From contig JBBDQS010000059.1 in the NCBI GenBank assembly GCA_040905805.1, positions 1-38,794 on the forward strand: 38,794 nucleotides of DNA, written 5' to 3'. This stretch comes from Egibacteraceae bacterium (GTDB lineage: Bacteria; Actinomycetota; Nitriliruptoria; Euzebyales; Egibacteraceae). The translations under genes were made by a program, and so were the position numbers. Each line of letters starts with the position of its first letter. The stretch's first letter is position 1. The notes beneath the pieces are model-generated. The model was not told where the DNA came from, made no database searches, and worked only from the letters and a program-made list of their open reading frames with translations. Shown piece after piece: positions 1 through 38,794 of this stretch.

Positions 1-208
1 CGAGACGCTCGAGTGCCTCGGCGTATCGAGGCAGCTCCCCGTCGAGCACCTCGTCGAGCACCTCGTCCAGCAGCTCGCGTCGGCTCGTCCGTTCGACGTA
101 CTCGCGCACCGCCTGGCGTGCCACCTCTTGCATGGAGCGACCCTCCCGCGCTGCGCGGCGCCGGAGTGCTTCGACTTCCTGATCGTCCAGCCGCAAGGTC
201 ATGGCCAT
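1..208 (-). CDS. Ribbon-helix-helix antitoxin (3' part beyond window)
   Basis: The minus strand reads MAMTLRLDDQEVEALRRRAA from the ATG at 208 and runs off the window with no stop (69 codons seen). A short beta-strand (MTLRLDDQEV) followed by two helices rich in Glu/Arg, including the segment GRSMQEVARQAVREYVE, is the layout of MetJ/Arc (CopG-like) DNA-binding antitoxins; the remainder is an acidic tail typical of the toxin-binding part. An alternative start is the ATG at 202. Its toxin would lie to the left, outside the window. A perfect inverted repeat lies 7 nt upstream and is the likely autoregulatory operator. The family is clear from the fold pattern; the toxin partner is unknown. Confidence 0.75.
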   Translation of the reverse strand, partial: MAMTLRLDDQEVEALRRRAAREGRSMQEVARQAVREYVERTSRRELLDEVLDEVLDGELPRYAEALERL

Positions 209-215
209 ACGCAGA

Positions 216-235
216 TGGTATCACGACTGATACCA
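216..235. promoter_or_regulatory. Operator-like perfect inverted repeat
   Basis: TGGTATCA-CGAC-TGATACCA: 8-bp perfect arms around a 4-bp centre, directly upstream of the RHH antitoxin start at 208. RHH antitoxins bind such short dyads to repress their own operon, so this is the probable operator. Autoregulation is inferred; the symmetry is seen directly. Confidence 0.6.
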
Positions 236-310
236 GCGTCATGCCCGCTCGCGGCGGAAGCAGGGGCGACGCGACGACACGCGTCTTGCGGGTAGCCGAC
301 CGTACCTCCA

Positions 311-495
311 GGGCCGCTCGCTGGCCGACCTGGTCCAGGACGGAGCCTCCGGAGTCGGAGCGCGCCCGCACGCTCGGGACAGACATCGCGGCGGCGTTGG
401 CGTACACCCACGAGCGCGGCGTGGCCACCGTGGCCTCAAGCCCGGCAGCGCGCTCCTCGACGGGCAGGGCCGGCACTCGAAGCCGGGCTTGTGGG
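311..495 (+). pseudogene. Relic of a Ser/Thr protein kinase catalytic domain
   Basis: Three frames join to give GRSLADLVQDG, then EPPESERARTLGTDIAAALA followed by YTHERGV, then HRGLKPGSALLDGQGR. This matches the alpha-E helix and catalytic loop of bacterial Hanks-type kinases (consensus HRDLKPGN.LL). At least two frameshifts separate the pieces, and the catalytic Asp of HRD is Gly here, so it cannot be active. No N-lobe or C-lobe was found on either side. It is a short scrap left in the accessory region. Confidence 0.6.
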
Positions 496-572
496 AAAGT
501 TACCTGGAGCGTAATATTGGAGCGAGTCAAGATGGACAGACTCACACGGATGTTACCATGCAGGTGCAGCTC

Positions 573-1142
573 ATGACCCAGACGATGCGGACGCTCTACC
601 AGCTGGCTGAACCACAAGCAGGCTACTTCACGACCGCACAGGCCGTCGGCGCGGGCGTGTCACGCCGTGTCCTGTCGGGCCGTGCCCGCCGCGGGGACAT
701 CGAGCGGGTGCGCTACGGCATCTACCGGCTGCGGGACTTCCCCACCCACCCGTTCGAGGACGTCGCCGCCGCCTGCCTGTGGGCGGGACCGGCCAGCGCC
801 GCGAGCCACGAGACCGCCCTGGCTGTCCACGGCGTCTCCGACGCGATGCCCGCCAGCATCCACCTGACCGTTGCTCGGCCCTTCCGTGGCAGCCAAACCG
901 GCGTGGTCGTCCATCATGCGCCCCTGCCCGACGAGGACCGCGAGACGCGCGACGGCGTTCCCGTGACCACGATCGCCCGCACCTTGCAGGACGTCGCCAC
1001 CTCCAGTGACCCCGCACTGGTGCAGCAGGCGGTCGAGCAGGCGATCGCACAAGGCGCCTTGAACCGCCGCCAGCTGCGCAAGATCGTCCGTGACACTCCC
1101 GAGCTCGCGCCGCTGGTCGTCGGTGCGCTGGTGGACGAGTAG
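573..1142 (+). CDS. abiEi: AbiEi-family antitoxin (type IV TA)
   Basis: The product is about 189 aa. Residues 10-53 (LAEPQAGYFTTAQAVGAGVS onward, then RGDIERVRYGIYRL) form the N-terminal winged-helix of AbiEi antitoxins, and the rest (ETALAVHGVSDA, HLTV, VTTIARTLQDVA) is the usual C-terminal domain. AbiEi represses the operon and blocks the AbiEii nucleotidyltransferase without lasting contact, which defines type IV systems. The stop codon directly abuts the ATG of the next gene, so the two are translationally coupled. In-frame starts also exist at 489, 558 and 585; 573 is chosen because family members begin a few residues before the LYxLA segment. No strong Shine-Dalgarno sequence decides it. 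Confidence 0.85.
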   Translation: MTQTMRTLYQLAEPQAGYFTTAQAVGAGVSRRVLSGRARRGDIERVRYGIYRLRDFPTHPFEDVAAACLWAGPASAASHETALAVHGVSDAMPASIHLTVARPFRGSQTGVVVHHAPLPDEDRETRDGVPVTTIARTLQDVATSSDPALVQQAVEQAIAQGALNRRQLRKIVRDTPELAPLVVGALVDE

Positions 1143-2051
1143 ATGAGCGCGCGCCAGCGCTACCGGACGCCGGCGGCGTTCCGCGCTGCCCTGGAGCAAC
1201 GGCTGCGAGCTGAGGCGCAAGCGTCGGCGCTGCCGCTCAGCCGCCTCCGCAAGGAAGCCGCCTTCAACCGCCTGCTCGCCAGGCTGCGCCACGCCGCCCC
1301 CGACACCTGGGCGCTCAAGGGCGGGCTCGCGCTGATCGCCAGGGTCGGCATCCAGCTGCGCGGCACCAAGGACGCCGACGCCAACTGGCGCGCGACCCGC
1401 CAGGAGCTGGAGGAGACGCTGTCGGCGGTCACCGACCTCGACCTGGACGACTGGTTCACCTGTGAGATTGGCGACGGGCGCCCGCTGGTGGGCGAGGGTG
1501 AGGAGGGGGCGCTGCGCTACCCCGTGATCATCAAACTCGACGGGCGCATCTTCGAGCAGCTCAGCCTGGACGTGAATGTCGTCGGGCCGCAGGATCCACG
1601 GCCTCTCGAGTTGGTAAGGGTTCAGCGCAACCCCTTCGAGTTCGTCAGCGAGCCGCACGTGGAGATCCGCATGGTGACGCCAGCGCAGCAGCTGGCGGAG
1701 AAGCTTCATGCCTACACACGCCTGTACGAGGACGAGTCCAGCAGCCGCGCGAAGGACCTCTTCGACATGTTGGTGATCGCAAGCCAGGTGCAGCTGCCCA
1801 GCGGCCCCACGCTCACCGCTGCGGTCCGGCAGACCTTCCAGATTCGCGCCACTGACTGGCCACCCACGCTGTTGGAGCCTCCGCCGGACTGGGCCGAGCC
1901 CTGGAAGGCGTTCATCACCGACTATCCGCTGCAATGGGGCGACCTGCGCGACGCTTTCGTTGCGGTGCAGCGGTTCTGGAGTCCTATCCTGACCGGAGTC
2001 GCTGCCGACGCAGGCGCCTCCTGGCAGCCGCATGCATGGCAGTGGGCGTGA
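1143..2051 (+). CDS. abiEii: AbiEii/AbiGii-type nucleotidyltransferase toxin
   Basis: The product is 302 aa. KGG at residues 59-61 followed by RGTKDADANW (73-82) is the nucleotidyltransferase signature, with D77 and D79 as metal ligands. QQLAEKLHAY (183-191) and SRAKDLFDMLV (201-211) supply the conserved Lys and K-D-x-x-D motifs of the AbiEii family. Such toxins add nucleotides to RNA (tRNA acceptor ends in the MenAT relatives) and stop growth, often on phage infection. The ATG follows the antitoxin stop with no gap. All key residues seem present, so the pair is likely functional. The last 68 bp overlap, tail to tail, the damaged Uma2 gene on the other strand. Confidence 0.88.
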   Translation: MSARQRYRTPAAFRAALEQRLRAEAQASALPLSRLRKEAAFNRLLARLRHAAPDTWALKGGLALIARVGIQLRGTKDADANWRATRQELEETLSAVTDLDLDDWFTCEIGDGRPLVGEGEEGALRYPVIIKLDGRIFEQLSLDVNVVGPQDPRPLELVRVQRNPFEFVSEPHVEIRMVTPAQQLAEKLHAYTRLYEDESSSRAKDLFDMLVIASQVQLPSGPTLTAAVRQTFQIRATDWPPTLLEPPPDWAEPWKAFITDYPLQWGDLRDAFVAVQRFWSPILTGVAADAGASWQPHAWQWA

Positions 2052-2553
2052 CGCCCTTGACCGGCTCGTAGGCCCCATGACCTTCAGGCCACCGAAGCAG
2101 CGGGTCGGATGGGACTTCCCACTCGACGTCACGCTCCGGTCCCGTGTTTCCGCAGGCGCGTCGAGGTGTGGGCTGAGCGCTGGAGCCGCGGGCATGTCGA
2201 AGCGCACCAGCGGGCAGGGAGCTGTCCGCGACCTCCACGAGCAACGCGACGTCCTCGGGGCGTGGATGGCCGAGAAGGAACCCGTCGTCACGAGGCCATG
2301 CCAGCACGAGATCTGGCTCCGGTTCGGAGTAGGAGCCGATGAGAACCGGGTTCTGCACCCGCACCACGACATCGGGACCGGCGAGCTGGACGAACATCCT
2401 GTTGAGCCGGTCCACGAGAGCGGCGTGCACCGGACCGCTCGGCGACATCCGGACAATCTCCCCGTCGAGCAGCTCCACACGGTCATCCTCGCCGAGAACC
2501 CCCGCCAAGCCCATCCGCTCGTACTCGCCGACGGTGAACCGCCGTCGCGGCAC
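1984..2553 (-). pseudogene. Uma2-family (DUF820) nuclease, C-terminal part lost
   Basis: From the GTG at 2553 the protein reads MPRRRFTVGEYERMGLAGVL, then ELLDGEIVRMSPSGPVHAALVD, EPEPDLVLAW and LLVEVADSS. This is the standard order of Uma2 proteins, which have a PD-(D/E)xK-like nuclease fold (PD in EPDLV, E in LVEVADS). After residue 115 the expected D-R-x-x-K-x-x-x-Y-A-x-x-G-I-P-E-Y-W block is missing, and the reading continues as Arg/Pro-rich sequence into the end of abiEii. A frame change near 2200 gives only LRFDMP. The 189-codon frame is open but the core is incomplete, so I treat it as decayed. Host role of Uma2 proteins is not settled. Confidence 0.65.
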
Positions 2554-2670
2554 CTCGATCCGGGAGATCCCGGATTACGCGCTCATACCACGATCCTAAC
2601 GCTGCGGTCCAGCCAGCAGCTCCTCGCCGATCCGCCACCATGTGCACGAAGGGGCTACAGACCGGCCCGG

Positions 2671-2970
2671 TCAGAGACGGGTGACGAGGTTGCGACGCTG
2701 CACGTCGGTCGCGGCGCGCTCCACGGCGGCGACGTGCTCGCGAGCCACCCGGTAGGCCCGGCCGCGCTCCTCGGCTCAGCAGCCCGCCCGCTCGGCGACG
2801 TCCCGCAGGCGGGTGTCGCGGCCAGTCGACGGTGAACGGGGCGAACGCTCGCCGACAGTGCCCGCGTCGAGCCTGGTTGTGATCGGGACGCCTTCGACTC
2901 TAGGCTGCGGCGCCCGAGACGCCCTTTCCGGCGTTTGATGTTGCCGAATGATGGCTTTTCGACCCGCCAT
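2671..2970 (-). pseudogene. Possible degraded ORF with in-frame stop
   Basis: The minus strand reads GRDTRLRDVAERAGC, then TGA at 2776, then in the same frame AEERGRAYRVAREHVAAVER and AATDVQRRNLVTRL before the stop at 2671. The helical, Arg/Glu-rich sequence on both sides of the stop looks like one former small protein, and codon use stays GC3-rich through the stop. I do not recognise a family. It fills the gap between the Uma2 remnant and the next operon; nothing else is visible in 2590-2930. Confidence 0.25.
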
Positions 2971-3041
2971 GGTTGGTCGGCGGTGTCTCGCGCGTCACCA
3001 TTGGCCCGTGGATGTTGCCGCCATGGCCCCGATAGGCGACC

Positions 3042-3059
3042 TTACCATACTGTCGGTAA
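3042..3059. promoter_or_regulatory. Possible operator TTACC-N8-GGTAA
   Basis: An inverted repeat TTACC/GGTAA with an 8-bp spacer lies 46 bp before the ATG at 3106, in an AT-richer patch. It is the natural place for promoter and autorepressor binding of the downstream gene pair. Short arms, so weak evidence. Confidence 0.3.
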
Positions 3060-3105
3060 AGTTGGGGTAGACAGGGGTCGACGACACCTCCATGATGGAT
3101 CTCCG

Positions 3106-3498
3106 ATGCCAGTTCTAGAGTCTTCCCCCCAAGAAGAGCACCGCGGATCCTCGGCTGGCGCACCGGCCGATGTCGTCATCGTGCCCGGAGGGACCGGGGC
3201 CGTCCACTACCTGCAGATCAAGAACAGGAAGCCAAGGGGCCCGCTTCCTCGTCTGCGCTGGTGGATGGCCCGATGGCTCTACCCAGATGCCGCACCCGGG
3301 GTGAAGGAAGCCGCTGCTCAGATCGTGGCTGTTCAACGCCTGATTGAAGACTCATGGGACTCCGTCCTCGTAGCGGCACGGCTGGCCACCGACGACGGCG
3401 CTAGGGAAGGGTTGGACGATGTCCTCGCGGCACTCGGGCTCGATCGAGCTGAGTTAGAGGCCGAACTGAAGGAGGACATCGAGTTCGGGCAGGCCTGA
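3106..3498 (+). CDS. Uncharacterised protein paired with a RelE-type toxin
   Basis: The product is about 130 aa from the ATG at 3106. The N-terminal 80 residues hold ADVVIVPGGTGAVHYLQIKN and a Trp/Arg-rich patch (RLRWWMARWLY); the C-terminal 50 (AAQIVAVQRLIEDSWDS, LDDVLAALGLDRAELEAELK) are helical and end in an acidic EDIEFGQA tail. The gene ends 10 bp before a RelE-type toxin gene, so by position it is the antitoxin, and the acidic tail could mask the toxin. I see no RHH, AbrB or clear helix-turn-helix motif, so its class is unknown. The frame is open further upstream to 2935, but that part is poor as protein. Confidence 0.55.
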   Translation: MPVLESSPQEEHRGSSAGAPADVVIVPGGTGAVHYLQIKNRKPRGPLPRLRWWMARWLYPDAAPGVKEAAAQIVAVQRLIEDSWDSVLVAARLATDDGAREGLDDVLAALGLDRAELEAELKEDIEFGQA

Positions 3499-3508
3499 AG
3501 GGTTCGAT

Positions 3509-3877
3509 GTGGTACGTGTCGCCCTTACAGCGTTCGCCGTCGATGACCTCCGCAACCTCGATCCAGACATTCGGCGACGGGCCGCCAAGAAACTCCTCCA
3601 CTTGTCCAAGAGCGGCGACGTGGGGCAGCCGCTTGGGCGGGCGCTTGTGGGCTGGCGCAAGGTAGTGCTCGGGAACCGCGATTGGCGGATCATCTATCGG
3701 ATGTCTGAAGACGGCTCTGAGGCGACGGTATGGGCCGTCCTCTCCCGGGGCGACGATCAGTGCTATAGGGAGACGCAAGAGCGCATCAGAGAAATGGGGG
3801 ATGATCACCCCGTGGTGATACCTTTGACAGCGGCAGTGGACGCCTTACGGAGTGCCCGACGGGAACTGGACCTGTGA
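3509..3877 (+). CDS. RelE/ParE-family toxin
   Basis: The product is 122 aa from a GTG. VRVALTAFAVDDLRNLDPDI, KKLLHLSKSGDVGQPLG, WRKVVLGNRDWRIIYRMSED and ATVWAVLSRGDDQCYRETQERI follow the RelE fold order: a long helical hairpin, then a central sheet with the R-D-W-R-I-I-Y strand and a last strand with an Arg. RelE toxins cut mRNA in the ribosome; ParE relatives poison gyrase, and sequence alone does not separate them here. About 25 residues at the C-terminus extend beyond the usual end. The gene lies 10 bp after its presumed antitoxin. Confidence 0.75.
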   Translation: MVRVALTAFAVDDLRNLDPDIRRRAAKKLLHLSKSGDVGQPLGRALVGWRKVVLGNRDWRIIYRMSEDGSEATVWAVLSRGDDQCYRETQERIREMGDDHPVVIPLTAAVDALRSARRELDL

Positions 3878-4108
3878 CCTGTGGACGCCTCGGGCGAGTG
3901 GCGGGCTACTCGTCTTGCGTCCTTCCACCTCCTCGACCTTGATCCACTCGGCGTCAGGGTTCCATCGGTTGATCGAGCAGCGACGCCGCCACCGTGACGC
4001 GAAGCCGTCCGGCCACCTCTGCGCCGCAGCCCACTCGTCGCGGGCGTCAGGCGACGCCTGGTACGCCTGGTAGACGTCGTCGGCCGGCCACTCCGCCGGG
4101 CGCTCCAC
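3845..4108 (-). pseudogene. Unrecognised ORF fragment
   Basis: An 87-codon frame reads WPADDVYQAYQASPDARDEW, then AAAQRWPDGFASRWRRRCS and NPDAEWIKVEEVEGRK. The mixed, globular-looking composition with several Trp differs from antisense noise, but the start (GTG/ATG near 4108) has no ribosome site and the 3' end runs over the end of the convergent RelE gene. It may be the tail of the decayed ORF just upstream (4288-4752) or a separate truncated gene. No family recognised. Confidence 0.3.
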
Positions 4109-4287
4109 CCGATGGTGGGATTCGAGGGGGTCTGCCGCCTCCGCCTACCACCGAGAGAAGCGGTCCGTCGGGTCGCCCGGGCGGGCACGGGGGAGTCGCC
4201 TGCGATCGGCCCGCCAGGGCAATCTGGCGGCGAACGGCCAGGGGCGTCGGTGGGTGCGCGTCGCCAGTCGTGGTGGGCTTGGGTTGC

Positions 4288-4752
4288 TCACTCGAGTCGC
4301 TGCACCAGGAGTTGTTCCGGGCTGCGGGTTCCTGGACGGCGGTCTCCCGGCGCGACGGGCCCGCCATCATCACCGCCTCGGCCGGCGTCCAAGACTTGAC
4401 GAGCACGTGCGAGCTCGCTGGGGTCGAAGGGCGGCGGGTTGTCGATGATGGCGCGCTGGCGGGCGTCGAGTTCAATGAGTTCGTGTGTGTCGAGGTGGCG
4501 GAGACGGCGGGCGAGGTAGCAGTCGGCCTGCAGGCATGCCTAGTCCCAGGCGGCGCGGGCGTCGTGGCGGGACGCGGCCGGTCGTGGGCCGAGCATGAGG
4601 GTGTAGGCGGGGACCTCGTAGCGTTCGCAGCTCGACGAGACACCCGTGCCAGGCAGCCTGGTCCAGCGCCCGAAAACCGGCGCGGGCCCGCTCACTCCCG
4701 GCCTCACGCATGCCGCCCCGCCGAAACGACTCCTCACCACCCGGCGAATCAA
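4288..4752 (-). pseudogene. Decayed ORF, possibly from a conjugative relaxase
   Basis: Joined minus-strand pieces read REAGSERARAGFRALDQAAW then HGCLVEL, a frameshift, RYEVPAYTLMLGPRP with AASRHDARAAWD, a TAG at 4540-4542, then ACLQADCYLARRLRHLDTHE, LIELDARQRAIIDNPPPFDP and a stop at 4288. One frameshift and one in-frame stop interrupt otherwise coherent sequence. The Ala/Arg/Asp-rich helical style with AAWxxA is like the distal part of actinobacterial plasmid relaxase-helicases; that assignment is a guess. Its presence next to TA and defence genes fits a decayed mobile element. Confidence 0.4.
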
Positions 4753-4833
4753 CTCACCCGACTCACATCGGTGTATCTCGGATCAACCCTGGGTGTCTGG
4801 GTGGAAATGCCGCGCGCTTCAGGGCACGCGGTT

Positions 4834-5046
4834 CTATCGCTTGTCGTAGTTGTACACGCCTTTGACCTCACGATTGAGGTAGCTGCCCTTCGAGGGAGCG
4901 ACAAGGAGTTCTTCGTAGATCTGGGCTGGCACGTCCAAGTACACGTACAACGAACCATCCTTAAAGATGACATGCAGCTCCATGTTGTCGTTGTCGTATC
5001 CGACTTGTTCGAGATTGGACGAGTCCACGTAGGTCATGTCAGGCAT
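4834..5046 (-). CDS. Small KTSC-domain protein, coupled to herA
   Basis: The product is 70 aa. NLEQVGYDNDNMELHVIFKD, GSLYVYLDVPAQIYEELLVA and PSKGSYLNREVKGVY match the KTSC domain (Tyr-Asp, L-x-V-x-F-x-x-G, Y-x-Y-x-x-V-P, G-x-Y-x-N), a small fold first named from C-termini of some lysyl-tRNA synthetases and also found alone in phages and islands. The start at 5046 is fixed by an AAGGAG 7 nt upstream and overlaps the herA stop by 8 bp, so it is the third gene of the SIR2-HerA operon. Its role there is not known; it could be an accessory, inhibitor or sensor subunit. Confidence 0.8.
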   Translation of the reverse strand: MPDMTYVDSSNLEQVGYDNDNMELHVIFKDGSLYVYLDVPAQIYEELLVAPSKGSYLNREVKGVYNYDKR

Positions 5047-6850
5047 TGTTGGCTCCTTGTTCATCGTCCCCGGGAAGGGCAACGCCGGTCTGCGCTCTCC
5101 AGTTCGAAAGCGCGACCTTATAGTGCTCGGTGGCGGGCCGCGGCAGTTCGATCCAGCCGAGGGCAAGATCGGGATCGGATCCAACGACCTTGTTCCTCGC
5201 AACCGGGACTCGAACCCGTGATGGGATAGGCATGGCCTCGCCAACCACGAGCGCCTCTCCGGTCCTCAGCGATGGCAACAGAGCAGCCAGGTTCGCCAGG
5301 TCATCCGGCATTGTGGCGGTGACTCTCGAGCGGTCGGCCTGGTTTGTCAGGCGCAAGGCGATCATCGTGCCGCACTGACTGATCGCGGTGCTGTCGAGTT
5401 CCGTCGGGCGCTGAGTCACGAGCATCAGACCAACCCCGTACTTGCGACCCTCCTTGGCAACCGTAGCGACCGTCCGCTGCGCATGGCTCTCCCCGCTGTC
5501 CGGCAAGAACAGGTGTGCCTCCTCCAGCACCACGAGTAGCGGTTGTGCGAGGCCGCCTACTGGCAATCCGGCGGCCCAGAACAGCGCGTCGTAGACGATC
5601 CTCAGAACGGTGCCCGCCACAAGCGACAAGACATCAGCGGGTGCACGCGACAGATCGATCACCGTGATGGGGCGGTCGTGCCCCACCCAGCTTGCAACAA
5701 GTTCGTCAAGGTCTTCCTCGATCTGGCCATCCAACGCCGGAGTGAAGTCAAGCCCGGGAGAAAAGAGGAACTTATAGCGCGAATCGCGGAGACGGTTCCG
5801 CATCAACGCGAGACCGCGTGCAAGTCCACGACGCGGCCCCTGGAAGGGCGATCCGCCAGCGAGCGCTTGGTGTGGGTTGACATTCGCAATCAATGCCTCA
5901 GGGTCACCGACGGTCTGCGGGGGCGCCACCTGGGTCTTGGCATTGTCGAGATAGGTCCGGTTCTCGTAGTCGTCGAGGTCGAACCAGAGCTTCTTCGCGC
6001 TGAAGGGGATGGGCGAATCCGCGGAGATCGCCTCAACAGGCGGTGGTGTTGGAAGCTGTTTGGCCGCAGCTCGCTTGAGCGTCAGGACCTCTTCACGAAC
6101 GGCGGCGTCCTGGCCGGTGTTGAGATCGCCGAGGGTGGCCCGCATCAGCTCGTCGAACGGAAGCGCCCAGAACGGGACGTAGAGCGGCGATTGATCTGGA
6201 TTCTCCGGCCTGATACTGAAGACCCTGCCGCTCTCGCCGACCGCATTCGCGTACTCGCCATGGGGGTCGAGCACGACTACGCGAGCTGCACCAAACCCCT
6301 GCGTCGCGATGGACTCGAGCAGCACCCCGACAAGGTTGGACTTTCCGGCTCCGGATGAACCGACAACGATGGAGTGCCTGGTGACCAGTTTGGCCAAGTC
6401 GAGCCGAGCGTCGATGCCAGAGCCAGATGCGATCGTTCCGATGACGAGGGGCACTCGGATCTCCGGGCTTCGGTAGATCTGATCCAGTTCGTCGTTGGTG
6501 ACGAGATGCACCTCATCACCAAACGTTGGATGCTGGCTGACTCCGCGTTGGAACTCGCCACCCAGAGACTCCCCGAAGAGGGTAAGGGTGAGCCACCGGC
6601 CATCAATCTCTCCCTCTCCTTGGCCAACAATGGCGTGCGGCAATGCTGCCGCACCGACTTGGGTACAGACGCCGTAGAGATGCGAGTAGCCGAGAGGAAC
6701 CCGTAGAAAGGCCCCAACCTGGCCGACCCGATAGGACTCACCACCGACCAACGCGAGTGAGGACAGGCCGGCGCGAAGGTGGACACTCACGGTGCTACCG
6801 CTGACGGACTGAACCTCCCCAACCAAGGTCGGCGGAATGGGGCCCATCAC
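5039..6850 (-). CDS. herA: HerA-like ATPase/translocase of a SIR2-HerA defence pair
   Basis: The product is 603 aa. An N-terminal beta-barrel-like (HAS) domain (1-130) is followed by the RecA-like core: Walker A GSSGAGKS at 164-171, VVLDPHGEY at 192-200, Walker B LLVVLEEAHLF near 438-448, and the TQRP motif at 479-482 with nearby Arg residues for trans-acting fingers. This is the order of HerA/FtsK-type hexameric DNA pumps with DUF87. The start ATG overlaps the stop of the SIR2 gene (ATGA). In known SIR2-HerA antiphage systems the HerA hexamer assembles with SIR2 and both are needed for NAD+ depletion on infection. There is no NurA partner here, which argues against a DNA-repair HerA. Confidence 0.9.
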   Translation of the reverse strand: MMGPIPPTLVGEVQSVSGSTVSVHLRAGLSSLALVGGESYRVGQVGAFLRVPLGYSHLYGVCTQVGAAALPHAIVGQGEGEIDGRWLTLTLFGESLGGEFQRGVSQHPTFGDEVHLVTNDELDQIYRSPEIRVPLVIGTIASGSGIDARLDLAKLVTRHSIVVGSSGAGKSNLVGVLLESIATQGFGAARVVVLDPHGEYANAVGESGRVFSIRPENPDQSPLYVPFWALPFDELMRATLGDLNTGQDAAVREEVLTLKRAAAKQLPTPPPVEAISADSPIPFSAKKLWFDLDDYENRTYLDNAKTQVAPPQTVGDPEALIANVNPHQALAGGSPFQGPRRGLARGLALMRNRLRDSRYKFLFSPGLDFTPALDGQIEEDLDELVASWVGHDRPITVIDLSRAPADVLSLVAGTVLRIVYDALFWAAGLPVGGLAQPLLVVLEEAHLFLPDSGESHAQRTVATVAKEGRKYGVGLMLVTQRPTELDSTAISQCGTMIALRLTNQADRSRVTATMPDDLANLAALLPSLRTGEALVVGEAMPIPSRVRVPVARNKVVGSDPDLALGWIELPRPATEHYKVALSNWRAQTGVALPGDDEQGANNA

Positions 6851-8076
6851 ACGCCCACGGTCGGCGAGTCCATCGCCAGCAGGAACCTGCAGAACCAGTT
6901 GAAGTCTCCAACGCGCATCACACCTGTGATCGGTATGAAGCCGTCCTCCTGACGTGCATCGCTATCGAATGCGATATCGACGAATGACGCCGTGGGCCCG
7001 TCGATCGGACGCGGTAGCGCCCACTCGGCACGTACTCGTCTCACGATGCCTTCCCTCGGTCCAGCCACGATGAGGTTCATGCGATCCGCCGCCAGATCGC
7101 AGAGGTTGGGAACTTCACTGAGCTTCGGATGCACGAGGGCGATGGCATGATTCGCGGGATGGCTGTCTAGGGCAGCCACGATGGCAGCGTTGATGTGTTC
7201 GTCATTCCAGCTGTACCCACACGAAATTAGTAGGGCCCCTTCCTGGGACATGCTTCGGGCGAGCCGATCAAGCAACGCCAGATATGGCTGCTTTCTAGAC
7301 TCGTCGTACTTGCGATGTGACGGCAGAATCATCTCACCGGAGCACGGTCCGGTCAGGCGGACAACTGAGCCTGCTCGCGACTCCCAGTTCACGGATCCGT
7401 GCACCTTCCAGAGGCGCACCCATTGATTGCCGGGCAGCCAGGCGTCACTCTCAAGTGCATCCGGACTGAAGTACGGCGCGTAGCTGCCCACGAAACCATC
7501 GAAGACAGGCACGCGCGCCAACTCCAGTGAACGCTCCACGAGGACGTCGTAGTTTGTGGTGAAGATCTCGACGGGATGTCTCCGCCGAGCGTGGCGGACC
7601 CAGACAGCGAAGTCGTCGTGCGGAAGGGAAGAAGGGATGTCCAACTCCGTCGGCGAGGTCATCTTGACGATTGCCGTCCGAATTGCGCCTTCAAAGGCCT
7701 CAAGCTGCTCGATGGTCAAACCGAAGACCAGCTCTCCTGCACCGGTGGCATCGATCTTGCGCCTGATTCGCCCAAGCATGTTCTCGATATGCGGCTCCAG
7801 ATCCAGCGCTGTGCACTCCGCTTCGAGAGCGCCCCAAGCTGCCGCATGCTCCGCCGACAGCGCGGCAACGCCCTCCTTACACGTGGCCGTCATCGGCCCC
7901 AGTGCTGGAATCAGCGGAGTGTGGACTGGCTTGTCGCCGGGAGCGGCAGCAGGAGCGGTATTCGCCGCGCTCGAAGTGCCAGCGCCGAAGAGGAACAGCA
8001 GCCGCTTGTCGTGCGCTGCGAGATGATCTTGCAGGAGCTCGACAACTCGTTGAGGGTCATGCTTACCCACTCGCAC
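6847..8076 (-). CDS. SIR2-family NADase effector
   Basis: The product is 409 aa. SIR2 motifs in order: FLFGAGTS (28-35) for NAD binding, IFTTNYDVLVE (171-181), LWKVHGSVNW (222-231) with H226 as the expected catalytic His, and ISCGYSWNDEHIN (284-296). An insert at 40-165 (helical) and a C-terminal extension after 310 flank the core. Defence SIR2 proteins hydrolyse NAD+ and cause abortive infection. The gene is followed by herA with a 4-bp overlap. The GTG at 8076 is used; the GTG at 8070 is an alternative. A G-run just upstream is the only possible ribosome site. Confidence 0.9.
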   Translation of the reverse strand: MRVGKHDPQRVVELLQDHLAAHDKRLLFLFGAGTSSAANTAPAAAPGDKPVHTPLIPALGPMTATCKEGVAALSAEHAAAWGALEAECTALDLEPHIENMLGRIRRKIDATGAGELVFGLTIEQLEAFEGAIRTAIVKMTSPTELDIPSSLPHDDFAVWVRHARRRHPVEIFTTNYDVLVERSLELARVPVFDGFVGSYAPYFSPDALESDAWLPGNQWVRLWKVHGSVNWESRAGSVVRLTGPCSGEMILPSHRKYDESRKQPYLALLDRLARSMSQEGALLISCGYSWNDEHINAAIVAALDSHPANHAIALVHPKLSEVPNLCDLAADRMNLIVAGPREGIVRRVRAEWALPRPIDGPTASFVDIAFDSDARQEDGFIPITGVMRVGDFNWFCRFLLAMDSPTVGV

Positions 8077-8325
8077 CCCCCCTGCTTATCGTGCTTGTCT
8101 TGTCTCGTCAGCCTGCGTGCACGTCGGACCTGCTCCTACCATGTCGCGGGACTCACCCAACTTCGGGCCGATCCGACTGTGAAGACTCATCCGGGATCCA
8201 CCGGAAAGGTTGGCGTGTGACGGGGTCGCCTCAACGGAAAGCGCCCTCTGACGCTGCAACAATACGGCGGCGTGCTCCTCGGCCAGCAGGGCCGCTAGTC
8301 GTGCTGCATAGATCCCAGTCGTCAG

Positions 8326-8341
8326 CAAAAGCGAGCTTTTG
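8326..8341. terminator. Palindromic hairpin after the DUF3892 gene
   Basis: CAAAAGC-GA-GCTTTTG, 7-bp perfect arms, begins 2 bp beyond the DUF3892 stop at 8344. On the plus strand it is followed by TTTTAA, giving the shape of a plus-strand intrinsic terminator, although no plus-strand gene ends here; on the minus strand there is no T-run. The 8077-8325 stretch before SIR2 otherwise shows no convincing gene; a TTG-started frame at 8328-8086 has no recognisable features. Confidence 0.35.
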
Positions 8342-8343
8342 TT

Positions 8344-8640
8344 TTAACTACAACGCCGTAACGAATCGAGATTGTTGTCGGTTGTGGAATCCGGTGATGA
8401 ACGGATTCGGGGCGCGCCACAGCGCGAGCAGTCGATCCTTTCCACGTTCGCCTCCCGGCCCGTCTGCGCACCCTGGGTGTAGAACGTGTGGCCGTTTGCC
8501 ATCGCGGAAATGACCTGCTCGACGGTCCACCTCGTTTCGGCGCTGTGCGTGGTAGCCCCTGTTCCGACCTCCTTGATGGCGGCATGGTCATGGGCTCGCC
8601 AGGAGGGTTCCTGGATGGTGCACACGATTCGGTACCGCAT
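8344..8640 (-). CDS. DUF3892 domain protein
   Basis: The product is 98 aa from the ATG at 8640, which has GGAG 9 nt upstream; a further ATG at 8655 lacks a site. Sequence order matches DUF3892: RIVCTIQE at the start, HDHAAIKEVGTG, RWTVEQVISAMANGHTFYTQ (sheet-helix-sheet with the G-x-x-F-Y-T motif), a Cys pair (DCSRCGAP), and the closing DNLDSLRRC. The function of this family is unknown; it often occurs near defence or stress genes. It lies on the same strand as SIR2-HerA, 270 bp upstream, with a hairpin between, so co-transcription is uncertain. A copy of the 20-nt box lies 71 nt upstream. Confidence 0.75.
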   Translation of the reverse strand: MRYRIVCTIQEPSWRAHDHAAIKEVGTGATTHSAETRWTVEQVISAMANGHTFYTQGAQTGREANVERIDCSRCGAPRIRSSPDSTTDNNLDSLRRCS

Positions 8641-8710
8641 GAGCCGCTGCTCCATATGAAGGTTGCGCGTTGCCTGCAATCGCCAACAGTGTCGGCTATG
8701 TGTCGAAGAC

Positions 8711-8730
8711 GCAATACTGCATTTTGACTA
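8711..8730 (-). promoter_or_regulatory. 20-nt GTATTGC box, copy 1 (DUF3892)
   Basis: Coding direction: TAGTCAAAATGCAGTATTGC. It keeps TA at positions 1-2, the A/T-rich middle and GTATTGC at 14-20 shared by seven sites in the window. It ends 71 nt before the DUF3892 start. The 14-mer CTTCGACACATAGC follows 2 nt later (8708-8695) and also occurs, inverted and on the other side, next to the box at 21999. Confidence 0.55.
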
Positions 8731-8781
8731 CGGCAACGCCTGCAGCGACCCCCCACGAGACGGCGAGACGGCCGCCGCGCC

Positions 8782-9588
8782 TCAGGGCGTCGGGGACATC
8801 GGCGCAGCGGCGTAGGCGATCTGCAGCGGGGCGCACCAGATGACGATGGAGGCGACCTGCTCGGGGGTGACCCCGTCGGGCAGCCGGTAGTTCTGGTCGC
8901 CCAGGGTGGCGGTGATCTCGCCGAGGTCGACGTACTCGGCCTCGAAGACCGCCGCCGACGTGGTCGGTTCGGGCTGCTCGCTCACCCACACGAACAGGTC
9001 GGGGCTGGCCACCGTCTGGAAGTCGGTGAAGCGCAACGCCAGCGACCCGTCGGGCATGCGGTACAGCGTCGCGGTGCCCGCACCGGAGCGCTCCACACCG
9101 GCGAACTGGCCCTCGGCCACCACCTCGGCGGCTTCCATGCCGTCAAGCGGCGGCTCCTCGTGCACGCTGTCGACCTGCTGCTCGACCGTCACCTCCCACG
9201 GTCCGGAGCCCTCGATGTCCAGCTCCAGGAACCCGGTGTCGATCGAGAACGCCTGCTCGGACGCCGGGCACGCGGTGTCCACGAGCGGCTCGTCGGCCGC
9301 GTCGACCTCGACCCGCAGGTCGCCTGACTCGCACGAGTAGATCACCCGCCACTGCAACGCGTCCTCGGGGATCGGGAATTCCGCCGAGTCCGACCCGTCG
9401 CCCGACAGGGTCAGGATCTGCTCCCAGCGCGGCGCCGAGCGCACCTCCGCGTCGGGGTCAGGGGTGGCCCGCTCGACCTCCTCGAACGGGTCGGCCAGCG
9501 GGTCGGCCGCAGGCTCGGAGCCGCCGCAGCCGGCCGCCACCAGCGCCAGCACCGCCAGGACCGTCACGAGGCGCAGCAGCCGGCTCAC
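8782..9588 (-). CDS. DM13-domain lipoprotein
   Basis: The product is 268 aa. The signal peptide MSRLLRLVTVLAVLALVAAG ends at a lipobox with Cys21. Residues 155-262 form a DM13 domain: GQFAGVERSGAGTATLYRM, SLALRFTDFQTVASPDLFVW, YVDLGEITATLGDQNYRLPD, and VASIVIWCAPLQIAYAAAPM with the hallmark I-W-C. DM13 is linked to cytochrome-like or DOMON redox proteins and may act in electron transfer through its Cys. Residues 50-150, with two Cys (SCESG, TACPAS), have no assigned family. The GTG start overlaps the haloperoxidase stop (GTGA), making it the last gene of the operon. Confidence 0.85.
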   Translation of the reverse strand: MSRLLRLVTVLAVLALVAAGCGGSEPAADPLADPFEEVERATPDPDAEVRSAPRWEQILTLSGDGSDSAEFPIPEDALQWRVIYSCESGDLRVEVDAADEPLVDTACPASEQAFSIDTGFLELDIEGSGPWEVTVEQQVDSVHEEPPLDGMEAAEVVAEGQFAGVERSGAGTATLYRMPDGSLALRFTDFQTVASPDLFVWVSEQPEPTTSAAVFEAEYVDLGEITATLGDQNYRLPDGVTPEQVASIVIWCAPLQIAYAAAPMSPTP

Positions 9589-11063
9589 CGCTCACCCGCC
9601 CCGTCGGTCTGGGCGTACTCGACGACCTCGGCACCAACCTTGCGGCCGAGCTTCAGCGCCTCGACGTTGTCGGGCTCGTGGTGGATGCCGCCGTACAGCC
9701 GGGAGATCGACGCCTCCTCGGCGCGCTCACGGAACAGGTCGGCACGCTCGGGGAACAGGTAGGACATCACCATCTCCGCGGCGCCGGAGTACGCGCCGTG
9801 CCCGGACGGGTAGCCGGGGAAGATCGGCGTGTCCCGGTATGGCTCCCAGTCCGCGTCGATGCCAAGATCCCGGATCGCGTTCTCCGGTCGCGCGCCCCAG
9901 TAGGTGTACTTGGCGCCCCACGCCGCCACCCCGGCGTCGTCCATCGCCACGTTCAGCAACGCCACCGCACGCGCCGCGCGCGGCAGGCTCAAGCGCTGGT
10001 CGGCCAGGAACGCCAGCACCACCTCGTTCCAGATGCCCGGCGGCAGCGCGGTGCCCTCACCGCCCTCCCAGAACCTCGCGATGGCCTTCTGCTCCTCGGT
10101 CAGGTTCTGGTCGACCTCGTAGACCTCGAGCATGGCGTCGTAGAACTCCTGGGAGTCCGGCGCCGGCGGTGGGGGCGGGCGGAACTGGTCCCCGGACTCG
10201 AGCACCCACGTCTCCCACGTGCCCGCGAGCGGGCTGACCGGCACCTGCACCGATCCCGGCGGCTGACGCCACAAGCCGGGGGTGTCGGGACGCAGCTCCT
10301 GCCAGTTCGCTGCTCCCTCACGGGTGGCCACGTCCGGGTCAACCGCAACGTCGGACTGGGCACGCTCTAACACCAGCTGCCCGACGCGCCGGCCAAGCTC
10401 CAGGCCCGCCGCCACGTCGCTGGGGCGGGCGACCCCCGCCAGCACCCGCGAGCGGGCCGCCTGCTCCGCAGCCTCCTCCAGGCGCAGCGCCGGCTGCTCG
10501 GGGAACGCGAACGCCAGCACCGTCGACGCCGCCCCCGCGATCGCCGCGTGCGCCGACGGGTACGACGGGTCGGCCTCCGCCACCACCAGCGGCTCCACAC
10601 CTTCGGGCGCCTCGCGGTCGTAGGTGTACTTCCAGTGGTAGGCCGCCACCACGGCATCGTGCATCACCACCGACACCAGCGCGTACGAGCGCGACGCCGC
10701 CACCGGGTCCTTCGTGCGGTTGGCCACGAAGTCGAGGGCCCGCTCGACCCACGGGGCCACGGCCGGCACCACGTCCCACCGCTCGACCAGCGCCTCGTCC
10801 TCGCTCGTGCGCCCCGCCACCGCGGCGCGCAGCTCGGCAAGGTCCTCCTCCGCCTCGGGCGATCCCGCCTCCGGCGGCGGCGGCACCGCCACCTCCGCCC
10901 CCGACGCCAGGATCCACGGCGCCCGATCCCCCGCATCAGGCTCCGGCGGCAGCGCCTCCGCCGACACCGCCGCCCCCGACCCGCAAGCCGACGCCACCAA
11001 CGCCACCACCACCAGCAGCGCTACACGTCTGCGATGCGCGCCGATCTGGCCAATGAAGCGCAC
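9585..11063 (-). CDS. Vanadium haloperoxidase/PAP2-type lipoprotein
   Basis: The product is 492 aa. A lipobox (LVASAC, Cys27) tethers it outside the cell. The full vanadate/phosphate-binding signature is in the second half: K385-x6-R392-P393 (KYTYWGARP), PSGH at 419-422, and SRLYGGIHHEPD (S454, R455, H461, D465). A degenerate repeat of the same fold lies at 120-235 (KYTYDREAP, SYPSAHAAIAG), so the protein is a tandem with one live site, as in other bacterial vanadium haloperoxidases. Bromo/chloroperoxidase and phosphatase activities cannot be told apart from sequence. It starts with GTG 8 bp after the cupredoxin gene and overlaps the DM13 gene. Confidence 0.88.
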   Translation of the reverse strand: MRFIGQIGAHRRRVALLVVVALVASACGSGAAVSAEALPPEPDAGDRAPWILASGAEVAVPPPPEAGSPEAEEDLAELRAAVAGRTSEDEALVERWDVVPAVAPWVERALDFVANRTKDPVAASRSYALVSVVMHDAVVAAYHWKYTYDREAPEGVEPLVVAEADPSYPSAHAAIAGAASTVLAFAFPEQPALRLEEAAEQAARSRVLAGVARPSDVAAGLELGRRVGQLVLERAQSDVAVDPDVATREGAANWQELRPDTPGLWRQPPGSVQVPVSPLAGTWETWVLESGDQFRPPPPPAPDSQEFYDAMLEVYEVDQNLTEEQKAIARFWEGGEGTALPPGIWNEVVLAFLADQRLSLPRAARAVALLNVAMDDAGVAAWGAKYTYWGARPENAIRDLGIDADWEPYRDTPIFPGYPSGHGAYSGAAEMVMSYLFPERADLFRERAEEASISRLYGGIHHEPDNVEALKLGRKVGAEVVEYAQTDGAGER

Positions 11064-11071
11064 GGACCCGC

Positions 11072-11629
11072 TCAGCTTCCCTCGGCCGAAGGGGTGCTCG
11101 GTGGCGGGATTTGGGGGCCGACACGGATATCGGCGTTCATGCCCTGGCGGTGATGGGGTACTTCATCGGGGCCGTCCTGCATCACGCACAGCAGCGCATA
11201 GCGGCCGGCGCCCAAGTTCGCTGCGAACACGCCCCGCTGCCCAGGTTCTCGGTCAACGAGGGAATATATCGGGATCACCCCGTGCCTGCCGGCGTCCAGC
11301 CATTCCTGCACGCCTTGTGCCCAGTCGGGCAACGCGACCAGGGTCAATTCATGGTCGATGTCACCGTCGTTGTGGACCTCGAACACGACCCTGCCGGGAT
11401 CGAGCACCGCCTTGTCGAGGGTCAGGTCGAACTCGTCCATGCTGATGTCCACGACCTGCGGCGTCACCGGCACACCGCCCCCAACCCCGAAAGTGCACCC
11501 AGCGACAAGCAGGCTAAGCGCCGAGGCAAGCCCTGCCCACCATGCCCCTAAGCAACCGCGCGGGCTCGACGTCCCGGGGCCGCCTTGCCGGCCATGGCGT
11601 TTTGGGTGCCGGGGCAGCATCCTGATCAT
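11072..11629 (-). CDS. Cupredoxin-like lipoprotein
   Basis: The product is 185 aa. The start at 11629 follows GGGAAGGA and overlaps the propeller stop (ATGA). A basic N-terminus leads to GAWWAGLASALSLLVAGC, a lipobox with the Cys near residue 47. The mature part reads VDISMDEFDLTLDKAVLDPG, VVFEVHNDGDIDHELTLVAL, AANLGAGRYALLCVMQDGPD: the plastocyanin-like G-x-V-x-F-x-V-x-N-x-G-x-x-x-H-E pattern, with His (DIDHEL), Cys (ALLCVM) and a later His-rich patch (VPHHRQGM) as possible type-1 copper ligands. It fits an extracellular electron carrier working with its operon partners; that role is inferred. Confidence 0.8.
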   Translation of the reverse strand: MIRMLPRHPKRHGRQGGPGTSSPRGCLGAWWAGLASALSLLVAGCTFGVGGGVPVTPQVVDISMDEFDLTLDKAVLDPGRVVFEVHNDGDIDHELTLVALPDWAQGVQEWLDAGRHGVIPIYSLVDREPGQRGVFAANLGAGRYALLCVMQDGPDEVPHHRQGMNADIRVGPQIPPPSTPSAEGS

Positions 11630-13278
11630 CGATCCTTCCCACCGACAGGCGTCGCCGTGGGCGGAGTGGACGGGAGGTGGCGGCGCCACACGATGACGCC
11701 CACAAGCGCGACGGCGATGATGCCCACGGCTGCCGGCCACCCACCGATCCCACCGGTGCTGCCCTGGTCGGCGTCGATACCGTCCCAGCCAGGCTGGGTG
11801 ATCAGGGTCGTGAACACGTTCTGCCCGCCGGTGCCCGGCGCGGGGTCGCGACTGTCCGGCCACGCCGCCAACGACGCATTCTTGTCGGGGATCAACGCCA
11901 ACCGGGTGCCGAGATCGTACTGTCCCCGCGCCGAGGGCACCCCGTAGCGGGCACCGTTGTGACTGGTCGAGCGCAAGCTGGTCACCCGAACATTCGGCTC
12001 GAACGTCGCACCTTGATCGACAGACCGAGAGTAGTACACATGCTGGTAGACGTTGCTGTCGTCGTTGCGGCGATCAAAAAAGACCACCTCGACCCGACCG
12101 TCAGGCCCCACCCCAACCTGCGGCAACAGTTGGTGCCGACCGTTGCCGCGCCTGTCGTCGTTGACCCGCACCGGCCGTCCCCACGTCCCGCCCTGATCGT
12201 CTGACGCTGCTGCGAACACGTCCCAGTCGCCGTTGCGGCCATCGTGCCAGGCAACGTGCACACCACCGTCCCCGCCCGCGGCGACCGCCGGGGGCGCCAT
12301 CGTGAAGATCAACATCACGCGCTCAGGCGGCACGACCCCATCGTCGACCACCACCGGCTCCTCGAACGTCTCGCCCCGATTCGTGGACACCCCGTGCATC
12401 ACCGACCACGTGCCGGGCCACGTATCCCCCTCCAAACCGCGGTAGTCACGGCTGTCGTCCTCCAAGTCGTAGAACGCCACATGCACCGCGCCGTCCACTC
12501 CCAACGCCACCGCGGGCGCGACCGCCCGCGGCTGCCCCTCGGGATCCGACACCAGTACCGGCTCGGACCAGCTGCGCCCACGGTCATCGGAATGGCTCGC
12601 AACGATCGGGTTGGGCGGCGCGGGCAACCCGCCAAGCCCAGGCTCCTGGGACGTGCGGAGCCACACGAGATGCATCCGCCCCTCCCCACCAGCGGCACGG
12701 TCCAACACCATCCGCACCTGATAGTTCCCTGGCCCCAGCACTTCCCACGGCTGCGACCAGCTCCTGCCGCGATCCTCACTCGACGTCAAATAGACCCCGT
12801 ACGGCCGGTTGCCCGGGCCCTCCAACCCCACAAACAAGTAGAACAACGTCCCGTCCGAATCGAACGCGACTTCCGGCCCATAGCATTTGTCCACACCTTC
12901 AGGCAACAGCGGCACCGGGTCCACCGGCGCCCACAACCGTCCCCCGTCCCCCGACAACTCCAACCCGCAAGAGAAGTCCGGCCTATCAACGCGCACCGCC
13001 AACGCCACCACATCCGAATCCGTCGGATCCACCGCCACCTCCGGGGAGTTCTGCGCCCGCGCCGCCCGCATGTCATTTCCCGACGCCGGCATCTCCTCGA
13101 GGACCTCGACACGATCGGCACCATCACGTTCGGCCCCTGCAGCCGCACCTCCGATGAAGAGCCCAACGACCACCGCCGCACACAGCCCTGCTCCACGTGG
13201 ACGCAACCGCTTCAACCCACCCACCACACGCGCAAGCGCATGCGTGTAACCCGCGGAACCCGTGGTGCAGCTCCTCAC
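11626..13278 (-). CDS. Membrane-anchored BNR/Asp-box beta-propeller (sialidase-like)
   Basis: The product is about 550 aa. Six Asp-box-like turns are spread through it (SGDGGRLW, SEDRGRSW, SDDRGRSW, STNRGETF, SDDQGGTW, SVDQGATF), the mark of six-bladed sialidase folds. The sialidase Arg triad was not confirmed, so the name exo-alpha-sialidase would be loose. A signal peptide (AAVVVGLFIGGAAAGA) and a C-terminal membrane span (WPAAVGIIAVALVGVIVWRR) anchor it outside. The start is uncertain: GTG at 13278 has GGAG just before it; GTG at 13227 gives a more normal signal peptide. It shares its design with the propeller at 22155. First gene of the four-gene operon. Confidence 0.8.
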   Translation of the reverse strand: MRSCTTGSAGYTHALARVVGGLKRLRPRGAGLCAAVVVGLFIGGAAAGAERDGADRVEVLEEMPASGNDMRAARAQNSPEVAVDPTDSDVVALAVRVDRPDFSCGLELSGDGGRLWAPVDPVPLLPEGVDKCYGPEVAFDSDGTLFYLFVGLEGPGNRPYGVYLTSSEDRGRSWSQPWEVLGPGNYQVRMVLDRAAGGEGRMHLVWLRTSQEPGLGGLPAPPNPIVASHSDDRGRSWSEPVLVSDPEGQPRAVAPAVALGVDGAVHVAFYDLEDDSRDYRGLEGDTWPGTWSVMHGVSTNRGETFEEPVVVDDGVVPPERVMLIFTMAPPAVAAGGDGGVHVAWHDGRNGDWDVFAAASDDQGGTWGRPVRVNDDRRGNGRHQLLPQVGVGPDGRVEVVFFDRRNDDSNVYQHVYYSRSVDQGATFEPNVRVTSLRSTSHNGARYGVPSARGQYDLGTRLALIPDKNASLAAWPDSRDPAPGTGGQNVFTTLITQPGWDGIDADQGSTGGIGGWPAAVGIIAVALVGVIVWRRHLPSTPPTATPVGGKDR

Positions 13279-13302
13279 CTGGACTCCAGTGCGTGTGGCG
13301 AG

Positions 13303-13354
13303 GGCCCGCCACCCGGCCGGGCACAAGTCCGTGTCCAGCCCGGGGTGGCGGGCC
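13303..13354 (-). terminator. Strong hairpin downstream of the acidic secreted protein gene
   Basis: GGCCCGCCACCC (13303-13314) pairs perfectly with GGGTGGCGGGCC (13343-13354), with further G/C pairs inside. It lies 48 bp after the stop at 13402. There is no T-run, as is usual in very GC-rich actinobacteria. It could stop or reduce read-through into the propeller operon. Confidence 0.55.
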
Positions 13355-13401
13355 GCCGAATGGCCCGGCGTGCAGCAGCGAGCTGCCACAGCCTTCGGGA
13401 C

Positions 13402-14022
13402 CTACACGACGGTGAACGACAGGGGATCGGTCGCGGTCGCCGCGCCGTCATCCGCCCCGTTGAGGTGCGTCGCAGAGGTCTGGTCGTCGGAGTCGCTGCT
13501 GTAGAAGCACATGTAGGTGTCCCCGGTTCCCAGGTCGACACCCTCGTCGTCCTCCCAGTCATTCGGGCCGTTCAGGTCACCGAACGTGCCCTCAGCCGAG
13601 ACCGTGGTCTCGGTGCCGGCCCCGTTCACGGTGTGGTCCACCGCGCTGTGGTTGGCGATCGTTGCGAACTGCGAGCCGAAACTGCTCTGCGGCGTGCCGT
13701 AGTGACACGTCGGCGACGGGTCGTCGCCGCCGCTGCTCGGGCTGTCATAGTGGGTCGGGTTGACGATCCCCAAGCTGTAGTCACACTCACGGTCCTCGTC
13801 ACTGGTGCCGCTGTCCGCGTCGCAGCGCGACTCGTCCTCGATGCTGTGCACGATCACGCTGTCGCCGTCGATCGTGTCGCCCTCCGAGATGTTGGGCCCG
13901 TCAGAGCTCGAGGTCCCGTTCGTGCCGTCCACCAGCTTGGTGCATGTCCACGCCGTCGAGGCCAGCGCGAGCACCATCGCCATAATCGTCACGGTCAGCG
14001 TCGTCTTGCGTCTCATCGTCAT
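13402..14022 (-). CDS. Acidic secreted protein, unknown function
   Basis: The product is 206 aa. The ATG at 14022 has GGAAGGGG 9 nt upstream. Signal peptide: MTMRRKTTLTVTIMAMVLAL then ASTAWTC. The mature chain is rich in Asp, Ser and Thr, with few basic residues (LVDGTNGTSSSDGPNISEGD, ECDYSLGIVNPTHYDSPSSG, FATIANHSAVDHTVNGAGTE, GDTYMCFYSSDSDD). It has six or so Cys, suggesting disulphides. No family recognised. A broken relative lies at 35617-36008 on the plus strand. A 20-nt box lies 100 nt upstream, and a GGATCG/CGATCC stem-loop sits just before the ribosome site. Confidence 0.75.
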   Translation of the reverse strand: MTMRRKTTLTVTIMAMVLALASTAWTCTKLVDGTNGTSSSDGPNISEGDTIDGDSVIVHSIEDESRCDADSGTSDEDRECDYSLGIVNPTHYDSPSSGGDDPSPTCHYGTPQSSFGSQFATIANHSAVDHTVNGAGTETTVSAEGTFGDLNGPNDWEDDEGVDLGTGDTYMCFYSSDSDDQTSATHLNGADDGAATATDPLSFTVV

Positions 14023-14122
14023 GAGCGTCGTCCCCTTCCAAGGGATCGCGAGGCAGCACTCGATCCAGCGCCAACAACGCCGCCCGTACAACCCACACCT
14101 TTGCAACCCGGGCAACAGCGGC

Positions 14123-14142
14123 ACAATACCGAATATTGGCTA
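14123..14142 (-). promoter_or_regulatory. 20-nt GTATTGC box, copy 2 (acidic protein)
   Basis: Coding direction: TAGCCAATATTCGGTATTGT. It is identical to the copy at 21999 except for the last base. It ends 100 nt before the ATG at 14022. CAATA-N5-TATTG within it is a dyad, but the left arm is not kept in other copies. The 14150-14590 stretch beyond it contains no gene that I can support. Confidence 0.65.
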
Positions 14143-14599
14143 TATGAGCCCCACACCTGTAGTTAGTGGACAGGGACACCGCGCCCGGTTGCTGTTGTGT
14201 GACCGGCCCCGGGGAACGCCCGTATGACTGACCTGTCGGCTCAAGCGCGGGCCCCCACGTGCTGCCTGATAGGTCAACGCGGTTCAACGACACCCGGTTG
14301 TAGGGCGACACCCTGAATGAGGATGCTCGCGACACCTTCGGTGAGCATGAACGAGGGGTAGGCGCGTGCGGGGACCGCGCGACCGTGGCCGTAGAAGGGG
14401 CTCGCAGACACCGTCGGAATGGCTGGGCATCGACGTGCTGACATGACCGGACGCCCTGACGGTGGCGCGAAGGCGCGGGCGCAGGGGTGATCGGCCTGCG
14501 ACGGGCGCGAGTGCCCGCGTCGCCAGGCTGGGGTGAGCCGTGGCTAGGAGCTGGGCGGGTGCAGATGGGGGCGCTGGCCATGCCGGCCAGGCTGGCAGC

Positions 14600-15198
14600 T
14601 CACCACAGCGGCGGGTAGGGGCGGGTCGTGTTGGCCAGCAGCAGCCCGCCGGTGACTGCACAAGCGCACTCCCACGGCTCCAGCTTCGAGGTGCCGGCGG
14701 AGCGCTGGAAGGCGGCCGCGGCGGCGCCGAGCAGCCCCACGGCAGCCTGGGTCGGCGTGGCCCACCCCGCTGGCGGGTCGAGCCGCCACGCCGACGCGTC
14801 GAAGCGGTAGACCGCACGGGTGCAGTAGGCGGCGAGCTCGTCGGCGCGGCCGCGCAGGCGACGCAGCCAGCCGCGCACGGTGTCGGCGGGCACACCGAGC
14901 GCGGCGGCGACGCGCCGGTGCCCCTGGCCGGTGGCGGCCGCCACCAGCGCGGCGCCGATGACCGAGACCGTATAGGCCCGGCGCAGCAGCACGCTCACAG
15001 GCAGCAGCACGTGCGTGCCCTGGCAGGCTCGGCAGCGGGCGCGGCGGGGCCGCAGCACACACACCCGATCGCGAGCGCGCACGATGCGGTGGCGCGCCCA
15101 CCCCCAAGGGCGCAGCTCGCCCGAGCAGCCCGGACAGGCGAGCTCACCGCGATCAGGGCCTGCTCGGCGCGGGCGGGACGATCAGGGACCAGCAGCAT
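14600..15198 (-). pseudogene. DUF6431 protein gene with a frameshift
   Basis: From the ATG at 15198 the frame reads MLLVPDRPARAEQALIAVS; a +1 shift near 15145 continues as ELACPGCSGELRPWGWARHR then IVRARDRVCVLRPRRARCRA. From 15082 the frame is open: CQGTHVLLPVSVLLRRAYTV, ALGVPADTVRGWLRRLRGRA and a C-terminal LLLANTTRPYPP. This is the DUF6431 layout: a CxxC zinc ribbon, a C-x-x-C-x-x-T-H-V-L-L-P motif, then a helix-turn-helix (GHRRVAAALGVPADTVRGWL). Such proteins resemble the DNA-binding N-terminal part of transposases. The shift breaks the zinc ribbon from its start codon; a GTG at 15082 could yield only the HTH part. Confidence 0.6.
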
Positions 15199-15341
15199 GA
15201 CGAGCACCTCCACGAAGCATCCGCTGACAGGAAGCCCGGCACGCTGCCTGCCACCGCCCCCCAACGCCAACCCTCCCCAGATGCCCGTCCTCACGCACAG
15301 CGTCGTTGGACTGCCCGCCGGCGCTCATCCTGCGTGTCGCC

Positions 15342-15515
15342 CTACACCCGGTCGCCGGCACGCAGCACGCGGCGCCGTGCCCACCCCCACGGGCGCAGCT
15401 CACCAGTGCACGGGCAGCTCACCTTCCCGGCGCGCAGCGCACAGTCGGCGGCGGGGATCTGCTCATCGGGAACGACGATCATGGCGGGGATCTGCTCATC
15501 GGGAACGACGATCAT
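15342..15515 (-). pseudogene. Second DUF6431 N-terminal fragment, start duplicated
   Basis: From the ATG at 15515 (GGAAGG 7 nt upstream) the frame gives MIVVPDEQIPA twice in tandem, then ADCALRAGKVSCPCTGELRP and WGWARRRVLRAGDRV, stop. It is the zinc-ribbon start of a DUF6431 protein, close to the one at 15198 but cut off before the HTH. The first zinc pair is CPC rather than CxxC. The 11-residue doubling comes from a 33-bp DNA repeat. Together with its neighbour it marks tandem, decayed copies. Confidence 0.55.
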
Positions 15516-15516
15516 G
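15451..15516. repeat. 33-bp perfect tandem repeat, two units
   Basis: Units at 15451-15483 and 15484-15516 are identical (each begins GCGGGGATCTGCTCATCGGG) and a partial third starts at 15517. The length is 11 codons, so the frame of the DUF6431 fragment is kept and its start codon is doubled. Slippage during replication would explain it. Confidence 0.85.
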
Positions 15517-15644
15517 GCGGGAACCTTCCTGTCGCGCTGATGGAGCCCGGCAGGGTGCACGCTCCACCCCCGTGTCGTCCGCCCATCGGCAGTGCCCGTC
15601 CTCAACTGCGGTCACGCCGCCCTACCCCCAGATCCTCATCCCAG

Positions 15645-15770
15645 GTGCCGCCCAACAACAGCGAGGCGGAGAAGGACCGTGCGGTGCGGATGGTGTTCCA
15701 GTTGCGCAAGGAGTTGGGCACCGAGCACGGCGCGGTGAAGCGGGTCGCGGAGTTCTCCTCCGGCGAGCTG
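15645..15770 (+). pseudogene. IS3-type transposase OrfA fragment
   Basis: The plus strand reads VPPNNSEAEKDRAVRMVFQL, RKELGTEHGAVKRVAEF. This matches the start of the HTH domain of IS3-family OrfA proteins (E-R-A-V-R-M-V-x-E, then H-G-A-I-x-R-V-A). After the HTH's first helices the sequence departs (SSGELPALASTCLRN), so only about 40 codons remain. No inverted terminal repeats or OrfB are visible. The 15790-16020 stretch contains only a small AAGCCT-CCC-AGGCTT hairpin at 15830-15844. Confidence 0.6.
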
Positions 15771-16025
15771 CCGGCCCTTGCGTCGACCTGCCTGAGAAAT
15801 CGTCGGACTCTCCTGAGATCGGGCCCCACAAGCCTCCCAGGCTTGGGCAGTTTTCCGACGGAGGCTCTATCACGAAGTCAGACGCAAACCACTCCTCGCT
15901 GTCGTATCTCGGCCCGATCGAGAAGGAGGACAACTACCAGCAGACCAGCCGTGCCGCACAACTGATCTGTCCGTCGAACCGGGTCAACCTCAGGGCGGAT
16001 CTCCAGTCCTTGAAGGCGGCACGCG

Positions 16026-19000
16026 TTATTCGTGTGCGAAGACGTCGGCGTTGAAAGCGCCGAGCAGGCGGGCGAGGAAGGTGGCCATCTGGTCGCGGCG
16101 GGTGGTGGCGGCGGGCTGGTAAGTGCCGTCGGGCTGGCCTTGGGCGAGGTTGAGCGCGGCGGCGGTGTCGATCGCGTCGGCGTGGACGTTGCCGGCGGGG
16201 ACATCGCTGAACCGGCCGGTCTGCGACGCGGTCAGATCAGCGCCGGTGGCGTATTCGGCGGCGCGGACCAGGAACGAGGCCATCTGGTCCCGGCGGATCG
16301 GCTGGGCCGGCCCGTAGCTGTCTGCTGACAGGCCACCCGGCCCGCCCGCGATGATGCCCGCCGCGGCCAACCGGTGGATCGCATCGTCATGGGTGGACCC
16401 TGGATTCACGTCCACGAACCGTTGCGCCCGCGGCTCCGGTAGGTCCACCCCGGCGGCCTGCAACGTACGGGCGATGAACGACGCCATCTGATCACGCCGC
16501 ACCGGCTGCGCCGGCCCGTAGCTGCCATCGGCGAAGCCCTGGGCGATCCCATGACTGGCCGCGCACGCCACCGCCTGCAGATGCGTGTCCGGTATGGAAG
16601 CCAGGTCGGTGAACCCCACGGGCGGTGCACCCTGCGGGCACGCGGCGGCGACCAGCTCCTCAGGACTCAACGGCTCGCCGGGATCCCCCGGATCCCCCGG
16701 ATCCCCGGGATCACCGGGATCACCGGGGTCTGCAGGGTCAACCTCGGTAGTGGCGCTGACCGGGTTGGACACCGGCCCCAACGTCCCGGGGGTGGTGCGG
16801 GCCCGCACCGCGAAGTGATAGGTCGTGTCCGTGTCCAACCCGACCACCGACAGCTCCACCGTCCCACCGACCTCGGGTGTGGGCGTGGGCGTGCACACCC
16901 CCCCGCACAACACCGCCGCCGCCTCGAACTGCTCAACCGTCGTGATCGGTTCGGCCGACTGCGCGACCACATAGCCCGGCGCCGACCCCCCGGCCCCGTC
17001 GCTCACCGCCGACCACGACAGCCCCACCTCGCTGGCCGACATCGCCGTCGCCGTCAGGTCGTCGATGGTGCCGATCTCGCCCGGTTCAGCCTCCACCGTG
17101 AACTCGCTCACCGACGTGACTTCCGAGGCCAGGGTGACGTCGGAGTCCTCCACGGCGTTGGCGACCGTCACCGCAACCGACCCCACCTCGACACCATCCG
17201 GCACGGTCGCGGTGATCTGCGCGGGCGACTCGACCGTGAACTCCGCCGGGACATCCCCGAACCGCACCTCGTCGACACCGGCCAGGTCGAACCCCTCAAT
17301 GGTCACCTCGTCACCGGCCCGGCCGCTGGCCGGGTCCAGCCCGGTCACCTGCGGGCGCGGGGTGTACAACTCCACCAACGCGACCCCGACGCCGCCCCGG
17401 GTGAGTTGGCCCGTGAGACCGCCGACGGCGACGACACTGCCACACCGGCTCGCGCACCCGCGGGTCAACGCCGCCGCACCGTGGCGCATCCTCGCCTGCG
17501 CCAACGCCCCCGTGACCCGCCAGCGGCCCACCTCGGCGTCGAACACCTCGCTGTGGACCATCGCGTCGTCGTCCCACATCGTGCCGGACGTCCCGCGCCC
17601 GCCGACCGCCAGCAACGACCCGTCCGCCAACACCACCACCGCATGCTCAACGCGCGGATACTCCAGATTGCGCACCGGCTGCCAAGTGTCCGTCGCAGGG
17701 TCGAACGCCTCCACCCCCGAAACCGCCCCCGCCGCGATCCCATACCCGCCGATCACCAGAGCGCGCCCGTCGGCGGCCACCGCCGCGGCATGACGATTGC
17801 GGGTCTCGGCCATCGCCGGCCCCTCGCTCCACTGCTCACCGGCCGGGTCGAACAGCTGCGCCCGCCGCGACTGGCCGAACGCACCCGTCGTGCCACCCGC
17901 CACGAGCACCCGCCCGTCACCGAGCAGCGTCGACGTGTGCCCGAACAACACCTGGTCGGTCGGCTGGCCCTCGGTCAACCGCCACTGTCCGGTATCTGGG
18001 TCGAACACCTGACTGGTCATGTCCAACCCCTGCACCCGACCGATCACCAACAGCCGTTCGTCCGCCAGCAACGTCGCCGACCCTTCCTGCGGCGCCGCCG
18101 CCATCAACGCCGGAGCAGACCAGCTGTCGGCCGCCGGGTCGTAGATCGTCGCGTGCCCCTGCGCGCTCTCGTCCAGCCCGCTGTAGCCCGCGACCAACGC
18201 CCGCCCGTCCGCCAACGGCGCGAACAGCTGAAACGATCCGATGTCGGGCGGGTCCGCCGCGTCGGCCAGCGTGTTCGTCTGCGGGTCATAGCGGACCGCC
18301 GATTTCGCGCTGTCCTCGAGGATGAGCACATCCCCCTCACCCACCACCAGCGCCTGCGCCTGGTCCGCGAACGGCAGTTCCCCCACCGGTGTCCACACCC
18401 CCGACGGCTCCACATACGCGAACGTCGCGTCAGAGTCGGCCGCCGACTGCCCCGCCGGCGTGGTTACCGTCACCGGCACGTCACCGGGCGCGCCCGGCGG
18501 CACTACCGCCATCACCCGTGTGTTCGACTCCACCCTCACCTCGTCGGCGGCCACCCCACCAAAGGTCACCGCCGAGGTCCCCGACAGGCTGTCACCGGTG
18601 ACCGACACCTCCACCCCGCCGTCGGTCAACCCCGACGCCGGGTCCACCCCCGACACCGTCGGCGCCGGCGTCACCGGCTCCAGCGACGGCGGCGCATACA
18701 CATCCGCGGTGTTGCGCCCGCAATGCAACGCCCCGCCGACCACCAACGCGCGGCCATCCGCCAACGCCGTGGCCGTATGACTCTCCCGCGGCGCACCCAT
18801 CAACCCCGCCGACCGCCACACACCCGGCGCGTTGCCCGCCACCCCATCATCCCCCGACGGGTCGAACAACTCCGCCGACACCAAACAATCGTTAGGCCAC
18901 TCGCCGCCGCCGGCCAGCAACACCGACCCATCTGCCAGCAACGTCAACGACGCCCCCGCCCCGCGGGGAGGTTGCGTGGGCAACGCCGTGGCCTGCCACA

Positions 19001-19982
19001 CCCCCGTCGCAGGATCATAGATCTCCGGGGGCGCCGGCTGCCCATCCTCGTCGGTGCCGCCCACCAACAATACCCGACCGTCCGCCAACCCCGCCACCCT
19101 AGTCGCACCGATGTTGCGGGGCTGCTGCAACCCGTCCGAGGCCTCCCACCGGCCCACCACGCCCGTCTCCGCATCCACCGGCGACGGATCGAACACCTCC
19201 ATCCCGTCTGTTGTCACATGCAACACATTGCCGCACCAGCCGGGAGGCGACTCTCCCGAACACGGCACCCCGTCAAGAACCACCATCCGGCCACCCTGGA
19301 AGTGGGGGGTGTCCGCCTGCGTCCACGTCCCCTGCTCACCCGACCCCGCCGGCGGCGGTTCGAACAGCATCTGCCCGCGCATCAACACCTGACCGCACCA
19401 CACCGGCGGACCGTCACCCCCACATTCGGGCCCGTCCAGCAACACCGCCAGAGGGGTGTCGAATGGCGCGTTGGCCACCTCCGTCCACCGCTGCCCCGCA
19501 GGTGCCGCGGGGTCGTAGATCTCGGGCACCGTGTCAGACACCAAAAACGTCCCCGAAGCCAGCACCCGTCCATCCGCCAGCCGCACCAACGAATGCCGCG
19601 CGCGCCCGTGATGCATCGGATCGGTCGCCTGCCACTCCCCGGTCGCCGGGTCGTACACCTCCGCCACCGTCGTGCCCCGCTCGCTCGGGTCATCACCCGT
19701 CACCAACACCCGACCGTCGTCCAACCGCACCGCCGCGGCGTCCGCGTGCCCCGACACCGGCTGACTCGTCGACTGCCACACCCCCACCGGCTCCGAGTCC
19801 TCCTGCGCCACCGCCGGCACCGGCGTCGGCATCGACAACCCAGCCGCCACCGCCAACAAGACCGTCACCGCCAACAGCCGATACCGCCGGCCGCCGTGAC
19901 CCTCGCCGATCACCGCCGCCCCACACCACACGCGACGTCCACGGCCACCCCGACGATCAACAACCACACAAACCCCCAACAT
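16026..19982 (-). CDS. Giant S-layer-anchored kelch/TIG/FN3 surface protein
   Basis: The product is about 1318 aa. After a signal peptide (RRYRLLAVTVLLAVAAGL, cleaved near AVAQE) come kelch-type propeller repeats with the motif LxDGRVLVxGG, in two blocks separated by an IPT/TIG domain (VSGVDPASGLTDGGVEVSVT). A second TIG (VTGLDPASGRAGDEVTIEGF), an FN3 domain (IDDLTATAMSASEVGLSWSA), a (DPG)6 linker and three SLH domains (each with RRDQMASF or RRDQMATF) follow. SLH domains bind cell-wall polymers, so this is a surface protein, perhaps a glycan binder or oxidase-like propeller without visible active site. Starts at 19994 and 19913 are possible. A 20-nt box ends 66 nt upstream. Confidence 0.88.
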   Translation of the reverse strand: MLGVCVVVDRRGGRGRRVWCGAAVIGEGHGGRRYRLLAVTVLLAVAAGLSMPTPVPAVAQEDSEPVGVWQSTSQPVSGHADAAAVRLDDGRVLVTGDDPSERGTTVAEVYDPATGEWQATDPMHHGRARHSLVRLADGRVLASGTFLVSDTVPEIYDPAAPAGQRWTEVANAPFDTPLAVLLDGPECGGDGPPVWCGQVLMRGQMLFEPPPAGSGEQGTWTQADTPHFQGGRMVVLDGVPCSGESPPGWCGNVLHVTTDGMEVFDPSPVDAETGVVGRWEASDGLQQPRNIGATRVAGLADGRVLLVGGTDEDGQPAPPEIYDPATGVWQATALPTQPPRGAGASLTLLADGSVLLAGGGEWPNDCLVSAELFDPSGDDGVAGNAPGVWRSAGLMGAPRESHTATALADGRALVVGGALHCGRNTADVYAPPSLEPVTPAPTVSGVDPASGLTDGGVEVSVTGDSLSGTSAVTFGGVAADEVRVESNTRVMAVVPPGAPGDVPVTVTTPAGQSAADSDATFAYVEPSGVWTPVGELPFADQAQALVVGEGDVLILEDSAKSAVRYDPQTNTLADAADPPDIGSFQLFAPLADGRALVAGYSGLDESAQGHATIYDPAADSWSAPALMAAAPQEGSATLLADERLLVIGRVQGLDMTSQVFDPDTGQWRLTEGQPTDQVLFGHTSTLLGDGRVLVAGGTTGAFGQSRRAQLFDPAGEQWSEGPAMAETRNRHAAAVAADGRALVIGGYGIAAGAVSGVEAFDPATDTWQPVRNLEYPRVEHAVVVLADGSLLAVGGRGTSGTMWDDDAMVHSEVFDAEVGRWRVTGALAQARMRHGAAALTRGCASRCGSVVAVGGLTGQLTRGGVGVALVELYTPRPQVTGLDPASGRAGDEVTIEGFDLAGVDEVRFGDVPAEFTVESPAQITATVPDGVEVGSVAVTVANAVEDSDVTLASEVTSVSEFTVEAEPGEIGTIDDLTATAMSASEVGLSWSAVSDGAGGSAPGYVVAQSAEPITTVEQFEAAAVLCGGVCTPTPTPEVGGTVELSVVGLDTDTTYHFAVRARTTPGTLGPVSNPVSATTEVDPADPGDPGDPGDPGDPGDPGEPLSPEELVAAACPQGAPPVGFTDLASIPDTHLQAVACAASHGIAQGFADGSYGPAQPVRRDQMASFIARTLQAAGVDLPEPRAQRFVDVNPGSTHDDAIHRLAAAGIIAGGPGGLSADSYGPAQPIRRDQMASFLVRAAEYATGADLTASQTGRFSDVPAGNVHADAIDTAAALNLAQGQPDGTYQPAATTRRDQMATFLARLLGAFNADVFAHE
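16677..16735. repeat. 9-bp tandem repeats encoding the DPG linker
   Basis: Repeated GGATCCCCC / GGATCACCG units encode DPGDPGDPGDPGDPGDPG between the FN3 and SLH domains on the minus strand. The same linker occurs in the relic at 34833-34865. Unit number could vary by slippage and change linker length without a frameshift. Confidence 0.8.
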
Positions 19983-20047
19983 CGAAACGCTCACGTCACA
20001 GGAACCCTGCTCACACCCGCTACGGCACCACACCGCCCACACCACCC

Positions 20048-20067
20048 GCAATACCGAGAATGCACTA
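20048..20067 (-). promoter_or_regulatory. 20-nt GTATTGC box, copy 3 (kelch-SLH)
   Basis: Coding direction: TAGTGCATTCTCGGTATTGC. It keeps TA and GTATTGC at the same spacing. It ends 66 nt before the ATG at 19982 and lies between the terminator of the adhesin gene and this gene. Confidence 0.6.
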
Positions 20068-20138
20068 CCACCGCCCGGACCCATGGTTTGCGTTTGGGCC
20101 GCAGGGCATCGCCCGCGCCGCACGCCGCGGCGACCTGC

Positions 20139-20182
20139 CCCTTCGGTGAGGCCACAGAGTCCGGCTGCGGCCCACCGAAGGG
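20139..20182 (-). terminator. Terminator-type hairpin of the adhesin gene
   Basis: CCCTTCGGTG (20139-20148) pairs perfectly with CACCGAAGGG (20173-20182), and inner GGCC/GGCC lengthens the stem. It lies 20 bp after the adhesin stop at 20202 on the minus strand. No T-run follows. Confidence 0.6.
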
Positions 20183-20201
20183 CACAGGTTACGGGCAGCG
20201 G

Positions 20202-21821
20202 CTAGGGAGCGGGGGGGTAGATCTCGTGATCATTGCCCTCGGCGATCGACTGCTCCAGGCCACCGAGCAGCGACGCCCAGTCGGCGTGCACCGCGTTGGT
20301 CTGACCGCCGGCCACCATCGTGTACCAGGCGGTCGCCACGTTGCCCTGCCCACCGGCGATCGACGCGTACGGGGCACTCGTCGCGTTGCCCTCGCCACCG
20401 GTGACGGTCGACTCGCGGCCACCTGCGGTGTTCGCCTCGCCACCGGTGACCGTCGCGTGAGATCCATCAGCCACGTTGTTCAGGCCGCCAAGGACGGTGC
20501 CGTAGTTCTCGCTGGCGTTGCCGCCCTGACCGCCGAAGACCGCCCCTCGGAAGTCACTGGCGACGTTGCTCGATCCGCCGATCGCGACACTCTCCTCAGC
20601 GGTGGCCTCGTTGGAGAGACCACCCACGATAATGGACGCCTCACCGCTTGCGACACCGTTGGTGCCACCGAAGATCGCAGCTCCAGAACCCGTCGCTTGT
20701 GCGTTCTGGGAGCCGAACACTGATGAGGGCGATCCATTGGCCGTGTTGGAGAAGGAACCAGCGATGGTTGACCATTGCCCGGTCGCTGCATTGGCTCCGC
20801 CACCCATGACTGTGGAGTACTGGCCGGTCGCGGTGTTGAGCTGGCCGCCGAACACCGACGCCCAGGGGCCGCTCGCCGTGTTCGTCAGACCACTGACAAC
20901 GCCGCCCCAACTCGTCCACTCGTGCTGGTCACCCACCACGATGTAGTGCGAGCCGGTCCGTGTCGACGTGGTCTCCGACTGCTGGTTGTAACCGACGATC
21001 AGGTTACCCAGCCCGTTGGCCGACGCCGTCACGGCGTCGTCGTGGCCGTTGAGCAGCTGCAGGTTCATCCCCTCGAACACGAGCGTGTCCCGCGTCTCGG
21101 TGTTCTCCGCATCGTCGGGAGCGACCGGCACGTCCTGGCGGGTCACGCCAGCGAGCGTGGACTCAAGCGTGCCGACCCGGCCTTCCAGCTCGGTCGTGTC
21201 CAGCTCGGCCACCTGTGTTTCCAGGTCGCTCACCGTGGACGCAAGCGCCGCGTTGTCCGACTCCAACGTGTCGACCGTGCCTTGCAACTCGCCGACGGTC
21301 GTCTCCAGGCTGCCAACGGTCGTGTCCAGGGTTCCGACCGTGGTTTCCAGCTCGTCCACCCGGCTCGCCAGCGCCGCGTCGCCGCTGCCCGACTCGAGCT
21401 CGTCCACCCGCTGCGTCAACGCCGTGTTCGCCGCCTCAAGCTCATCCAGACGGGTCAGCACCGCATCCATGCCCTCCACCGTCTCGGCGGTCTGCGCTGT
21501 CTCGGCGGTCTGCGCCGTCGCGGCGTTCACGACCGGGTCCTGCCCGGACAGCGCAGCGGTGCGGTCGAGGAACGACGCCATCTGATCACGCCGGACGAAC
21601 TCAGCCGGACAGTATCCCCCGCCAGCGCAGCCCTGGGTGATGCCGGCGTCGCGCACCGCGGTGACCGCGTCGTGGTGGACGTTGCCGTCGGGAACGTCGT
21701 TGAACCCGTCGGAAGCCCACACCCCCACCGGCAACGCGACCAGCACGATCGCCGCCGCCAGCATGGCGGCCCACACCAGCCGTCGCTTCATAGCCGAACC
21801 TTCGCGTCCTTGTCTGGTCAT
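20202..21821 (-). CDS. SLH / coiled-coil / YadA-like head surface adhesin
   Basis: The product is about 539 aa. Signal peptide KRRLVWAAMLAAAIVLVALP; one SLH domain (FNDVPDGNVHHDAVTAVRDA, RRDQMASFLDR) at roughly residues 35-90; a long heptad coiled coil (about 95-215: LDELEAANTALTQRVDELES, then ELETTVGTLDTTVGSLETTV); then about 14 repeats of the left-handed beta-roll type (S-x-V-x-G-G-x-x-N-x-A-x-G, about 265-530), as in YadA/Hia heads. Trimeric autotransporters need an outer-membrane anchor; here an SLH domain takes that role, and no anchor is present. Start: ATG at 21821 (or GTG 21824) has GGAAGGG upstream; ATG 21791 is also possible. Function as an adhesin is inferred. Confidence 0.85.
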   Translation of the reverse strand: MTRQGREGSAMKRRLVWAAMLAAAIVLVALPVGVWASDGFNDVPDGNVHHDAVTAVRDAGITQGCAGGGYCPAEFVRRDQMASFLDRTAALSGQDPVVNAATAQTAETAQTAETVEGMDAVLTRLDELEAANTALTQRVDELESGSGDAALASRVDELETTVGTLDTTVGSLETTVGELQGTVDTLESDNAALASTVSDLETQVAELDTTELEGRVGTLESTLAGVTRQDVPVAPDDAENTETRDTLVFEGMNLQLLNGHDDAVTASANGLGNLIVGYNQQSETTSTRTGSHYIVVGDQHEWTSWGGVVSGLTNTASGPWASVFGGQLNTATGQYSTVMGGGANAATGQWSTIAGSFSNTANGSPSSVFGSQNAQATGSGAAIFGGTNGVASGEASIIVGGLSNEATAEESVAIGGSSNVASDFRGAVFGGQGGNASENYGTVLGGLNNVADGSHATVTGGEANTAGGRESTVTGGEGNATSAPYASIAGGQGNVATAWYTMVAGGQTNAVHADWASLLGGLEQSIAEGNDHEIYPPAP

Positions 21822-21998
21822 CACGGGTGATTCCCTTCCGATCAATCGCCGCGGGTCTGGCGTCAATGCAACTCACACGGTGGCGTTGCACCGGCGACCC
21901 GCAACGTGGTCATGGACTGCCATGTCCGCCCCCCACGCGCGGTGCGCGCGATTCCGACGAACGCACGGAGTGGACCGTCGCGACTCGGCCGCTGCGTC

Positions 21999-22018
21999 GC
22001 AATACCGAATATTGGCTA
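21999..22018 (-). promoter_or_regulatory. 20-nt GTATTGC box, copy 4 (adhesin)
   Basis: Coding direction: TAGCCAATATTCGGTATTGC, which I use as the reference form. It lies 178 nt before the ATG at 21821. The leader after it can fold: CATGG/CCATG, CGTTGC/GCAACG and GCGGGTC/GACCCGC arms are all present. The 14-mer GCTATGTGTCGAAG sits 5 nt before it in coding direction. Confidence 0.65.
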
Positions 22019-22109
22019 TTGACCTTCGACACATAGCGGCCGGGTGTCGCCGGACCGGGCCCAGGCCCCCCAGTACGCGCGGGAACAAGGGCCCCCGATC
22101 GCGTCGAGT

Positions 22110-22154
22110 GTGGCGGCGGGCAGCCGGGTGCGATCACGTCGCCCTGAGCGAGGT
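22110..22154 (-). other. Short SLH-domain scrap
   Basis: Just after the propeller stop at 22155 the minus strand reads SADAAALNLAQGD in another frame, matching DTAAALNLAQGQPDGTY in the third SLH domain of the kelch protein. It suggests the propeller gene once abutted an SLH-encoding segment, or that a small piece was copied here. Nothing else is visible between it and the box at 22018. Confidence 0.4.
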
Positions 22155-23873
22155 TCAACGCGGCGGCATCTGCCGACCGAGCTTCCCGCCTAGCCGACCG
22201 CCCACGCCGACCAGGCCCAACAGCACGGACACGCCTGCGACGCCACGCAACACCGAAGGGGGCACAGGGCTGGAAATGCTGCGGGCGAACGTAGCGAACT
22301 GGCGGACGAGGTCCTGCTTCTCGCTGACCTCGGTGCCCGCCCGCGTGTCGCTCCACACCGCCAACGCGCGGTCGGGGGTGGACAGCAGGCCGAGCCGCGA
22401 CCCCAGGTCGGCCATGCCACGGAAGCCGCCGAAGCCGACCCGCGAGTCGAACGGCCGGTCCGACAGCACCAGCCGATCGGTGAACGTCGCACCGGCGTCG
22501 TGCGAGAACGCCAGCGACACCGCGTTCATCACGTTCTCGTCGGCGCCGTCGCGGCGGTCGTAGTAGACGACGTCGACCCGCCCGGACGGGGCGACGTCGA
22601 GCGCGGGCAGGTACTGGGCGGTGCCGTCAGCCGGGTCGGTGTCGTTGACCCGCACCGGCGAGCTCCATGTTTCGCCATTGTCGGTGGAGCGCCACACGAA
22701 CACGTCGGCGTCGTCGTGGTGGCGGGCGTGAAACGCCGCGTACACCCGGCCCCGCTCCCGGTCGACGGCCAGGGACGGGACGTCGGGCAGGAACACGAGG
22801 ATGCGCGTCGGCGGGTTGAACGCGTCCACCGTGGTCTCCGACCACGTGCGGCCTTCGTCGCCCGAGCGGGCGGCGACCAGCTCCCACGTGCCCGGGTAGG
22901 GCGGCCCGCCGCGGCCCTCGTGCCCGCCCGCCCAGTCCAAACGGTCATCACCCAGGTCCAGGTACAACAGGTGCAGCACGCCGGCGGCGCCGACGGCAAG
23001 CGTCGGGGCGACCACCCTGGCGCGGTCGGGGTCGCTGACGGTGACCGGCTCCGTCCAGGACACACCGCCGTCGTCGGAGGACATCAGCCGGAGCGGGTAG
23101 CCGGTGTCGGGGAACGCCAGCGTGGCAGTCTCCTCGGCCTCCAGCCACGTGAGATACAGCCGGTCGGCGTCGTCGGGGTCGGCGGTCAACCCGACCTGGA
23201 AGGCAAGCTCGCCGAGCAGCCGGGACGGCTCGGACAGGGTCTGCCCGCCGTCGTCGGAGGAGGCAAGCCACACGCGGTGGGGACGGTTGCCGGTGCCCCG
23301 CAGCGTGACGAACGCCACGTGCAGCGTCCCGTCCGCCGCGAACGCCGGCTGGGGGGCGTAGCACTTGCCCTGCGGGTCCGCCTCGGGCAGCCGCGTCTCC
23401 TCGAACGTGGCGCCGCCGTCGGTCGAGACGTGCAGCGCGCAGGCGAAGTCGGGGCTATCGAGGCGGTTGCCGACCACGATGTTGGCCGGGTCGGTCGGGT
23501 TGCGGGTGACCACCGGGGAGTTGTGGCCGGACTGGTCCAGCGGGTCGCCCGCGCCCGCGTTGATGGGCAGGTTGCCGCCGGCGAGCGCCGCCTGCGGCGG
23601 ATCGTCGAGGCTGGCCGACAGCACGAGCAGTCCCGCCCCGATCAACACCAGCGCGATCCCGACCGCCGCGGCCAACCACGACCCGGCGCGTCCCTGCCGA
23701 GCCGACGGATCCCCACCATCATCGCCGGTGGCGTGCGCGGAGGAGCGTGGTTGCGGCGGGCCGGTCGCCGGCGTGCCCGCAGTCCCACGCTCAACCATCG
23801 TCGCCCACGCTCCGGCGGCAGCGTTCGCCCGTGCCAACGCCCGCCGCCCACCGCCGCCGTTCACCTGATGCAC
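22155..23873 (-). CDS. Second membrane-bound BNR beta-propeller (sialidase-like)
   Basis: The product is about 572 aa. A cytoplasmic N-terminus (1-65) leads to a membrane span WLAAAVGIALVLIGAGLLVL, then an extracellular propeller with Asp-box turns STDGGATF, SDDGGQTL, SDDGGVSW, SGDEGRTW, STDNGETW and SHDAGATF, and a C-terminal hydrophobic segment (VLRGVAGVSVLLGLVGVGG). It aligns through its length with the propeller at 11626 (DSPDFACALHVSTDGG versus DRPDFSCGLELSGDGG; GTGNRPHRVWLASS versus GPGNRPYGVYLTSS), so they are paralogs. Start uncertain: GTG 23873, GTG 23864 or ATG 23798. It lies 60 bp after the stalked protein gene, likely in one operon. Confidence 0.78.
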   Translation of the reverse strand: MHQVNGGGGRRALARANAAAGAWATMVERGTAGTPATGPPQPRSSAHATGDDGGDPSARQGRAGSWLAAAVGIALVLIGAGLLVLSASLDDPPQAALAGGNLPINAGAGDPLDQSGHNSPVVTRNPTDPANIVVGNRLDSPDFACALHVSTDGGATFEETRLPEADPQGKCYAPQPAFAADGTLHVAFVTLRGTGNRPHRVWLASSDDGGQTLSEPSRLLGELAFQVGLTADPDDADRLYLTWLEAEETATLAFPDTGYPLRLMSSDDGGVSWTEPVTVSDPDRARVVAPTLAVGAAGVLHLLYLDLGDDRLDWAGGHEGRGGPPYPGTWELVAARSGDEGRTWSETTVDAFNPPTRILVFLPDVPSLAVDRERGRVYAAFHARHHDDADVFVWRSTDNGETWSSPVRVNDTDPADGTAQYLPALDVAPSGRVDVVYYDRRDGADENVMNAVSLAFSHDAGATFTDRLVLSDRPFDSRVGFGGFRGMADLGSRLGLLSTPDRALAVWSDTRAGTEVSEKQDLVRQFATFARSISSPVPPSVLRGVAGVSVLLGLVGVGGRLGGKLGRQMPPR

Positions 23874-23933
23874 CAGGTGGAGCGCAGCGGTGGGCGACGA
23901 GCGGCACGGCCGGACGCCCAGCGAACGGGAGCC

Positions 23934-25145
23934 TTAGGCGTCCCCCCGATGGTCGGATGCCCGGTTCGACACGAGCACCCGCCGGCGGCGCACGACCAGC
24001 GTCGTGCCCGCGGCCACCAGGACGATCAGCCCGGCGCCGAGCAGTCCTGCTGCCAGAGCCACCGGGCCCATGCCCGCGTCACCAGCGGCTGCCGGCTCGT
24101 CGATCCCCGGTGCCAACGCCGCGTCGTCGGCAGCGAAGCCGCTCCACAGGTCCGCCGCGCCCGACCGGGCCGACGGCGCGTCCGTGTCGGTTCCAGTCAG
24201 GGCGTTGGTGTTCGGGCGGCGTGCCTGCACGCCCGCCGGCACGCCCTCCTGCCCGGAGCTCTGCGCAGGCGCGGCCGTCTCGTCGGTTGCTGAGGCGTCG
24301 GCTGCCGGCGCGTCACCACCCGAGGGGGTGCTGCTCGACGCCGGGGACGGCGCCGAGGCTGCCGGCGCCGGGTCAGCGGCCGGTGGCGTGACCGCACCCA
24401 CGCGCTGGCCGTCGTCGCTCGCGCCGGGGGTGACCGGCTGGCCCTCGGCAGGCTGCGGCGCGGGCGCAACCGGCGCGGGCGCAGGCGCTGGGCTGTCGTC
24501 GGGGCCGGCAGCCGGCTCGGGCGTGGACGGCTGCGGCTGCGGCGCGGCCGTGTCGGGGACCGCTGGCGGGGCCGGATCCGGGGCTGTCGGCGCCGGGGGG
24601 GCCGAGGCGTCCGGCGCGGAGGGCTGCGTGTCCGCGCCCCGCGTGGTCATCGGGTCGCTGCCAGCCGGTGGCTGGGTCTGGTCAGGGACAGGGTCGGGAT
24701 CAGGCTCAGGGACAGGGTCGGGATCCGGCTCCGGCGTGGTCTCGGCGGCCAGCACCTCGAAGCCCTTGGCCCGCTGCTCGGCGATCGCCCCCGTGGCCGG
24801 GTCGTACTCCACCGCGACCACGTAGTAGGGCCCCGGCGCCACATCGGCGGGGATCTGCACGGGCATGTTGAAGCTCGGGCCGCGCGCCGTCTCGAGCAGC
24901 GCCCCGGCCGGGGAGTTCAACCGCAGCTCCACGGGCTGGTCCCCGAACAGGCTGCCGCCGACCGTCACCGTCTCCCCCGGCAACGCCCGCGCCGGCGTGA
25001 TGTCGTACAGTTGCGCCTGCCCGGTGCACGCGAAGGCAACGCTGGCGGCGGCCAGCATGAGCCCCACGACCGCCAGGGTCACGAGCGCACCAGCCCGAGT
25101 CACACGCGCATCGTCGATACCGGGCAATGGCAAGCGGGAAACCAT
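23934..25145 (-). CDS. TIG-like membrane protein with Pro/Ala stalk
   Basis: The product is 403 aa. The ATG at 25145 has AGAGGGG 6 nt upstream. Signal segment: AGALVTLAVVGLMLAAASVA. A single immunoglobulin-like (TIG/FN3-type) domain follows (about 40-130: LYDITPARALPGETVTVGGS, ADVAPGPYYVVAVEYDPATG). Residues 140-355 are a low-complexity Pro/Ala/Asp/Thr stalk, starting with PEPDPDPVP repeats. A C-terminal span (GPVALAAGLLGAGLIVLVAA) with RRRR behind it anchors the protein. The design is that of a wall-spanning display protein. It heads an operon with the second propeller and has a 20-nt box 100 nt upstream. No enzyme motif seen. Confidence 0.78.
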   Translation of the reverse strand: MVSRLPLPGIDDARVTRAGALVTLAVVGLMLAAASVAFACTGQAQLYDITPARALPGETVTVGGSLFGDQPVELRLNSPAGALLETARGPSFNMPVQIPADVAPGPYYVVAVEYDPATGAIAEQRAKGFEVLAAETTPEPDPDPVPEPDPDPVPDQTQPPAGSDPMTTRGADTQPSAPDASAPPAPTAPDPAPPAVPDTAAPQPQPSTPEPAAGPDDSPAPAPAPVAPAPQPAEGQPVTPGASDDGQRVGAVTPPAADPAPAASAPSPASSSTPSGGDAPAADASATDETAAPAQSSGQEGVPAGVQARRPNTNALTGTDTDAPSARSGAADLWSGFAADDAALAPGIDEPAAAGDAGMGPVALAAGLLGAGLIVLVAAGTTLVVRRRRVLVSNRASDHRGDA

Positions 25146-25244
25146 ACGAACCCCTCTTCTCTCACAAATTGGCTGCCCGCACACCGGACAAGGAACCGGT
25201 ACCGGGCGATGCGACACCCACTGTCCGCCACACCCGCCGCCCGT

Positions 25245-25264
25245 GCAATACGCAAAATTCGGTA
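25245..25264 (-). promoter_or_regulatory. 20-nt GTATTGC box, copy 5 (stalked protein)
   Basis: Coding direction: TACCGAATTTTGCGTATTGC. It keeps TA and GTATTGC at the same spacing, with C at position 3. It ends 100 nt before the ATG at 25145. From 25265 to 25799 I see no gene that I can support on either strand. Confidence 0.6.
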
Positions 25265-25799
25265 CCCCCGGGCTCCCGCTGTGGAGCCCCGGCACGCCCA
25301 CAGAGGAGGCCTCTCACGCGACCGTACCGTCGGCCCCAGAGCGCCGCCACGGTGCGCAGGCCAGCACACGGTGTTGCCGCCGACGCCGGCCCCCTACTTC
25401 GACGGAGCCCCCGATTCGGGCCTGGCCCCTCCGGGCCTGGTCCCTTCGGCGGCGGCTTCAACGACGACACCGGCCTGGGGCCGGGGCGGGTGTGGTCGGA
25501 GGCGCGCTTGCCGGCCACTCGCTCCTTCGATCCTTCTTTTCCGTCACTCGGCCGACAAGCCGCGCTGCGGCTCGGCCAGCCCGAGGGTCCACATTTCCGC
25601 GAATGGCTTCCCATCCATCCAGTCGGGGACGACGGGCTGACGGGCATCATGGTGAAATCCTTCGTGATGAGCCACGCCGCTCCTGCGAGCGAAACGCGCC
25701 GGGTTATACGGCCACTGAGGGCCCTGTGTGCGAGCGGAAGGAGCGCACACTCCATGGCGCCCGCCGTTGACATTCTCACCCGGTACCAAACCACGACGG

Positions 25800-26093
25800 T
25801 CAGCGGTCTGGAGTAGTTGCTGCCGTTGACGAGCGCCCGTCCTGCACTGTCACAACCACGACCCGGTCGTTATCACCGTCGACGCGATACACCAGCAGCA
25901 TCCAGCGCCAAGGCCCGAGGATCACCCGATGGTCAGCCCACCGGCCTTCGAGGTCGCGTCCCAGGTTCGGGAAGCTCGCCAGCGGACGCAGGACCCGGCG
26001 CACGCGCTCCCGGGTGTCAGCGGGCAGGCTATGGGTCGTGATCAGCCACTCGAGGTTGTCCACGGCGCGACGGGACAGCTCGACGCGCGTCAT
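25800..26093 (-). CDS. RelE/ParE-family toxin
   Basis: The product is 97 aa. TRVELSRRAVDNLEWLITTH (first strand and helix), ADTRERVRRVLRPLASFPNL (second helix), GRWADHRVILGPWRWMLLVY and DRVVVVTVQDGR (sheet with final strand) follow the RelE/ParE fold. RelE toxins cut ribosome-bound mRNA; ParE poisons gyrase. The C-terminal Arg in VQDGRSS may be an active-site residue. The ATG at 26093 lies 2 bp after the antitoxin stop, so the pair is one operon. It is not closely similar to the RelE-type toxin at 3509. Confidence 0.8.
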   Translation of the reverse strand: MTRVELSRRAVDNLEWLITTHSLPADTRERVRRVLRPLASFPNLGRDLEGRWADHRVILGPWRWMLLVYRVDGDNDRVVVVTVQDGRSSTAATTPDR

Positions 26094-26095
26094 GG

Positions 26096-26347
26096 CTACA
26101 ACTGGTCGAGCGGGATCGTCTCGCCTTCCTCGGCCTGTCGCCACCCCTCCTGCGCGTCCTCCCAGGCTCCGGGGATCCCATCGAGCAGGGCGACGATGTT
26201 CGTGGCGCCGAGGTCGGCCTCGTCGAGCGCGGTGGTGAGCAGGGACCGTGCCAGCGTTCCCTCGTTGACATGCATCCGTCGGGCCATCACCGACAGCCTC
26301 TGCGCGGACGCCTCATCTAGGGTGATGTTGAGCCGTGTCGGAGCCAT
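26096..26347 (-). CDS. Ribbon-helix-helix antitoxin
   Basis: The product is 83 aa. MAPTRLNITLDEASAQRLSV gives the DNA-binding strand and first helix, MARRMHVNEGTLARSLLTTA the second helix of an RHH (CopG/Arc) domain; DEADLGATNIVALLDGIPGA to the end is the toxin-binding part. The ATG at 26347 is inside one of two palindromes that are good operator candidates. Its frame is open upstream into a nucleotidyltransferase relic (to 26521), which is another gene fragment and not part of this protein. Confidence 0.82.
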   Translation of the reverse strand: MAPTRLNITLDEASAQRLSVMARRMHVNEGTLARSLLTTALDEADLGATNIVALLDGIPGAWEDAQEGWRQAEEGETIPLDQL

Positions 26348-26381
26348 GCTTCGAGCATACACGCCTCGGCACGAATCGTGC
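26346..26381. promoter_or_regulatory. Two operator-like palindromes of the RHH/RelE operon
   Basis: ATGCT-TCG-AGCAT (26346-26358) covers the antitoxin start codon and GCACGA-A-TCGTGC (26369-26381) lies just upstream, about two helical turns apart centre to centre. Either or both may bind the RHH antitoxin. The symmetry is seen; binding is inferred. Confidence 0.4.
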
Positions 26382-26398
26382 ACGTGTAGGTTCGAATA

Positions 26399-26521
26399 GA
26401 CCATCTGGGCCCCAACCACGGCCCAACCCCTGCGAAAGGTCTGCGCCAGGTCGAACAGCACGGGCCAGACCTCTGCGTCTGTTCCGCGCAGCGGCGGGAA
26501 CTCGATGTCAAGCACGCGCAT
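26399..26521 (-). pseudogene. N-terminal scrap of a nucleotidyltransferase-like gene
   Basis: From the ATG at 26521 the frame reads MRVLDIEFPPLRGTDAEVWP then VLFDLAQTFRRGWAVVGAQM. The end, W-A-V-V-G-A-Q-M, is like the G-G-x-A/M start of AbiEii-type or similar nucleotidyltransferase domains. After VY the homologous pattern stops and the frame runs into the RHH antitoxin promoter. Only about 41 codons remain, so the catalytic Asp residues are absent. Confidence 0.45.
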
Positions 26522-26960
26522 CGTGCCAGTGGATGGAGTCGGGCGTCGTCACGGAGTTCGTGGCGCACCGAAGGGTGGGCGTAGAAGGCTTGCACGTGCT
26601 TGGACCTTCCACGGAAGCGATAGATGTCTTTGGGTGACACCCTGTCGTGACGCAGTTTGGCGCCATCGATGCGTTCGGCTCGTCGGATGGAGCGGAGGGC
26701 GGCAAGGCCAGCGCGCAGCGACCGCTCGACGTGACGCCGCGAACGGTCGTCGTCCCATACAGCCCACGGATCGACACCGTCGAGGGCCATGAGCGCGTCG
26801 GCAAGCGTGCTGGCCTGCGGAGAACCACAGGCGAGGTCTGCGTCGTCGTCACGCTGGCGGACGTCCTCCAGCATGCTGTCGACCAAGGAATCCGCCAACA
26901 ATGCAAGCGACCAGACGCGGTGCCTGTCAAAGGGGCGTCCGCCTGTTGGTTCGTGTCGAA
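26520..26960 (-). pseudogene. Uncharacterised ORF lacking both ends
   Basis: A coherent frame reads FDRHRVWSLALLADSLVDSM, DLACGSPQASTLADALMALD, GVDPWAVWDDDRSRRHVERS, LRSIRRAERIDGAKLRHDRV and KDIYRFRGRSKHVQAFYAHP, then loses sense near 26521 where the nucleotidyltransferase scrap starts in another frame. Only an internal ATG (26874) is available; the 5' side meets the tail of a solute-binding protein relic at 26976. It was probably the upstream partner of the nucleotidyltransferase gene. Family not recognised. Confidence 0.4.
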
Positions 26961-26975
26961 GCCGTCGCTCGACCG

Positions 26976-27125
26976 CTACCGGCTGCGTCGGAGGGCGACC
27001 GCGGCGAGGACGCCGGCGGCGACGAGCAGCACCCCGACCACCCAGGCGAACGGGCTCACCCCGCCGCCATCGGCCGCCGGGTCCGCGGCAGGATCGCCGT
27101 CGGGCGCCGGCGCCGCGTCGTCGCC
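26976..27125 (-). pseudogene. C-terminal tail of a family-5 solute-binding protein
   Basis: The minus strand reads DDAAPAPDGDPAADPAADGG, GVSPFAWVVGVLLVAAGVLA then AVALRRSR and stop. It matches the end of the intact protein at 28662 (DDAAPAPDDQATSPPTGGSP, LGWVVAGLLAAAGALATIAV). The rest of the gene is missing. At its upstream edge it meets a piece of the same gene family lying in the opposite orientation. Confidence 0.65.
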
Positions 27126-27228
27126 CGGGCACGACGCTGCTGTTCAACCTGGCCGCCCCGCCCTTCGACGACCCGGCGAGCCGGACGGGTATGGTCGGTC
27201 CCGATCCCGGGCGCTTCTCGCCGCCCTG
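27124..27228 (+). pseudogene. Inverted internal piece of a solute-binding protein gene
   Basis: The plus strand reads PGTTLLFNLAAPPFDDPASR, equal but for two changes to GTTLLFNLRAPPFDDPAAR within the minus-strand gene at 28662. It is therefore inverted relative to the C-terminal tail beside it. After about 20 codons the match ends and the frame stops at 27228. The junction CCCGGG is a palindrome. Confidence 0.6.
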
Positions 27229-27247
27229 ACGACTACCATGCCTCCGT

Positions 27248-27619
27248 GTGACCGCGCTTCCCAGCAATGCCCTTGTTGTCCGTGGCGGGCTTATTGCGGA
27301 TCTTGACGCGCTCATCGAACAGGCAGAAGATGAGCACGCAGTTTCGGGGCGATACCGGCTGTCGACCTTCTGCGGGGTCAAGGACGGGAACGAGAACGAC
27401 GAGGATCTTCTGAAGCGGATCATCCAGGAGGCGCCTGTCCCCAACGGCCAGGTCCGAACGACTCGAGTAGGAGTACTTCTGGACCTGGGTTTCTCCCTCA
27501 AGCAGACCGGTCACCCTGATTGTCACTACGATGTAGATCTCGGCGATGAACTCTCGCTAGAAGTGGTCGAACGCTTCGAGCAAGCGTTCGAGGTACCAAG
27601 GAGGAACCCATGCCGATGA
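27248..27619 (+). CDS. Conserved-looking protein of unknown function
   Basis: The product is 123 aa from a GTG at 27248. It reads LVVRGGLIADLDALIEQAED, RYRLSTFCGVKDGNENDEDL, LKRIIQEAPVPNGQVRTTRV and CHYDVDLGDELSLEVVERFE, with a mixed alpha/beta pattern and two Cys. No signal peptide or known motif. It overlaps the next gene by 10 bp, and that gene overlaps the DUF6941 gene, so the three form one operon. Promoter region between 27190 and 27247 is short. Confidence 0.65.
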   Translation: MTALPSNALVVRGGLIADLDALIEQAEDEHAVSGRYRLSTFCGVKDGNENDEDLLKRIIQEAPVPNGQVRTTRVGVLLDLGFSLKQTGHPDCHYDVDLGDELSLEVVERFEQAFEVPRRNPCR

Positions 27620-28035
27620 CCGCACCGACCCTTCTTCCACATGTTGAGGTGGACTTCAACGTGCGCTCGCGTGAGGGTTGGGTCCGCACACGTCTCGACA
27701 AGGTCCCCCCTGGCCAGGAGCTCGAGGTTGGGTCGACCCTGTGGGTCTTCGAGCGGGAGGAGGGTCTTCGAGGTCTGGCTAGCGTTGCTGAGGTCGACCA
27801 TGAGCGTGGCTTGCTGTACCTCGACGTTGAGTGGGACAGCATCGAGTTGGGTCCTCAGCAGACCTCGAACACGAACTGGGAGTTGCAAAAAGGGAGCCGC
27901 GGCCGGCTTGGCATCAAGGTCCCCGACAGCGTCGTCGACTTCACCGAGCTTGGGCCCGATATCCGGCTGGAGAGCACCCTCCCAGATCGGCCGACCAGGC
28001 TCAGTTCGGAGCAACTCGCCAAAGCTTCGGGGTGA
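27610..28035 (+). CDS. Unknown protein, middle gene of DUF6941 operon
   Basis: The product is 141 aa. The ATG at 27610 has a perfect AGGAGG 5 nt upstream. VEVDFNVRSREGWVRTRLDK, VGSTLWVFEREEGLRGLASV, AEVDHERGLLYLDVEWDSIE suggest a beta-rich small domain, perhaps SH3-like; the C-terminus is polar (LGPDIRLESTLPDRPTRLSS). No family recognised. Its TGA overlaps the next GTG (GTGA), showing coupling. Confidence 0.7.
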   Translation: MPMTAPTLLPHVEVDFNVRSREGWVRTRLDKVPPGQELEVGSTLWVFEREEGLRGLASVAEVDHERGLLYLDVEWDSIELGPQQTSNTNWELQKGSRGRLGIKVPDSVVDFTELGPDIRLESTLPDRPTRLSSEQLAKASG

Positions 28036-28463
28036 GGGCCACACTCCTACTGTGTGACGCCGCTCAGGTCGCCGCAGGCAAGCTCTACATTCTGGGCGGC
28101 GGCTGGGATGCGACCGGCCCCGCGCCCATCCCTTCGGCAGTTGCCGTGCTTGTCCACGTCCCATGGGATCGCGCGAACCGGCCGCTGACGTTCAAGCTGA
28201 GCCTGGTCCACCAAGACGGACAACCAGTTCATCAACCGGGGCCCCCCGGAGCAGCCGACGTGCCAATCACCCTGAGTGGCGACTTCGAAGTGGGACGCCC
28301 CCCCGGTGTGGCACCAGGCTCCTACATTCAAGCCCCCTTCGCGATATCCGTTCCCCCCCTTCAACTCCCCCCAGGTCAGCGCTTCGAGTGGCGGCTTGAG
28401 ATCGATGGCGAAGCTCGCGAGGATTGGACCTTGCCGTTTTCGACCCGGCAGGTTGTGGGCTAG
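28032..28463 (+). CDS. DUF6941 family protein
   Basis: The product is 143 aa from the GTG at 28032. RATLLLCDAAQVAAGKLYIL then GGGWDATGP, AVAVLVHVPWDRANRPLTFK, GDFEVGRPPGVAPGSYIQAP and QRFEWRLEIDGEAREDWTLP match DUF6941: a beta-sandwich-like protein with a D-A-x-x-x-x-G-K-L-x-x-L-G-G-G start, common in actinobacteria and phages. Function unknown. The opening motif with A-x-x-x-x-G-K is not a P-loop. It is the last gene of the operon. Confidence 0.75.
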   Translation: MRATLLLCDAAQVAAGKLYILGGGWDATGPAPIPSAVAVLVHVPWDRANRPLTFKLSLVHQDGQPVHQPGPPGAADVPITLSGDFEVGRPPGVAPGSYIQAPFAISVPPLQLPPGQRFEWRLEIDGEAREDWTLPFSTRQVVG

Positions 28464-28547
28464 CTGGACGACGACGAGGTCCTGACCGCCGAGGATGTCG
28501 CCGAGCTGCTCAGCCTGAACATCGACTATGTCCGCAAGTCCCTGTAG
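28464..28547 (+). pseudogene. Excisionase-type HTH scrap
   Basis: Directly behind the DUF6941 stop the plus strand reads LDDDEVLTAEDVAELLSLNI then DYVRKSL and stop. L-T-x-E-D-V-A-E-L-L-x-x-x-x-x-Y-V-R-K is the first half of MerR/Xis-like excisionase HTH domains, which normally continue with L-x-R-x-G-x-L-P. There is no start codon and the recognition wing is missing. It is another mobile-element trace. Confidence 0.55.
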
Positions 28548-28661
28548 CGGTTGTCCGTCCCTGAGGGGCCTTGGGGTGGGGAAGGCGCTGGTCAACGGCG
28601 GGATGTAGGCACGGCGAGCCTGACGGGTGGCGCGCACCGAACGCGTCGAGCGTGGCGGGGT

Positions 28662-30389
28662 CTACCGGCGGCCCTTGACCACGGCGATCGTCGCGAGCGC
28701 GCCAGCCGCCGCCAGCAGGCCGGCCACGACCCAGCCAAGCGGGCTGCCCCCGGTTGGCGGGCTGGTCGCCTGATCGTCGGGCGCCGGCGCCGCGTCGTCG
28801 CCCGGCGGCGGGGTCGCCTCGTCGCCGCCCTCCTGGCCCGCGGTCATGAACGAGCGCTTGTCGAGGATTCCGCGGCCCGCCACGTACACCCAGCCGTCGT
28901 AGATGGCGGGGCGGTGCGCGAACGCCCCGTCGGCGAAGAACAGCGGCACGACCGGCAGGTCGCGGGCGAGCAGGGCGAGCTGGCGGGCCACCGCGCCGCG
29001 GCGGGCGTCGGGGTCGGTGGTGGTGGCGACCTCACCGGCGAGGGCGTCGAACTCGGCGCTGGCGTAGCCGGTGTGGTTGAGCGGGCCCTGCGCACCGAAC
29101 ACCGCCGACAGGAAGTCGGGGTCGTAGGAGGCCAGCGGCGGCGACGACGAGATCGCGAGCTGAAAGTCGGGGGGTGCGCCGTCCTCGCCGATGCGCGAGC
29201 TGAGTTCGTCGCGGGCGACCGCGACCATCTCGGCGTCCGCGCCGGCGCCCGACAGGGCCAGGGCGACCTGGCGGGCGGCCTCGACCTTGACCGGGTCGTT
29301 GTTCGGGGCGAGCACCTCCAGGGGCGGCAGGCCCAGGTCGCCCAGATCCACCGGGTCCGCCCCGCCGATCGCGTCGAGCGCCTCGTCGGGCGCCCACGGC
29401 GACGCGGGGTGCAGCACGCCCCGGTCGGCGGGCACGGCGTCGCCCACCGCCCGCACGATCCGGATGCGGTCGAGCGTGGCGGCCACGGCCCGGCGCGCCG
29501 CCGGGTCGTCGAAGGGCGGGGCGCGCAGGTTGAACAGCAGCGTCGTGCCCGCGTACGAGGCGCCGTCGACGATGCGCACCCCCAGGCCCTCGACCCGCTC
29601 CTGCGCCTGGGCGGGCAGCGCCAGGGGGATCATGTCGACCTCGCGGCGCTCCAGCGCGGCCAGGGTCTCGCTGGCCGTGCGGATGACCGGCACCTCGATC
29701 ACCGCCACCGCCGGCGCCCCGAGCGGATGCTCGGTGACGGCTTCGAAGCGGTAGCCCTGGCCGGGCCGGTGGTCTGTCAGCCGGTAGGGGCCCGACCCGA
29801 CCGGCAGGCCGTGCGGCGCCGCCGACCCGTCGGGCAGTTCGCCCCACAGGTGCGCGGGCAGGATCGGCACGTCGGCCAGCGGCTGGTCGACGAACCCCGG
29901 CGAGGGCCGCGCCAGGTCGAACACCGCCGTGCGCGCGTCCACCGCGGTCACCGCGGCGATGGCGGCGACCTGCGGGGTGAAGCGCGGGTGGAAGCGCTCG
30001 GCCACGTAGGCGAACGTGAACACGACGTCCTCGGCGGTGACCGGGCGGCCGTCGTGCCAGCGGGCGCCCTCGCGCAGCCGCACCGTCACCTGCCGGGCGT
30101 CGGGGGCGACGTCGATCGACGCGGCCAGCCACGGCTGGGGGTCCCCGTCGGCGTCGCGCCACGCCAACGTGTCGTACACCAGCGTCACCAGCGGGTAGCC
30201 GAGCTCGAACGTGTAGGGGGTCAGGCTCCCGTCGTCGTGGGGGAACGGGATGCGCAGCACCTCGGCCGTGCCCGCGTCCTGCTGGGCGCCCGCCGCCGCC
30301 GCACCGGCCGGCGCGGCCAGCACCGCCAGCAGCACCGCGGCCAGGACGGCGGCGGCGCCCCGCGGGCGCCAGCGTCCCCGACGGCTCAC
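28662..30389 (-). CDS. Membrane-anchored family-5 solute-binding protein
   Basis: The product is 575 aa. Signal peptide RRGRWRPRGAAAVLAAVLLA with cleavage near AAAAGA. The body has the bacterial extracellular solute-binding family 5 (DppA/OppA) pattern: YPLVTLVYDTLAWRD, WLAASIDV, LREGARWHDGRPVTAEDVVF, GSGPYRLTDHRPGQGYRFEA, FNLRAPPFDDPAARRAVAAT, LPVVPLFF. Unlike normal lipoprotein members it has no lipobox; instead a Pro/Asp linker and a C-terminal span (LGWVVAGLLAAAGALATIAV) then KGRR anchor it. No permease or ATPase genes are near. Its GTG overlaps the FtsH-like stop (GTGA), so it is the last gene of the protease operon. It may capture peptides, perhaps those released by the proteases. Confidence 0.85.
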   Translation of the reverse strand: MSRRGRWRPRGAAAVLAAVLLAVLAAPAGAAAAGAQQDAGTAEVLRIPFPHDDGSLTPYTFELGYPLVTLVYDTLAWRDADGDPQPWLAASIDVAPDARQVTVRLREGARWHDGRPVTAEDVVFTFAYVAERFHPRFTPQVAAIAAVTAVDARTAVFDLARPSPGFVDQPLADVPILPAHLWGELPDGSAAPHGLPVGSGPYRLTDHRPGQGYRFEAVTEHPLGAPAVAVIEVPVIRTASETLAALERREVDMIPLALPAQAQERVEGLGVRIVDGASYAGTTLLFNLRAPPFDDPAARRAVAATLDRIRIVRAVGDAVPADRGVLHPASPWAPDEALDAIGGADPVDLGDLGLPPLEVLAPNNDPVKVEAARQVALALSGAGADAEMVAVARDELSSRIGEDGAPPDFQLAISSSPPLASYDPDFLSAVFGAQGPLNHTGYASAEFDALAGEVATTTDPDARRGAVARQLALLARDLPVVPLFFADGAFAHRPAIYDGWVYVAGRGILDKRSFMTAGQEGGDEATPPPGDDAAPAPDDQATSPPTGGSPLGWVVAGLLAAAGALATIAVVKGRR

Positions 30390-33085
30390 TCCCCGAAGGC
30401 CAGCGACGCCACCGCGTCGGGGCGGACGGCCAGCCCCTCGACCAGCGCCTCGAACTCGGCGGCGGTCAGCGTCTCGCGTTCCAGCAGCGCCTCGGCGACC
30501 GCGCCGAGCGCGGCGTGCGCGTCGGCCAGGACCGCCCGCGCCCGCTCGTGCGCCTCGTCGATGACCTTGCGGATCTCGGCGTGGATCAGCCGGCCCTCCT
30601 CCTCCGAGTAGGTCGCCGGCCCGTCCCCGGCCGGGTAGCGGTACAGCCCCAGCGCCGGGCTCATGCCGAGCTCGGTCACCATGCGCCGGGCCATCCGGCT
30701 GACCCGGTCCAGGTCGTCGTGCGCGCCGGTGGACGGCTCGGGGAACACCAGCTCCTCGGCCACCCGCCCGCCGAGCAGTCCCGCGATCCGGTCGACCATC
30801 AACGAGCGGGTGTGCAACGAGCGCTCCTCGCTCTCCAGATTCCACGTCGCGCCCAGGCTGCCGCCGCGGGGGATGACCGTGAGCCGGTGCGGCACCTTCC
30901 CACCCTCCAGCACGTAGCCGACCAGCGCGTGTCCCGCCTCGTGGTAGGCGACCATCGCCCGCTCCACATCATTGGTCCGCCGGGTCGCCGACGACACGCC
31001 CTGCACCGCCCGCGCCAACGCCTCGTCCACGTCGGCCATGGCGATCGCCGGGCGGCCCCGGCGGGCGGCGAGCAGCCCCGCCTCGTTCAGCAGGTTCGCG
31101 AGGTCCGCGCCCGAGAAGCCCGGGGTGAGCGCCGCGAGGGTGTCGAGGTCGACGTCGTCGGCCAGGCGCTTGCCGCGCGCGTGCACGTCCAGGATCGCCC
31201 GGCGCCGCGGCCGGTCGGGCAGCCCGACGGTGAGGTGGCGGTCGAAGCGGCCCGGGCGCACCAGCGCCGGGTCGAGCATGTCGGGCCGGTTGGTGGCCGC
31301 CACCACGATCACGCCGGCCTGCGCGTCGAAGCCGTCGAGCTCGGTCAGGATCTGGTTCAGCGTGTTCTCCCGCTCGCGGGTGCCCTCGTTGGCCGACCCG
31401 CGCCGGCCCCCGACCGCGTCGACCTCGTCGATGAACACGATCGCGGGCGCCATCGCCTGCGCCTCGGCGAACAGGTCACGCACCCGAGCGGCGCCCTCGC
31501 CGACGTACACCTCGACGAACTCGGTGGCCGCGACGTACAGGAACGCCGCGTTGGCCTCCCCGGCCAGCGCGCGGGCCAGCAGCGTCTTGCCGGTGCCGGG
31601 CGGCCCGTCCAGCAGCACCCCTTTGGGCACCCGCACGCCGAGCTCGGCGAAACGCCCGGGGTGGGCGAGGAAGTCGCGGATCTCGGTGATCTCCTCGGCG
31701 ATGTCGTCCAGGCCCGCCACGTCAGCGAACGTGACCCGCTCGTCGGGCCCGTACTGGTGGCCGACGCTGCGGTCACGCAGCGACAGGCGCCGCTGGCGCT
31801 CCGGCGCGCGCAGCAGCCGCTGCACCGCGGTCACCAGGTCGTCCTGGCCGATCGCGGGCTTGGCGGCCCGCGAGGCGAGCAGCGCGCCCTCGTTGAGCAC
31901 GTTGGCGAGGTCCGCGCCGGAGAAGCCGATCGCCTGCTCGGCCACCGCGGCCAGGTCGACGTCGTCGGCGAGGCGCTTGCCGCGGGCGTGCACCTGCAGG
32001 ATCTCGTGGCGCTCGCCCGCCTTGGGGCGCTCCAAGCCGACCGTGCGGTCGAAGCGGCCCGGGCGCAGCAGCGCCGGGTCGAGCACGTCGGCCCGGTTGC
32101 TCGCCCCGACCACGAGCACCCCCGAGCGCGGCCCGAAGCCGTCCATCTCGGCGAGGATCTGGTTGAGCGCCTGCTCCTGCTCGTCACCCGACCCGCTGCC
32201 CGCCGAGCGGGCGGTGCGCCGCCGGCCGACCGCGTCGAGCTCGTCGATGAAGATGATCGCCGGCGCGTTCTCGCGCGCCTCCCGGAACAGGTCGCGCACG
32301 CGGGCGGCGCCCACGCCCACGTACAGCTCGACGAAGTCCGAGCCCGAGATCGAGAAGAAGCTCGCGCCCGCCTCACCCGCCAGCGCCCGGGCCAGCAGCG
32401 TCTTGCCGCAGCCGGGCGGCCCGTACAGCAGCACCCCCTTGGGCACCTGCGCGCCCAGCGCCGCGTAACGCTCGGGGTCGGCGAGGAACTCGACGAGCTC
32501 GCGCATGTCGTCGAGGGCGGCCTGCTGGCCCGCCACGTCGGCGAACGTCACCCCGGCGTCCTCGGGGTGGACCTGCCGGGCGCCGCTGAACACGTTGAAC
32601 AGCCCGGTGCCCTTGCGGTAGGACAGCGCCATGTAGCCGAACACCGTCACGAGCATGAGGATCCCCAGCAGGCTCGTGACCGGGGTGCGCAGGCCCTTGA
32701 GGAACTGCCGGTCGATCGTCGTCGGGATGCGGTTCTCGATGACCACGTCGACGAGACGTTCCCGGCTCATCGACTGCAGGTACTCCACGTAGTAGTCGTG
32801 GACAGCGCCGCCCTCGTCGGTGTAGCGGCCCACCACCGCGGCGTCCTGGTCGAGGATGTGCGCGGTGTCGATGCGCCCGCGCTCGGCCAGGTCCACGAAC
32901 GTGTCCAGGCGCAGCTCCTCGCCCGCCAGGCGCGTGTCGGTGACCCACAGCATGCCGACGAACGCCGCGAGCAGCAGGAGCAGGACGACCAGCGTCCACA
33001 ACCCGATGCGGCTCTTCTTCGCCTCGCCGCTGCGGGTACGCCGCCGGCGGCTGCGGGTCTTGGTGTGCGTGGCGTCTGCTGCCAT
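30386..33085 (-). CDS. FtsH-like membrane protease with two AAA+ modules
   Basis: The product is 899 aa. Span 1 at 27-48, an exterior segment to about 133, span 2 at about 135-153. AAA module 1: GPPGCGKT (222-229), FIDELD (279-284), arginine fingers in RPGRFDR (341-347). AAA module 2: GPPGTGKT (494-501), FIDEVD (551-556), RPGRFDR (610-616). Both have a Y-V-G pore motif (ELYVG, EVYVG). One M41 protease domain: HEAGH (715-719) with D791 (HDDLDR) as third zinc ligand. Normal FtsH has about 600-650 residues and one AAA module. All nucleotide-binding residues look intact in both. The start ATG has only a weak site. It lies 55 bp after the metallopeptidase gene. Confidence 0.9.
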
Positions 33086-33140
33086 GGTCTGCTCGATCGT
33101 GTCGTGGTCGGTGGGCCGGTGCGCGTCCCCCGGCCCTTGG

Positions 33141-34550
33141 TTACACCGCCGCGCGCATCCACTGTCGGGCGCGCTCGTCGAGCTGCTCCTCGCCCATATC
33201 GTAGAGACGGAACAGCAGCCGGTGGGTGGCGTCGGCGTGGACCTGCTCGAGCGGGTTGCCCGCCGAGCCTTGCGTGAACTCCTTGAAGTCGCGGTAGAAC
33301 GCCCAGAACCGCTCGACGCCGAACTCGTCGACCAGCCAGGACACCGCGGCGTTCACGTAGGCGTACTCCGCCGACGTGAGCCCCATGCCGGGGTCGCGGC
33401 GGGACAGGCGCAAGAACGTCATGTCGTCGAACGCGTCCGCCTCAAGGCCGCGCCGCCACACGCCGGTGCGCTGCTCGCCGGCCAGCGCCATCGCGCCGCC
33501 CTCGGCCACCCACACCGGGGTGCTCGGACGGGTGAAGCGCGACAGCGCCAGGTGGGCGAGCTCGTGCTGGAACACCTGCACCGGCGTGACGTCGGGCTCG
33601 AACTCGTGGCCGCCGTCGGGCGGCGCGTCCGCCATGTCGTGGCCGGGGTCGGCGCGCTCCTCGGGCGGCAGCTGCTCGGCCAGGACCGCGGCCAGGTTCA
33701 CGCTCACGTGCCGGCTCTGCGGCACGCGCGAGCGCGCGTAGTCGGGCTCGGGGTAGTGGTAGGACGCGACCGCGATGGCGCGTGGGGGTCCCGCGGGGTT
33801 GCGGATCTCGGCGAACTCGGCGTCGTCGGCGGCGATCTGCACGACATGGGTGGGCGCGGGCTCCAGGGTCAGCTGCGGCACCAGCTGTGCGCGCGCCTGC
33901 TCGGCCAGGTCAAGCACCCGGCCCGGCTCGGCGAGGCCCGGCCGGTGCAACGCGAGGAAGTGCTCGGAGCGGGCCACCGCCACCGGCCCCGACGCCCACA
34001 TCGGCGGCATCGGCACCGGGGTCTCGGTGTCTGGGACCACGATCTGGCTGTCGGCCACCCGCCAGGCGCCGTCGCGCTGCTCGAAGTCGCTGCGCAGCCG
34101 GAAGCTGAACGGGTTGTCCTCGGCCAGGCCCTCGTAGCGAAACACGACGTCGACCTTCGCGTTGTCGGCCACCAGCACCGGCGCACCGTCGACGTCGCGC
34201 CGGTCGAACGTCGCCTCCCGCAGCCGCAGCCGCAGCTCGGCAAGCGGCACGGCCTGCGCCTGGTCGGCCAGCGGCCCCTCCACCGCGCGGGCCGGCGGGT
34301 CCAGCGCCGCCAGGAACCCCTCGAGGTCGCCGGCCGCCAGCGCGTCCGCGCGGGTGTCGAGCAGCGCCTGGACGTCCTGCGCCGGCCCCAGCTCCGGCGC
34401 CGCCTGCGGGGCCGACTCCACGCATGCGGTGGCGAGCAGGACGATCAGCACCGCCGGGACGCCCCACGGGCGCCACCGCCGGTGTGCTGCGGAGTCGGTG
34501 GGGCAGCGCGGCTGCGACCTCCTCCCCGATCGCTGGGACAGGACAGGCAC
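33141..34550 (-). CDS. Secreted HELAH metallopeptidase-like lipoprotein
   Basis: The product is about 469 aa from the GTG at 34550; the start is uncertain, as the frame is open upstream. RRWRPWGVPAVLIVLLATAC gives a lipobox (Cys43). Residues 55-215 are a helical and NTF2-like region (VQALLDTRADALAAGDLEGF). HELAH at 329-333 with WVAEGGA (Glu350) 17 residues later is the zinc site of gluzincin (peptidase MA) enzymes, and VNAAVSWLVDEFGVERFWAF is the usual helix that follows. It is likely a wall-side protease or regulatory peptidase. First gene of an operon with the tandem-AAA FtsH and the solute-binding protein; a 20-nt box lies 33 nt upstream. Confidence 0.78.
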   Translation of the reverse strand: MPVLSQRSGRRSQPRCPTDSAAHRRWRPWGVPAVLIVLLATACVESAPQAAPELGPAQDVQALLDTRADALAAGDLEGFLAALDPPARAVEGPLADQAQAVPLAELRLRLREATFDRRDVDGAPVLVADNAKVDVVFRYEGLAEDNPFSFRLRSDFEQRDGAWRVADSQIVVPDTETPVPMPPMWASGPVAVARSEHFLALHRPGLAEPGRVLDLAEQARAQLVPQLTLEPAPTHVVQIAADDAEFAEIRNPAGPPRAIAVASYHYPEPDYARSRVPQSRHVSVNLAAVLAEQLPPEERADPGHDMADAPPDGGHEFEPDVTPVQVFQHELAHLALSRFTRPSTPVWVAEGGAMALAGEQRTGVWRRGLEADAFDDMTFLRLSRRDPGMGLTSAEYAYVNAAVSWLVDEFGVERFWAFYRDFKEFTQGSAGNPLEQVHADATHRLLFRLYDMGEEQLDERARQWMRAAV

Positions 34551-34563
34551 AGCCTCAAGGGCA

Positions 34564-34602
34564 CCACCGCGGGGCGGCGGTGGCAATACCGCAATTTGTG
34601 TA
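34564..34602 (-). promoter_or_regulatory. 20-nt GTATTGC box, copy 6, with adjoining hairpin
   Basis: The box is 34583-34602, coding direction TACACAAATTGCGGTATTGC. Next to it, sharing one base, CCACCGC/GCGGTGG (34564-34570 and 34577-34583) forms a 7-bp stem with a 6-nt loop. The GTG start of the metallopeptidase is 33 nt beyond the box. It would drive the three-gene protease operon. Confidence 0.6.
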
Positions 34603-34689
34603 GCGGGTCGTGCGAGGGACTCGGGCATGGACAGCGTCACCCACGGCCGGCCGAGGCGGGCGCACGGGGCCTGTGGCCGGGCCAGTCGC

Positions 34690-35470
34690 CGGCCAGTGCA
34701 CCACCCTGCGGTGGTCGCACCCCGACGCCGACGCCTGACGTTGGGGGGGCGGTGTCCTTGACGGTGGTCGGCCTGCAGCCCGACACGACGTACCACTATG
34801 CGGTGTGGGTCCGCACCGCCACGGGCGAGCCCGGGGATCCGGGCGACCCGGGGGATCCGGGCGACGGGGGGGCCGGCGCCGGCGGAGCTGGTCGCGGCGG
34901 CCTGTCCGGGCGGGGCGGCTGCGGCGGGGTTCGCCGACCGTGCCGCGATCCCCCAGGCGCACCTGGAGGCGGTGGACTGCGTGGCCAGCCGCGACATCGC
35001 CCGCGGGTTCGCGGACGGGACCTACGGGCCGGCGCAGGCGGTGCGGCGCGACCAGATGGCGTCGTTCATCGTGCGCACGTTGCAGGCGGCCGGGGTGAGC
35101 CTGCCGGCGCCGCGTGCGCAGCGGTTCGTGGATGTGGCGGCCGGGTCGACGCACGACACGGCGATTCACCAGTTGGCCGCGGCGGGGATCGTGGCCGGCG
35201 GCCCCGGCGGACTGTCCGCCGACTTCTACGGGCCCGACCAGCCGATCCGCCGGGACCAGATGGCCTCGTTCCTGGTGCGCGCAGCCGGCTACGCCACCGG
35301 CAGCGAGCTGACCACCGACCAGTCAGCAGGTTTTTCGGACGTGCCCGCCGGCAACGTGCACGCCGCCAACATCGACACGGCCGCAGCGCCCGGGTTGGCG
35401 CAGGGCCGCGGCGACGGCACCTACGGCCCGGCGGCGCCGGACCCGGGTGGTGTCTGGCCGGCCCGCCCGG
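34690..35470 (+). pseudogene. FN3-linker-SLH tail of a lost surface protein
   Basis: The plus strand reads TPTPDVGGAVSLTVVGLQPD then TTYHYAVWVRTATGEPGDPG, a 7-G run, then in the +1-shifted frame PAPAELVAAACPGGAAAAGF, RRDQMASFIVRTLQAAGVSL, RRDQMASFLVRAA and FSDVPAGNVHAANIDTAAAP. This matches the last 280 residues of the kelch-SLH protein. The frameshift is in the G run (34867-34873); six G would restore the frame. The third SLH domain loses its R-R-D-Q-M motif (GPAAPDPGGVWPARPG). No start or upstream domains exist; the sequence before 34690 is the divergent promoter region of the protease operon. Confidence 0.7.
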
Positions 35471-35488
35471 GTAGGTGCGTGCGTCTCA

Positions 35489-35508
35489 TAGCCACATTTG
35501 CGTATTGC
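35489..35508 (+). promoter_or_regulatory. 20-nt GTATTGC box, copy 7 (plus strand)
   Basis: TAGCCACATTTGCGTATTGC, the only copy on the plus strand, lies 108 nt before the ATG at 35617 of the broken acidic-protein copy. The orientation relative to the gene is the same as at the other six sites, which is strong support that the box belongs to the 5' region of these genes. Confidence 0.65.
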
Positions 35509-35513
35509 GACGT

Positions 35514-35584
35514 GTCCGGGGCGGGTGCAACGGTCAATCGGTGTTCGGGCGGTGTTGGGCAGTGTTCGCAACCCCGCCCCGGAC
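35514..35584 (+). repeat. 12-bp inverted repeat in leader
   Basis: GTCCGGGGCGGG (35514-35525) and CCCGCCCCGGAC (35573-35584) are perfectly complementary and enclose 47 nt holding three GTGTT repeats. It lies between the box and the ATG at 35617, so the RNA leader would fold into a long stem. It may be an attenuator or RNA-stability element. Confidence 0.5.
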
Positions 35585-35616
35585 GGTGACCCATCAGAAA
35601 GAGAAAGACGAACCCG

Positions 35617-36008
35617 ATGATGATAAGCACCCTGGTGGGCGGAGCTGGTCCCGGTCGTGCCGTTGGTGCCATCGACCAGCGTCGTCGTGCACTCCCAAGA
35701 GGAGAACAGCAACTGCGGTAACAACACCAGCGGCCGGGAGTATGACTACAGCCTGGGGGTGGTCAATCCGTCCGAGGTGGACGCGCCCAGCGATGGGGGG
35801 CGGGGCCGTGGGGATCACTGTCATTGCGAGACGATCCAGAGCTACGCCGCCGACGACACGACCGAGGACGGCCCGCAGTTCGCCACCATCGCCGACCACC
35901 CAGCACGCTGTTCTGCCGGGTGGCAGGACAGCGACCCCATCCAAGCCTTGGCGCATCAACGTAGGCGACAATATCTGCTGGCACTCACTGGGCTACCAGC
36001 CGCCTTGA
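35617..36008 (+). pseudogene. Broken, partly inverted copy of the acidic secreted protein gene
   Basis: In shifting frames the plus strand reads SVVVHSQEENSNCGNNTSGR, EYDYSLGVVNPSEVDAPSDG, DGPQFATIADHPARC and INVGDNICWHSLGYQPP, matching SVIVHSIEDESRC, ECDYSLGIVNPTHYDSPSSG, GSQFATIANHSAV and the GDTYMC region of the protein at 13402. The ATG at 35617 opens a frame that soon ends at a TAA near 35720. The piece that should encode CT-LVDGTNGT is on the opposite strand at about 35640-35695 (minus-strand CTTTLVDGTNGTTGTSS). Several frameshifts, so not functional. Confidence 0.6.
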
Positions 36009-36053
36009 GACGGTTCTAACGCCCCGCCAGACTTCTCGAGCGACTGCACGGCA

Positions 36054-36077
36054 CGATCGGGGACGTCCCCCCGATCG
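36054..36077. terminator. 9-bp perfect stem-loop after the pseudogene
   Basis: CGATCGGGG (36054-36062) and CCCCGATCG (36069-36077) with a 6-nt loop, 46 bp beyond the end of the pseudogene at 36008. No T-run. It fits a former terminator. The following 36078-36451 contains no gene that I can support and holds the promoter region of the response regulator. Confidence 0.5.
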
Positions 36078-36451
36078 AAACGAGGCCGCCTATGATCTCC
36101 AACAGGAGACGACCACCCGGTTTGAATCCAATGAATTTTCCGCGTGCATCTCAGGACAGTCACCTGTTGGGCCAAGACGGGAAAAGCTATCGTCGGGCGT
36201 AGGGGAAGAAGTGCAGGGGTCGGTAGTGACGTCGTTGGGTGCCGGCGACGCTGCCCGACCCCCCTTCCCTGCGTGCTACCCCCACGTCGTCATGGGGTCG
36301 CCACGCTCGGGGAGCACCCGAGCGACCCCTGGTCCGACCGTGCCGTGGAACGCCAGTCGCGTGGCCGTGGCAAGCATCGGCGTGCCGGAACGCGGCTGCG
36401 ACCTGGTCGACGCGTGAAGCCGGGCTCTGATTCGAGCAAAGGCGTGCGGCC

Positions 36452-37051
36452 TTGAGGATCGTGCTGGCCGACGACGAGGATCTGTTTCGCGGGGCGCTCG
36501 TCGCGCTGCTCGAGCTGGAGCCGGATGTGGAGGTCGTGGCCGCGGTCGGCAACGGCGAGGATGCCGTGGCCCAGGCCCTGGAGCACCGGCCCGACATCCT
36601 GCTGCTCGATGTGGACATGCCAGGCAGGGACGGCATCGAGGCCGCCGCGGACATCCGCGCGCTCATGGACGTGCCGATCGTGATCGTGACCCGCCAGGCA
36701 CGCCCCGCGGTGCTGCGCCGAGCCCTGCAGGCGGGGGTCCAGGGGTTCGTCCACAAGACCACGCCGGCCCAGCGTCTCATCGCCATCCTGCGCGACGTGC
36801 AGATGGGCAAGCGGTACATCGATCCGGAGATCGCCGCACAGGCGCTGACCGAACAGGAATGCCCCCTGACCCCCAGGGAAATGCAGGTGCTCGGGCTCAC
36901 CCTGCAGGGGGAACCGGTGGCGGCCATCGCCGAGCAGGTCTGCCTCGCGGCGGGCACGGTCCGCAACTACCTGTCCTCGGCCATGGGCAAGCTCGGAGCC
37001 AGGAACCGGTTCGAGGCGGCCCGCATCGCCGCCGAGAAGGGCTGGATCTAA
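36452..37051 (+). CDS. NarL/FixJ (LuxR-type) response regulator
   Basis: The product is 199 aa from a TTG at 36452; the GTG at 36461 is too close to the first motif to be likely. Receiver domain (1-120): DDE acidic pocket at 7-9 (ADDEDLF), phosphate acceptor D53 (ILLLDVDMPGRDG), T/S region IVTRQA, and Lys in FVHKTTPA. LuxR HTH (about 137-195): LTPREMQVLGLTLQGEPVAA, VCLAAGTVRNYLSSAMGKLG. The domain order and VRNYLSSAMGKLGARNR resemble the DesR-like group, which controls membrane or surface genes. No histidine kinase gene is next to it, so it is an orphan here. Confidence 0.88.
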   Translation: MRIVLADDEDLFRGALVALLELEPDVEVVAAVGNGEDAVAQALEHRPDILLLDVDMPGRDGIEAAADIRALMDVPIVIVTRQARPAVLRRALQAGVQGFVHKTTPAQRLIAILRDVQMGKRYIDPEIAAQALTEQECPLTPREMQVLGLTLQGEPVAAIAEQVCLAAGTVRNYLSSAMGKLGARNRFEAARIAAEKGWI

Positions 37052-37101
37052 CCGGCCATGAGGTTCCTGAACACGCCCGCCACCTTTCAGGAGCTAGCGA
37101 A

Positions 37102-37455
37102 ATGAGCGACGGCGACCCGCGGCAACACGGCCGTCATGGCCTGGTCGACCCAGTTCGTACGGTCCCCGCGGCGGGCGTCGACTGGTGTCCCCACTGCGAC
37201 CTGCGCCTCGACACATGCCCTCCAGAAGAGCACAGGCATGCACTTGTGTGGGACCTCGCCCATTCGCTGGCGGGCGGCCTTGACCGGCTCGAGGTGTGGT
37301 GCGACACAGCCAGGCTACGCAGCAGTGACGCCGTGGGATGGAAGCTGCTCACCGGGTCGAGGCAACACCCTCGGGACCACGCGCGACGACTATTGCTGTG
37401 GGACGAAGGCGTGATGGCCACCACCCGAGACGACCTTCTGCCAGTTCGCTGGTGA
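37102..37455 (+). CDS. Small Cys-containing protein of unknown function
   Basis: The product is 117 aa. The ATG at 37102 has AGGAG 8 nt upstream. VDWCPHCDLRLDTCPPEEHR carries a CxxC pair plus further Cys and His, which may bind zinc. Then HALVWDLAHSLAGGLDRLEV with WCDTARLRSSDAVGWKLLTG. No family recognised. It follows the response regulator by 50 bp on the same strand and might be its operon mate. Confidence 0.6.
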   Translation: MSDGDPRQHGRHGLVDPVRTVPAAGVDWCPHCDLRLDTCPPEEHRHALVWDLAHSLAGGLDRLEVWCDTARLRSSDAVGWKLLTGSRQHPRDHARRLLLWDEGVMATTRDDLLPVRW

Positions 37456-37575
37456 CCAGACCTCGCACGCCGGCCAGAAGACCTCGCGGGGGGCCAGGAA
37501 CGTGTGGTCCACCGAGCCGATCGAGACCGTGGCGGTGGCGATGAGTCGGTGTTTGGCGCCGAGGTTGAGCGTCAC
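37390..37575 (-). CDS. Small hypothetical protein
   Basis: A 61-aa frame from the GTG at 37575: TLNLGAKHRLIATATVSIGS, VDHTFLAPREVFWPACEVWS, PANWQKVVSGGGHHAFVPQQ. The mix of aromatic and hydrophobic residues looks like a true small protein and not antisense noise. It overlaps the convergent gene by 66 bp. The start lacks a clear ribosome site. The 37576-37818 stretch before it holds nothing I can support. Confidence 0.45.
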   Translation of the reverse strand: MTLNLGAKHRLIATATVSIGSVDHTFLAPREVFWPACEVWSPANWQKVVSGGGHHAFVPQQ

Positions 37576-37818
37576 CGCATGCTCGCGTTCCCGCCACGTC
37601 GCAGATGTGAGTCATCCGGGTGTGAGGCGGCCGAGCGGTGGTTGCGGGCCGAGTGGCACGATCGAAGAACAGCAATGGGGCGTGCGTCCAGCGCACGATT
37701 TCCGGGGGTCCGGCTGCCAGAGGTGGAGCGCCGTCCGAGTGTGTGGACCGACTGGGCCGGGCCGGGCTGCGACATGCCTGGTGCCCGTAGGCCGCCGGGT
37801 GCGGGCGTGCTTGAGGCT

Positions 37819-38061
37819 TCAGCTTGCTGCTTGGCGTCTGTGCGCGTACGCCAGGACGCTCAGCACGATCGTGCCGTCAGCACGGATGTCGTCGATGACG
37901 GCCTCGAACGGGCCGGAACCGCCGTCGGCGACCATCACGTGGTCGCCTGGCTGGGGCTGGCGGGTCTCGTCGTCCCAGTCGACCAGGCCCGAGTAGGCAC
38001 GGCCGCCGTTGACCCGCACGAAGGTCAGGTCGGCGGCCAGCAGGGGCAACTGCTCATTCAT
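37819..38061 (-). CDS. Small hypothetical protein
   Basis: The product is 80 aa: NEQLPLLAADLTFVRVNGGR, AYSGLVDWDDETRQPQPGDH, VMVADGGSGPFEAVIDDIRA, DGTIVLSVLAYAHRR. It is beta-rich, with GDHVMVADGGSGPFEAVI like a small barrel. The ATG at 38061 overlaps the preceding stop by 8 bp; an ATG at 38070 is also possible. Clearly coupled to the gene at 38054. No family recognised. Confidence 0.65.
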   Translation of the reverse strand: MNEQLPLLAADLTFVRVNGGRAYSGLVDWDDETRQPQPGDHVMVADGGSGPFEAVIDDIRADGTIVLSVLAYAHRRQAAS

Positions 38062-38470
38062 GGGTGTCATGGTACCCGGGCGGCACCTGCTGGCGGGGGT
38101 CGAAGACCCGCAGCGCCGCGTTGTAGGGATCGAGCAGCAGGGCACGGATAAGCTTGCGCTCCGCGGGCCGCAGACGCTGGTCGTAGGGCGGCAGGTGGTC
38201 GGGGTAGGCGGCCACGATCACGTCGGCGTGCCGGTCCGAGAATGGGGTGAGCACCCCGTCTTCTTCGACGTCGGTGGCCACGAGGTCGTAGCGGTGCCTT
38301 CGGAGCTCTGCCACGGTGGCCAGCCCGTACAGCGACTGGCCGAGCCCGGCGGTCAGCACCTGGGCTTCGCGCTCGTCAGCGACGATGAACACCGAGATCG
38401 TGATCGCGCCGGCGGCGTCGTAGCCCGGCAACGTCCGGTACAGGGCAGCGTCGCGGAGGCATCTCCTCAT
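38054..38470 (-). CDS. Hypothetical protein upstream of the 37819 gene
   Basis: The product is 138 aa: AITISVFIVADEREAQVLTA, GLGQSLYGLATVAELRRHRY, DLVATDVEEDGVLTPFSDRH, ADVIVAAYPDHLPPYDQRLR, PAERKLIRALLLDPYNAALR. Alternating strands and helices suggest an alpha/beta fold. The ATG at 38470 follows a TGA of an upstream frame. No family recognised. It shares an operon with the genes on both sides. Confidence 0.65.
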   Translation of the reverse strand: MRRCLRDAALYRTLPGYDAAGAITISVFIVADEREAQVLTAGLGQSLYGLATVAELRRHRYDLVATDVEEDGVLTPFSDRHADVIVAAYPDHLPPYDQRLRPAERKLIRALLLDPYNAALRVFDPRQQVPPGYHDTHE

Positions 38471-38521
38471 TCAGTCCGGCGCATGGAGCGGCACAACCAC
38501 GTCGTCGTCGGGCGGGGGGGC

Positions 38522-38740
38522 TCAGGTCGGCGGCGTTGCTGATCGACCGGTGGTCACCAGCAGATCCCCCAACGCCACATCACGCTGCCCGAACCGTAGC
38601 GGCAGCGCGTCCCGTCCGACCGACCGGCCGGCCAGCCCCACGGTGCGGAACCAGCACCACTCCACATCGTCGCGCATCCGCACCCGCCACCACAGCGACG
38701 ACGGCCTCGCCGCGCGCTTCAGGCAGTTGTACGACCGCAC
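38522..38740 (-). CDS. Small hypothetical protein at window edge
   Basis: From the GTG at 38740 about 72 aa: RSYNCLKRAARPSSLWWRVR, MRDDVEWCWFRTVGLAGRSV, GRDALPLRFGQRDVALGDLL, VTTGRSATPPT. Aromatic-rich and basic. A TTG at 38752 is an alternative start. Near its 3' end a run of G (plus strand 38513-38519) precedes its stop region, where a different frame reads VVVPLHAPD up to the next gene. It seems to be the first gene of the three-gene minus operon seen here. Confidence 0.5.
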   Translation of the reverse strand: MRSYNCLKRAARPSSLWWRVRMRDDVEWCWFRTVGLAGRSVGRDALPLRFGQRDVALGDLLVTTGRSATPPT

Positions 38741-38794
38741 AGGCTGTCGCAAAATTGAGGATGTGAGGTCCGGGCGGCCGGTTTTTCGGGGTCG

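Follow-up and report, generated by a model that had tools for sequence, protein, structure and literature searches.

A candidate wall-bound fibre protein with a single SLH motif, a coiled-coil stalk and a UspA1-like beta-roll in an actinobacterium of the class Nitriliruptoria

Known counterparts and the fibre gene

Trimeric autotransporters are defined by a C-terminal YadA membrane anchor, and their parts follow one another from the N- to the C-terminus as head, stalk and anchor (PMC2483945). In Veillonella, trimeric autotransporters also join trimeric adhesins with SLH; there, the SLH is C-terminal, after the YadA anchor, and the cells have two membranes (PMC7549365). In OmpM of the Negativicutes and SlpA of Deinococcus, each chain contributes one SLH, and a three-fold unit is formed together with a triple coil (PMC10628300, PMC9388160). 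The usual SLH anchor of monoderms consists of three motifs in tandem (PMC10628300).

The protein described here, hereafter called the fibre, is a new arrangement of known parts. Like OmpM and SlpA, it has a signal peptide, one SLH and a coiled coil in the same order (PMC10628300, PMC9388160). However, OmpM and SlpA end in an outer-membrane beta-barrel in a two-membrane envelope, whereas the fibre ends in a beta-roll and belongs to a genome without an Omp85 match. With the monoderm triple-SLH proteins Sap and SpaA it shares an SLH wall module, and a CsaB-like enzyme is found in its genome; those proteins have three SLH motifs and the fibre has one. Its head is of the UspA1 type as regards the 15-residue repeat, sequence similarity and predicted fold, but it is C-terminal after the stalk, without a neck, stalk or membrane anchor behind it, and its N-terminal module lies outside the UspA1 sequence match. 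The order SLH, stalk and head gives the fibre a polarity opposite to that of trimeric autotransporters, in which the head is N-terminal and the anchor C-terminal; in contrast to the Veillonella proteins, its SLH is N-terminal and there is no YadA anchor. A literature search, in which most reports were judged without their full text, yielded no report of a one-membrane bacterium in which a YadA/UspA1-like head is combined with an N-terminal SLH.

The window, that is, the whole stretch of DNA analysed, comprises 38,794 nucleotides of contig JBBDQS010000059.1 from an Egibacteraceae bacterium (assembly GCA_040905805.1). On the minus strand, a frame is open from 21866 to 20202; the ATG at 21791 probably serves as its start, and the protein begins MKRRLVW. 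Read from this ATG, the whole gene (20202..21791, minus strand) encodes 529 amino acids and a stop. A preliminary description made from the letters of the window had placed the gene at 20202-21821; the gene itself stands, and 21821 lies 30 bases, or 10 codons, upstream of the ATG. GC content at the three codon positions is 66/54/84% over 20202..21791, as expected of a real gene at such GC, and homology agrees with this indication from composition.

The first 26 residues (21714..21791; this and all parts of the fibre named below are on the minus strand) make up a signal-peptide-like stretch that ends in VWA, recognised by its hydrophobicity and modelled as a helix, with a putative cleavage site. 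A second stretch of strong hydrophobicity is absent from residues 31-529, in which the highest 19-residue Kyte-Doolittle mean is 1.1. A sortase-anchored protein is ruled out, as LPxTG is absent from the same residues. The parts and their order (N-terminal SLH, coiled coil and beta-roll) had been recognised in the preliminary description, and both sequence and model bear them out.

The adjoining gene just downstream on the same strand (16026-20123, minus) encodes Kelch repeats, TIG, a weak fn3 and three C-terminal SLH motifs. Upstream, also on the same strand, 22155-23873 encodes a BNR-repeat protein (PF13088), and a further SLH protein is encoded in the window at 34798-35589 on the plus strand.

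The beta-roll head and its relatives

The head contains 14 gap-free left-handed beta-roll repeats of 15 residues (20265..20894), delimited by repeat analysis and the structure model, with the consensus GGxxNxAxGxxSTVx. They are preceded by a family-specific N-terminal module (20895..21086), defined by the family alignment as GxNxQ..NG..GNLIVGYN..RTGSHxxVVG, and followed by an end piece (20205..20264) that terminates in -IYPPAP, is predicted with low confidence as a helix (pLDDT 42-54) and would be the free end of the fibre. Similar ends, -IYPPSP and -IPPIP, are found in the relatives L034 and L057.

When solved structures were searched with the single sequence, the best relative of the head was the UspA1 head (3PR7, E 6.3e-16), and the head family profile matches UspA1 at E 6.3e-44. 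Of the three sequence stretches matched in UspA1, two align with the head in 15-residue register without gaps. The profile match begins at position 83, after the N-terminal module; profile positions 1-56 have no solved-structure match by sequence at E <= 0.01, and the structural alignment described below begins inside the module.

The fold was read from a single-chain prediction of the head based on an alignment of 47 sequences; the full-length model, based on 21 rows, is poorer for the head. Mean pLDDT of the head model is 84. Values are 97-98 in model residues 81-180 and 77-94 over the remainder of the roll up to residue 280; they are lower in residues 21-60, which make up most of the N-terminal module (61-81), and in the last 25 residues (42-54). 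VIA-align ranked UspA1 3PR7 first, with a Z of 25.6 and an rmsd of 1.8 A over 229 residues, starting at model residue 37. BpaC (23.1), a curli subunit (20.6, third, with 10% identity) and CbpF (18.2-18.7) came next, and the ryegrass ice-binding protein 3ULT (Z 17.2 over its whole 114-residue chain) and BoaA (17.2) were found further down. The third rank of the curli subunit, which is no trimeric adhesin, shows that part of a high Z is due simply to the regularity of a roll. At E <= 0.001, Foldseek matched the head model to three proteins (BpaC, UspA1 and CbpF); their query-normalised TM-scores are 0.35-0.51. With the full-length model, BpaC was first at a Z of 19.9 but with an rmsd of 8.4; further proteins with beta-helices, among them tailspikes and lyases, came next with Z values of about 8-11, and UspA1 was not among the best 50 matches listed.

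By sequence and predicted single-chain fold, the head is related to the left-handed beta-roll of trimeric autotransporter adhesins. The roll had previously been called YadA-like, and sequence and model do place it with the UspA1/YadA type; in detail, with its 15-residue repeats, it is UspA1-like. Pfam YadA_head is not among the matches listed for the fibre protein. An OmpM-like porin was also considered and ruled out, as the C-terminal part is modelled as a beta-roll and no barrel is predicted.

The ryegrass beta-roll 3ULT is a monomer. The family profile matches it at E 1.7e-9, and the structural match has the Z of 17.2 given above. In Pfam, the isolated head is matched by a single family, PF21300 (LbR_Ice_bind), at 30.0 bits and just at the cut-off; LbR_Ice_bind matches 30 of the 54 family members, and UspA1_rep matches 11. 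These observations would suit a monomeric or dimeric version of the same wall-anchored molecule, with a single beta-roll on a dimeric coil that perhaps binds ice or sugar like the grass protein. We regard such a molecule as rather unlikely: UspA1 is the better structural match over its 229 residues, although the 114 residues aligned to 3ULT are that whole chain, and the 15-residue register is kept without gaps in two of three UspA1 stretches. Another point against it is that a few relatives join similar repeats to domains of a different kind. A collagen domain is found before the head in L034 and before similar repeats in L106, and an S74 chaperone domain follows similar repeats in L106 and L107, both of them actinobacterial proteins that are more distant. 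Collagen-like stretches as well as S74 chaperones function in trimeric form, and their presence beside similar repeats fits a trimer.

A search of genome contigs with the single protein found no relative, and no curated family that names the head protein was seen. An alignment search of named genomes detected the head at 52 loci, including 18 in Planctomycetota, 16 in Proteobacteria in the wide sense, 3 in Bacillota (two of them in Acidaminobacter), 3 of Aquificota type, 2 in Actinobacteria and 1 each in Flavobacteriales and Harrisonbacteria. The family alignment (A4) is made of 54 proteins: the fibre, L008, L002 and 51 of the 52 loci, L030 being left out. A contig end cuts L008 and L061, and the frame of L060 stops before the end of its match. 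The six invariant residues of the alignment all lie within the N-terminal head module. As judged with a loose pattern, 53 of 54 members end within 40 residues of their last repeat-like motif, with L008 and L061 cut by a contig end. Runs of at least six hydrophobic a/d positions precede the head in 18 members, none of them among the 18 Planctomycetota rows, and at least four collagen-like triplets precede it in two, L012 (4) and L034 (24). On sequence grounds, the head belongs to an uncurated family found in many phyla, in which SLH is rare, and it is not particular to the SLH-stalk-head architecture.

Within Nitriliruptoria, the head was found in 4 of 66 genomes, its own included, and a genome of the same genus (G001) had no head match. 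Of the 396 genomes sampled from the phylum, 2 matched by single sequence and 6 by profile, the own genome being counted both times.

Stalk, SLH motif and cell envelope

The coiled-coil stalk (21141..21470), delimited by periodicity tests, domain matches and the model, shows register changes and includes a segment of uninterrupted VxxLxxx heptads (21195..21377, by periodicity test). Eleven consecutive a/d positions are occupied by V, I, L or M. A run of this length was reached in none of 5000 composition-preserving shuffles of the region (best 9) and in none of 1000 shuffles of the whole protein (best 7). Absence of heptad periodicity, one of two observations that the preliminary description had named as speaking against its own reading, is excluded by the first of these tests. 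The best period over residues 149-209 of the fibre protein (P0001) is 3.4975. When the coil was tested over its full length at period 3.5, no significance was obtained (the value was reached by 1599 of 5000 shuffles), in our view because the register changes along the coil. In the AlphaFold2 full-length model, the stalk is a near-continuous helix, and its matches in PHROG, NCBIfam and Pfam are to generic coiled coils, mostly below the cut-offs where cut-offs exist. The core, with Val at a, Leu at d and Asn at one position, is compatible with either strand number and would also suit the dimeric coil considered above.

Between the signal peptide and the stalk lie a single SLH motif (21558..21710) and an Ala/Thr/Gln-rich linker, read from the sequence and predicted to be partly helical (21471..21557). 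The SLH motif is assigned by homology and is predicted with low confidence as helix-strand-strand-helix (pLDDT block means 36-63). Its Pfam score is 14.4 bits against a cut-off of 20.8, and Pfam alone would hence miss it. An HMM built from 22 other SLH motifs of the own genome (22 of 28 fetched loci, chosen by motif pattern, with some motifs repeated) matches the fibre protein at E 2.3e-21; as judged from sequence, the fibre SLH is clearly homologous to the other SLH motifs of the genome. In the PDB, the SLH stretch matched two designed SAKe proteins best (E 1e-4 and 2e-3), which we take as chance; Sap (E about 0.05) and the OmpM stalk 8BZ2 (0.77) ranked lower. The N-terminal SLH domain proposed before is thus present by homology, as one motif and not as the usual monoderm three in tandem.

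SLH motifs are numerous in this genome. A search with the SLH and linker piece of the fibre gave 111 matches, the fibre's own place included; when matches less than 450 bases apart were joined, 45 groups were obtained, 27 of three motifs, 12 of two and 6 of one. Two of the single-motif groups (C123 and C97) are at or near contig ends and another (C108) has a second motif by Pfam; the three complete cases are the fibre, a paralogue on contig C93 and a protein on contig C12. The C93 paralogue (L067 958-1971, minus strand) is 65% identical to the fibre over SLH and linker; it has a tandem low-complexity linker of the ATTADN type and another C-terminal part, without a Pfam match at E <= 0.01. After residue 60, the C93 and C12 proteins have heptad runs of 3 only, which 909 and 995 of 1000 shuffles reached. 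Without heptads above chance in these two proteins, a single SLH need not mean a trimer. The C12 protein (C12:37421-37579, L097) is small and carries one SLH motif and a second domain, which we take to resemble DUF192.

SLH was matched in only 2 of the 56 head proteins, the fibre and L008, both from Nitriliruptoria; with the SLH HMM at E up to 1, their values are 2.3e-21 and 1.9e-14, and three of the 56 (L034, L040 and L044) have cut 5' ends. L008 comes from another family of the class, in a genome that is 61% complete. A hydrophobic N-terminal stretch is followed by a single SLH, which exceeds Pfam's cut-off of 20.8 with 23.0 bits, and by an acidic, proline-rich linker. Next come a coiled coil, whose run of 8 a/d positions was reached in 0 of 300 shuffles, and the beginning of the head, at which point the contig breaks off. 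The acidic linker of L008 between SLH and coil is unlike OmpM. As L008 repeats the single SLH, the coil and the head start, the combination is no one-off assembly error.

That the fibre has one SLH motif, below the Pfam cut-off, raises the possibility that a single SLH is too weak as an anchor. The protein would then be secreted or loosely held and would act in the matrix or the medium like the SLH-less members of the family. The high number of head proteins without an SLH match (54 of 56, three of them with a cut 5' end) and the predominance of three-motif groups in the own genome (27 of 45) point in the same direction. Loose attachment is, however, unlikely in our opinion, as the single-SLH module recurs with the same head in L008 and with a different C-terminal part in the C93 paralogue, and therefore seems to be kept as a unit.

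Evidence on the wall side comes from a CsaB-like pyruvyl transferase on contig C127 of the own genome, which scores 195 bits against a family cut-off of 213 and matches PF04230 at E 7.4e-26. In the 67 genomes searched, the CsaB family is matched at E <= 0.001 in 34 and over the cut-off of 213 in none. The presence of a CsaB-like enzyme on an SLH-bearing contig supports, without proving, SLH-type wall anchoring of the fibre. Besides the CsaB-like gene (17545-18612), the stretch C127:1-20000 (L100) encodes several SLH proteins, one with SpoIID and one with CHRD and a weak Rib.

No Omp85 match was obtained in 66 Nitriliruptoria genomes, of which 33 have a completeness of 90% or more and a contamination of 5% or less; among 14 control genomes, 7 gave a match. 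For a class of the Actinomycetota, this result indicates that the host cell is most likely of the one-membrane type and upholds the Gram-positive-type host of the preliminary description. Its statement that a membrane anchor is missing agrees with the Pfam results: the YadA anchor PF03895 is absent among the matches listed for the protein (25 of 37; in a second search, all 15) and has no match in the own genome, and the control matches in E. coli. Type Vc adhesins require an outer membrane with Omp85/BamA. The missing YadA anchor, the lack of an Omp85 match in all 66 genomes and the reversed order of parts rule out a trimeric autotransporter.

Proposed assembly of the fibre

We consider the chances about even that the fibre is a secreted, wall-bound, homotrimeric and adhesin-like protein. 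Most of what the preliminary description read into the sequence is upheld, with the trimer as a proposal. Its signal peptide suggests that the chain would be exported by the Sec route. The coiled coil, in which heptads are observed, may zip three chains, and the N-terminal SLH of each chain would bind the secondary wall polymer. The three SLH motifs would probably assemble in trans as one three-fold unit, by analogy with OmpM and SlpA, which combine one SLH per chain with a triple coil. The C-terminal beta-roll, presumably trimeric as in UspA1, would be located at the free tip and serve there in adhesion to, or binding of, cells, surfaces or polysaccharide.

Several observations speak against parts of this proposal. 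For SLH assembly in trans, they are the linker found in L008 and the absence of a coil from the two other proteins with a single SLH. For the trimeric fibre as a whole, they include the match to 3ULT, the rank of the curli subunit, the modest Foldseek TM-scores, the poor match of the full-length model and a CsaB score below the cut-off; moreover, a/d runs of at least six are found in only 18 of 54 family members, and the same-genus genome has no match. A structural spacer or surface-layer component that is no adhesin and whose tip binds neighbouring surface proteins would suit an SLH-rich genome (67 PF00395 matches) and the SLH/Kelch gene that adjoins on the same strand, but it is improbable since the head gene, in 4 of 66 class genomes with the own one counted, is patchy, unlike that of a main surface-layer protein.

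Starting from the wall-bound trimer, a broader and more tentative view is that the fibre could be the mirror image of a trimeric adhesin in a monoderm actinobacterium, with an SLH unit assembled in trans and a UspA1-like tip at the C-terminus. It might then represent one wall-anchored branch of a large multi-phylum family of secreted roll-ended proteins, from which, or alongside which, the adhesin heads of pathogens would derive. If so, heads of the YadA/UspA1 type would depend neither on type V secretion nor on the presence of an outer membrane, and a cell with one membrane could display them on a stalk that is anchored in the wall and has the opposite polarity. Single SLH motifs combined in trans would likewise occur beyond the OmpM/SlpA group. 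The finding also points to a widespread head family that remains uncurated.

A phage protein was rejected as an explanation, as the head has no PHROG match at E <= 0.1 and no match in the phage set at 1e-5. The family profile touches the phage tailspike Dpo31 at E 4e-4. A plasmid search matched a hypothetical protein of Herpetosiphon and, from Halalkaliarchaeum, a 'tail fiber domain-containing protein'. Finally, two C-terminal ends are recurrent among the family loci L010-L061, namely ...DWxAGSLFED and ...IxPPxP.
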